64,000 nt of DNA, from contig NZ_CP025257.1 in NCBI RefSeq assembly GCF_002843565.1, forward strand, positions 806,001 through 870,000. The letters run 5' to 3'. Within the stretch, counting starts at the first letter, position 1; every line of letters begins with the position of its first letter. The stretch is from Mesoplasma syrphidae. Lineage in GTDB: Bacteria; Bacillota_I; Bacilli_A; Mycoplasmatales; Mycoplasmataceae. Below are positions 1-64,000 of this stretch, piece by piece. The notes beneath the pieces are model-generated. The model ran no database searches, was not told where the DNA came from, and worked only from the letters and a program-made list of their open reading frames with translations. Made by a program: the position numbers and the translations under genes.

Positions 1-91
1 AATCAACTTTTGCTGTTTTATCTCAGGTAATTAAATACTCCTTATTAACTTCTAAAAAATCGTCAGTTCATGATTTCTTTCTTAATCTCAT
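1..91 (-). CDS. trmB: tRNA (guanine-N7)-methyltransferase, N-terminal fragment
   Basis: Only the first 30 or so codons lie in the window; the gene runs off its left edge. Read with TGA as Trp, the protein begins MRLRKKSWTDDFLEVNKEYL. TrmB proteins typically open with MRLRxKPW followed by an acidic stretch, and that match is the only evidence. TrmB methylates G46 of tRNA. A GGGAGA ribosome-binding site precedes the ATG at 91. The gene follows mgtE by 14 bases on the same strand and is probably cotranscribed. The SAM-binding domain lies outside the window. Confidence 0.72.
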
Positions 92-105
92 ATTTCTCCC
101 TTATT

Positions 106-1512
106 TTATAAAAATGCAGTTCCAACTCCTAAGAAAATTGCAACAGCCGCAATATCTACTAAAGTTGTAACTAACGGCGATGACGCCAATGTCGGATCTA
201 GTTTAAAAGTTTTTGCCAGCAATGGCAACATGCATCCCAAAATATTCGCAAAAATTATGCTCAGAATTAATCCTAACGAACTTGTCCCAATTGCAATTCA
301 AACATTTGAAGAAGACAAGTCACCCTTATATTGAACCAAATAAATTAAAATTAATCTAACAATATTAATTAATACTAGCGGCAGGGTTATTAAAATTGAA
401 ACAGTAAACTCTTTTAAAATAATTTCTTTGACTTCTTTTTTGTGAATTTGGCGTAGCGATAGCGAACGTACCATCATTAAAGCTGACTGATTACCACTGC
501 TTCCAGCAATTCCAGCAACAATCAAAATCATTGGTAACAATAACAATAAGAGTTGATCGCTGTTACTTTGAGAAGCCTCTTTATTGTAAATTCCAAAAAA
601 CACCACCAATAAAATTTGAGTAATTGTTCCCAAGACTAACATAGCCATTAATCAAATTGAACGTGATTTAAACATTTTAAAAATAGTTGTTTCAAAATAG
701 TCTGATTTGGCATCATTAATGCCGGCAAATTTTTGCAAATCTTCTGTAGCTTCTTCAACTAATACATCAATAACATCATCAACAGTAATAATTCCAACCA
801 ATTTTTCTTGCTTATCAACAACTGGCAATGTATTAAGGTCATAGCGCTTGAAAATAATTCCTACTTCTTCTTGATCCAACTCACTTGCAACTGACACAAT
901 TTTTGAATCCATGATTTCCGACATTTTTTGACTTGGTTGATTTAAAATCAAATCCTTAATCTCAATATGACCAAGAAGTTTTCCGATGCTATCAGTTACA
1001 TATAAATCATCAATTTCATCATAATCCTCATGACGACGACGAATAATTTTAATAGCTTTTTCTACGGTATCATCAGCTTTTAATTCAGTAAAGTTAACTG
1101 ACATAATGCCTCCAGCCGTTTCCTCATCATATTTTAAAATGCTATTAATTTCTTTGCGTTGCTCCTTAGTCGCAGCTTTTAAAATTTTTTTTACGACCTG
1201 AGCTGGCATATCATCAATTACATCAATAATGTCATCAGTATATAATTCATCTACAATTTCTTGAACTTCTGCTGAAGTAAATGAACTAATGATAAACTCT
1301 TGATGTTCTGAAGACAAGTAAGTAAAAATTTCAGCAGCTTCCTCAATTTCAAGCATACGAAAAATTCTTAGAACAGCTTTTTCATCAGTTTGCTCTAAAG
1401 CTTCTGCAAAATCAACATATTGACATTGTTTTGAAATTTCTCTTACTTGTTTAATATTTTTTGATTCACTAGCTTCAATTAAAAGTTTTTCAAGTTCTGA
1501 AATATTTAGCAT
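106..1512 (-). CDS. mgtE: Magnesium transporter MgtE
   Basis: A 468-residue protein after reading one TGA near 649 and one near 295 as Trp. The order is that of MgtE: an N-terminal helical superfamily domain (about 1-130), a CBS pair (about 130-255, with repeated LPVVD-type and VDDVIDVL segments), then a membrane domain of about five helices. The membrane part keeps GSSGNQSALMMVRSL and DPTLASPLVTTLVD, the segments that line the Mg2+ pore in known MgtE structures. The family imports Mg2+ through the plasma membrane, and the cytoplasmic domains close the pore when Mg2+ is plentiful. Length is normal. An AGGAG site sits just before the ATG. trmB follows closely. Confidence 0.95.
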
Positions 1513-1626
1513 CCAATTCTCCTATTTTATTTTTAAAGATAATATTATTATATTAACAAAAAATGAGGTATTATGGTTCAGTACAAGTAAATTACTTTTA
1601 TGAATGAATTGATAAAAATTAATGAA

Positions 1627-1667
1627 ACAAAAATACCTGCAAGGATATCAGTACCTTTGCAAGTATT
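1627..1667 (-). terminator. Rho-independent terminator of the deoxyribosyltransferase gene
   Basis: An imperfect stem (AATACCTGCAAGG facing CCTTTGCAAGTATT) with a loop of about nine bases. Read on minus it is followed by TTTTTG. It lies 57 bases past the stop of the gene at 1724-2290 and before mgtE. Confidence 0.6.
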
Positions 1668-1723
1668 ATCAGTTAAATTTTACTTAACGTGTTGCTGGTC
1701 AGTTTTGATGACCACACTATCTT

Positions 1724-2290
1724 TTAAAAATACATCGCTCCATTTGCATAAATAAATTTGCAATCCAATTTAGCATTTTTTTCCAAATATTCTTTGTTAT
1801 GAGTATCCAAGAATTTTTCATAGTTTTTAATCATTTCAATTGCTTCGCTGTGTGACTTTGCTAATCAAAGACGATTTTCACTATTTAATTGAGTATCGAA
1901 AATTGCTCCAAAAACAAAGTGATTAATTGAAAATTCATTAAGCTGTTTTGTAGATGACTTTTGATGATAACGAAAATCTGATATCACTGGAATCAAAACT
2001 TTTTCGTTTTGTGTGGCTTTTGCTTGCTCAATTGCAATTGCAAATTCCATAATCATTCCATGATCCAGACTATCTAATTCAAAAATTATATATTGTGAAT
2101 CTTGTACACATTTGTAGTCTGCATCTCAAATTTCTAAAGGTGTTGGGCAGTTTCCTAAATTTGTATCAAAATCAATTGGATTTGAAATCACAAAATTAGG
2201 AAATGCTTCTCTTAATTTTTTTCCTTCTAGTCTACGTTGATTAACTTGAGCTTCATTGAACATGCTTCCGGCATTATAAATTTGTTTCAT
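1724..2290 (-). CDS. Nucleoside 2-deoxyribosyltransferase family protein
   Basis: A 188-residue soluble protein; TGA is read as Trp twice. It starts MKQIYNAGSMFNEAQVNQR, matching the family opening (strand, A/G-x-L/M-F, then a basic helix), and keeps a mid-protein segment HGMIMEFAIAIEQAK, which carries the conserved Glu proposed as the nucleophile in this family. Members swap the base between 2'-deoxynucleosides or hydrolyse deoxynucleotides; which substrate applies here cannot be told. Single gene with its own terminator. The role fits the deoxynucleoside enzymes deoD, deoA and deoC further along. Confidence 0.8.
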
Positions 2291-2353
2291 TCTTTTTTCC
2301 TCGTTTCGTATATTATTTTAACAAAACATTCGGGGTTATTTTATTTTTAAAGG

Positions 2354-2359
2354 TATAAT
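2354..2359 (+). promoter_or_regulatory. -10 box of the tmRNA promoter
   Basis: A perfect TATAAT lies nine bases before the mapped 5' end of tmRNA at 2368. No good -35 hexamer is visible at the usual spacing (the region reads GGTTATT). Confidence 0.65.
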
Positions 2360-2367
2360 TTTTATAT

Positions 2368-2776
2368 GGGGATGTCCCGGTTTCGACAGGATATGCCTCC
2401 ATGCAACTGCAGTGGTCTGGTAGACCATACTACTTCTAGGTTTGATAAAATGCAAACAAAAACGAAGAAAATTTTGAAATGCCAGCATTTATGTTCAATA
2501 ATGAATATGCTGGAGCAGCAAACTTTGCTGTTTAATAAGTCTTAGAACTGAAAGCATTCAACGTATAACTATATCGCAAACTTTATATGTTATATGAATT
2601 ACCCAAGTTTGATAGAAGTTATGATCGTAATAAATAACTTTGAATTTAATTTACGAACGACTTTTTTAACTTTTGTTAGTTTTAGTAAAATTGTCGAGTT
2701 AGAAAACATAACTAAACTGTAGACGTTGCATGGTGAAGTATTTTGGACGCGGGTTCGATTCCCGCCATCTCCACCA
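2368..2776 (+). ncRNA. ssrA: Transfer-messenger RNA (tmRNA)
   Basis: The 5' end GGGGATG pairs with CATCTCC just before an encoded ACCA at 2773-2776 (one G-U), forming the acceptor stem. Near the 3' end GGGTTCGATTCCC forms the T arm. The resume codon is GCA at 2452 and the tag reads ANKNEENFEMPAFMFNNEYA plus seven further residues ending NFAV, with TAA at 2533-2535 and a second TAA in the next frame. Tag length is 27. tmRNA with SmpB (encoded at 6081) releases stalled ribosomes and marks the unfinished protein for degradation. The gene has its own promoter and terminator, and the genes on both sides face the other way. Confidence 0.97.
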
Positions 2777-2793
2777 TTAAAGAATCAAATTAG

Positions 2794-2819
2794 CTTAGCT
2801 TTTAAAGCTAAGTTTTTTT
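2794..2819 (+). terminator. ssrA: Terminator of tmRNA
   Basis: Stem CTTAGCTTT / AAAGCTAAG followed by a run of seven T, 18 bases after the CCA end of tmRNA. Confidence 0.85.
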
Positions 2820-2823
2820 ACGC

Positions 2824-2846
2824 AAAAAAGAACCCAAAAGGGTTCT
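2824..2846 (-). terminator. ptsG: Terminator of ptsG
   Basis: Stem AGAACCC / GGGTTCT with a four-base loop; read on minus it is followed by TTTTTT. It lies 16 bases after the ptsG stop and faces the tmRNA terminator. Confidence 0.85.
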
Positions 2847-2861
2847 AAAAATTATTTATAA

Positions 2862-5174
2862 CTATTTTGTTGTTTTTTTAGTTTCAACTTTTTTTGCTAC
2901 AGGTTTCTTAGCCACAGGTTTAGAAGCTGCGGTACTTTTTGCCTCAACTTTTTTAGTTGTTGGTTTCGAAACTGTTGTTTTTTTAGCTTCAACTTTTTTT
3001 GCTACTGGCTTTGAAACTGTTATTTTTTTGGCATCTGTTTTAACTTTTGCCTCAACAATTTCTGGCTTAGCAACTTCAACTTTTGTAGCCTCAGTTTTAA
3101 CGCCAACAGTTATTTTTTTCTCTACTTCTGACTGAGATTCTGACTGAGATCTTTGAATTTCAAGAATTTCTTTAATACGAGGCTTAATGGCTTCTTGTTC
3201 TCCACCATAAACCACTTGTACGTTTGTTCCTCTAACTAAAGCTCCAGTTGACCCACCTAAAGACATAATTCCATCTTTGTTTACAACAGAAGAATCAATA
3301 ACAGTTAATCTTAAACGTGATGCACATGAATCAACGTCAGTGATATTTGCTTCACCACCTAAGAATTCAATAATTTTAGCTGCTTTTTCATATCTAGCAA
3401 TTTCTGTTGGATTTGAAGATGCAGTTCATTTACTTGCTCCTGTTGAAGCCTCAACAGCAACAATTTTTGATCCATCACGGTTTTGACCTTTTGATGCTTT
3501 ATAATCATCTTTTGTAAATAATTCAGTTGGACCTGATGTATCACGTCCTGGAACCATAACATTTCCATATTTTACTGCAAAATAGAATGCACAGAAATAT
3601 ACAGGTCCCATTACTGCAGCAACTCCTAGCACACCAAATACTGATGTTGCTGACATTGCTCCGTTAAAGAATGGAATAATTCCGAATACGATGTAATCGA
3701 TAAATCCACCAGAAACAGTCATTGATACGTGAGTTTGCAACATTCCTGCAAACATAAATGAAATAGCTGCTAATGGCATATGTACTCCATAGAATAATCA
3801 TGGTGCCAAGAATAAGAATGTATACTCAATTGGTTCTGTAATACCAGTTAAGAAACAAGTAAACGCAGCTGAGAAGTAAATTCCCATAACATTTTTACGG
3901 TTTTCTTTTGGTACATTAAATCACATAGCTAAAGCAGCCATTGGTAATCCTAATAACATAAATCCAAATTTTCCTGATTGGAAACGTCCTAAATTTAGTC
4001 CTAGCAATTGGAATGATGTAAAGTTAATTCCTTTTGAGTTATCAATGTTTGCAATTAAACGTGCCATCATTGTTTGATCACCCATTGCTTCAAATAAATC
4101 TTTATTACCTGTTACGGTTGTAAAAAATTCAGGTCAAGTAATGTTATGACCTGCAAATGCTGAAGCTTGTTCTTGTCAATTAAACATATCCAATCCATTA
4201 ATTAGTGCAGTTGGATTATTATTGACAATTCATTCAGTATTTGCACGAGTAACAATATCAGCTATTGATCCTCCTGCACTTGTTCATCATAATGGTGAAT
4301 AGAATACATGGTGTAATCCAAACGGTACTAATGAACGTTCAATCATTTCGAAAACTAATGAATCAATTCCTTTAACTGGAATATCTCCTGATTTAGTTCC
4401 GAATCATGCTAATCCTTGTCCAATTCATGGTCAAAAGAACACGAAAATGAAACCTAAAGGAATAACAGCGAAGAAAGTAATAATTGGTACTAATTTAGTT
4501 CCACTAAAGAAACTCAAAGCTGATGGTAATTGAGTTTTATGGAAAGTATTGTAACATTTTGCTGAAATTGCTCCAACAAAAATTCCTGCAAACACTCCAG
4601 TATTTAAAGAATTAACACCCAAGTTTGAAGTTATTAATCCATTAGGAATGTTGTTGTGTCATAGTAATGAATACATTACTTTTCCAGCAGCATCAAGGTT
4701 TGCAACTTTCATCCCTAATACAACTTCTTTTCCTTCGTAGAAACCGTTAAACAAATCTTTATATTGTTTAACTAATTCCTCTGTTGCATTAACCATTGTT
4801 GGATGTAATAAAGCCCCTTGTAAAGCATTCATTACTAAAAATCCTACAACAGCTGTCAAAGCAGCAACCCCAGCGTCTTTAGTATATGCTAAAGCAACTG
4901 AAATACAGAATAGAACAGGCAAGTTACCAAAAGCAACGTCCCCCATCTTATTCATAACTGTTCCAAAGTATCATAGACCTGTTTGTGCATCTGCTGCGTT
5001 AGCAATAGCTGCTCCAACTCCTAGAAATACTCCGGCGATTGGTAGTAAAGCAATTGGTAGTAAAAACGCTTTACTCAATTTAGATAAAGTTGGCATGATT
5101 CCGTCTTTGAACTTGACAAGTCCACTGACGAAACTATTGTGTACTTTACCTGTACTTACGGTTTGTGTCCCCAT
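2862..5174 (-). CDS. ptsG: PTS glucose-type permease, fused EIICB with a long Lys/Ala tail
   Basis: A 770-residue protein with several TGA-encoded Trp. A hydrophobic EIIC membrane domain (about 20-520) is followed by an EIIB domain with the phosphocysteine motif [11 protein letters not shown] (Cys617). The family takes up glucose or a related hexose and phosphorylates it, with phosphate coming from PEP through EI, HPr and an EIIA. No EIIA domain is present, so a separate EIIA must serve it. After EIIB comes about 95 residues of low-complexity sequence, first Ser/Gln/Glu-rich, then repeats of [13 protein letters not shown] type; this is not part of the usual family. The start is the ATG at 5174 because AAAGGGGA lies just before it; an upstream TTG at 5189 overlaps that site. 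Exact sugar is inferred. Confidence 0.88.
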
Positions 5175-5211
5175 AAGATCCCCTTTCAAATTTTATAATT
5201 TGGTTAGTTAA

Positions 5212-5469
5212 TTAAAATATTGCTGTCACAAAACCAGTAACAAACATTACAAGCCCGAATAAAAAAACATAAAAGACAAAGTTCTTTTTCATAAAATCTC
5301 ATACGGTTTTTGATTCTTGTTTGTATTTGTGAAAATCGCCACGGCGCTCTGCTTTTTTTCTTTGTCAAAAATAAAGTCATAAAAAAACTGCGGCAATAAT
5401 TGCTCCAATAACTGCAAGTGAAGTCCCTACAATTACATTTTGATTTGATACTGAATCTGCTAGTAACAT
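5212..5469 (-). CDS. Small membrane protein of unknown function
   Basis: An 85-residue protein with in-frame TGA codons. It has two hydrophobic segments (about 12-30 and 65-84) separated by a basic stretch with RKKAERRGDFHKYKQ. A strong GGGGGG-type ribosome-binding site precedes the ATG. It lies 37 bases upstream of ptsG on the same strand, so the two may be cotranscribed. No family was recognised. Its position suggests, but does not show, a link to the sugar permease. Confidence 0.65.
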
Positions 5470-5491
5470 TTAATCCCCCCTAACAATAATA

Positions 5492-5497
5492 ATTATA
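5492..5497 (-). promoter_or_regulatory. Possible -10 box for the small membrane protein / ptsG unit
   Basis: TATAAT on minus, 23 bases before the ATG at 5469. The near-palindrome GGAGAATTTTCC lies just upstream, where a -35 box would be expected. No consensus -35 is seen, so the call is tentative. Confidence 0.4.
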
Positions 5498-5561
5498 TAT
5501 TATTAATATCGGAAAATTCTCCAAAAAAACCAAAAAAAACCAAAAGCAAAATTTTGACTTA

Positions 5562-6071
5562 TTATTTACTTTTGAAGCCTCTTTTATTTGCCTTTGTCAA
5601 ATCTAAATATTCGTTTAAAGTTTTATCTATTTCATTTTCAGAAACATTAACTATATAAAAATTTATGTCTGTTGCGGTTAACCCTTTTTGTAACAAATAG
5701 GTTGTTACCTCAGCTCCAATAGAATTCTTATTATTGCTATAAATTTGTTCTTTTATTTTTAAAACTTCTGCCTTAATACTTTGAGCTTTATCAATGAAAA
5801 TAGGAATAAAAAACTCTTTGTCATCATATCTTTTTCCAATAAACATTATATAAAGTCCTGAAGTTTCAGGAAGTTCATCGGTCTGCTTTCAAGAATATTT
5901 TTTTGTAGCCAAAATTACTTCAATTGCATTATTGGTATTTATCTTGTTTGAACTTTTAAAACCGCTTAAAAAGCTTCAGATTCCTAAGACTATTCCAATA
6001 ATTGCTAAAATCGTAATGATTACTCAAAATCATCAGGGCATTGCTGTTGTATTATTTGTTGCTAAAATCAT
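5562..6071 (-). CDS. Membrane-anchored protein of unknown function
   Basis: A 169-residue protein. A short N-terminal Thr/Asn stretch is followed by one long hydrophobic segment (about 13-38, with several TGA-encoded Trp), then a soluble domain with Lys/Asn-rich sequence. The soluble part contains SGLYIMFIGKRYDDKEFF and ends in basic residues. No catalytic motif was recognised. It starts nine bases after smpB and so appears to be the last gene of the secG-rnr-smpB unit. A resemblance of SGLYIMFIG to GIY-YIG nucleases is too weak to use. Confidence 0.6.
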
Positions 6072-6080
6072 TAACTCTCC

Positions 6081-6530
6081 TTAATACTTATTTTTGGCAA
6101 GCTCGCGTCGTTCCATGTCACGTTTTTTAATGGTTTCACGTTTGTCATAGTTTTTCTTTCCACGACCCAAACCTAATTCAATTTTGGCATAATTTCCTTT
6201 TAAATAAACTCGCAAAGGGACAACTGTTAAATTTTCCAACTTTATACGTTCCAGCATTTTTCTGATTTCTTTTTTATGAAGTAATAACTTTCGATTACGA
6301 GTTGGTTCAATTCCCTTAATATTATTTGCATACTGATATTTATTGATGCTCATGTTGATGACAAATGCCTCTTCTTTTCGAATTAAAATAAATGCCTCAG
6401 CAATTGAAATTTCTTTATTTCGAATTGACTTGATTTCTGGTCCATTTAAAGCCAATCCGGCCTCTCATTTTTCAAGAATCTCATAATTAAAATAAGCTTT
6501 CTTATTGTTGACAATTACATGTTCACCCAT
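6081..6530 (-). CDS. smpB: SsrA-binding protein SmpB
   Basis: A 149-residue basic protein, normal for the family. It begins [18 protein letters not shown] and keeps [10 protein letters not shown], the AFILI strand, and the C-terminal [17 protein letters not shown] tail that enters the decoding centre. SmpB binds tmRNA and delivers it to stalled ribosomes. A GGAGGATCTT site precedes the ATG. It lies 16 bases after rnr, the common secG-rnr-smpB arrangement, and tmRNA itself is only 3.3 kb away. Confidence 0.97.
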
Positions 6531-6546
6531 AAGATCCTCCTAAATA

Positions 6547-8664
6547 TTATTTTACTATTTGAAAATCAATTGTTCTTTTTTTAATGTCCGCTCCAATGAC
6601 TTTCACGTTAACTTTTTGACCCATTCTGTAAAATGTATTATCTTTTTTAATTAAGACTTGATTACTTTCATCATAAACAATGCCTTCTTCAAGATTTGAA
6701 ATATGAACTAGCCCCTCAACCATATTTTCTAGCTGTACAAAGATTCCAAATTTTAAAGCTACTGCAATTGTTCCCTCGTAAATATTTCCTACTTTATCAG
6801 CCATATATTCAACCATACAAGCTTTAACAACTTCACGCTCACATTCAACTGAAGTTATTTCTGTGTCATTAATTATTGCACATGCTTTATCAATAAATGC
6901 AATATTTTTTTCTAGCATAAAATCTCGAGTATCTTTATTCAGAATATATTGTTTTAAATAGCGATGTACCATTAAATCACTATAACGACGAATTGGTGAA
7001 GTAAAATGTGTATAACATTTACTTGACAATCCAAAATGCCCAATATTTTCCAAACTATATTTAGCTTTATCCATGTAACGTAGCAACGATAAATTTAATA
7101 ACTCTTTTTCAACTGGATCAGTTGTTTGGTTATCAATTTGCAACAGTGTTTTATTAATATTAAGCGGATCAAGCATTTCTTTTGGAGTTAACTTTGGATC
7201 AATTCCAAAAGACTTTAGTGATGTATATCAGGTAATTAGATCTTGCTCTTCTGGCTTACCATGATTACGATATACAAATGGTAATTCACGATCAAAAACA
7301 ATTTCTGCAACGGCTTCATTGGCACTAACCATAAACTGTTCAATTAGCTGTTCCGATTCTCCAGTTTCACGTGCTTTAATTTCAACAACATTTGAATCTT
7401 TGTCCATAACAACTTTCGCTTCACGAACCCCAAAATTAATTGTTCCTCGCTTTATTTTTATTGCATCAATTAATTTGTACAGTTCAAAAGCCACATCCAT
7501 CATTATACGTGACTCTTCACAATGGTTTCACTTTTTGTTATCAAAATATTCATTAACTTCGCTATAATTTAATCGCACCTTTGAAATCATAACCGTTTCA
7601 TAGACTTCTTTTGAAAGCATTTTTCCAGAAGCATCAAATTCCATTTCACATGCTAAAGCTAATTTTTCAGTATTTGGGTTCAGCGAACATAAATCATCTG
7701 ATAATATTCTTGGCAGCATTGGAATTACTTTATTTGCCAAATACGTTGAATTTCCTCTTAGTAATGCTTCATTATCTAATGCTGATTTAGGTTGAACGTA
7801 ATGAGAAACATCAGCAATTGCTACAATCAATTTAAAGTGACCATTAGACACTTTTTCAACATGAATAGCATCATCCAAATCCTTTGAATCAATTCCATCA
7901 ATTGTTACAACCATTTTCTTTAAAAGTGAACGCTTCAAACGTTTTTTAATTAGTTCTGATTGTTGTTTCAATGGAATGTTAACTTCTTCAGCATTATCTA
8001 AAACACGCTTAGGAAATTCCGTACGAATATCTAGTTCTTCAGCAATTGATATGATTCTGTCTGCTGCTTTAGTAGCATCTCCAACAATTTTTTTAATTCT
8101 AACAAACAGTTTACGATCCTTCAATTCTAAAATCTTTGCCTTAACAATTAAATTGTCTTTTAAAATAAAATCAGCTTTATTAACCATGATTACTCTAAAA
8201 TTAGAAAATGTTTTATCCATTGGAATGAAATCTAAAAACCTACCATCACGAGATTTTGTAATTTCTCCCATAATTGAAGTTTTCTCGCGCTTAATTAATT
8301 CTAAAATCTCAGCACGTAAACGTCCATCTGATTCAGTTTTAACTGTATACACAACTTCGTCATTTGTAAAAGTTCCATTCAAACTTATTGGCGGAACAAA
8401 ATAGTCTTCATGCCCAGAATCATTTAAATTTGATACAAACCCAAATCCTTTTGCATTTAGTTTTAAAATTCCATGCATATAGTGACCATCATCTAACAAA
8501 TAAATATTATTCGCAGGAGAAATTGCTATTACATTTTCTTCACTCATCATTGTTAACATTTCTAAGAATGCCATGTGATCTGTTGCTTTCATTTTATTTG
8601 CTAATAAATCAAATGCCATTTTATTATTATTTTGCTGCAATATTTCCACAATCTTTTTTTCCAT
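6547..8664 (-). CDS. rnr: Ribonuclease R (RNB family 3'-5' exoribonuclease)
   Basis: A 705-residue protein after reading TGA codons near 7177 and 7504 as Trp. The N-terminal part (1-200) holds cold-shock-like OB folds (GFGFVSNLN), the centre is the RNB domain with the Mg2+-binding DGIDSKDLDDAIHVEK near residue 255, and the last 80 or so residues form an S1 domain (EGTIAVALKFGIFVQLENM). RNase R degrades structured RNA processively and in Mollicutes is usually the main 3' exonuclease. It also degrades non-stop mRNA during trans-translation, which fits the neighbouring smpB. It is 35 bases downstream of secG. Confidence 0.96.
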
Positions 8665-8699
8665 TTTTTTCTCCTTGAACTAATATATAAAAAACACTA

Positions 8700-8990
8700 T
8701 TAGAGAATAGTGTTTGTTAAGATACAAATAACTAAAGCCACTATGAAGAACACAATTCCTAAAGACAACATTCAAATAGATAGTGTTTTATCCATTCCAC
8801 GTTCCTTAGAGTTAGAAAATAATTCTTCATTTCCCCCATTAATTGCGCTCAAACCCGTTTGCGATTTTTTATTTTGCAAAAGACCAACAATCACCATAAT
8901 TATTGCAACAATCATTGCCACAATCTCTAAACCTAATATCACTTTGCTTCCAATGTTTGAAGCGAATAAACTAATAACTGCATTTATCAT
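8700..8990 (-). CDS. secG: Preprotein translocase subunit SecG
   Basis: A 96-residue protein with two hydrophobic helices (about 14-38 and 74-94) joined by a loop with NKKSQTGLSAINGGNEELF, where SecG proteins carry their Gly-rich conserved loop. It would sit with SecYE in the membrane and assist SecA (encoded at 22234). One TGA-encoded Trp separates the two halves. It is the first gene before rnr and smpB on minus, an arrangement common in Firmicutes. Confidence 0.88.
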
Positions 8991-9046
8991 GATTTTCTTG
9001 TCCTTTTACTTTCATTATATATATAATACTAAACTTTGAGCAAAAT

Positions 9047-9068
9047 AAAAATGGGAAGTCCCATTTTT
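9047..9068 (-). terminator. Terminator of the hprK-to-HTH operon
   Basis: Perfect ten-base-pair stem AAAAATGGGA / TCCCATTTTT with a two-base gap, six bases after the stop of the HTH gene. Confidence 0.8.
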
Positions 9069-9074
9069 GAAATA

Positions 9075-9299
9075 TTATTTTTTAAATAAATCTTTGACTT
9101 CAACCCCAAGCCCTTCAGCTATTTTTTCAATCACTTTCAATGAAACATTTCTACGGCCTCTTTCAGAATCAGATATATAATTTCTGTGCAAACCTGATCT
9201 AAAACTCAACTCCTCTTGAGTAATTTTTGCTTTAGTTCTCAATTTTTTCATATTTTTGCTTAATATATCGATAATGTCATCTTTTTTTTCTACAGTCAT
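9075..9299 (-). CDS. Small helix-turn-helix (XRE/Cro-type) regulator
   Basis: A 74-residue protein consisting almost only of an HTH_3 domain: LRTKAKITQEELSFRSGL, then HRNYISDSERGRRNVSL as recognition helix and following segment, ending KDLFKK. Proteins of this type bind operator DNA as dimers. There is no sensing domain. It lies five bases after whiA at the end of the operon, so it is made together with WhiA and the lgt/trxB genes. Its target is unknown. Confidence 0.88.
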   Translation of the reverse strand: MTVEKKDDIIDILSKNMKKLRTKAKITQEELSFRSGLHRNYISDSERGRRNVSLKVIEKIAEGLGVEVKDLFKK

Positions 9300-9304
9300 C
9301 TTAA

Positions 9305-10237
9305 CTATACCTCTTCACTAATTTTTTTTATTGTTTTAAATAAGTTGCTTACCCCAGACTTTGTAATCGGGGTACCATGGCTATTCATAATATATTCTAA
9401 CTCACTAAATGGCGCTTCGGGGTTTTCTAATCTCAATTTCGCCAAAATTTGGGCTTTTTTTGATAATAAGTGAAACATTTTTTGAGTTTTTATATGTTCT
9501 ATCTGCTCAATTTGCTTTTGACTGGCAGCTAACGCTTTAGTTTGATTAGATATATCAATGTTATTCATTCGATTAATATTGTTATAAACATCTCTTGAAA
9601 TTCTTTGATTTTCAAATGCCATAACTGCCTGTGAGGCATCAATTAGTTTAATAAAATCTGAAACCATTAATGATTTTTTAATATAACAAACATAACGATT
9701 ATTTTTTCTTTCCAAAATTTTAAACTCAAAGTTGAAAAGATCAGTAATGGTTACAAAATCTATGGCAGCTGCTTTATCTTTAAATTGCACCTCCAAATGA
9801 TAGTTAGTGGTTTCAGGAGAATTAACTGACCCCGTAGCAATAAAAATTCCCGCAATATATGCTCTTAGCAGTGAGCTTTGTTTCTTAAAATTATTAAAGC
9901 TGAATTTTTGTTTTTCAAAATTTTCATCATAAATGCCAATTTCTTTTAAAAAAATATTCAGATTACCGATTAAAGTTATTTGAAATGTTTTTTGTTTCTT
10001 TAGAATTTGGGACTGAATTACCGAAATTTCAATTTCGCCAACAAAAAACTCTTTGCAAAAACTTAGTAAACTTCTTGCTATTCGATTGCTAATTGTGACT
10101 AACTTTAGTTTTTCCTTACCATTTGAAAAAATCATTTCAGCATTATTTCTTACAAAACCATTTAGCAGTGATTTTCGCTGTTCAATTGAAAAAGTGTGTG
10201 ATATTATTTCTTCTTTGACTTCTAAGGCAAATGACAT
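9305..10237 (-). CDS. whiA: DNA-binding protein WhiA
   Basis: A 310-residue protein. WhiA pairs an N-terminal LAGLIDADG-homing-endonuclease-like domain (about 1-215, with SFALEVKEEI at the start and LRAYIAGIFIATGSVNSP) with a C-terminal helix-turn-helix (about 230-305, LAKLRLENPEAPFSELE followed by SGVSNLF). The nuclease function is lost in the family. In actinomycetes WhiA regulates sporulation; in Bacillus it affects division and chromosome segregation; its role in Mollicutes is unsettled. It is 27 bases after lgt and directly before the small HTH gene. Confidence 0.93.
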   Translation of the reverse strand: MSFALEVKEEIISHTFSIEQRKSLLNGFVRNNAEMIFSNGKEKLKLVTISNRIARSLLSFCKEFFVGEIEISVIQSQILKKQKTFQITLIGNLNIFLKEIGIYDENFEKQKFSFNNFKKQSSLLRAYIAGIFIATGSVNSPETTNYHLEVQFKDKAAAIDFVTITDLFNFEFKILERKNNRYVCYIKKSLMVSDFIKLIDASQAVMAFENQRISRDVYNNINRMNNIDISNQTKALAASQKQIEQIEHIKTQKMFHLLSKKAQILAKLRLENPEAPFSELEYIMNSHGTPITKSGVSNLFKTIKKISEEV

Positions 10238-10264
10238 AATTCCACACTCCTTCTATAATTTTTA

Positions 10265-11617
10265 TTATTTTTCTAAACGCTTCAACTTTTCAAGTGCTTT
10301 TTGCTCTTTAGCAGCTTGTTTATTTTGCTTTGCAGGTTTAACCTTGTTTAAAATTATGCGATTAGAATTTTGTTTTGTTGGAGTGCTAATTCCAAAATAT
10401 TCTTTTTCGTATGAATAACCTGGTTTTCTAAATAACTGAGGAATTCCATATTGCGTCAAAATCATTCCTATTAATCCAATTAATGCTGTTAGACCAATTA
10501 TTGTTAGTGAAAGCGGTTTGTTATACATTATAAATAAATGATCATCAGGTCTTTCCATCTCTAAAAAGAAACGAACTAAATTTCAACCAAAGAAAAATGC
10601 AAATCCTTCAAATCCCGCTTTAATTACTGTGTAATGATGTGGATTGTTAGCTTCGACTAATGCCTTCCCAGACTGTCAGCGTTTTTTTACTATGTTGGTA
10701 TTGCTTGAATTAATTTTTGCAATTTTCTCCAAATACGCTACTTTGTTGCTTTCGTTTGAGTTAAATACAAATGCTTCATCCCAAACTTGTTTATAAGTTT
10801 TTTTGTCGCTTTTTGATCAGGGAGCAAAGAATTTTTTAAAACTAAATTTAAGATCAAAAGAATACTCATCCGGATTAATTTTTCAAGGCTTATTTCCCAA
10901 TAATTTGATTACAAATGGCACAACTAAAACAAAGAAAATTCATACTGCCAATAATGACAATGATTCTCACAAAAAAATTGGATTCATTTGATAAATTTCA
11001 CCTGGAACCCAGCCAAAAGGATTATTTGCACTACCGTCATAGACAGCAAGTGTATTATTTAAAATTCATTGAGGCAACTTTAATGATCCCTGTCCCCCAT
11101 TATATATATAGAGCGGTCGACCCATAACTTCATGATTAAAAAAATTTCCTCATCGACCGATTACTTGACCCCAAAGAATATTTGGTAAAATTGCATCCAT
11201 ATAAGTAAATAATGAGACTTTAGTTTTCTTACCAAGAAGCGCAAACATAATCAAGCCAACAAAGGTTGAAGTGTAAATTCCTCCATGAATTGCCATTCCT
11301 TCTTTTCAAAAGTATAATAGCTGAATTCCATGAGCATCTCCAGAATGCTTTCCAGGACCATCGGCGTTTAATTTACCAAAAAAACTTGCTCCCATTAAAG
11401 CAATTGGAACCAAAATAATTACAGCGATTGAAAGTTCCATTGTATTTAAACCACGACGAGAAAACTTTCAAAGACAAAAAATAACTGAAACCAAAATTCC
11501 CAAAGTCATTGCTAAAGCATAAACATGAACAAATCCATAATCTGGCTTAACTCAGCCTCATAAATTCTTGACTCTTTCATCAAATATTCAGTTTTTGCCT
11601 TGTACTCAATCAATCAC
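10265..11617 (-). CDS. lgt: Prolipoprotein diacylglyceryl transferase, copy 1
   Basis: About 450 residues when many TGA codons are read as Trp. The Lgt signature GRWGNFFNHEVMG lies near 154-166 and AIHGGIYT near 109-116. Lgt attaches diacylglycerol to the lipobox Cys of prolipoproteins in the membrane, and the GH85 lipoprotein at 30326 is a likely substrate. The protein is longer than bacterial Lgt (about 260-300): a hydrophilic insert of about 130 residues precedes the last helices, and the C-terminus is Lys/Gln-rich. No ATG is in frame: TAA lies shortly upstream, and the best start is GTG at 11617 after TGGGGTGAT. A second copy lies beyond trxB. Confidence 0.88.
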
Positions 11618-11652
11618 AGTATCACCCCATGTTTCTTTTTATTATAACTTGT

Positions 11653-12594
11653 TTATCTTAAGTTTTGTAAATATTCTACAGCCATTTGACCAGCCATTGC
11701 TCCGTCTCCAACTGCAATTGCAATTTGACGTAAAGGCACATCACGAACATCACCAGCTACATATAATCCCTCAATGCTCGTGCGCATTTTTGGATTAGCT
11801 AGTACATAGCCACTTTCATCAGTTATTTTCAAATCTGATACAAACTGCGTAATCGGAGTTGCTCCAATATAAGGAAATATTGCACTAACTTTCAATTCTT
11901 GAGTTTTTCCTGTCACTAAATCTTTGACCTTAATTGCTTCAACCTTAGTTTCCCCAATTATTTCTTCAACAACAGATTCCATTAAGAACTTAACGTTTGA
12001 CATTGAGCGAAGTTTTTCAACTGCTACAATATCAGTTCTAAAGTGATCCTTACGAACAATTACATATAATGTATCAACAAATTTTTTTAAGTACATTCCT
12101 TCTTGAACGGCAGAGTACCCACCACCAACAACAGCAACATCTTTGCCTTTATGAAATGCACCATCGCAAACTGCACAATAACTAACACCTTTACCATATA
12201 AGCGTTGTTCTCCAGGAACTCCCAATTCATTTTCTTTTGTTCCTGTCGCCAAAATAACTGTTTTTGCATATAATATTTTTTCATTTAATAAATGAATTTC
12301 AAACAGTCCTTCAGAAATTTTTTTGACATGAACAACTTCATTAAATTCAAAGCTTGTTCCAAAACTAGTTGCATGTGCATACATTTTGATTGACAAATCA
12401 GGACCCATAATTGCTTCATGCCCTGGGAAGTTTTCAATCATTTCAGTCTTGATCATTTTTCCTCCAGGAGCTTCTTTTTCAACAATAACTGTATTTAAAC
12501 CAGCTCTTGATGTATAAACGGCCGCAGTCATTCCTGCAGGCCCTCCTCCAATAATTAGAACGTCAATAACTTCTTTATTAGTATGATTTTTCAT
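11653..12594 (-). CDS. trxB: Thioredoxin reductase
   Basis: A 313-residue flavoprotein. The FAD-binding GGGPAGMTAAVYTSRAG is near 16-32, the redox-active pair is in YCAVCDG near 140, the NADPH-binding GGGYSAVQEG follows, and the second FAD segment is GLYVAGDVRD. It passes electrons from NADPH to thioredoxin in the cytoplasm. In most TrxB the active site is CATC or CAVC, so it is intact. It sits between two lgt copies, 19 bases after the upstream one. Confidence 0.96.
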   Translation of the reverse strand: MKNHTNKEVIDVLIIGGGPAGMTAAVYTSRAGLNTVIVEKEAPGGKMIKTEMIENFPGHEAIMGPDLSIKMYAHATSFGTSFEFNEVVHVKKISEGLFEIHLLNEKILYAKTVILATGTKENELGVPGEQRLYGKGVSYCAVCDGAFHKGKDVAVVGGGYSAVQEGMYLKKFVDTLYVIVRKDHFRTDIVAVEKLRSMSNVKFLMESVVEEIIGETKVEAIKVKDLVTGKTQELKVSAIFPYIGATPITQFVSDLKITDESGYVLANPKMRTSIEGLYVAGDVRDVPLRQIAIAVGDGAMAGQMAVEYLQNLR

Positions 12595-12613
12595 ATAATC
12601 ATCCTACCTCTCT

Positions 12614-14074
12614 TCATTTATAAGGTGCAGTAAATTGTGCTATTAAAATAATTCCTATTCCGACTAATAGCAAAATTGCTAAAACTGTGAAATTTAATTC
12701 TGGCATGTTTTGAATAAAGTACTCTTGAGGATTTCGAAAAGCTTCCAAAATTATTCTAATAAGTAAGTATCCAAATATATATGATCCTGTAATAACCCCA
12801 GAGCGAATAACAAAAAAACTATTAGGATTATTAAGCTTTTCCAATGCTCTTGCATCAGGATTAACATTAAGTCTTCTACTTCACTTACCGATTTGACTAT
12901 ATATTTCGTTGCGCTTTAAAATATAGCTTTTCTTATATTCAACTTTTTTTAACTTATTATTTGTTTGTTTAGCTTTAATTTTTAATTGTGATTTAAGTTG
13001 TAAAATTCGTTGCTCACCTTGATAGCGGCGATTAGCACGTTCTTCAGCACTATTTTCAAATTCTGCTACAGCCAAAGAATTGGGTTCATATCAATAATAA
13101 GCTTTATTCCATGCTTTTCAAAATGATAGCTTAAGTTCGATAATTTCGCCATTTTCTCCCGTAAATCGAACTTGTTTATATTTTATAGGAACAAGCGTAC
13201 TTTTTGTAGTTAATTTATCTTCGGCAATTGATTTGTAGTGTTTGTTATATCATCCGGGATAAGCAGTTGGCTCTAAGTCCCATGGTTTTGACTTGTTAAA
13301 AAAACGGCTTAAATTAGCAATTAAAAAAGTTATTATCAGTCATAAACTAAAAGTTGCTATTGCTTCATATAAAAATAATGGTTGGCGAAATTCTAATGAT
13401 GTTTCTCTTAAAAAAGTTTCAAGCGTTATTTCGCCATTGCTATAGGTACTTCAAATTTCTGGGCTACTAAATCAATTTGCTGGTAATCCTTGACCTAACC
13501 CATCTTTAAATTCGCTTAAATTTGGAAAATAGAAAAGTTTATTCCTAATAAAATCTGGTAGCCAATTCAAATCTTCATAGTCAACAACAGTGCCCATAAT
13601 TTCGTGATTAAAAAAGTTTCCTCAACGTCCAATTGATTGTCCCAGTAAAATATTTGGAATAATACAATCGGCATAAACTCATACAGAAATCATCGTTAAC
13701 TTTGATCGCTTATACAAAAGCACGAACCCTGCTGTGATTCCTAAAAATAGCGAACCAAACAATGACATTCCTGGCTCCCAAAAGAAAAATATGCGTCACC
13801 ATGGCATCCCTGGAATAAAGGCTTTTCCAAAGATTGATGCGCCAATAACTCCTATAGGTACAACTAAAACAACTGCTCATTCAAATTCGCGTAAAGGAAT
13901 ACCCTTCATTTTGAAGTGAATTATTGAAGCAACTATTGTAAGCAAAATCCCACCAAACATAAAAATTGGGTATGCTGGAACTATTCCAAATAATAATCGT
14001 TCATTCGCCGGATCACCAAAATTTGTGATTCAATCCCCAAGGCTTCAACCTCCAATATTTGTCAACAATGTCAT
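12614..14074 (-). CDS. lgt: Prolipoprotein diacylglyceryl transferase, copy 2
   Basis: A 486-residue membrane protein with about a dozen TGA-encoded Trp. The Lgt signature SIGRWGNFFNHEIMG is intact. Like copy 1 it carries a large hydrophilic insert (about 180 residues, with a very basic segment ANRRYQGEQRILQLKSQLK) before the two final helices, which end HFTVLA-type and QFTAPYK. The start is ATG at 14074, three bases after the hprK stop, with GAGG inside the hprK end. Two intact copies in one operon point to gene duplication. Whether both are active cannot be told from sequence. Confidence 0.87.
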
Positions 14075-14076
14075 TG

Positions 14077-15015
14077 TTAATTTTCCTCGTTAATCTCTAA
14101 AATGCGCTTATTCATCAATGAAATTATATCTTCAGCAACATCGCTTTGGTTAATTTTTAATTGTGCAACAGCAGACTCAATAATATTTGCAATATTACGT
14201 CCTGAAGATACCGGAATTTTTAAATATGGAATATCTACTCCCAAAACTTTCTTGTTAGTTGTTTCACGTCCTAAACGTTCAGAGGCATCAACTCCGTCAG
14301 CTCCAAACTTAAATAGCTCAATAATCATATCTAAAGTTGTTTCTTGCATGATATTTTTATACCCATTTGTTTTTGATACATCAATAATTCCAATTCCACG
14401 AACTTCAACTAAATTGCGCAAAATCGGATGAGATTTTCCGTAAATTCGACTACCTTTGTTTGTTAAAATAATTCGATCATCTCCTACAAACAAATGATTA
14501 TTCTTAATTAATTCTAGAGAAATCTCTGATTTCCCAATTCCTGATTCTCCGGTGATTAAAATTCCCTTGCCAAAAATATTTATCAAGGAAGCATGGACTT
14601 CTTCAGTAGGAGCGAAATACTCATCGTATAAATCTAAGATTTTTTGTGTCAACTCGCTTGTTGAAGGATAATCAGTTCTTAATAAGGGAAAATCTAAATC
14701 TTTTGCCACAGAAATTAACGTTTCATCAACAAATTTTTTAGTGATTAGAATCACCGGAGCCCCTGATTTAATTACTTCTGCGTATTTAAGACGCTTAGTT
14801 TGTTCATCAAACTGATTCATATAAAGATTTTCTTTTGAAGACATCATTACTGCTCTTTTATGTTTTTTATCACTAGCTGGACTAAAAAACCCAGTTAATT
14901 CTAGACCTGCACGATTTAAACCGTAGACCCCAATTTCAATATCCAAGTGGTCTTTTCCAGAAATCACTTCTAGATCAAAATGTTCAACTAATGTCCTAAT
15001 CGTTAATTTTTTCAC
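14077..15015 (-). CDS. hprK: HPr kinase/phosphorylase
   Basis: A 312-residue protein of normal length. The N-terminal domain (1-135) is followed by the catalytic domain with His141, the P-loop GESGIGKS at 156-163 and the family signature LVEVRGIGIIDV. It phosphorylates HPr on Ser46 or removes that phosphate in response to glycolytic intermediates, and so controls PTS traffic. It is the first gene of the operon hprK-lgt-trxB-lgt-whiA-HTH. Pairing of hprK with lgt is common in Firmicutes. Confidence 0.97.
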   Translation of the reverse strand: MKKLTIRTLVEHFDLEVISGKDHLDIEIGVYGLNRAGLELTGFFSPASDKKHKRAVMMSSKENLYMNQFDEQTKRLKYAEVIKSGAPVILITKKFVDETLISVAKDLDFPLLRTDYPSTSELTQKILDLYDEYFAPTEEVHASLINIFGKGILITGESGIGKSEISLELIKNNHLFVGDDRIILTNKGSRIYGKSHPILRNLVEVRGIGIIDVSKTNGYKNIMQETTLDMIIELFKFGADGVDASERLGRETTNKKVLGVDIPYLKIPVSSGRNIANIIESAVAQLKINQSDVAEDIISLMNKRILEINEEN

Positions 15016-15069
15016 GAAAAACCTCCAAATGTTTTTATAAACATATTTTACTATAATTATGGTTTGATA

Positions 15070-15097
15070 TTGATATTTGAAGTTTATAACATATACT
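15070..15097 (+). promoter_or_regulatory. Promoter of the S1-domain gene
   Basis: TTGATA at 15070-15075 and TATACT at 15092-15097 with a 16-base spacer, 23 bases before the ATG. A strong AAGGGGG ribosome-binding site lies at 15105-15111. The other strand of this gap must hold the hprK promoter, for which TATAGT/TAAAAT boxes are possible. Confidence 0.65.
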
Positions 15098-15119
15098 ATT
15101 TTCTAAGGGGGAATTTAAA

Positions 15120-15356
15120 ATGGAAAATACAATCGTAAAAGCAACTATCACTGATATCGTTGATTTTGGAGCATTTTGTACTGTTGAAATCAATGATGAA
15201 CAATACAAAGGATTAATCCACATTAGTGAAATCGCGGATCAATTCGTAAGAGATGCAAAAGAATTCGTAACATCAGGTGAAGAAGTTGATGCAATGATCT
15301 TAGAAATCAACCACGACAAAAAACAAGTTAAATTATCAATCAAAAGAGCTAAATAA
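15120..15356 (+). CDS. Small S1 RNA-binding domain protein
   Basis: A 78-residue protein that is a single S1/OB domain: VDFGAFCTVEINDEQYKGLI, LIHISEIA, then GEEVDAMILEINHDKKQVKL and a final SIKRAK. This resembles the general stress protein 13 / YugI group of Firmicutes, thought to bind ribosomes or mRNA. Strong promoter, strong ribosome-binding site and a codon choice rich in ATC and AAC compared with neighbours suggest high expression. It is monocistronic and transcribed away from hprK. Confidence 0.88.
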   Translation: MENTIVKATITDIVDFGAFCTVEINDEQYKGLIHISEIADQFVRDAKEFVTSGEEVDAMILEINHDKKQVKLSIKRAK

Positions 15357-15440
15357 TTATTATCATTTTCGTTTTAAATCCTTAAATAATGCCAAATTGA
15401 TATTATTAAGTTAAATTGAAATTAGATAAAAATAATGCTA

Positions 15441-15466
15441 AAAAAGATGCCTAGGCATCTTTTTTT
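15441..15466. terminator. Bidirectional terminator
   Basis: AAAAAGATGCC TA GGCATCTTTTT, a perfect symmetric hairpin with T tracts on both strands, between the convergent S1 gene (plus) and ECF gene (minus). The TAG stop of the ECF gene lies inside the hairpin at 15451-15453. Confidence 0.85.
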
Positions 15467-16203
15467 ATTTTTATTATTGGCTTGTTTCTAAAACTTTTTT
15501 TATTGATATTAGATTCCATTAGCTTTTGATACTCAGTTTTTTTAGGTCTCGCAATTAAATTTAAAGATCCGTTACGGCCAACTCAAACAGTTTTTGTTGT
15601 TCCTGCTTCCTTGCGCAGTAAAATTCATAGTATATTGAAACAACTGTAAGTTAAAAATGGATAAACAATCATTTGAACCGGTGCCAAAATTGCTTTTTTG
15701 ATAAAATCGACTTGCGCAAATGAAGTACCATATAATGCTCACATAAATAATGGAGTTAAAAAGAATAAGTGGATCAAAATAAATAAAACATAAGCTACAA
15801 CCATCTTAATTACTCAAAACCGATTACTTTTAAAAACAAATACTAAGGCTCCCGTAAAGCCTATCAAAATTTTAATAAGCATAAAACCTAAGTGATAAAC
15901 TCCACCTAAATTAATTAAAGACCCAACAGTATCTGATGCTAATCCAGTAACAACTCCAGCCAGAGGACCAAAAACCATCCCCGTTAAAAAAATCACAAAA
16001 TTTCCTAACATTATTTGGAATCCAAATATTGAAGTATACCCAATAACATTAGTTAAACTAACACTTAGTGCCACTAGAACCCCCAAAATTGAAATATTTT
16101 TGACTGTAAATCGACGTCAAGTAAATTTTTCCATTGCAAAACTAATTGCGAATAAAAAGATAATTCCTAGTGCTGCTCCAATTGTTGTATACAACATTAA
16201 CAT
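15451..16203 (-). CDS. folT: ECF transporter S component, folate-type
   Basis: A 250-residue membrane protein with about six helices. The central segment GNFVIFLTGMVFGPLAGV followed by ASDTVGSLI matches substrate-binding S components of the folate family. Such proteins bind the vitamin outside and work with a shared EcfA-EcfA'-EcfT module, which is not in this window. The start is ATG at 16203 after AGGGGG. The position directly after folC, whose product adds glutamates to folate and so traps it, supports folate as substrate. The C-terminal 70 residues are hydrophilic and basic, ending within the terminator hairpin. Confidence 0.8.
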
Positions 16204-16219
16204 TTTTAGGCCCCCTAAA

Positions 16220-17329
16220 CTATTTATTTAAATACTCATATACTTGTGGTATAAAATATAGACTTCCACATATTAAAATATTATCATTTTGATGAGTTTC
16301 TAAAAATTGCTTTCAAGATAAGACTTTTTTGCAATAATTAATTTCTGACAGATTTCAAGCTTTAAAATGATCAAATGTTGTAATATAAACATTTTTAAAA
16401 CTACTAACTAATTTATCAAGACTTGCCTGATAATCTTTTGTAGTAATTGAAGCATAAAGAACAACGTAGTTATTCTTTTCTGTCTTAACTGTGTTAATAA
16501 GCTGTTCAATCCCATCAATATTATGAGCACCATCTAAAATAATTATTCGATTATTTTTAGCAACTTTTGTGAAGCGTCCCAATGGTGGATTTAGGGTCCT
16601 AATGTCAAAGTCTCGAATATCCAACTCTTCTAAAACTTTTTGAGCTAATCCCTTATTTCCCTGCTGATATAAAACCTTGTCAGTTAAGGAATTAGCATAT
16701 ATGATTTGTACGCCTTGGTTTTTAATAGTGCAGTCAATAATTGCTTGATACTTTTTGTTATCATCGCTGACTATTAACTTAGTATCCGGCTTGGCAATGT
16801 TAATTTTTTGATCTAAAATTTCTTCAATTGTCGTTCCCAAAAGCTCCGTGTGGTCAAAAGATACTGATGTTAGAACTGTCAAAATTTGGTTACTCATTAA
16901 ACTTGTGCAGTCATTTTTACCACCAATTCCAGCTTCCATTACAACAATATCTACTTTTTGATTAGCAAAATATAAAATTGCAATTAAAGTTCAAATTTCA
17001 AAAAATGTCAAATTGTATTGTTCAATATCTTCAGAAATTTTTTTCAAATACATATGCAAGTCTTCGTCGCTAATATATTGATTGTTAATTTGAATTCGTT
17101 CGTTTTGTCATAAAAAGGCAGGCCCAATAAAGAGACCAACTTTTTCATATTTAGTACGTAAACCTTTTGATAAATAATAGGAAGTAGAGCCCTTTCCATT
17201 TGTTCCTACAACATTAATTGTTGCTAAATCTTTTTCAGGATGCCCTAATTTCTCTAAAACTTTAATTAAGTTATATTCTTTAGCAAATCTCTGTTTGACA
17301 GGAATTAGTTCTTTGTCAACTGAAATCAT
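16220..17329 (-). CDS. folC: Folylpolyglutamate synthase / dihydrofolate synthase
   Basis: A 369-residue Mur-ligase-type protein, somewhat shorter than typical FolC (about 420). The P-loop is VGTNGKGSTS at 41-50, followed later by MEAGIGGKNDCTSL and the DGAHN motif (IILDGAHNIDGIEQL). The enzyme adds glutamate to tetrahydrofolate with ATP, which keeps folates in the cell. Its ATG overlaps the uvrA stop by one base, and the folate-type ECF gene follows 16 bases later, so coupling of uptake and trapping is likely. Confidence 0.92.
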
Positions 17330-20166
17330 TATTTCAAATACTCTCTTAAGTATTTAGCAGTATAAGAAATTTCGCTAGCAGCTACTTGCTCAGGTGTTCC
17401 TGTCGCAATAATCATTCCTCCACCGCTTCCACCTTCAGGTCCTAAATCAATAATGTAATCAGAAACTTTGATAAAATCTAAGTTATGCTCAATTGCAATT
17501 ACCGTATTTCCCAAATCAACTAAACGATCTAAGACAGCAATCAAACGCTTAACATCATCATTATGTAAACCAGTTGTTGGCTCATCAAGTAGGAAAATAG
17601 TTTTTCCTGTCGCTTTTTTAAGTAAATATGTTGATAACTTAATTCTTTGTGATTCTCCACCAGATAAAGTTGTGGCGCTTTGCCCCAGGCGAATGTATCC
17701 TAATCCTACTTCGACAATGGTATCTAGTTTGGTTTTAATCTGAGGAATATTTTCAAAAAATTTTGTAGCTTCTTCAACTGTCATGTTTAATACATCAGAA
17801 ATATTCTTGTTTTTAAATTTAACCTGCAAAGTTTCATCATTATAACGTTGTCCCTCACAGATTTCACATTTAACTTCTACGCTTGGCATAAATTGCATTG
17901 AGATCGTAATGATTCCATCTCCTTGACAGTTTTCGCAGCGTCCACCTTGAACATTAAATGAAAAACGCCCTTTTTTGTATCCTCGAACTTTGGCTTCAGG
18001 AAGATTTGTAAATAAATCACGAATATCATCAAAAACTGTAGTGTAAGTTGCAGGATTTGAGCGAGGTGTTCTTCCAATTGGTTCTTGAGAAATATAAATT
18101 ACTTTATCAACATTTTCAATACCTTTAATTTCTTTAAATTCTCCAGCAATTACTGGCTCTTTCGAAAGCTTTTGCATAATACCTTTATAAATAATATCCT
18201 CTAATAAAGTTGACTTTCCTGAACCAGAAACGCCAGTGATCGTTACAAATTTGTTTAATGGGACTGATACACTAACATTTTTTAAATTATTTTCAGTAGC
18301 ACCACGAACTTCAAGTTTTTTACCATTGCCACCGCGGCGTTTTGTAGGAACTAGAATTTTTTCAGCTCCAGATAAGTATTTACCAGTTAAACTATCTGAT
18401 TTTAAAATTTCTTCATAAGTTCCACTAAAAACAATTTCTCCCCCATGTTCTCCAGCTCTTGGTCCAACATCAACAATTCAATCAGATGCTTTCATTGTAT
18501 CTTCATCATGTTCTACAACAATCAAAGTGTTCCCTAAATCACGTAAATGCTTTAGTGTACCAATTAGTTTATCGTTATCGCGTTGGTGTAGACCAATTGA
18601 AGGCTCATCAAGGACATATAAAATTCCAGTCAACTGTGATCCAATTTGTTTAGCCAATCGAATACGTTGTGCTTCTCCTCCTGAAAGAGTTGTAGCAGAA
18701 CGTGATAAATTTAAGTATCCCAATCCTACTTCATATAAGAAACTTGTTCTCGAAACAATTTCCTTTAACACTAAGTTAGCAATTTTTGCTTGATTTTCAG
18801 TTAATGAAATATTTAACAAAAAGTCTAACTCTTCCTGAATTGATTTTTCAGTAAACTCAAAAATGGAAACTCCATTAATTTTAATTGACAGCGCTGTTTT
18901 ATTTAAACGTGCTCCATTACATTCTTTGCATTTTTTTGAACTCATGAATTTTGCATATCATTTACGCAAATCTTCAGATTTAGTTTCAAAATAACGGCGT
19001 TGAATTAACGAAGCAACACCCTCAATATATTCATATGACTCATAACGACGACCATTTGAGCTAAGTAGTTTAGTTTCAATTTCTTCATCTGAACCTCACA
19101 TTATATAATTTAATTGTTGCTTACTTAAATCTTTAATTGCTAAATCCAAATCAATGTAATAGTAGTCACATAGAGTACGAAACTTTTGTCATTCAAGATT
19201 ATCTGAACCGACCAAATTTTTAAAATATGTAATTCCACCTTGATTAATGCTTTTTTCTTTATCTGGAGCTAATAAATGCGGGTCTGCCTCCAAACTGACT
19301 CCTAATCCTGAACATTCCTCACAAGCTCCTAAAGGAGCATTAAATGAAAATAAACGTGGTTCCATTTCTGGAATAGTAAAGCCACAAACACTGCATGAAT
19401 ACGCTGTTGAATATAATTTTTCTTCTTTATCAGCAGTTTCAGGGTAAAAGATCTTAATTAATCCATCTGAATATTTTAAACTGACCTCAATTGCTGAATA
19501 AATTCTTGAGTTAATTTCATCATCAGTTTTATAAATTAAACGATCTACAACAATATCAATATTGTGGCGAGTATTTTTTTCTATTTCAAATTCCTCATCC
19601 AACATTCGAATTTGGCCATCTACTTTAACTCTAATAAAGCCTTCGGCACGAAGCTTTTCTAATAAATCTTTGTGAGAACCTTTTTTATCTCTAACAACAG
19701 GCGCCAAAACATATACTTGTTCCCCTTGGTCAGTATCTTTTGCGACATTTAAAACAATTTCTTTAATCGAACTTGCATTAATAATTCCATGTCCATTAAT
19801 ACAAAATGGAGTTCCGACTCTTGCATACAATAGACGCAAATAATCATAAATTTCTGTAACTGTTCCAACTGTTGAACGAGGATTGTGTGATGTCGTTTTT
19901 TGATCAATTGAAATTGCTGGACTAAGTCCCTCGATTGAATCAACATCTGGTTTTTCATTTCCTCCTAAAAATTGACGAGCATAAGCAGATAATGATTCAA
20001 TATATCGACGACGACCTTCAGCATAGATTGTTGAAAATGCCAATGACGATTTTCCTGAACCTGACAAACCTGTAAAAACAATTAACTTTTCTTTGGGAAT
20101 CTCTAAGTCAACATTTTTTAAATTGTTTTCTCGAGCTCCTTTTACTATAATTTTATCTAAAGCCAT
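17329..20166 (-). CDS. uvrA: Excinuclease ABC subunit A
   Basis: A 945-residue protein with two ABC-type ATPase halves. The first P-loop GLSGSGKS is at 33-40, and both halves keep a signature ([10 protein letters not shown] and [10 protein letters not shown]) and a Walker B ending [10 protein letters not shown] or [10 protein letters not shown]. Zinc-binding Cys pairs are visible at CSVCGF/CEECSG and CENCQG/CEICEG. UvrA finds bulky DNA lesions and loads UvrB. It follows uvrB by 11 bases. Several TGA codons (near 18178, 18946 and 19188) are Trp, not breaks. Confidence 0.98.
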
Positions 20167-20177
20167 AATTTAATCAC

Positions 20178-22175
20178 CTAAAAATTCTTTTGCCCTTCTA
20201 ATTCAATAATTGTATCTCGAAGTGTTGCAGCTGTCTCAAAATCCAAATCTTTTGCTGCCTGCAACATCTCTTTTCTCAAACCGTCAATAACTTTTTGAAT
20301 TGCCAGTTTTTTATTTTTTGTTCCTTTTACTTTGTTCAATTCGTTAATATTTTGTCGCGCTTTTTCTGTCAACATTGTCTCACCAATTGACTTAATAATT
20401 GTTTTTGGTGTGATGTTATGATCCAAGTTGTATTGGTGTTGAATTTGTCGTCTTCGAGAAGTTTCTTCAATTGTTTCTTGCATTGCTTTACTGATACTGT
20501 CAGCATAAAAAATTACAAGTCCATTGGCATTACGAGCAGCACGTCCAGTAGTTTGAATTAAAGAACGAGTATTTCTTAAAAATCCTTGTTTATCGGCATC
20601 CAGGATACATACTAGACTTACTTCTGGTAAGTCCAATCCTTCACGAAGGAGGTTGACTCCAACAACAGCATCATAAACCCCTTTACGCAAATCATTTAAA
20701 ATTTCACTACGCTCTAATGTTTTTAGCTCTGAGTGTAAATATGCAACTTTAATTCCTCGTTCTTGCAAATAAGATGTTAAATCTTCGCTCATTCTGATTG
20801 TCAAAGTTGTAATAAAAACACGTTCATTACTTTGCTTACGAATACTAATTTGCTCAATAATGTCCTCAATTTGACCTTGCGATGGTCTAATTTCAATAAC
20901 TGGATCCAATAAACCTGTTGGGCGAATAATTTGTTCAACAACTTCGCCTTTGGTTAACTCAGTTTCATATTCTCCGGGTGTTGCTGAAGTATAAATTGTT
21001 GTATTTAAAAGATTAGTAAATTCTTCAAAATTTAAAGGTCGATTATCCAACGCTGATGGTAGTCTAAAACCGTATTTTACCAATGTTTCTTTTCTTGAGC
21101 GATCAGTATTGTACATTCCCCTAACTTGAGGAATCATCATATGCGATTCATCAATAATTGTCAAAAAATTGTCTTGAAAATAATTTATCAATGAATATGG
21201 TGTTTGACCTTTTTCCCTAAAGTCTAATTGGGCTGAATAATTTTCAATTCCACTGCAAAATCCGAATTCCTCTAATGATTCCAAATCATATTTAGTTCTT
21301 TGTTCAAGCCTTTGGGCTTCTAGTAATAATCCTTGTTCTGTAAATTCGTTAACTCTTTGCACCATTTCTTTACGGATATTTTCACAAGCCTGCTTTAATT
21401 TATCTTCTGGAGTTACATAAGCTTGAGCTGGAAAAATAGTAATGGTTCTTGTTCGATCAATGTAGCTACCAGTTAAGGTATCCAAAACATCAATCATCTC
21501 AATTTCTTCGCCAAACATTGATATTCTAAACATTATATTTGCTGTTCAACCTGGAACAATTTTAATTACATCGCCTTTAACACTAAAAGTCCCAGGTGCA
21601 TTTTCAATATCATTTCTGGTATATCCTGTTTTTACAAAAAACATTAGTAATTCTTTTTTGGACAACTTTTGCCCAACATTAAGTTCAAAAAAAGATTTAC
21701 TATAAACCGCAGGATCTTGAGCTGCATAAATTGAAGCAACAGAAGCAACAACTATTGTATCGTTTCTGGTCATTAATGCATTCATTGCACTCAATCTCAT
21801 CATGTCAAGTTCAATATTTTGACGAGCATCTTTATCAATATATAAATCTTTTGAAGGCAAGTAAGCTTCTGGTTGAAAAAAATCAAAGTTAGAAACAAAA
21901 TATTCTACTCGATTTTCCGGAAAAAACTCTTTAAGCTCATAATAAATTTGCATTGCCAAAGTTTTATTATGAGCAAGCACCAAAGTTTGGCGATTTTGAT
22001 TGGCAATAATATTGGCCATTGTAAATGTTTTACCAGTTCCTGTTGCTCCCAATAAGACTTGATCTTTCTTTCCCTGAGCAATTCCTTCTAATAATTGAGC
22101 AATTGCTCTTGGCTGATCACCTGCTGGTTGATATTTTGATACTAGCTTAAATTGATTATGCTTTTTGAATTCCAT
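20178..22175 (-). CDS. uvrB: Excinuclease ABC subunit B
   Basis: A 665-residue helicase-like protein of normal length. Walker A GATGTGKT is at 43-50, the beta-hairpin region with [17 protein letters not shown] follows, helicase motif VI is QTTGRAARN, and the C-terminal UVR domain ([20 protein letters not shown]) recruits UvrC. UvrB verifies damage after UvrA delivers it. One TGA near 21534 is Trp. AGGAGA precedes the ATG. It is the first gene of uvrB-uvrA-folC-folT. Confidence 0.98.
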
Positions 22176-22203
22176 ATGTCTTTATGTCTCCTATTTATAG
22201 AGC

Positions 22204-22231
22204 AAAAAAACTAGATTGTAGTCTAGTTTTT
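22204..22231 (-). terminator. secA: Terminator of secA
   Basis: Stem AAAAACTAGA / TCTAGTTTTT with a six-base loop, three bases past the secA stop and before uvrB. It separates secA from the uvrBA operon. Confidence 0.85.
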
Positions 22232-22233
22232 GC

Positions 22234-25065
22234 TTAACCAATTCTTGTCTTTGTTACTTTAGTTAATCCATCATCATTTTCATCAACCCTAGTAGGTTTT
22301 TTGATTTTGAATAATTCGTTTTTCAAAATGAAATCATTTAGGATTTCTTTAGCCATTTTTAATTGAAGCTGTTCTTGTTCTTCATTTTCAGCTTCTCTTA
22401 ACAACTGCTGATATTTTTCCTCGATTATTTCGACTTTCATGTCTTCAGGATTAGTAATTCCAAAAATCTTAAGCATTGCTTCAATTGCTTCAGCTTCTAT
22501 TTCAATTTGCTGTGGTTTATTATTGCCAAATCGTTTTTCAATTTCAATAACTAACCCTAACATTATATCTCTTTGTATTTTCAATTTATGTAAAACTTGA
22601 ATATTTTCTTGATTTTTTGCCTCTAACTCATCAAAGCGTTTATTAATTGCTTCATTATTGACCATTGATTTATCGAGTCCTGTTTCTGCAAAAATATCTT
22701 CAATATCATTATCGGTAATTTCAATTGGAAGTGGTGTTTCTTCATTTTCAACGGCTTTTAAAACAACATTTGATAATTTATTAATCACCTCTGAAGCAAT
22801 GTTTATCTTCATTTTATTAAACAAAGTTGTTGCTTGTTCGACATACTCAGCCAAAGGATTATTTTGAGCATATTGTTGCAAGTAAATTCCCGACTTTAAT
22901 TTTGAAGATAAATCGATATGCTTTGTTCAAAAGCGATCAAAAGATTCCAAAATAGTGCGTCTTTCCATATCAAGAATCACATTTTCAGGAACATCAGCAA
23001 CTCTAATTGAATAAAACTCCATCATTGCTTGTGCAATTTGTTCCGCCAATTCCATTTTTTCCTTATTAAAAAAGTCTGTTTCTTTAAACTTATTATGCGC
23101 CACTAATTTTCCATCTAATGCTTTGAATAATTTTTTAGCATCAATAGTTCTTTCACCATGAACCAAAATATTAAACTCTTCAATTAAATCATAAGCAACA
23201 GTAATTTGAAACTTTTTCAAAACGACTTTTAAACTTTCCGCCTGCAAGATATCATCACGTTGCGCATACATTGCTTCACGTTGTTGTGCCAAAATATTGT
23301 CATAATCTAAAACATTTTTACGTTGATCAAAGTTCATCCCTTCAAGTTTTTTTTGAGCATTTGTAACTGCTCTAGTAAAAAATTTAGACTTAATATGCTC
23401 GTCACCAAGTTTTGCGAAATTAGCACGCATTTTTGGAGAAGAAAAACGAATCATTAATTCATCATCCATGGAAATATAGTAACGTGACATTCCAGGATCT
23501 CCTTGACGACCAGCACGTCCACGAAGCTGATTATCGATACGACGAGCTTCATTTCGTTCAACTCCAAAAACGACTAGTCCACCAAGTTCTTTGACTACTT
23601 CACTTAACTTAATATCTGTTCCACGTCCAGCCATATTTGTGGCTAATGTAATTGCTCCTTTTTGGCCAGCCATGGCAATAATGTCAGCTTCACGGTGGTG
23701 ATTTTTAGCATTTATCATTTCAAATTTTAAGTCCGCTTTTTCCAAATATCTTGCTATTTGCTCAGATGACTCAACTGATGTTGTCCCAATCAAAATTGGA
23801 TTTCCCTTCTCATTAATAATCTTTGCATCTGCAATCATTTTTTTAAGAGCAGCATTTTTTGTTCCAAAAGTGTAATCTGGCTCATCTTTACGAATAACGG
23901 GTCTATTTGTTGGAGTCACAACAACACGAGTATTATAAATCTTGATAAACTCTTCTTCCTCTGTTTTAGCAGTTCCTGTCATTCCAGCAATTTTAGCATA
24001 CAAACGATAAAAGTTTTGGTATGTAATTGTTGCCATTGTAATAGTCTCTTCTTCAATTTCAACACCTTCTTTGGCTTGAAGTGCTTGTTGTAAACCATCT
24101 GAATAAGCACGGCCATCCATAATACGGCCAGTGAATTGATCAATCAATACAATTTCATTATCTCGAACTGTATACTCAACACCTTCTTTAAAAGTAAAAT
24201 GGGCCTTTAAGGCATTCATGATTAAGTGAAAGATTTCTGTGTTTTCTAATGCAAATAAATTTTCCAAAGTGAAATATTCTTTAGCTTTTTTCATTCCCTG
24301 TTCATTTAAATAAACCTGTTTAGATTCTAAATCAATATCAACATCTGTTGGATTTTTTAAAGTCTTTGCAAAGGCATCAGCATGTTTGTACAAATTAACT
24401 CTTGATGATGTTCCTCCAGAAATAATTAATGGTGTTCTTGATTCATCAATTAAAATTGAATCAGCCTCATCAATAATTGCATAATTTAATCCACGTTGAA
24501 CTTTTTGAGCATAGTCTGTTACCATATTGTCTTTTAAATAATCGAACCCTAATTCTGAGTTTGTAGTATAGGTAATATCTTTTAAATATGCCTCACGTTT
24601 AGCACCTTTGTGAATTTCTGAAGAATTTAATCCGACAGTCACTCCCAAAATATCATAAACTTTTCCATTAATTTCTGAATCTCGTCGTGATAGGTACTCA
24701 TTAACAGTAACAATGTGTACTCCTTTACCAGTTAAAGAATTCAAATAAGCTGGGAACAGCCCTGTTAAAGTTTTTCCCTCTCCAGTTCTCATTTCAGCAA
24801 TATCTCCAACATTCAAAATAATTGCTCCAATTAATTGAACGCGATAAGCTTTTAATCCTAAAACTCTAAATGCAGCTTCACGTGCAGCTGCATAAGCTTC
24901 AACTAAGATGTCATCAAGTTCTTCACCATTAGATAATCTTTGTTTAAATTCAGCAGTCACATCCTTAAAATCTTCGTCTTTTAATTTGGCATATTTCGAC
25001 TCTAATTTAATGATTTGATCAGCTATTTTCCCATAATATTTTATTAATTTTTTATCTGAAGCCAT
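22234..25065 (-). CDS. secA: Preprotein translocase ATPase SecA
   Basis: A 943-residue motor protein. Walker A is RTGEGKT, the DEAD-like box is IIDEADSILIDE, the second nucleotide domain has TNMAGRGTDIKL and QLRGRAGRQGDPG. A TGA near 22924 is Trp; read as a stop it would split off the C-terminal 230 residues. The C-terminus is Glu/Lys-rich and lacks the CxCx8CH zinc motif found in many SecA. SecA pushes secretory proteins and lipoproteins through SecYEG. AAAGGAGGG precedes the ATG. Confidence 0.98.
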
Positions 25066-25144
25066 CTAGTTACCCTCCTTTATTAAATACATAATATAAT
25101 TATACTAACTTTATAAGTATTTTTAAAAAGAAAAGGAGTTAGCA

Positions 25145-25738
25145 TTGAAAACAATTTCTAAAGGCACTTTTCAAAACTCATTTGAAATCAAAAAGTCAAA
25201 ATTTATTACTATAGCAGCTCAAATTAACTCTAAAGAAGAACTTATCAAATTTCTTTTAAAATATCGTGATCTGGAAGCTCAACATAATTGTTATGCCTAC
25301 AAAATTGGTGTAACTCAGCAACAAGGTGGTTTTAGCGATGATTCTGAACCTGCTGGAACTGCTGGAAAACCTATTTTCAATGTGATTGAAAAAATGGAGT
25401 TAACCAATATTGCTGTCTTAGTTATTCGTCATTTTGGTGGAACTAAACTTGGAGCCGGCCCATTAACTCGGGCTTATACAACAAGCGCTAGCGAGCTTTT
25501 AAACAGTATAAGTCTCATAAATCTTCAAAAAGCTTACAAAATAAGTTTTAGTTTTTCAATTAGAGATACCAAAAAAGTCGACGCTTTTTTGCGTCAAAAT
25601 GATTTACTGATTAAGCAGCGTGAATACAATCATGATCCAACTTATACTGTAGTTTGTCAAAATCCTAAAATTTTTGAAGCATTGTCATTTTTAATTGCAA
25701 ATTTCAAACAAGAGCAAATATATATTGAAATGATTTAA
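25145..25738 (+). CDS. YigZ/IMPACT family protein
   Basis: A 197-residue protein. The N-terminal UPF0029 domain has the conserved FSDDSEPAGTAGKPIF, HNCYAYKIG and VIRHFGGTKLGAGPLTRAY. The C-terminal part is a short ferredoxin-like domain. Bacterial YigZ binds nucleic acid or the ribosome; its exact role is unclear. The start is TTG at 25145 with AAAAGGAG before it; no ATG is suitably placed. It is divergent from secA across an 80-base gap with TATAAT-like boxes on both strands. Confidence 0.93.
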   Translation: MKTISKGTFQNSFEIKKSKFITIAAQINSKEELIKFLLKYRDLEAQHNCYAYKIGVTQQQGGFSDDSEPAGTAGKPIFNVIEKMELTNIAVLVIRHFGGTKLGAGPLTRAYTTSASELLNSISLINLQKAYKISFSFSIRDTKKVDAFLRQNDLLIKQREYNHDPTYTVVCQNPKIFEALSFLIANFKQEQIYIEMI

Positions 25739-25789
25739 AAACCTGTTTTTGAATATGTTATTATTTATAGGTAAGGAATTGAAATAACA

Positions 25790-26770
25790 ATGAATACTAA
25801 AAATGAAAAACAGACAATACTTATTATTGACGGTTATCATTTATTACACAAAGGTTACTACGGATCATTAAAAAGAAAAACAGTTGCTGTAAATCGTGAT
25901 GGGGTTATGATTAATGCCATTTATACTTTCGTAGCAAAAATTAATGAGCTAATTGATATGAACATTTATCATACAATTATTGTTACCTTTGATGTTGGTC
26001 AAGGATGTTGAAGAAGAGACTTATACCCTGAATACAAAGCAAAGCGAAAAGAAACTCCAGAGGAATTAATTCCTCAAATGCAAATTATTAGACAGTTTTT
26101 AACGTCAGCAAATATTCCATGATATGAAAAGCCTCGTTACGAAGGTGATGATGTTATGGGAACAATTTCAAAAATTGCTTGCAAATTAGGGTACAATGTT
26201 CACATTCTGTCTAATGATAAAGATACCTTTCAATTAGTAAGCGATGACGTAAAAATTATTACTAACGTCAGTAAAAAAGAAAAACCAACTTTTGTAGAAC
26301 TTTCTGAAGTTTACGAAAAATTTGGTTGTTCTCCAAAACAAGTTCCCGATATTAAAGCTATGATGGGTGACTCTTCAGATAACATCAAGGGAATTAAATG
26401 TTTGCACTACAAACAAGCAACAGATTTATTAGAAAAGTTTGGAACTGTGGAAAATATTTATGCTAATATTACTCAAATTCCACCATCAATTTGTAGCAAG
26501 CTTGTTAGTTCAAAAGAGCAAGTGTTGCTAAATAAAAAGATTGCCACTATTCAAAATAATGTTCAACTTGGTAGAATTGATTTTCGCAAGTTGCGTATTA
26601 ATTGATACGCATATTTGAAATTTTTAAAGGAACAAAAAATGTGAGCTTTCACTGGAAATGTTGTTAAAAACATTGAAAATATTAAGACTAACGGCTACGA
26701 CCATTCAACACAAAAATGTGCTGACACAACAATGAATAAAATTTGTGGAAATAAAAAGGCAAATATCTAA
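25790..26770 (+). CDS. 5'-3' exonuclease (PolA N-terminal type)
   Basis: A 326-residue stand-alone exonuclease, with TGA-encoded Trp splitting the frame. Metal-binding residues are visible in IIDGYHLLHKGYYGS, YEGDDVMGTISKIA, LSNDKDTFQLV and MGDSSDNIKGI, followed by the helix-hairpin-helix region. Such proteins remove RNA primers and flaps. Many Mollicutes have the exonuclease without the polymerase domain of Pol I, and this one ends about 25 residues past the domain in an Asn/Thr-rich stretch. It is 51 bases after the YigZ gene. Confidence 0.93.
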
Positions 26771-26777
26771 TAGATTT

Positions 26778-26810
26778 AAAAATCGAGACATTACAATGGC
26801 TTGATTTTTT
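26778..26810 (+). terminator. Terminator after the exonuclease gene
   Basis: Imperfect stem AAAAATCGAG / CTTGATTTTT with a 12-base loop and following T tract, just after the stop at 26770. Confidence 0.6.
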
Positions 26811-26924
26811 AAACTTTTTTATCAAATTTCACTATTTTAATTGCATAAATATTTATTTTTATTAGTGTTACAAAATATTTTTCAATCGTAGTTATAATTA
26901 AAATGAAATGGGAGATCGAAAAAT

Positions 26925-27512
26925 ATGAAGGCTAAAAATATATTTTTTTTGTCAGGATTGAGTGAATCTGGAAAATCACTTGCTGGTGAATGAGCGACAA
27001 GTATGGGAATATTTAGGTTGAAAATAATTTACTTTGAAAAAATAATTGCTAACATTAAGGGATTGTCAATGAATAACAAAACTGAAACTGAGAATGTTAT
27101 TAAAATTTTATACTCTGATGAGCAAAAAATGTTTAAGGAATTTCGAGATCATATTTATGAGTTTATGGTGGCAAATAAGTGTTCTGCAATTTCATTAGAG
27201 TCCTTGTATAGAGCAAAGCTGGCTGATTCTTTTAAAAAAGATTCAAGATTTAATACTGAAGTTATTTATATTGAGGCTGATATTCAGAAAAGAATCGAGA
27301 GAGAATATCTAAAACAAAAAGATGCAAATAAAACAGCTAACATCAAACAAATTGAAAAAGAGACAACAGAAAAGGATTTGTTCAAAATTTCAAATGGCGT
27401 CTTGGATGTTAAAAAAATTGCAACAAAAATTATTAATAACGACAATTCGATGGAAGAATTTAAAGCTGAAATAGTTAAAATATTTGATTCCAATAAAAAT
27501 AGCAAAGCGTAG
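26925..27512 (+). CDS. P-loop NTPase/kinase-like protein of unknown function
   Basis: A 195-residue protein that starts MKAKNIFFLSGLSESGKSLA: a strand followed by a P-loop GLSESGKS at 11-18. After that it is helical and charged, with DIQKRIEREYLKQKDA and an Asn-rich C-terminal region. The P-loop at the very N-terminus and the basic RIERE segment resemble nucleoside or dephospho-CoA kinases, but no other motif of these families was recognised. It has its own TATAAT (26893-26898) and a strong terminator, so it is monocistronic. GGGAG precedes the ATG. Confidence 0.65.
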
Positions 27513-27582
27513 CAAAAAAATGATTAAAGTGAATCCATTTTATGTTCACTTATATACTTAAATTGAAATAAATTAAATACAC

Positions 27583-27616
27583 AAAAAAGTCTTTTCAAGT
27601 TCGAAAAGACTTTTTT
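27583..27616. terminator. Bidirectional terminator
   Basis: AAAAAAGTCTTTTC / GAAAAGACTTTTTT, a 14-base-pair perfect stem with a six-base loop, between the convergent P-loop gene (plus) and membrane-protein gene (minus). Confidence 0.9.
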
Positions 27617-27678
27617 AGTAAAACATATTGATATAAAAACTGAATACTTAAATTACAAATTTAATATATAATGAAATT

Positions 27679-28512
27679 TTAATTTGCTTCAACAATAACA
27701 TTAGTTACCTTTGCTTTTGAAACACGATTATTCAAAATTTTAGTAAAGCCTAATGATAATCCAGCAATAATAACAATAATAAATATTGCTGCAATTAGTA
27801 ATCATACTGCTCCGTGAATAGGAACCCCTTTAATTGCTTCTTTTTCATGAATTTCTAAAAAGAAATATGGATATGAGGTAAATCTTGGTCATCCACCAGC
27901 TCTACGAATTTCCCCTCTTATTAAACTGACAATTAAGTAAGCAATCGGATATATGTAAAGTTTTCATAAATATTTTTTGGCAAATTCTTTAACAGGTATA
28001 ACTCCATCTGGTTTCAATTCAAATAATGTGTAGCAAATCATTACTAATGGTGCAATTAAGTGCAGAGACAATTGTCTAAATCAATCCAACCCATCTTTTG
28101 GAACATGAATTGGTAACAGCATTGTATTGTAAATTAACATTGTAACTGAGATATATGTTGCAATTGCAATTGAATAAGTCGGTGAAATTAATTTAATTTT
28201 TCCTACTTTGCTATTAAATAACGCTAGGACGAAAAATCAAACTGCAATCATTATATTAGTTTGAATTGTAAAAAAGGAAAAATAATTAACTATAAATCCT
28301 GCTCGATCATAATACATAGTTTTTCCATCACCTAAGAAATATCCTCAAGTTTTAACATCTGTTCCATCATCAGCTTTGTAAGTCAATGTATCAATAGTGA
28401 TTAATTTATGAATAAAATCTTGAAAAATAATTACAGTAATAATTATAAACATTGTCATACAAAGAAGCGATCTTCAATTTAAATAAGTTGTTTTATCAAT
28501 TTTAAGTTTCAT
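27679..28512 (-). CDS. Polytopic membrane protein, possible Pr6Pr family
   Basis: A 277-residue protein with about six hydrophobic helices. The second helix carries FSFFTIQTNIMIAVW, like the FT-x-Q-S/T-N segment of Pr6Pr membrane proteins, and a later HLIAPLVMI and GGWPRFTSYPYFFL fit this family. Its function is not known. A long external-looking loop (about 40-70) holds YKADDGTDVKTWGYFLGDGK. A single gene with AAAGGAG before its ATG. Confidence 0.65.
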
Positions 28513-28578
28513 TTTATTTCTCCTTTCTTACAATGATATATCAATCAAATAAAAAAATGGGCTCGCTATTAATTTTTA

Positions 28579-29178
28579 TTAAAAATTTTTAGCAGCTCCT
28601 TCAATTATTGGTAAATACTCTTTAACAATTGATTCTGCTGAAACTTTATAATTCTTAGGCAAATCTAAGCTACCAATAAAAATTGGTTCAGCGACAGTTG
28701 CTCCCATAAACTCTCAGACTCCTTTTAATCAAATAGTATGGTCGGCTCAAGAGTTAGAAGTTAGTTCCCCTCCTCTAGTTGCCAAAATTTGCACTTTCAA
28801 ATGATTTAATAACCCGCGAGGATTTCCATTTGGAAGAGGATTTTGGTATGAAAAAGTCAAATTTGGAACTGCTATATGGTCAACATAATTAACCAGTTGT
28901 CCTGTTGATTTAAAGTTGTGCATTGGCGCGGCAATAACAACTTTATCAACTGACTTTAATTGCTGAATATATTTTACCGAATTTTCATGATTATAAAATT
29001 CTTCAAGATTATTTGAACTTAATGACATAATTGCCATTGATTCCTGATTCAAATCTAAATAAATAATCTCGTCACTAATATTTGCATTTTTATAGGCTTT
29101 TAAAAACTGCTTCATCATTTCTAATGAACGTGAATCTGTTTGATTAATCGTTCCTGATATTGCTAATACTTTGCTCAT
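28579..29178 (-). CDS. azoR: FMN-dependent NADH-azoreductase-like flavodoxin-fold protein
   Basis: A 199-residue protein of typical length. The N-terminal flavin-binding segment is AISGTINQTDSRSLEM, followed by VVIAAPMHNFKSTGQLVNYV, the AzoR P-M-x-N-F motif contacting FMN, and ILATRGGELTSNS, where the family has A-x-G-G. The enzyme reduces quinones or azo compounds with NADH. The split in the frame at 28747 is a TGA-encoded Trp. It is divergent from deoD. Confidence 0.87.
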
Positions 29179-29257
29179 AACTTATTTTCCTTATTCTATT
29201 AAATAGTCAAAAATAATGTACTTATCAATTTGATGAATATCAAAATAACATTTATTG

Positions 29258-29313
29258 TTGACTTTATAAATTTTGATAACTATTTTTTAAGTAAACCACA
29301 GAAGTTTACTTAA
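29258..29313 (+). promoter_or_regulatory. Possible deoD promoter with an inverted-repeat operator
   Basis: TTGACT at 29258-29263 and TATTTT at 29281-29286 have a 17-base spacer. A perfect 10-7-10 inverted repeat, TTAAGTAAAC-N7-GTTTACTTAA, follows directly at 29287-29313. It has no T tract, so a repressor site over the transcription start is more likely than a terminator. It lies 110 bases before deoD in the divergent gap with azoR, so it might serve either gene. Confidence 0.5.
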
Positions 29314-29423
29314 TGATTTTACTTTAAATGTTCAAAAATATGTGCGCTTTGCTTTTTTTTATAAACTTAGCTTTTTAAAAATAATGAGTTAAAATAAAGA
29401 TGTATAAGAAAGGTTTTATAAAA

Positions 29424-30068
29424 ATGCATATAGACAAACAAGCAAAAATTGCTAAGACTGTATTAATAGCTGGAGACCCAAAAAGAACCAAGTGAGCAGC
29501 TGAAAAGTTGTTAACTAATCCAATTTTAGTATCTGATGTTCGCGCAGCTTCTGTTTACACAGGAACATACAAAGGGCACGAAGTTTCATTTGCAACTTCA
29601 GGAATGGGACAGCCTTCAATTGCAATTTATGCAACTGAATTATTTGTTGATCATGATGTTCAAAAAATTGTTCGTGTAGGAACAACTGGAACTTATAAGG
29701 ATGACATTGATATTGGAACTGTTGTAGAAGCATATAAAGTCGTTAGCCAAAATAGTATTTTTGAGCCTAATAAAAATGGATGACAAGCAATTGAACCTAA
29801 ATTCACTTTGGGAATTGGTCGTCCGGTTTTAAGTCATTGTTCGGATTTGTTTTATAATGACAACGAGTTAGGAAGAAATGACTTAGATGTTGTTGATATG
29901 GAAAGTTATGCGCTTTTATATTTGGGAAACAAGTTTAATCGTCACGCTCATGTTATTTTGACAGTTTCTGATAATTTGAATGATTCTTCAAAGATTATGA
30001 CTGCTCTTCAAAGAGAACAAGCAACACTGGAAATGTATCAAATGGTGCTGAACAAATTATTTGAATAA
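29424..30068 (+). CDS. deoD: Purine-nucleoside phosphorylase, DeoD type
   Basis: A 214-residue protein, shorter than E. coli DeoD (239). It keeps AGDPKRTKW (phosphate binding), TSGMGQPSIAIY, KIVRVGTTGTY, VVDMESYALL for ribose contact and LTVSDNL with the catalytic Asp. It cleaves purine (deoxy)nucleosides with phosphate to base and (deoxy)ribose-1-phosphate. The products feed the phosphomutase and DeoC encoded at 38658 and 40355. AAAGG lies 12 bases before the ATG. Confidence 0.93.
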
Positions 30069-30095
30069 TAAACAATAACTCTTTCAGTTTTTAAC

Positions 30096-30129
30096 AAAAA
30101 AAGAAAGCCCAAAGTGGCTTTCTTTTTTT
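30096..30129 (+). terminator. deoD: Terminator of deoD
   Basis: Stem AAAGAAAGCC / GGCTTTCTTT with a six-base loop and T run, 28 bases past the stop. The following 195 bases to 30325 hold no gene; a weak hairpin AAAAAG / CTTTTT near 30293-30320 could end the minus-strand GH85 operon. Confidence 0.85.
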
Positions 30130-30325
30130 AAAATTATTTTGCTTTTTATTAGCAATTTATAAAATATCCTTATATATTCACTAATTGAATTCAGTTTTGA
30201 TAAATAGGTACTCTATTATTTTATTAAGTTTTATAATTATAAAATTATGCAAAAATATTATAGCCTTGAATATCTATCGTTCGTTCTTATATGCAAAATA
30301 AAAAGCACACTACTTTTTAAAAAAA

Positions 30326-33166
30326 CTATTTTTCATAATTATATTTGGTATCAAATTCTACAAAACTGATTTTGCCCATTTTGCCATTTTTGTATCTTGG
30401 TTGTACTCCAATATAAATTTTTTGATTATCTGATTCATCAATTTCTCTAACATAATATTTATTTTGTGAAGTCTGCCCTACTCTGTATCAACTATCTTTA
30501 TCAGTTGAATAATAAATGTGATAATAGTCAACTAAACTTTTATTTTGATCATTTCATGAAAACCTAATGTTGATATTATTTTTGTTTTTTCTTTTGACAA
30601 TGTAATCATTTTGAATTTTACTAATTGCATCCTTGATAGGTAGATCGAATTTACCTACCTGATTTTTTTCTAGTGTGAAACCACCTACATTAAAAATAAA
30701 TTGTTTTTCAGCATCAGAATCATCTTGACCAGGATTTATTTGAACTCCAATTTTGGCAATTCTTTCTTCCTTACCAATATTATTCAACTCTGACAAGTCA
30801 GATGATATTTTATACCATCCATCTTTTTGGTACTCTACATTAGTTTTCAGAACTTCTGGTCTTGCGTCCACTTCTTGTTCAGATAGTTTTGAAGTAAAGG
30901 CGGTTATTTTTGTATTCTTAGCTATTTCAGAAATTTTTTCATTAGAAGACTTCTCATTTGAGTCTTCAAGTGTTGACTTGACATAAAAGCTCGCCGTGTA
31001 GCTATTTTTTTGGAGATTTGTTCCCATTATATTTCAGTAATACGAGTTATTTTTTCATATTCCTGGTTTGACTGTACCTTCTTTATCAAAGTCATATCCC
31101 ATACCAATTGCCAATGAATTACCTTTTTGATAAGCATCATAGTAATCATAGTAGCCTGTAAGTTGACCATAAGGCGTTATTTTACTTACATTTTTTTTAC
31201 CATCTGCAGTTTCTATTTCAACAGTGCTGTCATTTTGCTTTTCAGATCAAAAGTCTCATTGATAAGTTGGAGCGACATCCGCCATTCTTGAATTAGTTCA
31301 TGGATATATTTGATTATTAATAATATTCTTGTTTTGATCTCTATTCAAATACTGAATTCCTGAGCCTGTTGAAAAGTATGTTTCAATAGTGGGATCATTT
31401 TCAATTTCATTTGCCACATTTTTATCTAGAGTGCTATAGTCATTAGATAAAACCGAATCTGCCACAACAGTTTTTTCTCAAAAAGAATTTCCTATTCCAT
31501 AGCTCTTAGTCTTTTGACCATTTTCTTTTAGCATAAAATTTTCTTGAACTGATTCATTTCAATCATTCCTTTTATCAAAATCCTTATAGCTTAATCTTGG
31601 ATCAGATTGATAAATTGCTGAGATATTTTGCTGATTTTGAGAAATTAGCTTATCGTAGCCTCTTGCTGAATTATCTAAGTAACCATTGGTACCAAAAAAT
31701 TGATAATTTGAATATAAGTTTGATACTTCTTGTTGCATTAAAAGAACCTTATATTTGTCAACATAGTTACCTGTCTCTTTTTGCTTTCTATTAAATCAAT
31801 TTTTAAAGTCTTTTGCGTATTCGTTGGCGCCTCCTGAACCAAATATTGAAAATGAATTATTTGCGGTACTTGAAAAGTCAAACGCGTTTTCCGACTGTTT
31901 TTTTTCAAAAATTAAATTTCTCACATCGTAATTACCTACACCTGGTATATTTGTACTTTCATTTAGTAGTGAGTAAATTGTTTTTCTCTTTGAGTTATCT
32001 CCTTTTCAAATATTTTCCAAATATTTATCATAATTTGAAACATTATTATCATAAGTAAAATCTAATTGCATTTCGCTGGCATACTTTGCTGCCTCAATAG
32101 TTTTTTTAGAATTTGGAGTATTATTAATGGGGTCATAAGTTAGCGAACCGTCATTTGTGTAGTGTACAATATGGAGTTTCTTACCAATTTTTGGCTCCAA
32201 TTCGTCTGCTCTTTTGCTAAATTCCTTCATTATTTCATTAATTTCTGAGTTTTTAATAACATAACCGTCGCCTTGAGAGCCGTTTGCTTCATTATTTATC
32301 ATTCAGCCATCAAAATTATATTTTAGACATTGATCTATTAAGATGTCTACTATTTTAAATTCTCCATTAGAGTTTTTTTCCAGCAATTTTCTTAATGATT
32401 CTCTTGTCAAATCTTCTCATCCCGACATATATCATAACCCCAAAACTGGCACACCATTTTTGTGCATGTAATCCGTATAATCTGCAAAAGAAGTTGTTAA
32501 TCATCCCTTATTTGTTATTGCAGGTCATGTATACATTTCGTGAATATAACTTAAGTTAGTTAAATTTCCTCCAAAAGGATTTTTGGTTCCAACAATTGAA
32601 CTTGAAGAATTAGAGGGGTCATGAAACATATTAAAGAAAGTTTCTTTTTGCTGACCATTTACGCTGTTTTTTGCAACATAATTTCTACCTCTTAAATCTG
32701 TAGAAGCAATGTTATAGTCCAAATCCATATCTTTTCCATTATTTCACTCTTGTATTGAATTTATATGCAAGTATTTTCTGGACTTACTGGATAATCCGTA
32801 GTCTGATCACATATTTCCATTTGGTCTATAGGACTTTATAACTGGCGAACCGGTTGTCGCCTGTTTTTTTATAAAGTTGGCTCCTTTATATGACGTAGAG
32901 TACTTATCATAGTCAAAGATCTTGTCAACTGGTCCTTGAGCAGAGTCAACTTCTTTTAAGTCAAGGTATTTTGTGCCATCATTATATTCATTGTATTTTC
33001 AATTAAAGCCATCACCGTCATCAACTTGCTCTGATTCCCAATTAAAATCATTTAAACTCTCTAAATATTTTCTTGTTGAAAATTCCCCGATGTTGCAAGA
33101 AACCACATTTAAAACTGTTCCCGTCGCAATGCTTAATGCTGATAGGCCTACTATTAACTTTTTCAC
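30326..33166 (-). CDS. Lipoprotein endo-beta-N-acetylglucosaminidase, family GH85
   Basis: A 946-residue protein, with many TGA-encoded Trp. A signal peptide ends in a lipobox with Cys24 (LNVVSCN), so it should be a surface lipoprotein. The GH85 domain (about 150-480) shows MHKNGVPVLGLWY (235-247) and FDGWMINNEANG, whose N291-x-E293 matches the catalytic Asn-x-Glu of GH85 enzymes. GH85 cuts the chitobiose core of N-glycans and leaves one GlcNAc on the protein. The C-terminal third (about 700-946) looks like beta-sandwich accessory modules, the last fibronectin-like. The start is GTG at 33166 after AAAGGAG, overlapping the upstream permease gene by 13 bases. Substrate in this organism is inferred. 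Confidence 0.88.
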
Positions 33167-34092
33167 TTTTTTTCTCCTTTTAATTTAAAATCTAAGCTTA
33201 GTAAAAATATACATAGTGTTCAGCAAATAGAACAAATTAGCGATATGGGCAATATTAAATTTGCCTTATTTGTTAAAAAAGTAAACGGTATCTCAAGATT
33301 TGAACTCACAATGGTTTCTAAAATATTATATTGAATTAAAGTTGTGTTTGTAAAAAGTGAAATGAGCAACCATTGGAAAGATTTGGTAGGAATTAAATAT
33401 CCTACTGTATTATAAATCATTTGTGCAGTTCTATTTGTAATTAGATTTGTATCAAATATAGTATCGCTTAGCCCCAAAAATAGAATAATTAGTGTCAGGT
33501 TCAAAGCTTGAATAACCACTATCGATTTAATCTTAAATGAGACTATAGTTGACATGCAAAACATTAAAAACATATACATTAAAAAAGTAAAGAAAATAAA
33601 TAATACTGCTACAAAAAAAGTTAAGTATTGTTTCACTTTATCATTTGACTTATAAAAATTTGACATGTTAAAAAAGGTATTCGTAAAGTTCCTTATTAAT
33701 AAAAAGTTGTCGATAAAAACCAGAAATGAGAAACAAAAAATAACTGCTAGAAATGTTAATAGCAAAATAGATACAAAAATTGACAAATATATTTTCGTTT
33801 TTCCTATTGAAAATATCTTGGACTGCTTCATGAGTACGCTTTCTTTTCAATTGGTTATTGTAGAGGAAAATGCAAAAATTGAAAAGGTAAAGGGAATTAT
33901 AAATAAACAATACATTTGTCCCGAAATTTCAGAATAATCTTTATTACCAAAGGATGTTTTTATTAAGTAAATTGCTACAGTTATGAAAGTTGGTAGTACA
34001 ATCGAAAATAAATAATTTCTTATAGACTTGAATGTAGAATTCAACGTAAACATCAAAACTGATTTAAATGGTATACCTGTTTGCTTGAACAT
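33154..34092 (-). CDS. ABC-2 type transporter permease B
   Basis: A 312-residue protein with about six hydrophobic helices, joined across a TGA-encoded Trp near 33844. It starts MFKQTGIPFKSVLMF, with an amphipathic N-terminal helix before the first membrane segment, as in ABC-2 permeases. Its codons overlap the end of permease A's intergenic region closely and overlap the GH85 start by 13 bases. ABC-2 systems export lipids, peptides or polysaccharides or act on the envelope; the substrate here is unknown. The sequence is strikingly rich in Phe, Leu, Ile and Asn. Confidence 0.78.
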
Positions 34093-34107
34093 AAAGTTTC
34101 TCCGATT

Positions 34108-34980
34108 CTATTTTCATTTAAAAGTTTTTATCGATAATAAAAATAGCACTAATATTGTTAAAATACTTATAATTATTAGGGCAGCTAAATTATTTAAAAA
34201 TATAACAGTTTCTGTCATTCCCTCATCATAAATTATTTGCTGAATGCCACCATTATAATCTGCAAAAGTAAACGAGGAAGTCACTAAAGAAATTCAAGCG
34301 GGATATTTAGTTAATGAAAGATATCCAGCATATGTCAAAATGGGAGATCTTGCCGAAATAAATGAAGGTATTACGATATCAGATGTTAATATTAAAATGA
34401 TTATGATAATTAAAGGTGTTGAAAATCTTAGATTTTTATTTTTTCATAAATCACCAATGCATGTGCTTAATAAGAAAGTTGTAGTCGTAATTAAAATTGT
34501 AACAAACGCAAATCAAATTCAATTTCAAAAGAAAAGATCGGTTACATAATAAAATTTAACTCTTATAAACATTAAAGAAACTAAATAAGTAGCAAAAATT
34601 GTGAATATTTCTCCAATAAAAGCAAAAAGTACTGCACATAGAATAAAAGAAAAAATGATGCTTCATTTTTTTATTCCAAGAAATCTAATTCTTTTGATCA
34701 GTGATGAATCTTTTCACTCAGATAAAAAAATAGCGAAATACGTTGTTGAAATAAATGAAGGTATTAAAAATATGTTGACCATTTGAGGTGGAAGCAATTC
34801 ATAAGAATTTGAAAAAGTTGAATACCCAATAAAGCAGGCAACTGAAAAAATTGTAGAAGAAAATATAACGAAAACTCATGCTCTTTCGTTTTTTAAGGAT
34901 GACAATAATGAGGCTTTGACTATTTTTCCAAGATTGGCTGCTTTTTTTGTATCAAAAAAAGCCAATTTAGTATTTTTCAT
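34108..34980 (-). CDS. ABC-2 type transporter permease A
   Basis: A 290-residue membrane protein that is hidden in single-frame views because of several TGA-encoded Trp. It begins MKNTKLAFFDTKKAANLGKI and has about six helices, with a large extracellular-looking loop before the last helix (GGIQQIIYDEGMTE). Two similar segments, IPSFIS, precede different helices. The ATG directly follows the ATPase stop. Permease B starts 16 bases downstream. Together with the ATPase they form a heterodimeric ABC-2 transporter. Confidence 0.75.
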
Positions 34981-35688
34981 TTACTGTAACTTTCCTTCAA
35001 AAAATAACTCTAAAAAAGATCTTACAGAACTGTATTCTTTTTTAATTTCTTTAATTTTTTTGTCCATGTAAATTTTTCCTTTATCCAAAACTATAATTCT
35101 ATTGCAAATTTGCTCTATTTCTTCAGGTATGTGCGAAATTATAATGAGAGTTATTTTTTCTTTTTTTCTTAGATTATCGAAAAAATTAATTAGTTTAATC
35201 TGCATTTTTAAATCCAAGCCTGTTATCAATTCATCAAGTATTAAAACACTAGGTTTTTTGATAATAGAAAGCATAGAGTTAAATCTTTGCTGCTCACCAC
35301 CTGAACAATCTGATAACCTCTTGACTATAATCTCCTTGACCTCAAAAATTTCAATAAGTTTGTTAACATATTCATCCTTTTTTCATTTTTTACCGATAAA
35401 TAGATTTAAGAAATCTGTTCCTTTTGTATTAAATGGTCAGTTACCACTTTGAAATTGCACTCCTATTTTTTCTTGAATATTTTTTTCGATTTTGTTGTCC
35501 TTGTCATAAAATAAAATTTTTCCTTCAGTAGGTTCTGTTACCCCAGAAATTATTTCAACTAGTGTCGTTTTACCAGCCCCATTGGCTCCTAAAACTCCTA
35601 CTGCCTCTCCATCCTTTATAATTAATGACAAATTATCCAAAATTATGTTTTCGTTATATTTTTTTGTAAGATTTTTAATTTCTATCAT
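34981..35688 (-). CDS. ABC transporter ATP-binding protein
   Basis: A 235-residue ATPase. Walker A is GANGAGKT at about 35-42, the Q-loop is GVQFQSGNW, the signature is DCSGGEQQRF, Walker B is VLILDELITGLD, and the switch His is in IISHIPEEI. One TGA in the middle is Trp, so the two visible halves are one protein. The usual LDEPTxGLD reads LDELITGLD, but the catalytic Glu is present. It starts one or two bases after the secreted-protein gene and precedes two ABC-2 permease genes. Confidence 0.93.
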
Positions 35689-35689
35689 T

Positions 35690-37012
35690 TTAACTCATTT
35701 CATCCATTGCAAACATTAGCAGATTTCATGTTTTATCAACAAAATTTCTCATTGTATTATTAAAATCTATTCACGGATTGAATGGTAACCTTTCTCTATT
35801 TTTGATATCATTTTTTGTTTGATGCAAGTCCTTGTCAAATTTATTAACGTCCTTCCCATCATCATTTTTTTCAAATTCAATTATATTATTTTGATCATAG
35901 CTTATATATGATGTTCTCTTTAAATTATTTTGATCTGTAAAAACAAAAATTCTTAAATCAAAATAAGCATTATATTTATATGCATAATAAAGAGTAGACG
36001 CAGGATTTGAACCATTGTAATTAAAAGGAGTTTTTACTCCTTCCAATGGCGGAGCTTTAACTTTATACATTTCAGAATTAGGATCTATATAATTTATATA
36101 ATTTAAAGCTATTTCGCAATAAATTTTTATGAGATTATTTGCTATATAGCATTGCAAATTTGTTGTATCAGAATTGTATTGGTTTCAATCTCACATTCTA
36201 AAATTTATAAAATTCTCAGAATTATGATAATCAACTAAGATTTCTAATGATTTTCTATTATAGTAAGGATCATATATATTTAGAACTTTATTTTCATTGT
36301 CATCTTTTTTAACAGCCTTAAATTCTAAATTAATGCTTGTTCCTTGATAGTCTTTTATTGTGTTCTTATTTATTTTTGAAGTCGTTTTAAAAAAAATATT
36401 GCTCGTTTTGTTTGAGTTATCAACTTGATAGAATATGTTTTCTTTTCCTGACTCATCAACATCTTTATATATAGAATTCTCAATAATGTTTGTTATTTGA
36501 ATTAAGTCTTGCTTGTCATCTTTTTTTCTGACATACATTTTGTAACCTTGTTTTTCCAACTCTTCAAAATTTGCTATTTCATATCTTTCAATTTCATTTA
36601 ACTCAGAAACTGTTGGCTTACCATAGCCAAATGTTTGTAATCCTAAATAAATTGCATCTGTAAGTTTAGATTTATGAGATATAGGTTTCATTTTGTTCAT
36701 ATCAATATCAATTGCTGCTGGTTTTTCTGACAAAATGTCTTTCATGTACCCTTCCATTTGTCATTTGTAACTTCAGTCATATGCAGAAGAAAAAGAGCTT
36801 GAGTCATCCAAAAGTTTTTCTCAACTTCTTCTAAACTCTGGTATTAAAGGTATATCTTTAAAATTTAGCAAATTTTCTAAAGCCTGAGTGCTTTTAGGAC
36901 CCTTTCTTATTGCCAAACTTTTTCTAATTATATCTATGCTTGAATAAATTGGAATAGAAGCTAAACAAAGGAAACCAACTGTAAGACAGCTTATTATACT
37001 TTTCTTTTTCAT
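35690..37012 (-). CDS. Secreted protein of unknown function, first gene of the GH85/ABC cassette
   Basis: A 440-residue protein. The N-terminus MKKKSIISCLTVGFLCLASI is a signal peptide or membrane anchor; a Cys follows in GFLC, but no clear lipobox is seen. The rest is hydrophilic, Lys/Asn/Asp-rich and Trp/Tyr-containing (WDWNQYNSD, NGSNPASTLYYAYKYNAYFD), as in extracellular Mollicutes proteins. It ends WNLLMFAMDEMS without a C-terminal anchor. No family was recognised. The stop lies one base before the ATPase ATG region. It may be a substrate-binding or glycan-handling partner, but nothing in the sequence proves this. Confidence 0.7.
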
Positions 37013-37217
37013 CTTTTGCCTTCCTATTTCAAATTTGCATAGTGATTTTAACTTTTAAGATTTTATCATACAATAATTTCTTAATCCAAAATTTAAATCA
37101 AATATTAATTAATCAACCAAAAATTTTGAAAACTATTGACTATTATTGACAATTAATTTATTGATTTTTATTATTTTATATTTACCTTTGAAAGAAAAAA
37201 GCACTTTTATATATAGC

Positions 37218-37254
37218 AAAAAAAATCTAAAATCACATTAGGATTTTAGATTTT
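37218..37254 (-). terminator. deoA: Terminator of deoA
   Basis: Stem AAAATCTAAAATC / GATTTTAGATTTT with a short loop, followed on minus by TTTTTTT. The deoA stop at 37253-37255 lies at the foot of the stem. The bases 37013-37217 hold the promoter region of the GH85/ABC cassette; several AT-rich -10-like boxes exist, none clearly best. Confidence 0.8.
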
Positions 37255-38551
37255 ATTTAATAATCTTTAAAATAACTGGAGTTTTTGTTTGCTTTTGAGA
37301 AATTTCAAAAGTTTGATATGCCATATCAATTCAATTTGGATCAATACCTTTATTAGTAAATAAAGTCATAATAGTATCTCCTTTATTTACGCGGCTACCG
37401 CTATCAGCATTCAAATAAATTCCTGCTGCAAAATCAATTTTATCCTTTTTAGTAGCACGGCCAGCTCCTAAACGCATTGATAATAAACCTAGCTGATTAG
37501 CATTTGTAAAATTAACATACCCAGAACTCATTGCCTTAATTTCTAAAGAGTTGGCAACAGCAAAATGCTTATCATAATTTTTAATTACACTAAAGTTTCC
37601 GTGTTGAGCTTTTACAAATTCTTCAAAAATATGAGCCGCTTCTCCAGTTTGCATTTTTTGGCAAACACTTTGATATGCAATGTCAAAATCATCAAACAAT
37701 TGAGCTTGTACTAAAGTTATTGCCACAGCAGTAGCCACTAAATGATTAAAATCTTCAGGACCTTTGCCATTTAATGAATCTCATGCTTCTTTAACTTCCA
37801 ATGCATTTCCAATCGCCTTTCCCAAAGGTTTGTTCATGTCAGTGATCATGATAGCAATCTGACGATTGTGTTGTCTTGCAATTCCAATCATTGCTTGGGC
37901 TAAGTTTTCTGCCTCTGTCAGGGTTTTCATAAATGCGCCATTTCCCATTTTAACGTCAAGAATCAAGCTATCATTTTCAATTACAAGTTTCTTGCTCATA
38001 ATTGACGCTGCAATTAGTGGAATTGAGTCAACTGTTCCCGTAACGTCTCTCAATGCATAAATCTTTTTATCTGCAGGAACTAAGCCTTCATTTTGGCTCA
38101 TTAGCGACATTCCTACTTTATTAATGACTTTTTTAAATTCATTATCGCTAATTTCTGATTTTCAACCTGGAAAGGATTCCAACTTATCAATAGTTCCTCC
38201 CGTTTGGCCCAATCCTCGACCACTTAATTTACATACTTTAATCCCATAACTAGCTACTAATGGTGCGAAGACTAGGGTTGTTTTATCGCCAACGCCTCCA
38301 GTAGAATGCTTATCAGCTTTGAAACCTTGAATATCAGAAATATCATAAGTAATTCCTGATTCGACATATGCCTTAGTTAAAGCTGCTGTTTCTTTTTCTG
38401 TCATTCCATTAAATCAAATTGCCATTAACATACTAGCCATTTGATAATCAGCTATATCTTCTTTTAAGTAACTTTTAATCAGCCAATCAATTTCTACTTC
38501 TGTTAATTGTTGATTCTGTTTCTTTTTTTCAATTAAATCTGCGAATGTCAT
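37253..38551 (-). CDS. deoA: Pyrimidine-nucleoside / thymidine phosphorylase
   Basis: A 432-residue protein of normal length. The family signature is clear: [36 protein letters not shown], and phosphate-binding Lys/Ser residues in these glycine-rich loops. It converts thymidine, deoxyuridine or uridine plus phosphate to base and (deoxy)ribose-1-phosphate. AGGAGGCAAAATG forms the start at 38551. TGA-encoded Trp lie near 37328, 37778 and 38159. It is divergent from the phosphomutase-deoC pair that consumes its product. Confidence 0.95.
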
Positions 38552-38657
38552 TTTGCCTCCTATGCCCTTTATTAATATTTTATTCCTAAAATTGCGTTAT
38601 TTCACAACATCAATTGCTTATTATTTAGATTAAAATAAATGTAAGGGGGTATTAATA

Positions 38658-40340
38658 ATGATTTATTACAAGAATAATCCTGTCTACAAGGAATGAATGG
38701 AGAGCAAAAGTCTGGAGCCTCAATTAAAGAGAATGCTTCAGAATGCTTCTGAAGAAGAACTTTTTGCAGCATTTAATTTGGAACTAGAATTTGGAACTGC
38801 TGGAATTCGTGGAATCCTTGGAGCTGGTCCTGGACGTTTTAATTTATATACAATTAGAAAGGTTACAATTAGTTATGCAAACTTGCTGATTAAGAAGCAT
38901 TTCGGACGTTTAAAAGATGGTGTTGTTATTGGCCATGACAATCGTCACAATTCTGCAATTTTTGCACAAGAAGTGGCTAACATTTTAACCAGTTTTGGAA
39001 TTACTGCTTACTTGTTTGAGGATAACAAAATGAAGCCAACACCAGTTGTTTCTTTTGCCACTAAAGCCTTAAATTGTATTGGAGGAGTTGTAATTACTGC
39101 TTCTCATAATCCTGCTGAATATAATGGTTATAAAATTTATGATCAATTCGGATGTCAACTGATGCCTGAAGATACTGACATAATTGCTGCTGAAATGAAT
39201 AAAATTAGTAACATTATTGATTGAAAATACACACCTGATATAAGACTTTTAAAAACAGTTAATAAAGAAATCACTAATAAGTATTTAAATATGATTTGCA
39301 ATCTAGAATTTTATCAAAATCATCAGTCTGAAAAAAAGATGTTAAAAATTGTCTTTTCAGCAGTTAATGGAACGGGAACAGAATTTACTCCAGTTATTTT
39401 AAAAGAATCTGGTTATGAAGTTATTGAAGTTGCAGAACATGCTTATGAAGATCCTACTTTTGAACATGTAGTGAATCCAAATCCAGAATTTGATCCAGCA
39501 TGAAAAATTCCATTGCAGTATGGTGCTAAGCACAATGCCGATTTAATTATCCTAAATGATCCTGACGCAGATCGCATTGGAATTGCAGTTAAGCATAATA
39601 ACAAATTTTATCGCTTAGATGGAAATCAGACTGGTCCTATTTTAATTGATTGAAAACTTAAAAATTTAGTTCGCACTAATCAAATGCCAATAAATCCTGT
39701 GCTTTATTCAAGTTTTGTTACTTCTGATTTGGGGGATCGTATAGCTCATGAGACTTATCAGACTGCAATTGTTAAAACCTTAACAGGATTTAAGTGAATG
39801 GGAAATGAAATGGCTAAAGAATCTGTCAATGGTTTAAACTTTGTCTTTGCCTATGAAGAGAGTTATGGTTATGTTCTAGATCCTTCCACAAGAGATAAAG
39901 ATGGAATTCAGGCTTCAATTATGATAGCTGAGGCCTGCTGATTTTATAAAAAACAAGGACAGACTTTGATTGATTATTTAAATGAGTTATTTCTTAAATA
40001 CGGTTACTACTACACTGAAACAATCAATCTAAATTTTAAACCCGAAGAAAAAGATTCAAAAATTGACCCACTAATGACTTCTTTAAGAACTGACGGCTTA
40101 AAGCAACTAAATAATTTAAAAGTTATTAAGACCGAAGACTATCTTGATGGTTTGTATAATATGCCGGGCCAAGATTTAGTTAAATATTATTTTGAAGATG
40201 GTTCTTGATTAGCTGTTCGTCCGAGTGGAACTGAACCGAAATTGAAAATCTATTTTGTAACAGTTGGCCAAAATGAAAAAGAAGCTCAAGCTAAGACAAA
40301 AACGATGTATGCTGAGTTAAAAAAGAAAATGAATATTTAA
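38658..40340 (+). CDS. manB: Phosphomannomutase/phosphoglucomutase (possible phosphopentomutase role)
   Basis: A 560-residue alpha-D-phosphohexomutase. The phosphoserine loop is TASHNPAEYNGYKIYD, the metal loop is NDPDADRIG, the sugar loop has EESYGYV, and the phosphate-binding loop is RPSGTEPKLK. The family interconverts hexose-1- and hexose-6-phosphates. In Mollicutes lacking deoB it may also turn deoxyribose-1-phosphate into deoxyribose-5-phosphate, which would link deoD/deoA with deoC 14 bases downstream. That role is an inference from position. Strong AAGGGGG ribosome-binding site. Confidence 0.93.
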
Positions 40341-40354
40341 GAGGAACATAAAAC

Positions 40355-41017
40355 ATGAAATTAAATAAATATATCGATCATACACTACTGAAACCAGAAG
40401 CCACCAAATCTCAAATAATCAATTTATGTAATGAAGCGAAAGAATATGACTTTGCAACCGTTTGTGTAAATTCATACTGAACTAAATTTGTAAAGTCACA
40501 ACTGAGAAATTCAACTGTTGGAATAACTACTGTTATTGGGTTTCCATTGGGAGCTTGTTCAACTGAAACTAAAGTTTTTGAAACTATTCAAGCAATCAAA
40601 GATGGAAGCGATGAAATTGATATGGTAATTAATATTGGAGCACTAAAGGATCAAGACTATCAAGCAGTTTTAGCAGATATGAAAGCAGTCAAAAATGCAG
40701 CTCAAAATAAAATAGTTAAATGTATTATGGAAAACTGTTTGCTTTCAAAAGAAGAAATTGCGACGGCTTGTAATTTAGCACTGGAGGCAGGTTTGGATTA
40801 CGTTAAAACTTCAACAGGTTTTAGTAGCCATGGAGCAACTATTGAAGATGTTGCGCTGATGAATGAAATTGTTAAGGACAAAGCACTTGTTAAAGCCGCT
40901 GGTGGTGTTCGCAATTATCAAGAGGCAATTGCTATGATTGATGCTGGCGCTAGTCGTTTGGGAACATCTGGTGGTGTTGCAATTGTCAAAGGTAAGGAAC
41001 ATAATCAGGATTATTAA
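40355..41017 (+). CDS. deoC: Deoxyribose-phosphate aldolase
   Basis: A 220-residue TIM-barrel enzyme of normal length. It begins [18 protein letters not shown], keeps [21 protein letters not shown], and the Schiff-base Lys in [23 protein letters not shown] follows. It splits deoxyribose-5-phosphate to glyceraldehyde-3-phosphate and acetaldehyde, which enters glycolysis. Cotranscribed with the phosphomutase gene, with GAGG before the ATG. Confidence 0.96.
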
Positions 41018-41033
41018 GTAATGTAAATAAAAT

Positions 41034-41078
41034 AAAAAAACTTAAAACTATGCTAAAAGCAAAGTTTTAAGTTTTTTT
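41034..41078. terminator. Bidirectional terminator
   Basis: AAAAAAACTTAAAAC / GTTTTAAGTTTTTTT with an inner TGC/GCA pairing, between convergent deoC (plus) and the end of the ATP synthase operon (minus). Confidence 0.85.
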
Positions 41079-41091
41079 ATTTTTTTTACAT

Positions 41092-41391
41092 TTAAAATAG
41101 TTTATCTGGTGTTTCGATTTTTTGACCTTTTTCATCAACCAAATATAAGCGCTCTGTAATAATTTTACATTGCTTACCATCAACAACTACTAGTCCACGA
41201 TGGACATGAATATGTGTAACTTTATCTTTAATTCTAAAAGACATTGTTCCTATTTTTAGTGCCGATACTAATGGAACAATATTAACCAAAATTCCCATGT
41301 CTCCATCAATAGTTTGTACGTTAACAATATCAACTTCTTTATCGTTAATGAAAGTTCCGTTTGGAGTAACAATTTTTAGTTTAATTCCCAT
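41092..41391 (-). CDS. atpC: ATP synthase epsilon subunit, short form
   Basis: A 99-residue protein: the N-terminal beta-sandwich of epsilon (LKIVTPNGTF, TIDGDMGILVNIVPLV, HVHRGLVVVDGKQCKI) and about 15 residues more, ending PDKLF with a TAA stop. The usual epsilon has about 130-140 residues with a C-terminal two-helix domain that inhibits hydrolysis; this is missing. The sandwich still allows contact with gamma and the c-ring. It is the last gene of the operon, 17 bases after atpD. Confidence 0.9.
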   Translation of the reverse strand: MGIKLKIVTPNGTFINDKEVDIVNVQTIDGDMGILVNIVPLVSALKIGTMSFRIKDKVTHIHVHRGLVVVDGKQCKIITERLYLVDEKGQKIETPDKLF

Positions 41392-41408
41392 AAATTATTC
41401 TCCCTATA

Positions 41409-42833
<1,425 letters not shown>

Positions 42834-42836
42834 TTA

Positions 42837-43685
42837 TTATTTTAGTTGTGCATTAGCACCAGAAACAATTTCAGAAATTTCTTGTGTAATTGCGCTTTGA
42901 CGACGACGATTATATTTAATATTTAATTCATTTGACAAGTCTTCTCCATTGTTTGTAGCGTTTTCCATTGCCAGCCTTCTGGAAGCTTGCTCTGAAACTT
43001 GTGATTCAACAATTGTTCCGAATAAAATAGTGTTTAAAAACATGTTTACTGTTGTTTCTAAAATTACTTCTGCACTTGGTTCAAATAAAACTTCACCTTT
43101 ATAACTTGATTCCAAATTATCACTTTTAATAATCGGAAATAATCTTAATGCTGTTGGCTCAAATGTGACGTTATTTATGAATTTTGTATAAACTATTTTA
43201 ATTTCATCGAATTCTCCGCTTGTATATCATGACATAATGTCATTTCCCATTTCACGAGCTTGTTGGTTGGTAAATGTAATATCTACATCAATTCTTTGAT
43301 CTTTAATTTTGGTTTTACGATTTTTATAAAATGCAACTGCTTTTGTTCCAATAGCATAAACTTCATCATTTTCTTTTAAGTTATTGACAACAAGCTTATT
43401 AATATTTTGGTTATATCCACCACATAGTCCTAAATTTGAATTAATAACTATTCACAAAGTTTTTTTAATTTCGTTGTCTGATTTTTTTAGAAATACTGAT
43501 TCATTACTCTGCTTAATAATATTATTAAAAACTGTATAGACTTCTGAAACATATTCCTGAGTTTCGACTACTCTTTTACCAATACGGCGTAATTTAGCAC
43601 TGGCTACTAACTTCATAGCATTGGTAATTTTACCAATATTGTTAATAGCTATAATTTCTGCTTTTAATGCACTTAAATTTGCCAT
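42837..43685 (-). CDS. atpG: ATP synthase gamma subunit
   Basis: A 282-residue protein, joined across TGA-encoded Trp. It begins [34 protein letters not shown]-like (the conserved I-x-T-x-A-M-x-M/L-V-A-x-K-L), and ends with YNRRRQSAITQEISEIVSGANA, the C-terminal rotor helix. It forms the central shaft that turns inside alpha3beta3. Its ATG overlaps the atpA stop by one base. Confidence 0.95.
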
Positions 43686-45262
43686 TAAATACCCAATTTA
43701 CTAAATTCTTTTTTAGTTCCGTATATCTCTGGTTTGTAGTCTTGAATATTTTTAATTAATTTTAGAACTATCTTTTCAAGTTCGGTGCTGATTTGTGATG
43801 TTAGTTGATCATCAAACTCTTTAGTTTTAGCCAATTTGTTTCGCAGCTTTTTAGCAACAGTGTCTTGTTTAAAATGCAATAAAATCTCATTTTTTAATTC
43901 ACTCATTAACTCGACAGGTAATCATTTAATTACATGTGTTTTAATTGCCAATAACAAGATTGCTTCATCAACTTGCTCCAAAGGTGAGTATTGACGTTGA
44001 ATTAAAATTTGAATAATTCTTCATCCGTGATCTAATGTTGCTTTTGTAGTTTCATCCAAATCCGATCCAAATTTTGAAAAAGCCTCTAATTCATAGTAAA
44101 GTGCTAACTCTAATTTAAGAGTTCCTCCAACTTGTTTAATAGCTTTAATTTGTGCTGAAGAACCAACACGAGAAACAGAAGGTCCAATGTTAACAGCGGG
44201 TCTAATTCCCGCTTTAAATAAATCCCCTGACAAAAAAATTTGTCCATCAGTAATTGAAATTACATTAGTCGGAATATATGCTGAAATATCTCCTGCTTGA
44301 GTTTCAATAATTGGTAAAGCAGTAATTGAACCTCCACCAAACTTTTCGTTAACTCTTGCTGCACGCTCTAATAAACGTGAATGCAAATAAAATACATCTC
44401 CAGGATATGCTTCACGCCCTGGTGGACGTCTTAATAACAATGACATTTCACGATAAGCAACGGCGTGTTTTGATAAGTCATCATAAACAATTAAAACATC
44501 ATCACCGTTTGCCATTCATTCTTCAGCAATTGTTACTCCAGTGTAGGGTGCTAAATACTGTAAAGGCGCTTGATCAGAAGACCCAGCATTAACAACTGTT
44601 GTATATTCCATTGCTCCATGTTTTTTAAGTTTTTCAACGACTTGAGCAATCGTTGAATCTTTTTGACCTATTGAAACATAAATACATTTAACATTTTTAC
44701 CTTTTTGATTGATAATAGCATCAATTGCAATTGCAGTTTTACCAGTTTGACGATCTCCAATAATTAATTCACGCTGCCCTTTTCCAATTGGGATTGCGGC
44801 ATCAATTGCTAAAATTCCTGTTTCCAGGGGTTCTGAAACTGATTTACGAGCCATCACTCCAGTCGCAATTTTTTCAACGGGACTTGTTTTGTTAGTAACA
44901 ACTGCACCTTGATCATCGATTGGTTGTCCCAATGCATTAACAACACGCCCAATCATTGCATCACCAACTGGTGTTTCAACAACTTTACCTGATCTTTTGA
45001 CCAAATCTCCTTCTTTAATTAGTGTGGTATCTCCAAGAATAACTGCACCAACTGCACCCTCTTCAAGATTTAAAACCATTCCAAAAATGTTATTTGGAAA
45101 AATTAAAAGTTCACCCATCATAGCTTTATCTAATCCGTAAATTAAAGCAACACCATCTCCTACAGTCGCAATTGAACCTTGTTCTGATTCAATTATTTCC
45201 TTACCGTAGTTTTTTATTTGTTTTTCAATTACTTCAGAGATTTCTTTAATATTTAAAGCCAT
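43685..45262 (-). CDS. atpA: ATP synthase alpha subunit
   Basis: A 525-residue subunit with P-loop GDRQTGKT at 169-176 and the conserved [14 protein letters not shown] and [18 protein letters not shown]. It forms the non-catalytic sites of F1. The C-terminal 20-40 residues after the usual end are Lys/Glu-rich. TGA codons near 43907 and 44516 are Trp. It lies 10 bases after atpH and overlaps atpG. Confidence 0.97.
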
Positions 45263-45272
45263 TTTCTACCTC

Positions 45273-45824
45273 TTACTTTCTTTTAAGAACTTCATAACGC
45301 ATTGCATCAAGTTGGCCTTTAACGCTCCCGTCAAAGATTTGATTATTAACAATTACCTGAAGCCCTCCAATTAATTTATTATCTATTTTGTTAACTAATT
45401 TTACATGTTTACCAATTTTTTTAGCAATCTTATTTTCAATGTCAATAATTTGTTTTTCGGAAATTTCTTTAGTCGATCAAATAACTCCATAAGTAATATC
45501 ATGCAGAGCTGTTAAATTTTTACGTAAATGTTTTAAAATTGTTCTTGTGCTTGAAAAGGCTTTCATTTCTACAAGAATTTTCATAGCATTAAGAATATTT
45601 TCATTAATACCAAAAGCGCTAAAAGTTTCATCAATTATCTTAACCTTAGCAAGCTCATCATGATGACTTTTAATAGTTAAAATTTTTATAAAGTCTTCTT
45701 TTCCTTTTAAAGCATCAATTAAGGCATTGCTTTGTTCAATAAAATCATCAACTTTATTTTGTTCAATAGCAATATTTGTTAAAGCTGCGGCTCAATTTTT
45801 AACAACGTTTTCTTTTAAATTCAT
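45273..45824 (-). CDS. atpH: ATP synthase delta subunit
   Basis: A 183-residue protein of the delta/OSCP family, split in single-frame views by TGA codons. It begins MNLKENVVKNWAAALTNIA and ends with GGLQVIVNNQIFDGSVKGQL followed by a short helix, the conserved C-terminal beta motif of delta. It ties F1 to the b-subunit stalk. One base separates it from the end of atpF. Confidence 0.9.
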
Positions 45825-45825
45825 A

Positions 45826-46371
45826 TTATTCCCTATCTAAATTCTCAATAAAATTTTCAATAATCTTTTCATTTTTGTTTTTATCAATTTCAGATTCTAG
45901 AATTTTTGAAGCGGCATCAAAGGCTACTTCAATAATTGTTTGCTTAATTTCTTCTTTAGCTTTAATTTTTTCTCTCTCAATTGAGCTTTTAGCATGATTT
46001 TGAATATTACTTGCCTCAGATGCGGCATTTTGTAAAATTTGCATTTTTTGAACTTCAGCATCAACTCTCGCATTCTTGACAATCAAAAGTGATTCTGATT
46101 TAGCTTGATTTAACAAGGCCTCCGCCTTTTTAACATCTTTGTTAGCAATTAGCTGCTTTTCAACAGCATCGTCTAATAACTCATTAATCTTTGCTCGACG
46201 GTTATTAATTGTTTTTCTAAATGGCTTATAAACCAGTTTCGAAAGAATAATAACAATGACAATAGTTGCTAAAGCATGTGCAATAAAGTTTGGTAAATTT
46301 GGAAACAACATTCCAACAATTTCTGGAACTCCAGGAGTTGAAGGTGTTTCTGCTAATAAATTTAAAACCAT
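45826..46371 (-). CDS. atpF: ATP synthase b subunit
   Basis: A 181-residue protein. A hydrophilic start is followed by one membrane helix (about 30-48, IAHALATIVIVIILSKLVY), a KPFRKTINNRRAKI junction and a long charged coiled coil (about 60-160), ending in a short helix that binds delta. It is the peripheral stalk. The first 25 residues might be a cleavable or lipid-attached segment in some Mollicutes, but no clear lipobox Cys is present here. Confidence 0.95.
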   Translation of the reverse strand: MVLNLLAETPSTPGVPEIVGMLFPNLPNFIAHALATIVIVIILSKLVYKPFRKTINNRRAKINELLDDAVEKQLIANKDVKKAEALLNQAKSESLLIVKNARVDAEVQKMQILQNAASEASNIQNHAKSSIEREKIKAKEEIKQTIIEVAFDAASKILESEIDKNKNEKIIENFIENLDRE

Positions 46372-46417
46372 ATTTCAGCCTTCCTTCTAATTTTATTTGT
46401 CAGTTTTTAATTTAAAA

Positions 46418-46732
46418 TTAAGCAACAAAAATTAGCAGAATTGCAATAACCAAAGCGTAGATAGCTCCTGATTCAGCAATTCCTGCTGCAATAATCATTG
46501 TCGAAGTAATTTTTGAAGCCATTTCTGGATTTCTTCCGATTGCCATACAAGCTCCTTGACCAACTTGTCCTTGACCAATTCCAGCTCCCATAAATCCAAT
46601 TGATGAAACACCTGCACCTAAGAACTTTAATCCTTCTCCAATAGTATTGTCGGCTAATAATGTTGGTATAACCGCTGCAATTGAACTAAATAAATTTGCA
46701 TAAACGTTTACCATTAAATTTGTAAATAACAT
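46418..46732 (-). CDS. atpE: ATP synthase c subunit
   Basis: A 104-residue hairpin protein, longer than the usual 70-80 because of about 28 extra N-terminal residues (hydrophobic, possibly a third helix or signal). The first c helix has [13 protein letters not shown] and [12 protein letters not shown]; the loop is GRNPEM; the second helix carries the proton-binding Glu in [14 protein letters not shown]. No Na+-binding Gln/Glu-Ser set is obvious, so proton coupling is likely. Confidence 0.96.
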
Positions 46733-46745
46733 AATAATCTCCTTT

Positions 46746-47624
46746 TTAAACTGTTTGAACAGTACCTCTATTTTTTAATTCAATAAGTTTTGAGCTTTTT
46801 CGAGCTCTTGTTGTTGTAGTTAAGTCATCTTCAGTTAAATCACCCATTGCCTCTGATCAATATGATAACGTCAACATTATGAATACGATTGATTGAATGA
46901 CAGCGTCAAATAAATCAAAATACATATGCAAAAATGGTGTAACTACTGTTGTAAATATATTTAGTCCTGATCAGAAATAAATATATTGTTGTTTTCATGT
47001 ATCTGGTTGATACATAGGATTTCAAAAATCTCAGTTGGGTCATATGTGACCATCAACTGTAGATGTTCCCCCTCAACTAGCTTGCATCCCAATAAACAAG
47101 GCATAAACTAACCCCATTATTATTGATCCACCTAGTAAATTTCCAAATAAACGAAATGAAATTGAAAGCAGTGGTGTAAATTGAGTAAAAATTTCAATTG
47201 GGTTAAGATAGCGTTTTAAGTATGCAGCTTTTTGATATTTAAAACCAAAATAATAAATCATAACAAAAGTTACAAAACCCATCGATAATGTAACTGTATA
47301 AGAAGTTGTTTGTGATTCTATTCCTAGTAAAGCAAACAATGATCCTACACAAATATACAAAATAATAAACATTGCATAAGGGGTCAAAACACGATACTTT
47401 CGACCCATTATTGAAACAACTAAATTTTCTACAGAACTTACAAACATATCTACTAAAACTAAAAAACCACTTAATTCTTCGCCCTCTTTATGAGCACGAA
47501 TTTTCACGTTATAAATAATTGATATTGTACAAATAACGATTGTTGTAAGAATGATTGATGTTAGTTGGTTAGATAATGCTCAAAGATTCCCTTCAATTTC
47601 TTCTTTAAGCGAAGTAAATAGCAT
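46746..47624 (-). CDS. atpB: ATP synthase a subunit
   Basis: A 292-residue membrane protein, in several pieces unless TGA is read as Trp. The essential Arg helix is seen as [21 protein letters not shown], and the last helices follow near the C-terminus, which ends in a hydrophilic tail with RGTVQTV. It forms the proton half-channels next to the c-ring. It has strong GGGGGAAAG before the ATG at 47624 and precedes atpE by 13 bases. Confidence 0.92.
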
Positions 47625-47668
47625 TACTTTCCCCCTTCTTTTTTTCCTCCAAACAGAGAATTTATATT

Positions 47669-48091
47669 TTAGGAAACTAAACTCTCCTTTTCAGCGACTT
47701 CTTGTTTAAGCAATATTCCACTTAAATACGATAAAGCTATAACTGGAATCATTCCAATCAAAACTCCACCATAAAAAAATGGTGTTGTTGGAAGTAAAAA
47801 CGCTAATAGGAATGGAACAACATATACTCCGATACGCACTAAATACATAAAATAATACAAATAATGATTTTCCGTTTTTAACAAAATTTTAACTGAAAGT
47901 AGTATTAGTATAATTGCAACTACTGTTGTAATTTCACCAAGAATAAGTCCTGTAAGTCAATTTCAGCCAATTGTTTCTGTACCAACCAAGATTGCAATAA
48001 CAATTAACGATATTAAACTTATAATTGCAAAAATTCATAATACTTTCTTGTTTTCCTTTAGTCTTTCTTTAATCTTTATTTGCTTGTACAT
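47669..48091 (-). CDS. AtpI-like membrane protein of the ATP synthase operon
   Basis: A 140-residue protein with four hydrophobic helices (about 18-38, 47-70, 80-98, 100-122), an N-terminal basic KIKERLKENKK, and a Glu/Lys-rich end. It lies first in the operon, 44 bases before atpB. Mollicutes commonly have such a gene (MG406-like), proposed as an AtpI/Mg2+-related assembly factor for the c-ring. The identification rests on position, size and helix pattern, not on a motif. Confidence 0.68.
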
Positions 48092-48190
48092 TCACACCTC
48101 TTCCGATATATTTATCCATTGTAAATATTTTACTCCTCTTTTTTAGTTAGTATTAACCTTTTTACAGGCAATAATTTTTTTCCAATAAAA

Positions 48191-48210
48191 AAAATACCAA
48201 GCGGTATTTT
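48191..48210 (-). terminator. upp: Terminator of upp
   Basis: Stem AAAATACC / GGTATTTT with loop AAGC and T run on minus, ten bases past the upp stop. Confidence 0.75.
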
Positions 48211-48219
48211 ATTCTATTT

Positions 48220-48843
48220 TTATTTAGTTCCAAATATACGATCTCCAGCATCTCCTAATCCCGGAACAATGTAACCTTTTTCATTTAACTTTTCATCTAA
48301 GCAAGCCGCATATACTTCGACTTCAGGATGTCTGTGTGCTAATTTTTTTAGTCCTTCTGGGACTGCTACAAGGCAAACAAATTTAATGTTTTTAGCTCCC
48401 CATTGTTTAACAATATCAATTGCTTTAATTGCGCTTCCTCCAGTTGCCAACATTGGATCAACTATTAATGTGTAGCTATTTTCAATATCTGTAGTAGTTT
48501 TAGCAAAATATTGATGTATTTCTAGTGTCTCTTCATCACGGTATAACCCAATATGAGCAATTCTAGCTGTTGGTATTAACTTTTGAATTCCATCTAACAT
48601 TCCAATTCCAGCTCTCAAAATTGGCACTAAAACAATTGGCTGTTCAATTGTATATCCAACTGTTTTTTGAATTGGAGTTTCAATTTCAATTTTTGTTAAC
48701 GGAATATCTCTACAAATTTCATAAACCATTAATTGAGCAATTTCATTCAAGTTTTCTCTAAAATCTTTTGACGATGTATCTTGCTTGCGCATACGAGTAA
48801 GTTTATCAATAATAAGCGGATGTTTTAGTTCTGTAAATGGCAT
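48220..48843 (-). CDS. upp: Uracil phosphoribosyltransferase
   Basis: A 207-residue enzyme of normal length. It has the PRPP-binding [30 protein letters not shown] and the C-terminal uracil-binding [15 protein letters not shown]. It salvages uracil to UMP with PRPP. The start is ATG 48843 (MPFTELKHP) because GAGGAAC precedes it; the reading frame extends 19 codons further without a ribosome-binding site. It is 81 bases after glyA. Confidence 0.97.
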
Positions 48844-48923
48844 AGTAGTTCCTCTTTTCTTTTTAAAAGTAATGTTATAAAAAAAACTTGCAAAAAGCAA
48901 CCAAAATGGTTGCCAAAAAATTA

Positions 48924-50162
48924 TTAGTATTTAAGATTAGGATAAATTGGAAAACGATCACAAAGACTTAAAACTTCTTGTGACAACTTTTCTATATTTT
49001 CAGATGATTGATCTTTTAAAGCACTGGCAATAATTTCTCCAACTTGAATAAACTCAGCTTCCTTAAATCCACGTGTAGTCATAGCTGGTGTCCCAACTCT
49101 AATGCCTGATGTATGAAAAGGTTTTTCTTCATCAAATGGAATCATATTTTTATTAGTAACGATTCCTATTTTCTCAAGAATTTTTTCTGCCTGACGACCA
49201 GTCACTCCAAAAGCTTTTTTAACTTCTAGATTAATTAAGTGATTGTCTGTTCCACCAGCAATTAAACGCATTCCGTTTTTTTCTAGTGATGTTGCAAATG
49301 CTTTTGCATTTGCAATTACTTGTGCAGCATATACTTTAAATTCAGGAGTGTCAACTTCAGTCAGTGCTTGAACTTTACCTGCAATTAAATTTTCCAATGG
49401 ACCTCCTTGAATTCCTGGAAATACTGCCGAATCAATTTTTTTTGCAAATTCTTCTTTACATAAGATCATCCCTCCACGAGCTCCTCTTAATGTTTTATGT
49501 GTTGTAGTTGTTACGATATCGGCATATTCCATCGGGTTTGGATGTACACCTGCAGCAACTAAACCCGCAATATGTGCCATATCAACCATTAGCAATGCTC
49601 CAACTTTATCAGCGATTTCCTTAAATTTTTTAAAATCAATTGTTCTTGAATATGCACTTGCACCAGCAACAATTAGTTTTGGTTTATGTGTCAATACTAC
49701 CTTTTCAACTTCTTCAAAATCAATTTGCTCAGTTTTTTTGTTAACACCATAAAAAGCAAAATTGTAAGCACTTCCAGAAAAGTTTATTGGATATCCATGA
49801 GTTAAATGTCCACCAGCATCAAGACTCATTGAAACAATTTTATCTCCATAATTTAAAATAGCACGGTAGGCTGCTTCGTTTGCTTGTGACCCTGAATGTG
49901 GCTGCAAATTTGCATGATCGGCGTTAAAAATTTTTTTTGCCAAATCAATACCCATTTGTTCGATCTTATCAATGTATTCACAGCCACCATAATAACGTTT
50001 TCCTGGATAACCCTCAGCATATTTATTAGTTGCAATTGATCCGCTACATGTTAAAACTGCCTCTGATACATAGTTTTCAGAAGCTATTAGTTCAATATGA
50101 TTTTGTTGACGTTTAAGTTCACTATTTAGCATTTCACTTATTTTTTTGTTAACAGTATTCAT
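48924..50162 (-). CDS. glyA: Serine hydroxymethyltransferase
   Basis: A 412-residue PLP enzyme. [48 protein letters not shown] and the PLP Lys in [14 protein letters not shown] are all present. It interconverts serine and glycine and loads one-carbon units on tetrahydrofolate, so it depends on the folate genes at 15451-17329. Its ATG overlaps the end of rpiB by 14 bases, which implies translational coupling. Confidence 0.98.
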
Positions 50163-50589
50163 TAATAGTCCCTACTCTTTCTGCATGTCTTCCGCCTTCA
50201 AACTCAGTTTTCAAAAAAACATCAACTAATTTAATTGCTTTATCAACTGCAATTAATCTTGCCCCTGTTGCAATTACATTACAATCATTATGTTGTCTTA
50301 TTAATTCAGCTGTTTGTGTCTCATAAACTAGACCAGCTCTAATGCCTTGAACTTTGTTTGCTGCAATGCTAATTCCAATTCCAGTTCCACAAAGAGCAAT
50401 TCCGCGTGAACCTTTATCTTCAACAACTGCTTTTCCTAAGTTTATTCCATTTAATGAATAACTACACGATAGACCATCATTATTACCCATGTCAATAACT
50501 TCATATTTCAATTCTTGCAAATGCTTGACAATTGCTTGTTTCATTTCAATCGCTGTGTGATCATTTGTAATATAAATCTTTTTGCTCAT
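50149..50589 (-). CDS. rpiB: Ribose-5-phosphate isomerase B
   Basis: A 146-residue protein of typical length. [14 protein letters not shown] at the start matches the phosphate-binding D-H region, [17 protein letters not shown] holds the catalytic Cys, and [15 protein letters not shown] is near the end. It interconverts ribulose-5- and ribose-5-phosphate. It is the first gene of rpiB-glyA-upp; the intergenic region upstream holds AT-rich boxes but no clear promoter. Confidence 0.95.
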
Positions 50590-50705
50590 AGTTTTACCTA
50601 ACCCTTCTAAAATATATTTTACCTTTTAAATAAATTTTTCATATTTTATTTGTAACATTTTAAAAGTTGTTTTTCAATTTAAAATTTTATGTCTCTTATT
50701 GTATT

Positions 50706-50730
50706 AAAAAACGGGAGCAACCCGTTTTTT
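50706..50730 (-). terminator. Terminator of the beta-glucoside operon
   Basis: AAAAAACGGG / CCCGTTTTTT with a five-base loop, 20 bases past the HAD gene stop. Confidence 0.85.
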
Positions 50731-50750
50731 AATATTACATAAAATACAAT

Positions 50751-51620
50751 TTATATAGTAATTTTTTTTAAGTAAGCCGCAACTCCTTGATCTTGTGCAC
50801 TTAAAGTAACTTCATAAGCCAATTCTTTAATTTCTGGAATTGCATTGTCAACAGCAATTGCATATTTTAAGTTTTTAAAAACTTCATAATCATTATGTTG
50901 ATCGCCAAAATAAACAACATTGTTTAAACCAATATTTTGCTTTTCTTCATTATTAATAATTTTTAAAAGAGAAATAATACCCTGATATTTATTTGGACCA
51001 GCAATACTGAAATCAACTCCATCCGGACTAAACCATGTGGCATAAATATTAAGATTTGGGAAATCATTTTCAATCATATTAACAACTAATTCTTTATCTT
51101 TTGGCTTAACATTTTTTAATGTAATTTTTGGACATTTTTCAATTTCTTGAAGAACACTGTCTGTCAATAATACACGATTTAAATGCGCATCTTTACTTAA
51201 ACCTAAACCAATCATAAAGTTGCGGTATTCGCTACTTGAATAATAAATAGTTTGTAAATCGTATGATGTGATATCATAAATTAACTCAAGATTTTTAATT
51301 TTATTAATAATCTGATTTGTTGTTTTATTGTCAAAATAAGTTGATACCTTGCATTCATTTGTTAAATAATTATGAATTGCATTTCCATTTGATACTATAA
51401 TATATTTATTTATATTTGAAATAGGGCTAATATTTTCAATAGAGTTTTTCATTTCAAATGGTAAATTTCCGGTATTTAAAACAAAATAGACTCCGTCATT
51501 AATAACTTTTCTAATTGCTGCAACATCATCGCTTTGAACAATCACATTGTGTCCGTCTCTAAGAGTTCCATCAAAGTCACTTATAACTATCTTTATTTCA
51601 TCATTGTTAATTTTTAGCAT
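50751..51620 (-). CDS. HAD-IIB (Cof-type) sugar phosphatase-like hydrolase
   Basis: A 289-residue protein. Motif I is VISDFDGTLRDG with the nucleophile Asp, motif II VLNTGN, motif III the Lys in GPNKYQG, motif IV GDQHNDYEVFKNL. A cap domain lies between (about 85-190). Members hydrolyse sugar phosphates or pyridoxal phosphate. It closes the regulator-PTS-glucosidase unit with a 34-base gap, which suggests a sugar phosphate substrate. Confidence 0.9.
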   Translation of the reverse strand: MLKINNDEIKIVISDFDGTLRDGHNVIVQSDDVAAIRKVINDGVYFVLNTGNLPFEMKNSIENISPISNINKYIIVSNGNAIHNYLTNECKVSTYFDNKTTNQIINKIKNLELIYDITSYDLQTIYYSSSEYRNFMIGLGLSKDAHLNRVLLTDSVLQEIEKCPKITLKNVKPKDKELVVNMIENDFPNLNIYATWFSPDGVDFSIAGPNKYQGIISLLKIINNEEKQNIGLNNVVYFGDQHNDYEVFKNLKYAIAVDNAIPEIKELAYEVTLSAQDQGVAAYLKKITI

Positions 51621-51654
51621 ATTTATTCTCTTAACTTCTAGCCTATTTTAGGTC

Positions 51655-53073
<1,419 letters not shown>

Positions 53074-53080
53074 ATTTTAC

Positions 53081-55654
53081 CTATTTCTTTCTTAATGCTT
53101 TTTTGTCAATTTCATTTATTAATGATTCATTGATCATGTAATTAATATCTAATGAATGAATAGCATTTCAATATCAAGTGTTTAAATTCTTGAGCTCAGA
53201 ATTTTTAGCGCTTATTGAAATGTCATCTAAATTTATCTCAATTTTACTAAATACTTGCTCTTGTCAATTTTTAAGTCAAAGCATATTACGATTATTCTGT
53301 TCATTTAATAGCTCTAATTTTTGTTCCAATTCATTTACTTTTTGATTGTCGCTCAGCATTTCAAATTTTGTAAGTAATTCGTTAATTGCATCTTCATCCT
53401 GAACATTTTTAGTATGCATAATTTTAACTTTTTTAATAATTGCAGCTTTTTCTTTTTCATTATTAATAATAGCTTTTTCTAATTGAACTCCTACAGTAGT
53501 AATTTTTACTAACTCGTTTTCAATTAACTTAATTTTATCAATATCAGCAATAGTTACCAAACTTTCAATTGCTTGCAAATGAGGCTGCAATGCTTCTTTA
53601 GCTTCATTTTTTTTAATTCCCAATGACAAACTATAATAACCAATCAGCATTTTGTTTATTTTGCTAATTTCTTTTTTCTCATTTTTTCTTTCCTCATACA
53701 TAAAGTAAGAAAAAACAATTCCACATGGTATAACACCTAAATTTATTACTAGCCAAAGTACTGTATTTAAAACTAATGAATTGGGAATTCCAGTAAAAAT
53801 ATTGTTGACTGATTGTATTAATCCTTCTGTCACTGGTTCGCCCATTGCTCCGGTAAACCCAAAGATTCCTAATCCTCCTGGTATTCTAGCCTCAATTGCC
53901 AACATTCCAGATATTAATCCAAATATTCCAGAAGCTATTATTCCTGCCAAGAATGGTCTTCATTTTGGTAAATTTATTCCATATAATATAGGCTCAGTAA
54001 CTCCTACAATTGCTCCAGGAATAGTAGCAATTGAAGCAACTCTAAGTTTTAAATTTTTAGTTCTTACCGCTACCCCAATTACAGCTCCTAATTGAGCAAA
54101 TACTGCTATATTGAGTGCTAACAAAGTTGAAGGAATCCCTTGGGCAACATTAATACCAATTGGCATAAATACTGCTACATGCATTCCAGTCAATACTAAA
54201 GGCTGCCAAACAATGCAAAAAATCATAACTCCAATTCCAAACGGAATTTTTGTTGCCAAATTGACAACATAAGCAATTCCTTGCTCAATAATATACAGTA
54301 TTGGACCAAACACAAAAAATACTGCTGTATATACTATTATAAAACTTAGCAATGGACGAAACAAAACATCAATGGTTGTTGGCATTCATGTTTTAATTCA
54401 ACGATCTAAATAAAATAGTAGGAATGCACTTACGATATGGGGGATTATTGATGTTGTGTACATTCCTGCTTTTACTATAAATCCATTAATGTTAAATATT
54501 ACTAATTCCGGTAAATTTCCTTGCCCTAATGTAGCTCCCGCAATTGCAAGAGAAACAAATAACTGCATTATTGTTGAACCACCTAGTCATTTCATTGTAT
54601 TATATCCAATAAAAATTCCTAGCAGTTTAAGACCAGTTTCAGCAGCAATGTTGATAAAGGCACTAAATGTGTCAACATCCATATTTATTGGGCCACCTGC
54701 TCCAATGCCCATATCAACAATTACACCGCTAAGAACTAATATGGCTTTTAAACCCATTAACAATCCTGCAGTCATTAGTATAGGCAATCCTGGAAGAATA
54801 ATTGAAGTTACTGCAACCATAAATCTCTTAATCTTTGGTTGTTTTTTTGTATTTATTGCTGTTGTACCCAAAGACAACTTTGTTACATAGTTTTCAACAG
54901 CGTCTTTTACTTTATATACTTCTCCTCCAATTACTATTTGACATTGATTGCCAGCTCAAACAACTCCCTTTACAATTGGAATTTTTAAAATTGCTGTTTC
55001 ATCTACCAAATCTCTATTTTTTATTTCAAAACGAAGTCGTGTCATACAATTAAAGACTTTAACATAGTTTGAATTTGTTCCTACCAACTCATAAATTTTT
55101 TCTGCAACCAGTTCATATTTTCCTTTTGTGTTAAGCAATATTTGGACTTTTTCAGCGGTAGTCAATTCTTTTGTAATATTGCTTTTTGCTTCAAAAATAT
55201 ATTCACCAATTGGCTCACCATGCTTAACTAGACCAGTTTTTGTTAACCTAAACTTATAGCTGCTATTTAAGTTTGTATCCATAACTATTGGAGTGTTTTT
55301 TGAAATATTTCTTTGTTCAATTAAGTCAAAATCTACTTCAACGATTGCAGTTTTTAAGTCAACTTTTGAATTACTGGATATTTTCGTTTTAAAAGGTGAA
55401 CCATTTAAATTAACTGTATCTAAACCGATATGCATTAAAATATTTATGCCATCTGATGTTTCAAAAAAATATGCATGCTTGGTATCAAAAATTTGCCCTA
55501 GCTTACCAGTTTTTACTGGAGAATAAAAAACATTTGACTTTGGTTCAATGTAGCAACCTTCACCAAGCATATTTTCTGAAAATACACCATCATTCAGCTC
55601 TTTTAGGCTTTTAACAAATCCGTCAACAGGTGCGTATATAGTTATTTTTTTCAT
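53081..55654 (-). CDS. PTS beta-glucoside-type permease EIIABC with long C-terminal tail
   Basis: An 857-residue protein. EIIA is N-terminal (about 1-165) with the active His75 in ILMHIGLDTV; EIIB follows with Cys203 in FNCMTRLRF; EIIC with about ten helices spans roughly 270-650. Most Bgl-type enzymes are arranged B-C-A, so an A-B-C order is unusual. After the last helix a charged, Lys/Glu-rich region of about 200 residues is added, with heptad-like stretches (ALQPHLQAIESL, ELEQKLELLNEQ) that suggest coiled coil. It would import and phosphorylate beta-glucosides for the GH1 enzyme downstream. The TGA codons near 53951, 54386 and 54878 are Trp. Confidence 0.9.
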
Positions 55655-55684
55655 ATTTTCCTACCTTCCTACATTTTTAAAATA

Positions 55685-55704
55685 ACTTATTGAGGACAAT
55701 AAGT
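55685..55704. promoter_or_regulatory. Inverted repeat, possible operator of the beta-glucoside operon
   Basis: A perfect 8-4-8 inverted repeat ACTTATTG-AGGA-CAATAAGT, centred about 40 bases before the PTS start codon, in the short gap after the RpiR gene. It has no T tract, and the RpiR terminator is separate. The RpiR product is the natural candidate to bind here. Confidence 0.5.
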
Positions 55705-55710
55705 ACGACA

Positions 55711-55740
55711 AAAAAAACAAAAGTGAACAACTTCACTTTT
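55711..55740 (-). terminator. Terminator of the RpiR gene
   Basis: AAAAGTGAA / TTCACTTTT with a four-base loop and a T run on minus, 12 bases past the stop. Confidence 0.75.
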
Positions 55741-55751
55741 AATGATTTTAT

Positions 55752-56507
55752 TTATTGTAGTTCTGTAGCAATTTGCAAAATTATATAATTCAATAAAACT
55801 TTCCTGATTTCAGGCATATGTGGCAGCAACTGATGATCAATGACAATTTTTTCGCTACTTTCATTAAATTTAAAAGTTTTTGAATGAGACAAAAAAACAC
55901 AATGAGAAACTTCTTCCTGTTTAAGATTGTCGTAAATCTTTTCTAATCCTTTTGTATCTTGTCCTGAAACAATAAAAATTACGAAATCATTTTTAGTGAT
56001 ACTTTTATGAATTTGAAAGTTGTATAACATTACTTCTGAATAAACGACATTGATATTTTTAAGTAAGAAAATATCATGCATACTTTTTGCTTCACTAAAT
56101 GCAATATAGCTTGAAAAAATGAAAACTTTTCGGCTTTTTAAAATGTTATTGGCTATTTTTTTGATAATGGTTTTATAAACTCTAAAATCATAAATTGCTT
56201 GAACTATGCGTTCTTCTATATTATCATAATGAGTTCCATTAAAAAGAATTTCATTTTTGCAAATATCTCTACGATCATGAATTTCCATTTTTAATTTCGT
56301 TTGCAGTTCACGATACCCAGAAAAGCCAAGTTGCTTAGCAAACTTGGTAACACTTGATTGAGCAACAAAACATTTATTTGCCAATAGCTTAATATTTAAA
56401 ACTTCTTTTGTTTCAAAAGCCTTTAATAACTCTTCAGAGATACTTTTTGAAACAGTATTTTTTTGTGATGTTGAAATAATAAAAATACTATCTAAAATTG
56501 AATTCAT
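55752..56507 (-). CDS. MurR/RpiR-family transcriptional regulator
   Basis: A 251-residue protein. The N-terminal HTH_6 domain (about 1-80) has VLNIKLLANKCFVAQSSVTK and FAKQLGFSGYRELQ; the C-terminal part (about 95-235) is a divergent SIS sugar-phosphate-binding domain with KVFIFSSYIAFSEAKSM and FVIFIVSGQDTKGL. Such regulators respond to a phosphosugar. It lies upstream of the PTS-glucosidase-phosphatase genes with its own terminator, and an inverted repeat lies before the PTS gene. Confidence 0.88.
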   Translation of the reverse strand: MNSILDSIFIISTSQKNTVSKSISEELLKAFETKEVLNIKLLANKCFVAQSSVTKFAKQLGFSGYRELQTKLKMEIHDRRDICKNEILFNGTHYDNIEERIVQAIYDFRVYKTIIKKIANNILKSRKVFIFSSYIAFSEAKSMHDIFLLKNINVVYSEVMLYNFQIHKSITKNDFVIFIVSGQDTKGLEKIYDNLKQEEVSHCVFLSHSKTFKFNESSEKIVIDHQLLPHMPEIRKVLLNYIILQIATELQ

Positions 56508-56598
56508 ATGTCTCCTTTAAAATAGCTGCAATACTTTTAAAATATAAAAAGTTAAAAGACTATCGTTATAATATTACTCCAAAACTTTTGACTTATTT

Positions 56599-56607
56599 TG
56601 TTATACT
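56599..56607 (+). promoter_or_regulatory. Possible extended -10 promoter of the rhodanese gene
   Basis: TG-T-TATACT, 35 bases before the ATG; the -35 region is not conserved. AAGGAGA lies just before the ATG. Confidence 0.4.
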
Positions 56608-56642
56608 AATTGTGACAAGAACTTTAAGGATAAGGAGATTTT

Positions 56643-56936
56643 ATGCACTACCATATAAATAAGGCTGAATTTGATGTTTTAGTAGCACGTGGTTGACAAG
56701 TTATAGATGTACGTGATCCTTATGAATTAGTTTCATATGGAAAATATGAACCTTCTCTCAATATTCCTTATCCAAAAATTATTACTAATCGTGAAACATT
56801 ATTTCCTGATAAAGATTCTCGATTAATTATTATTTGTAATTACGGTAATCGTTCAGGACTGACCGCTCGTCATTTTCAACAGCAAGGTTATGAAAATGTT
56901 TATGTTCTAGAGCGCGGATTACAAGAACTATCATAA
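56643..56936 (+). CDS. Rhodanese-like domain protein
   Basis: A 97-residue single-domain rhodanese. VIDVRDPYELVSYG gives the conserved D-x-R, and IICNYGNRSGLTA is the active loop with the catalytic Cys. Such proteins carry sulfane sulfur and can serve thiolation pathways. One TGA-encoded Trp (codon 18) hides it from standard-code gene finders. It is a single gene with its own promoter and terminator. Confidence 0.9.
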
Positions 56937-56962
56937 AAGTAAAAATTATTATGAATTTTATG

Positions 56963-56987
56963 AAAAACATCCTAGTTGATGTTTTTT
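56963..56987. terminator. Bidirectional terminator
   Basis: AAAAACATC / GATGTTTTT with a six-base loop, between the rhodanese gene (plus) and the PAP2 pseudogene (minus), whose shifted-frame stop at 56972-56974 lies inside the hairpin. Confidence 0.8.
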
Positions 56988-58185
56988 TTAAACATGTTTT
57001 TTGAGACACGTCAATAATAAAATTTAATCGCCCCTAAAAATAAGATTGGCGATGCCGCTAAGGAAAATCAAATATCAGTAGGTCAATGAAACATTTGAAT
57101 CATTAATCCCATTGTACAAATTATTACAAATACTGCTGTTACTGTAGTATAAATTTTTGAACGATATTGAATGTTGTATTGCACTTTTCTTCACCGGTAA
57201 AATAAAAAAAGTATACTGTGGCAAATCAAATTGTGTAAGAAAACATATGACCTGATGGAAAGTCCATATCCCAATAGTGGTCTTTATAATCAATTCATAC
57301 ATTTTCGGGAATTGTAAATCAATTAATTCAATTTTTAAAAAAATTATTTGGCTGTCATCATTCATAGTATTGAGCATTACTATATTTACCGATTCCCTGA
57401 GGGTTAAAGTCTCATCCATAATACTGAAATAATGCTTCAATGGAAAGATCCGAATTTAAGCCTTGCTTAGTTGCATTTTCTTTAGTTCATCCAACGTTCA
57501 TATACAATGGACGCCCAGAAATGTGTTTTAAAATTATAACCATCATATAAGCAAATATACAATAAATCATAATGACAACAGCTGGTTGTATATAGTTGCT
57601 TGTTGTAATTTTATTATTTGATAATCTTGGTACAAAAAATAGAAACAAAATTAAAAACTGAGCTATTACTACAATAAAAGACAATATTAAGTCTACAATT
57701 CCTGTAGCAAAAGTTGTTGACAAAAATTTAATATCAATATTTTCAAAAGTCGCTGGACCTATCAAAGCTGCAGCAAAATTATTAAAATAGTCAATAATTT
57801 GTTTTGTTGACTTACCAAATAAAAAGGAGAAAAGAATTAGCGAATATATAGTAAAAAATATGATAACTATTTTTTTTCGATGTAAATATGTTCGTTTTAA
57901 AAATTTTCATTTTTTTTCATTTTCTAAATAAAATAAAGTGATAATAGTTAGACACGTCGGTAGCAATAAACTTGGTATAAGTAGGTTTCCCAATTTATAA
58001 GTTACTATAGCACTAATTTTAAAAAAAGATATTTTGAAAAAAGCGACAAAAAATTCTGCAATTTTGATGTCCAAAAAAGAGCTAACAATAAAAAATATCA
58101 CAGAAATAAAAACTGTAACTGTTAAAAAAATCTTGAAGTTGTTTTGACTTCGGAGTTTAATTTTGAAAGAATTTTTTGTTTTCAT
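56972..58185 (-). pseudogene. PAP2-family membrane phosphatase, frameshifted
   Basis: The frame from ATG 58185 runs as a membrane protein (about six helices) through the first motif KHISGRP and the second FPSGHMFS, then ends at TAA 57139-57141 (348 residues). The third motif, MFHWPTDIWFS, with the catalytic His, lies in another frame that runs on to a TAG at 56972. The two frames can be joined by one base at a run of seven T (minus) at 57204-57210; with eight T the protein reads VYFFLFYRWRKVQYNIQYRS and onward. PAP2 enzymes remove phosphate from lipids such as phosphatidate or undecaprenyl diphosphate. A sequencing error, a real inactivation or a phase-variable tract are all possible. Confidence 0.75.
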
Positions 58186-58374
58186 AATTTTAGTTTATCA
58201 AAAAAAAGATTACTTTGTTGAATACGAGTTCTTCATTAAATTGAAACTTCCAATTTGGAATTATTTTTTTGAGAAGTATAATGTTTTTAAAAAGACGGGT
58301 CCCTTGGACATTAGTTTCTACAAGTTTTTTGGCATTTTTAAAATACGGTAATATAATCAGTTCTGTGCAAACAA

Positions 58375-58393
58375 AAAACGGCTATGCCGTTTT
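58375..58393 (-). terminator. Terminator of the MIP channel gene
   Basis: AAAACGGC / GCCGTTTT with a three-base loop and T run on minus, 11 bases past the stop. Confidence 0.75.
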
Positions 58394-58404
58394 AAAATTG
58401 ACTT

Positions 58405-59181
58405 TTAATTTCCTCAAAATCTTATAATTATTCCAATTGTTGTTGCTGCTCCTAAGGGTAACAAGACCGGAATTCAAGCAAACTCTCATTGTGCTTTTAC
58501 TTTATTCTTAAAGGGCATAAAGTGATACAAAATTCTTAAGGTCAAATCTTTTGTTGGATTAATTCCACCAGCAGTTGTTCCTCCAAATGCTAAGCAAATT
58601 GCTGTAACCAAGATAAATAAAAACATAAATGAAGTTCCATTAAGAATAATGGCCTTATTTCCTAAAGAGCCAACCATAAATGAAAATCCTACTAAAAATA
58701 TTGCCATAGATAAATACTCATTTGCCATACTTACACGCTTATGTCCAACACGTGGACTTGAGCAATGAACAACCAAAAGATTCACTGCTAGTCCCTTTTC
58801 GATAGTCATTTTCATATTGGCTCAGTACAAAATGTAAACCAATATTTGACCAGCAATGAATCCCAAAATTTGGCCTGTAAAATATATTGGTATCAGTCCG
58901 TAAGGTCCAACATATTTTTCTCATCCGCCAACAATATACATTAAGGTAATTGCAAAGTTAATGTGAGCTCCACCGTTCACTTTTGCACTAATTAATAACG
59001 CGATCGTCACAGCAACTACAACAGCTGCAGCTCAACCAAAACTAACAGATAAAGCCATCCCTTTATTTTTAAATCCATTAGTTCCTTTTAAAAAAATATT
59101 ACACATTATTGCTCCACCAAGTAGAGTTAATAAACCACTGCCTACAAATTCTGCTAAAAAATGAATATGTCAGTTTTGCAT
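58405..59181 (-). CDS. MIP-family channel (glycerol facilitator / aquaporin-like)
   Basis: A 258-residue protein with about six helices and several TGA-encoded Trp. It keeps the two half-helix signatures in altered form: GGAHINFAITL for the first NPA (here N-F-A) and GGINPTKDLTLR for the second (here N-P-T, with Lys where GlpF has the selectivity Arg). It begins with FLAEFVGSGLLTLLGGAIM, a typical MIP first helix. Glycerol or water transport is inferred from the family, but the altered filter makes the solute uncertain. A hydrophilic CSSPRVGHKRVS loop lies mid-protein. Confidence 0.82.
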
Positions 59182-59250
59182 ATTTTCCTTTCTCTGTGTG
59201 TTTTTACACATTATTCGAATTATATAAAAATTCAGTTTTTATTGCAATAA

Positions 59251-59275
59251 AAAAATAGACCAAAGTCTATTTTTT
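59251..59275 (-). terminator. rpoC: Terminator of the rpoBC operon
   Basis: AAAAATAGAC / GTCTATTTTT with a four-base loop, directly after the rpoC stop. Confidence 0.85.
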
Positions 59276-59276
59276 A

Positions 59277-63035
<3,759 letters not shown>

Positions 63036-63050
63036 TTTCTAATCCCATCC

Positions 63051-64000
63051 TTATTCTTCTTCTGATACGAAATCTTGGCTAATTTCTTCTTCGTCAACTT
63101 CTTCAAAGCTATCTAAGTTCTCAATTAAGATATCGTTATCTAATGTTAATTTTTCAGCTGATACATAACTAATTTCATCATCATATCCTTCAACGTCAAA
63201 ATCTTCAGCATCATCATATGCGTTGATTGCCAATTTGTTACCTTTGTCATCAATCATATACATATCAAATCCCAATCCCATAATTTCTTTTGTAAGAACA
63301 TTAAATGATTCAGGAATTCCTGGTTCAGGAATATGTTTTGATCTCACGATTGATTCATAAGTTTTTGTACGGCCTTTAATATCATCTGATTTAATTGTCA
63401 AGATTTCTCTCAAAGTGTGTGCAGCTCCGTACGCTTCTAATGCTCAAACTTCCATTTCTCCGAAACGTTGACCACCATTTTGAGCTTTTCCTCCTAATGG
63501 TTGTTGAGTAATTAATGAATATGGTCCAACATTACGAGCATGTAGTTTATCATCAACCATGTGTGATAATTTCAACATGTACATAACTCCAACAGCAATT
63601 GGTTTATCAATTGCTTCACCCGTTTGACCATCAATTAATTTAACTTTTCCGTAATTATCCATTCCGGCTTCAGCCATAATTTCATCAAGTTCAGTTTCAT
63701 TTAGTCCTTCAAATACTGGAGTTGCAATTTTTGCTCCTAATTTTTTAGCAGCCATTCCCAAGTGAATTTCTAAAATTTGTCCAATATTCATACGTGAAGG
63801 CACCCCTTGAGGGTTTAACATAATATCAACTGGTGTTCCATCTTCTAAGTGAGGCATGTCTTCAATTGGCAAGATACGTGAAATAATCCCTTTATTTCCG
63901 TGTCGTCCAGACATTTTATCCCCTTCCTGAATTTTACGTTTTTGTACTATATAAACTTTAATAACTTCCATTACATCTGCTGCCAATTCGATTCCATCAG
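63051..64000 (-). CDS. rpoB: RNA polymerase beta subunit, C-terminal part
   Basis: The window ends inside this gene, so only the C-terminal 316 residues are seen. They contain [34 protein letters not shown], the [21 protein letters not shown] segment and [16 protein letters not shown]. After the normal end the protein carries an acidic extension ([35 protein letters not shown]-like, 30-40 residues rich in Asp/Glu), as in some Mollicutes. rpoC follows directly. Confidence 0.97.

What the first reader, a model, noticed from the sequence alone, without database searches (positions are those of the whole stretch)
30326..37012. Cassette combining a GH85 endo-beta-N-acetylglucosaminidase lipoprotein with an ABC-2 transporter and a secreted unknown protein
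Five minus-strand genes lie nose to tail (stop-start gaps of 1-16 bases, one 13-base overlap): a 440-residue secreted protein, an ATPase, two ABC-2 permeases and a lipoprotein with the GH85 N-x-E catalytic pair. GH85 cuts N-glycans from glycoproteins. For a wall-less host-associated bacterium this suggests surface deglycosylation, for nutrition or for altering host immune proteins. The link of GH85 with an ABC-2 system and this unknown protein is not something I know from described glycan loci, which usually carry importers. The region is flanked by housekeeping genes and looks more AT- and Asn-rich, so it may be an acquired island.
Basis: partly seen in the sequence, partly recalled or inferred. 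Interest (0 to 1): 0.82.

Follow-up and report, generated by a model that had tools for sequence, protein, structure and literature searches.

The report
Surface N-glycan cutter linked to ABC-2 pump
A wall-less bacterium carries a probably horizontally acquired five-gene unit that pairs a surface enzyme predicted to cut sugar chains off host glycoproteins with an ATP-driven ABC-2-like membrane complex and a new surface protein, and this undescribed pairing recurs in most relatives that have the enzyme, which suggests that the membrane machine and the enzyme work together.

Summary
The five minus-strand genes at 30326-37012 are a secreted protein (SecX), an ABC ATPase, two divergent ABC-2-like permeases and a GH85 lipoprotein (PF03644, E 3e-15) with conserved N291, E293 and Y336. 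The linkage is not local. In relatives of the same family, 52 of 56 GH85 loci carry a same-strand permease of this family within two genes, in several gene orders. In another Mollicute family 5 of 5 are linked. Only 8 of 77 non-Mollicute GH85 genes have any ABC ATPase within four genes (51 of 56 in the family). SecX occurs in 10 of 60 genomes, only inside the complete cassette. The cassette is a 7.16-kb indel: the sister species (SecA 94%) has a clean empty site, and the ten cassettes occupy nine different surroundings. The genome lacks GH38, GH92, GH125 and GH20, so N-glycan nutrition is unlikely. Two divergent GH85 genes of one relative lack ABC-2; one lies between GH38 mannosidases. Best explanation: a surface de-N-glycosylation module whose ABC-2 complex serves the enzyme, comparable to MIB-MIP and its F1-like ATPase. 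Enzyme activity and physical coupling are inferred, not shown. I found no published description of the combination.

The parts
35690..37012 (-). SecX: 440-aa extracytoplasmic protein, first gene of the cassette. N-terminal TM anchor (lipobox in several relatives), helical base, beta-rich middle domain, C-terminal helix.
   Evidence: ORF; AF2 pLDDT 83, pTM 0.80; no Pfam or PDB sequence match; no PDB fold with E<=0.001; found in 10 of 60 genomes, always with the cassette
34981..35688 (-). ABC ATPase, 235 aa (ATG 35688; the TTG at 35712 is not the likely start)
   Evidence: PF00005 E 2.3e-24; sequence
34108..34980 (-). PermA: first ABC-2-like permease, 290 aa
   Evidence: No Pfam match on its own; homologous to PermB and to permeases of which 6 of 22 hit ABC2_membrane_3
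33154..34092 (-). PermB: second ABC-2-like permease, 312 aa
   Evidence: PF12698 E 0.0011, below the gathering cut-off; 23% identity to PermA
30326..33166 (-). GH85 lipoprotein, 946 aa: lipobox VVSC24, GH85 catalytic domain about 204-454, possible GH85_C domain 861-939; catalytic N291, E293, Y336
   Evidence: PF03644 E 3.3e-15; PF21910 E 7.7e-4, below cut-off; PDB 3fha/2vtf; residue conservation and alignment with Firmicutes GH85
30081..37243 (.). 7.16-kb segment absent from sister species G055; lies between convergent deoD (29400-30068 +) and deoA (37253-38551 -)
   Evidence: blastn and junction alignment against L294
30096..30129 (+). Terminator-like stem-loop just inside the left end of the segment, after deoD; near-symmetrical, so it may also serve the cassette on the minus strand
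   Evidence: consensus match only

Best explanation
The cassette encodes a cell-surface de-N-glycosylation module. The GH85 lipoprotein, anchored outside the membrane, cleaves the chitobiose core of N-glycans on host glycoproteins. The ABC ATPase and the two ABC-2-like permeases form a membrane complex that serves the enzyme, with SecX as the membrane-tethered external adaptor. I commit to an accessory role powered by ATP (gating or activating the enzyme, or releasing the bound glycoprotein or product), rather than nutrient import. This is comparable to the F1-like X0 ATPase that MIB-MIP needs, and to FtsEX acting on external hydrolases. The cassette moves as one unit by horizontal transfer. 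Shown here: GH85 homology, conserved active-site residues, the family-wide linkage in several gene orders, SecX exclusive to the cassette, the indel against the sister species, and absence of four downstream glycosidase families. Inferred: catalytic activity, substrate, complex formation and the ATP-driven step.
For: GH85; active-site N, E and Y conserved and aligned with Firmicutes GH85. Linkage: 52 of 56 family loci have a same-strand permease within two genes; 51 of 56 have an ATPase within four genes, against 8 of 77 non-Mollicute GH85 genes; 5 of 5 in another Mollicute family. Several architectures keep the link, including GH85 encoded between two permeases (types C and C4), and architecture follows the GH85 tree (10 changes, minimum 8). 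SecX is found only with the cassette, and SecA/SecB homology is clear. Same unit at different sites. Empty site. No GH38, GH92, GH125 or GH20 in the genome, with control genomes positive. Precedent: an F1-like ATPase is required for MIB-MIP and co-purifies with MIB and MIP (PMC12994834); FtsEX acts as a signal transmitter, not a transporter (PMC11627006).
Against: No biochemical data. ABC-2 proteins normally export, and nothing here shows that the permeases touch GH85 or SecX. Single-permease type D cassettes have no recognisable SecX-like partner, so SecX is not essential to the general scheme. In a few type C loci the ATPase is not in line (L095, L099, L101, L103). L071 keeps a GH85 without ABC-2. 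The GH85 structure prediction failed (pLDDT 48), so active-site geometry was not tested. The ATPase Fisher test treats related loci as independent.
Confidence: 0.5

Rival explanations
1. The ABC-2 system is a protective or exporting pump (for host antimicrobial peptides, lipids or similar, like LanFEG immunity pumps with their lipoprotein) and is merely co-regulated with GH85 in a host-interaction operon.
For: An ATPase plus two roughly 290-310-aa permeases and a surface lipoprotein resembles lantibiotic-immunity LanFEG/LanI architecture (own knowledge); the ATPase's NCBIfam matches are generic, below cut-off, and include exporters and a lantibiotic-protection family.
Against: The partner is a GH85 enzyme in several gene orders, even encoded between the permeases. 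How often these permeases occur without GH85 was not surveyed.
Confidence: 0.22
2. The ABC-2 complex imports the glycans released by GH85 for nutrition.
For: Streptococcus pneumoniae couples EndoD (GH85) with the ABC importer NgtS-P1-P2 (PMC5215778).
Against: No known SBP family or fold match for SecX; ABC-2 is an exporter family; no GH38, GH92, GH125 or GH20 in the genome; GH92 and GH125 in 0 of 60, GH20 in 1 of 60, GH38 in 8 of the 33 GH85-bearing genomes. The GH38-linked GH85 of G031 lacks ABC-2.
Confidence: 0.13
3. The ABC-2 complex exports SecX, GH85 or an unencoded glycolipid or peptide, and the surface proteins are cargo rather than partners.
For: ABC-2 systems export peptides and glycans (own knowledge); GH85 and SecX are extracytoplasmic.
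Against: GH85 has a lipobox and SecX a TM anchor or, in relatives, a lipobox, so Sec and Lgt should suffice; SecA and two Lgt genes lie in the window.
Confidence: 0.1
4. GH85 and ABC-2 genes are unrelated passengers of one mobile island.
For: The cassette is an indel with varying chromosomal sites.
Against: The link holds over divergent clades, several gene orders and another Mollicute family, with overlapping or abutting genes in the window.
Confidence: 0.05

Closest known systems
GH85 endo-beta-N-acetylglucosaminidases (PDB 3fha/2vtf, EndoD, Enterococcus and Lactococcus GH85)
   Same: Catalytic domain, FDGWxIN-x-E motif and the catalytic Tyr region are conserved.
   Different: Lipoprotein in an operon with ABC-2-like permeases; divergent (best segments about 26-37% identical to other loci of the genome scan); no downstream glycosidases found in the genome.
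Streptococcus pneumoniae N-glycan system (EndoD, GH92/125/38, NgtS-P1-P2; PMC5215778)
   Same: Surface GH85 in a host-associated bacterium, functionally tied to an ABC system.
   Different: NgtS-P1-P2 is an SBP-dependent importer with downstream mannosidases; here ABC-2-like permeases, no SBP match, and GH38, GH92, GH125 and GH20 absent.
MIB-MIP plus F1-like X0 ATPase of mycoplasmas (PMC12994834)
   Same: External host-protein-processing system that systematically co-occurs with an ATP-driven membrane complex in Mollicutes.
   Different: MIB-MIP is an antibody-binding protein and protease with an F-type-like ATPase; here a glycosidase with an ABC-2-like complex, and no functional data.
FtsEX with external hydrolases (PMC11627006, PMC6355983)
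   Same: ABC complex linked with an external hydrolase, in some genera through a mediator protein.
   Different: FtsX is an ABC3-type permease and acts on peptidoglycan; these permeases are ABC-2-like and the host has no wall. Similarity of logic only.
LanFEG/LanI lantibiotic immunity (own knowledge)
   Same: One ATPase, two different permeases, surface lipoprotein.
   Different: The lipoprotein here is a GH85 enzyme of 946 aa.

Membership tests
GH85 (PF03644) | Profile match above the curated cut-off | tested here: met
   56.8 bits vs 22.2, E 3.3e-15
GH85 (PF03644) | Catalytic Asn-x-Glu pair and helper Tyr | tested here: met
   N291, E293, Y336 conserved and aligned with Firmicutes NQE and WYDS motifs
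GH85 (PF03644) | Endo-beta-N-acetylglucosaminidase activity on N-glycans | not testable with these tools
   needs enzyme assay
GH85 (PF03644) | TIM-barrel fold | tested here: inconclusive
   AF2 model too poor, pLDDT 48
ABC-2 transporter | ABC ATPase | tested here: met
   PF00005 E 2.3e-24
ABC-2 transporter | Permease matches an ABC-2 family above cut-off | tested here: inconclusive
   PermB PF12698 E 0.0011, below cut-off; PermA none; 6 of 22 family members match PF12698, best 2.2e-6, one matches PF01061 at 3.7e-5
SBP-dependent N-glycan importer | Solute-binding protein | tested here: not met
   SecX has no Pfam or PDB sequence match and no significant PDB fold match
N-glycan catabolic locus | Downstream alpha-mannosidase or hexosaminidase in the genome | tested here: not met
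   No GH38, GH92, GH125 or GH20 in G000; control genomes positive
MIB-MIP | MIB, MIP and F1-like X0 ATPase genes in the cassette | tested here: not met
   The cassette holds GH85, ABC ATPase, permeases and SecX instead
FtsEX-like mechanotransmission | ATP hydrolysis changes external enzyme activity | not testable with these tools
   needs mutants and assays

The most novel reading that the evidence does not exclude
A new class of ATP-driven surface machine: an ABC-2-type complex that does not transport but works, through a tethered external adaptor in the two-permease versions, on a glycosidase that removes N-glycans from host proteins, spread horizontally as a cassette among wall-less bacteria.
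Probability: 0.27. Interest if true: 0.82.

Novelty: new variant of a known kind. Interest (0 to 1): 0.64.

Why it matters
GH85 enzymes were noted in Spiroplasma genomes as single annotated genes (PMC9666726, PMC7187355), but I found no description of their near-constant partnership with an ABC-2 complex. If the partnership is functional, it is a second case in Mollicutes, beside MIB-MIP, in which an external enzyme acting on host proteins is tied to an ATP-driven membrane complex. That would point to a general strategy by which wall-less symbionts and parasites remodel host glycoproteins, and would make the puzzle of how ATP drives external enzymes testable in a small, mobile cassette.

Tried and rejected
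The first genome-contig scan with P0001 found no relative; the scan with alignment A2 gave mainly Firmicutes and Actinobacteria GH85, used as controls. Plasmid blastn: no match. GH85 AF2 with 9 sequences failed and was not used. Foldseek of SecX gave only weak matches, many of them Ig-like or beta-sandwich, TM <=0.19 of query length, not taken as homology. SecX versus the U400 partners was not supported after signal peptides were removed (prob 0.8); SecX/SecB versus U250 is weak but above decoys (66.7 vs at most 0.4). The last comparisons of that script did not finish. PHROGs and PADLOC gave no match. The nutrition reading is disfavoured for lack of downstream glycosidases. Species not identified; one relative, G022, is Spiroplasma poulsonii MSRO_BK.

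Full report
Observation. Under genetic code 4 the window holds five adjacent minus-strand genes at 30326-37012: SecX (440 aa), an ABC ATPase (235 aa from ATG 35688), PermA (290 aa), PermB (312 aa) and a GH85 lipoprotein (946 aa). Gaps are 1, 0 and 15 bases, and PermB and GH85 overlap by 13 bases. GH85 matches PF03644 at E 3.3e-15 and the PDB GH85 enzymes 3fha and 2vtf. PF21910 (GH85_C) matches below its cut-off. The catalytic N291 and E293 are present, and Y336 aligns with the WYDS tyrosine of Firmicutes GH85. Among family members the Asn-x-Glu pair is intact in every sequence that covers the motif except L076, where Glu is Gln.

Surroundings and origin. The window lies in a 908-kb genome read with TGA as Trp. 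The flanks are deoD and deoA, convergent. Sister species G055 (SecA 94% identical) aligns at about 81-87% DNA identity on both sides, but window 30081-37243 is missing and the two genes are joined by a short terminator-like stem. GC of the segment is 27.6% against 31.3% for the rest of the window. GH85 is absent from G055 and G054, and G053 of the same genus carries a different type. Window GH85 is about 70% identical to those of G012 and G003 in other genera, close to the SecA identity of 70% and 67%, which is high for a surface protein. Gene order is the same in all ten SecX-type genomes, but conserved flanks are shared only by the close pair L081/L082. Horizontal movement of the whole unit is the simplest account; loss in G055 with patchy retention is not excluded.

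The linkage is general. In relatives of the same family, GH85 homologues occur in 33 of 60 genomes. Their loci were fetched with flanks, genes called and profiles built from the window proteins. Of 56 loci, 52 have a permease of this family on the same strand within two genes and 51 have an ABC ATPase within four. Architectures: A, SecX-ATPase-Perm-Perm-GH85 (10 genomes, including the window); B, ATPase-Perm-Perm-SecB-GH85 (5); C, U250-ATPase-Perm-GH85-Perm (13, some with the ATPase displaced); C4, U400-ATPase-Perm-GH85-Perm (4); D, GH85-ATPase-Perm with one permease (about 17 loci, two of them with GH85 last). The rest are L066, two decayed loci (L074, L105) and four without permeases. In the GH85 tree the types fall almost into clades (10 changes, minimum 8). 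In another Mollicute family five of five GH85 loci are linked, while the single GH85 of a third family is not. Among 77 GH85 loci from other bacteria, 8 have any ABC ATPase within four genes and none has a permease of this profile (the permease profile is biased to Mollicutes, the ATPase profile much less so). The four loci without permeases are L071 (near a transposase), L077 (decayed), and L075 and L076 of one genome; L075 lies between two GH38 alpha-mannosidases, and both belong to a separate divergent clade.

The secreted protein. SecX is found in 10 of 60 genomes, only with the complete cassette. It is anchored by a TM helix in the window clade and has a lipobox in several relatives. AF2 gives a confident model (pLDDT 83, pTM 0.80) with a helical base, a beta-rich middle and a C-terminal helix. 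No PDB fold reaches E 0.001; many of the weak matches are beta-sandwich domains. It is clearly homologous to the SecB lipoprotein of type B (hhalign 98-99%). The shorter U250 partners are possible remote relatives (66.7% against at most 0.4% for shuffled decoys); the U400 partners are not supported once signal peptides are removed.

Function. The genome has none of GH38, GH92, GH125 or GH20, while control genomes are positive. In the family, GH92 and GH125 are absent from all 60 genomes, GH20 occurs in one, and GH38 in 15, of which 8 carry GH85. A classical N-glycan nutrition pathway, as in Streptococcus pneumoniae with an SBP-dependent importer (PMC5215778), is therefore not supported. The permeases are divergent ABC-2-like proteins: 6 of 22 match PF12698, the window's PermB weakly and PermA not at all. 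My best explanation is a surface deglycosylation module whose ABC-2 complex serves the enzyme by an ATP-driven step. MIB-MIP gives a precedent: an F1-like ATPase systematically co-occurs with it, is needed for its function, and co-purifies with it by an unknown mechanism (PMC12994834). FtsEX gives a precedent for an ABC complex acting as signal transmitter to external hydrolases (PMC11627006). Activity, substrate and complex formation are inferred.

Novelty. GH85 genes in Spiroplasma are mentioned as single genes in two papers. Searches for GH85 with ABC-2 found nothing relevant by title and abstract. Only open-licence PMC papers are held. I rate it a new variant of a known kind, with a real chance of being a new type of machine.

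Noticed in passing
window 10265-11617 and 12578-14074 (-): Two LGT (prolipoprotein diacylglyceryl transferase) genes, both with long C-terminal extensions, flanking a thioredoxin-reductase-like gene (11653-12594, named from its sequence only).
   Followed up: partly
window 25790-26770 (+): Stand-alone 5'-3' exonuclease with no polymerase domain.
   Followed up: partly
window 26762-27676: A second segment, holding a 195-aa P-loop-like gene with no Pfam match, is also absent from sister species G055.
   Followed up: partly
L075 2952-18354 and L076 (genome G031): Two divergent GH85 genes without ABC-2; the L075 copy lies between two GH38 alpha-mannosidases. The L076 copy has Asn-x-Gln in place of Asn-x-Glu.
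   Followed up: partly
L105 (same genome as L147, Spiroplasma poulsonii MSRO_BK): The GH85/permease cassette is broken into pseudogene pieces.
   Followed up: no
L095, L099, L101, L103: Type C cassettes whose ATPase is on the opposite strand or missing nearby, suggesting an ATPase supplied from elsewhere.
   Followed up: no
L227 (genome G063, another Mollicute family): Its GH85 nests inside the type C clade of the window's family, suggesting transfer between families.
   Followed up: partly
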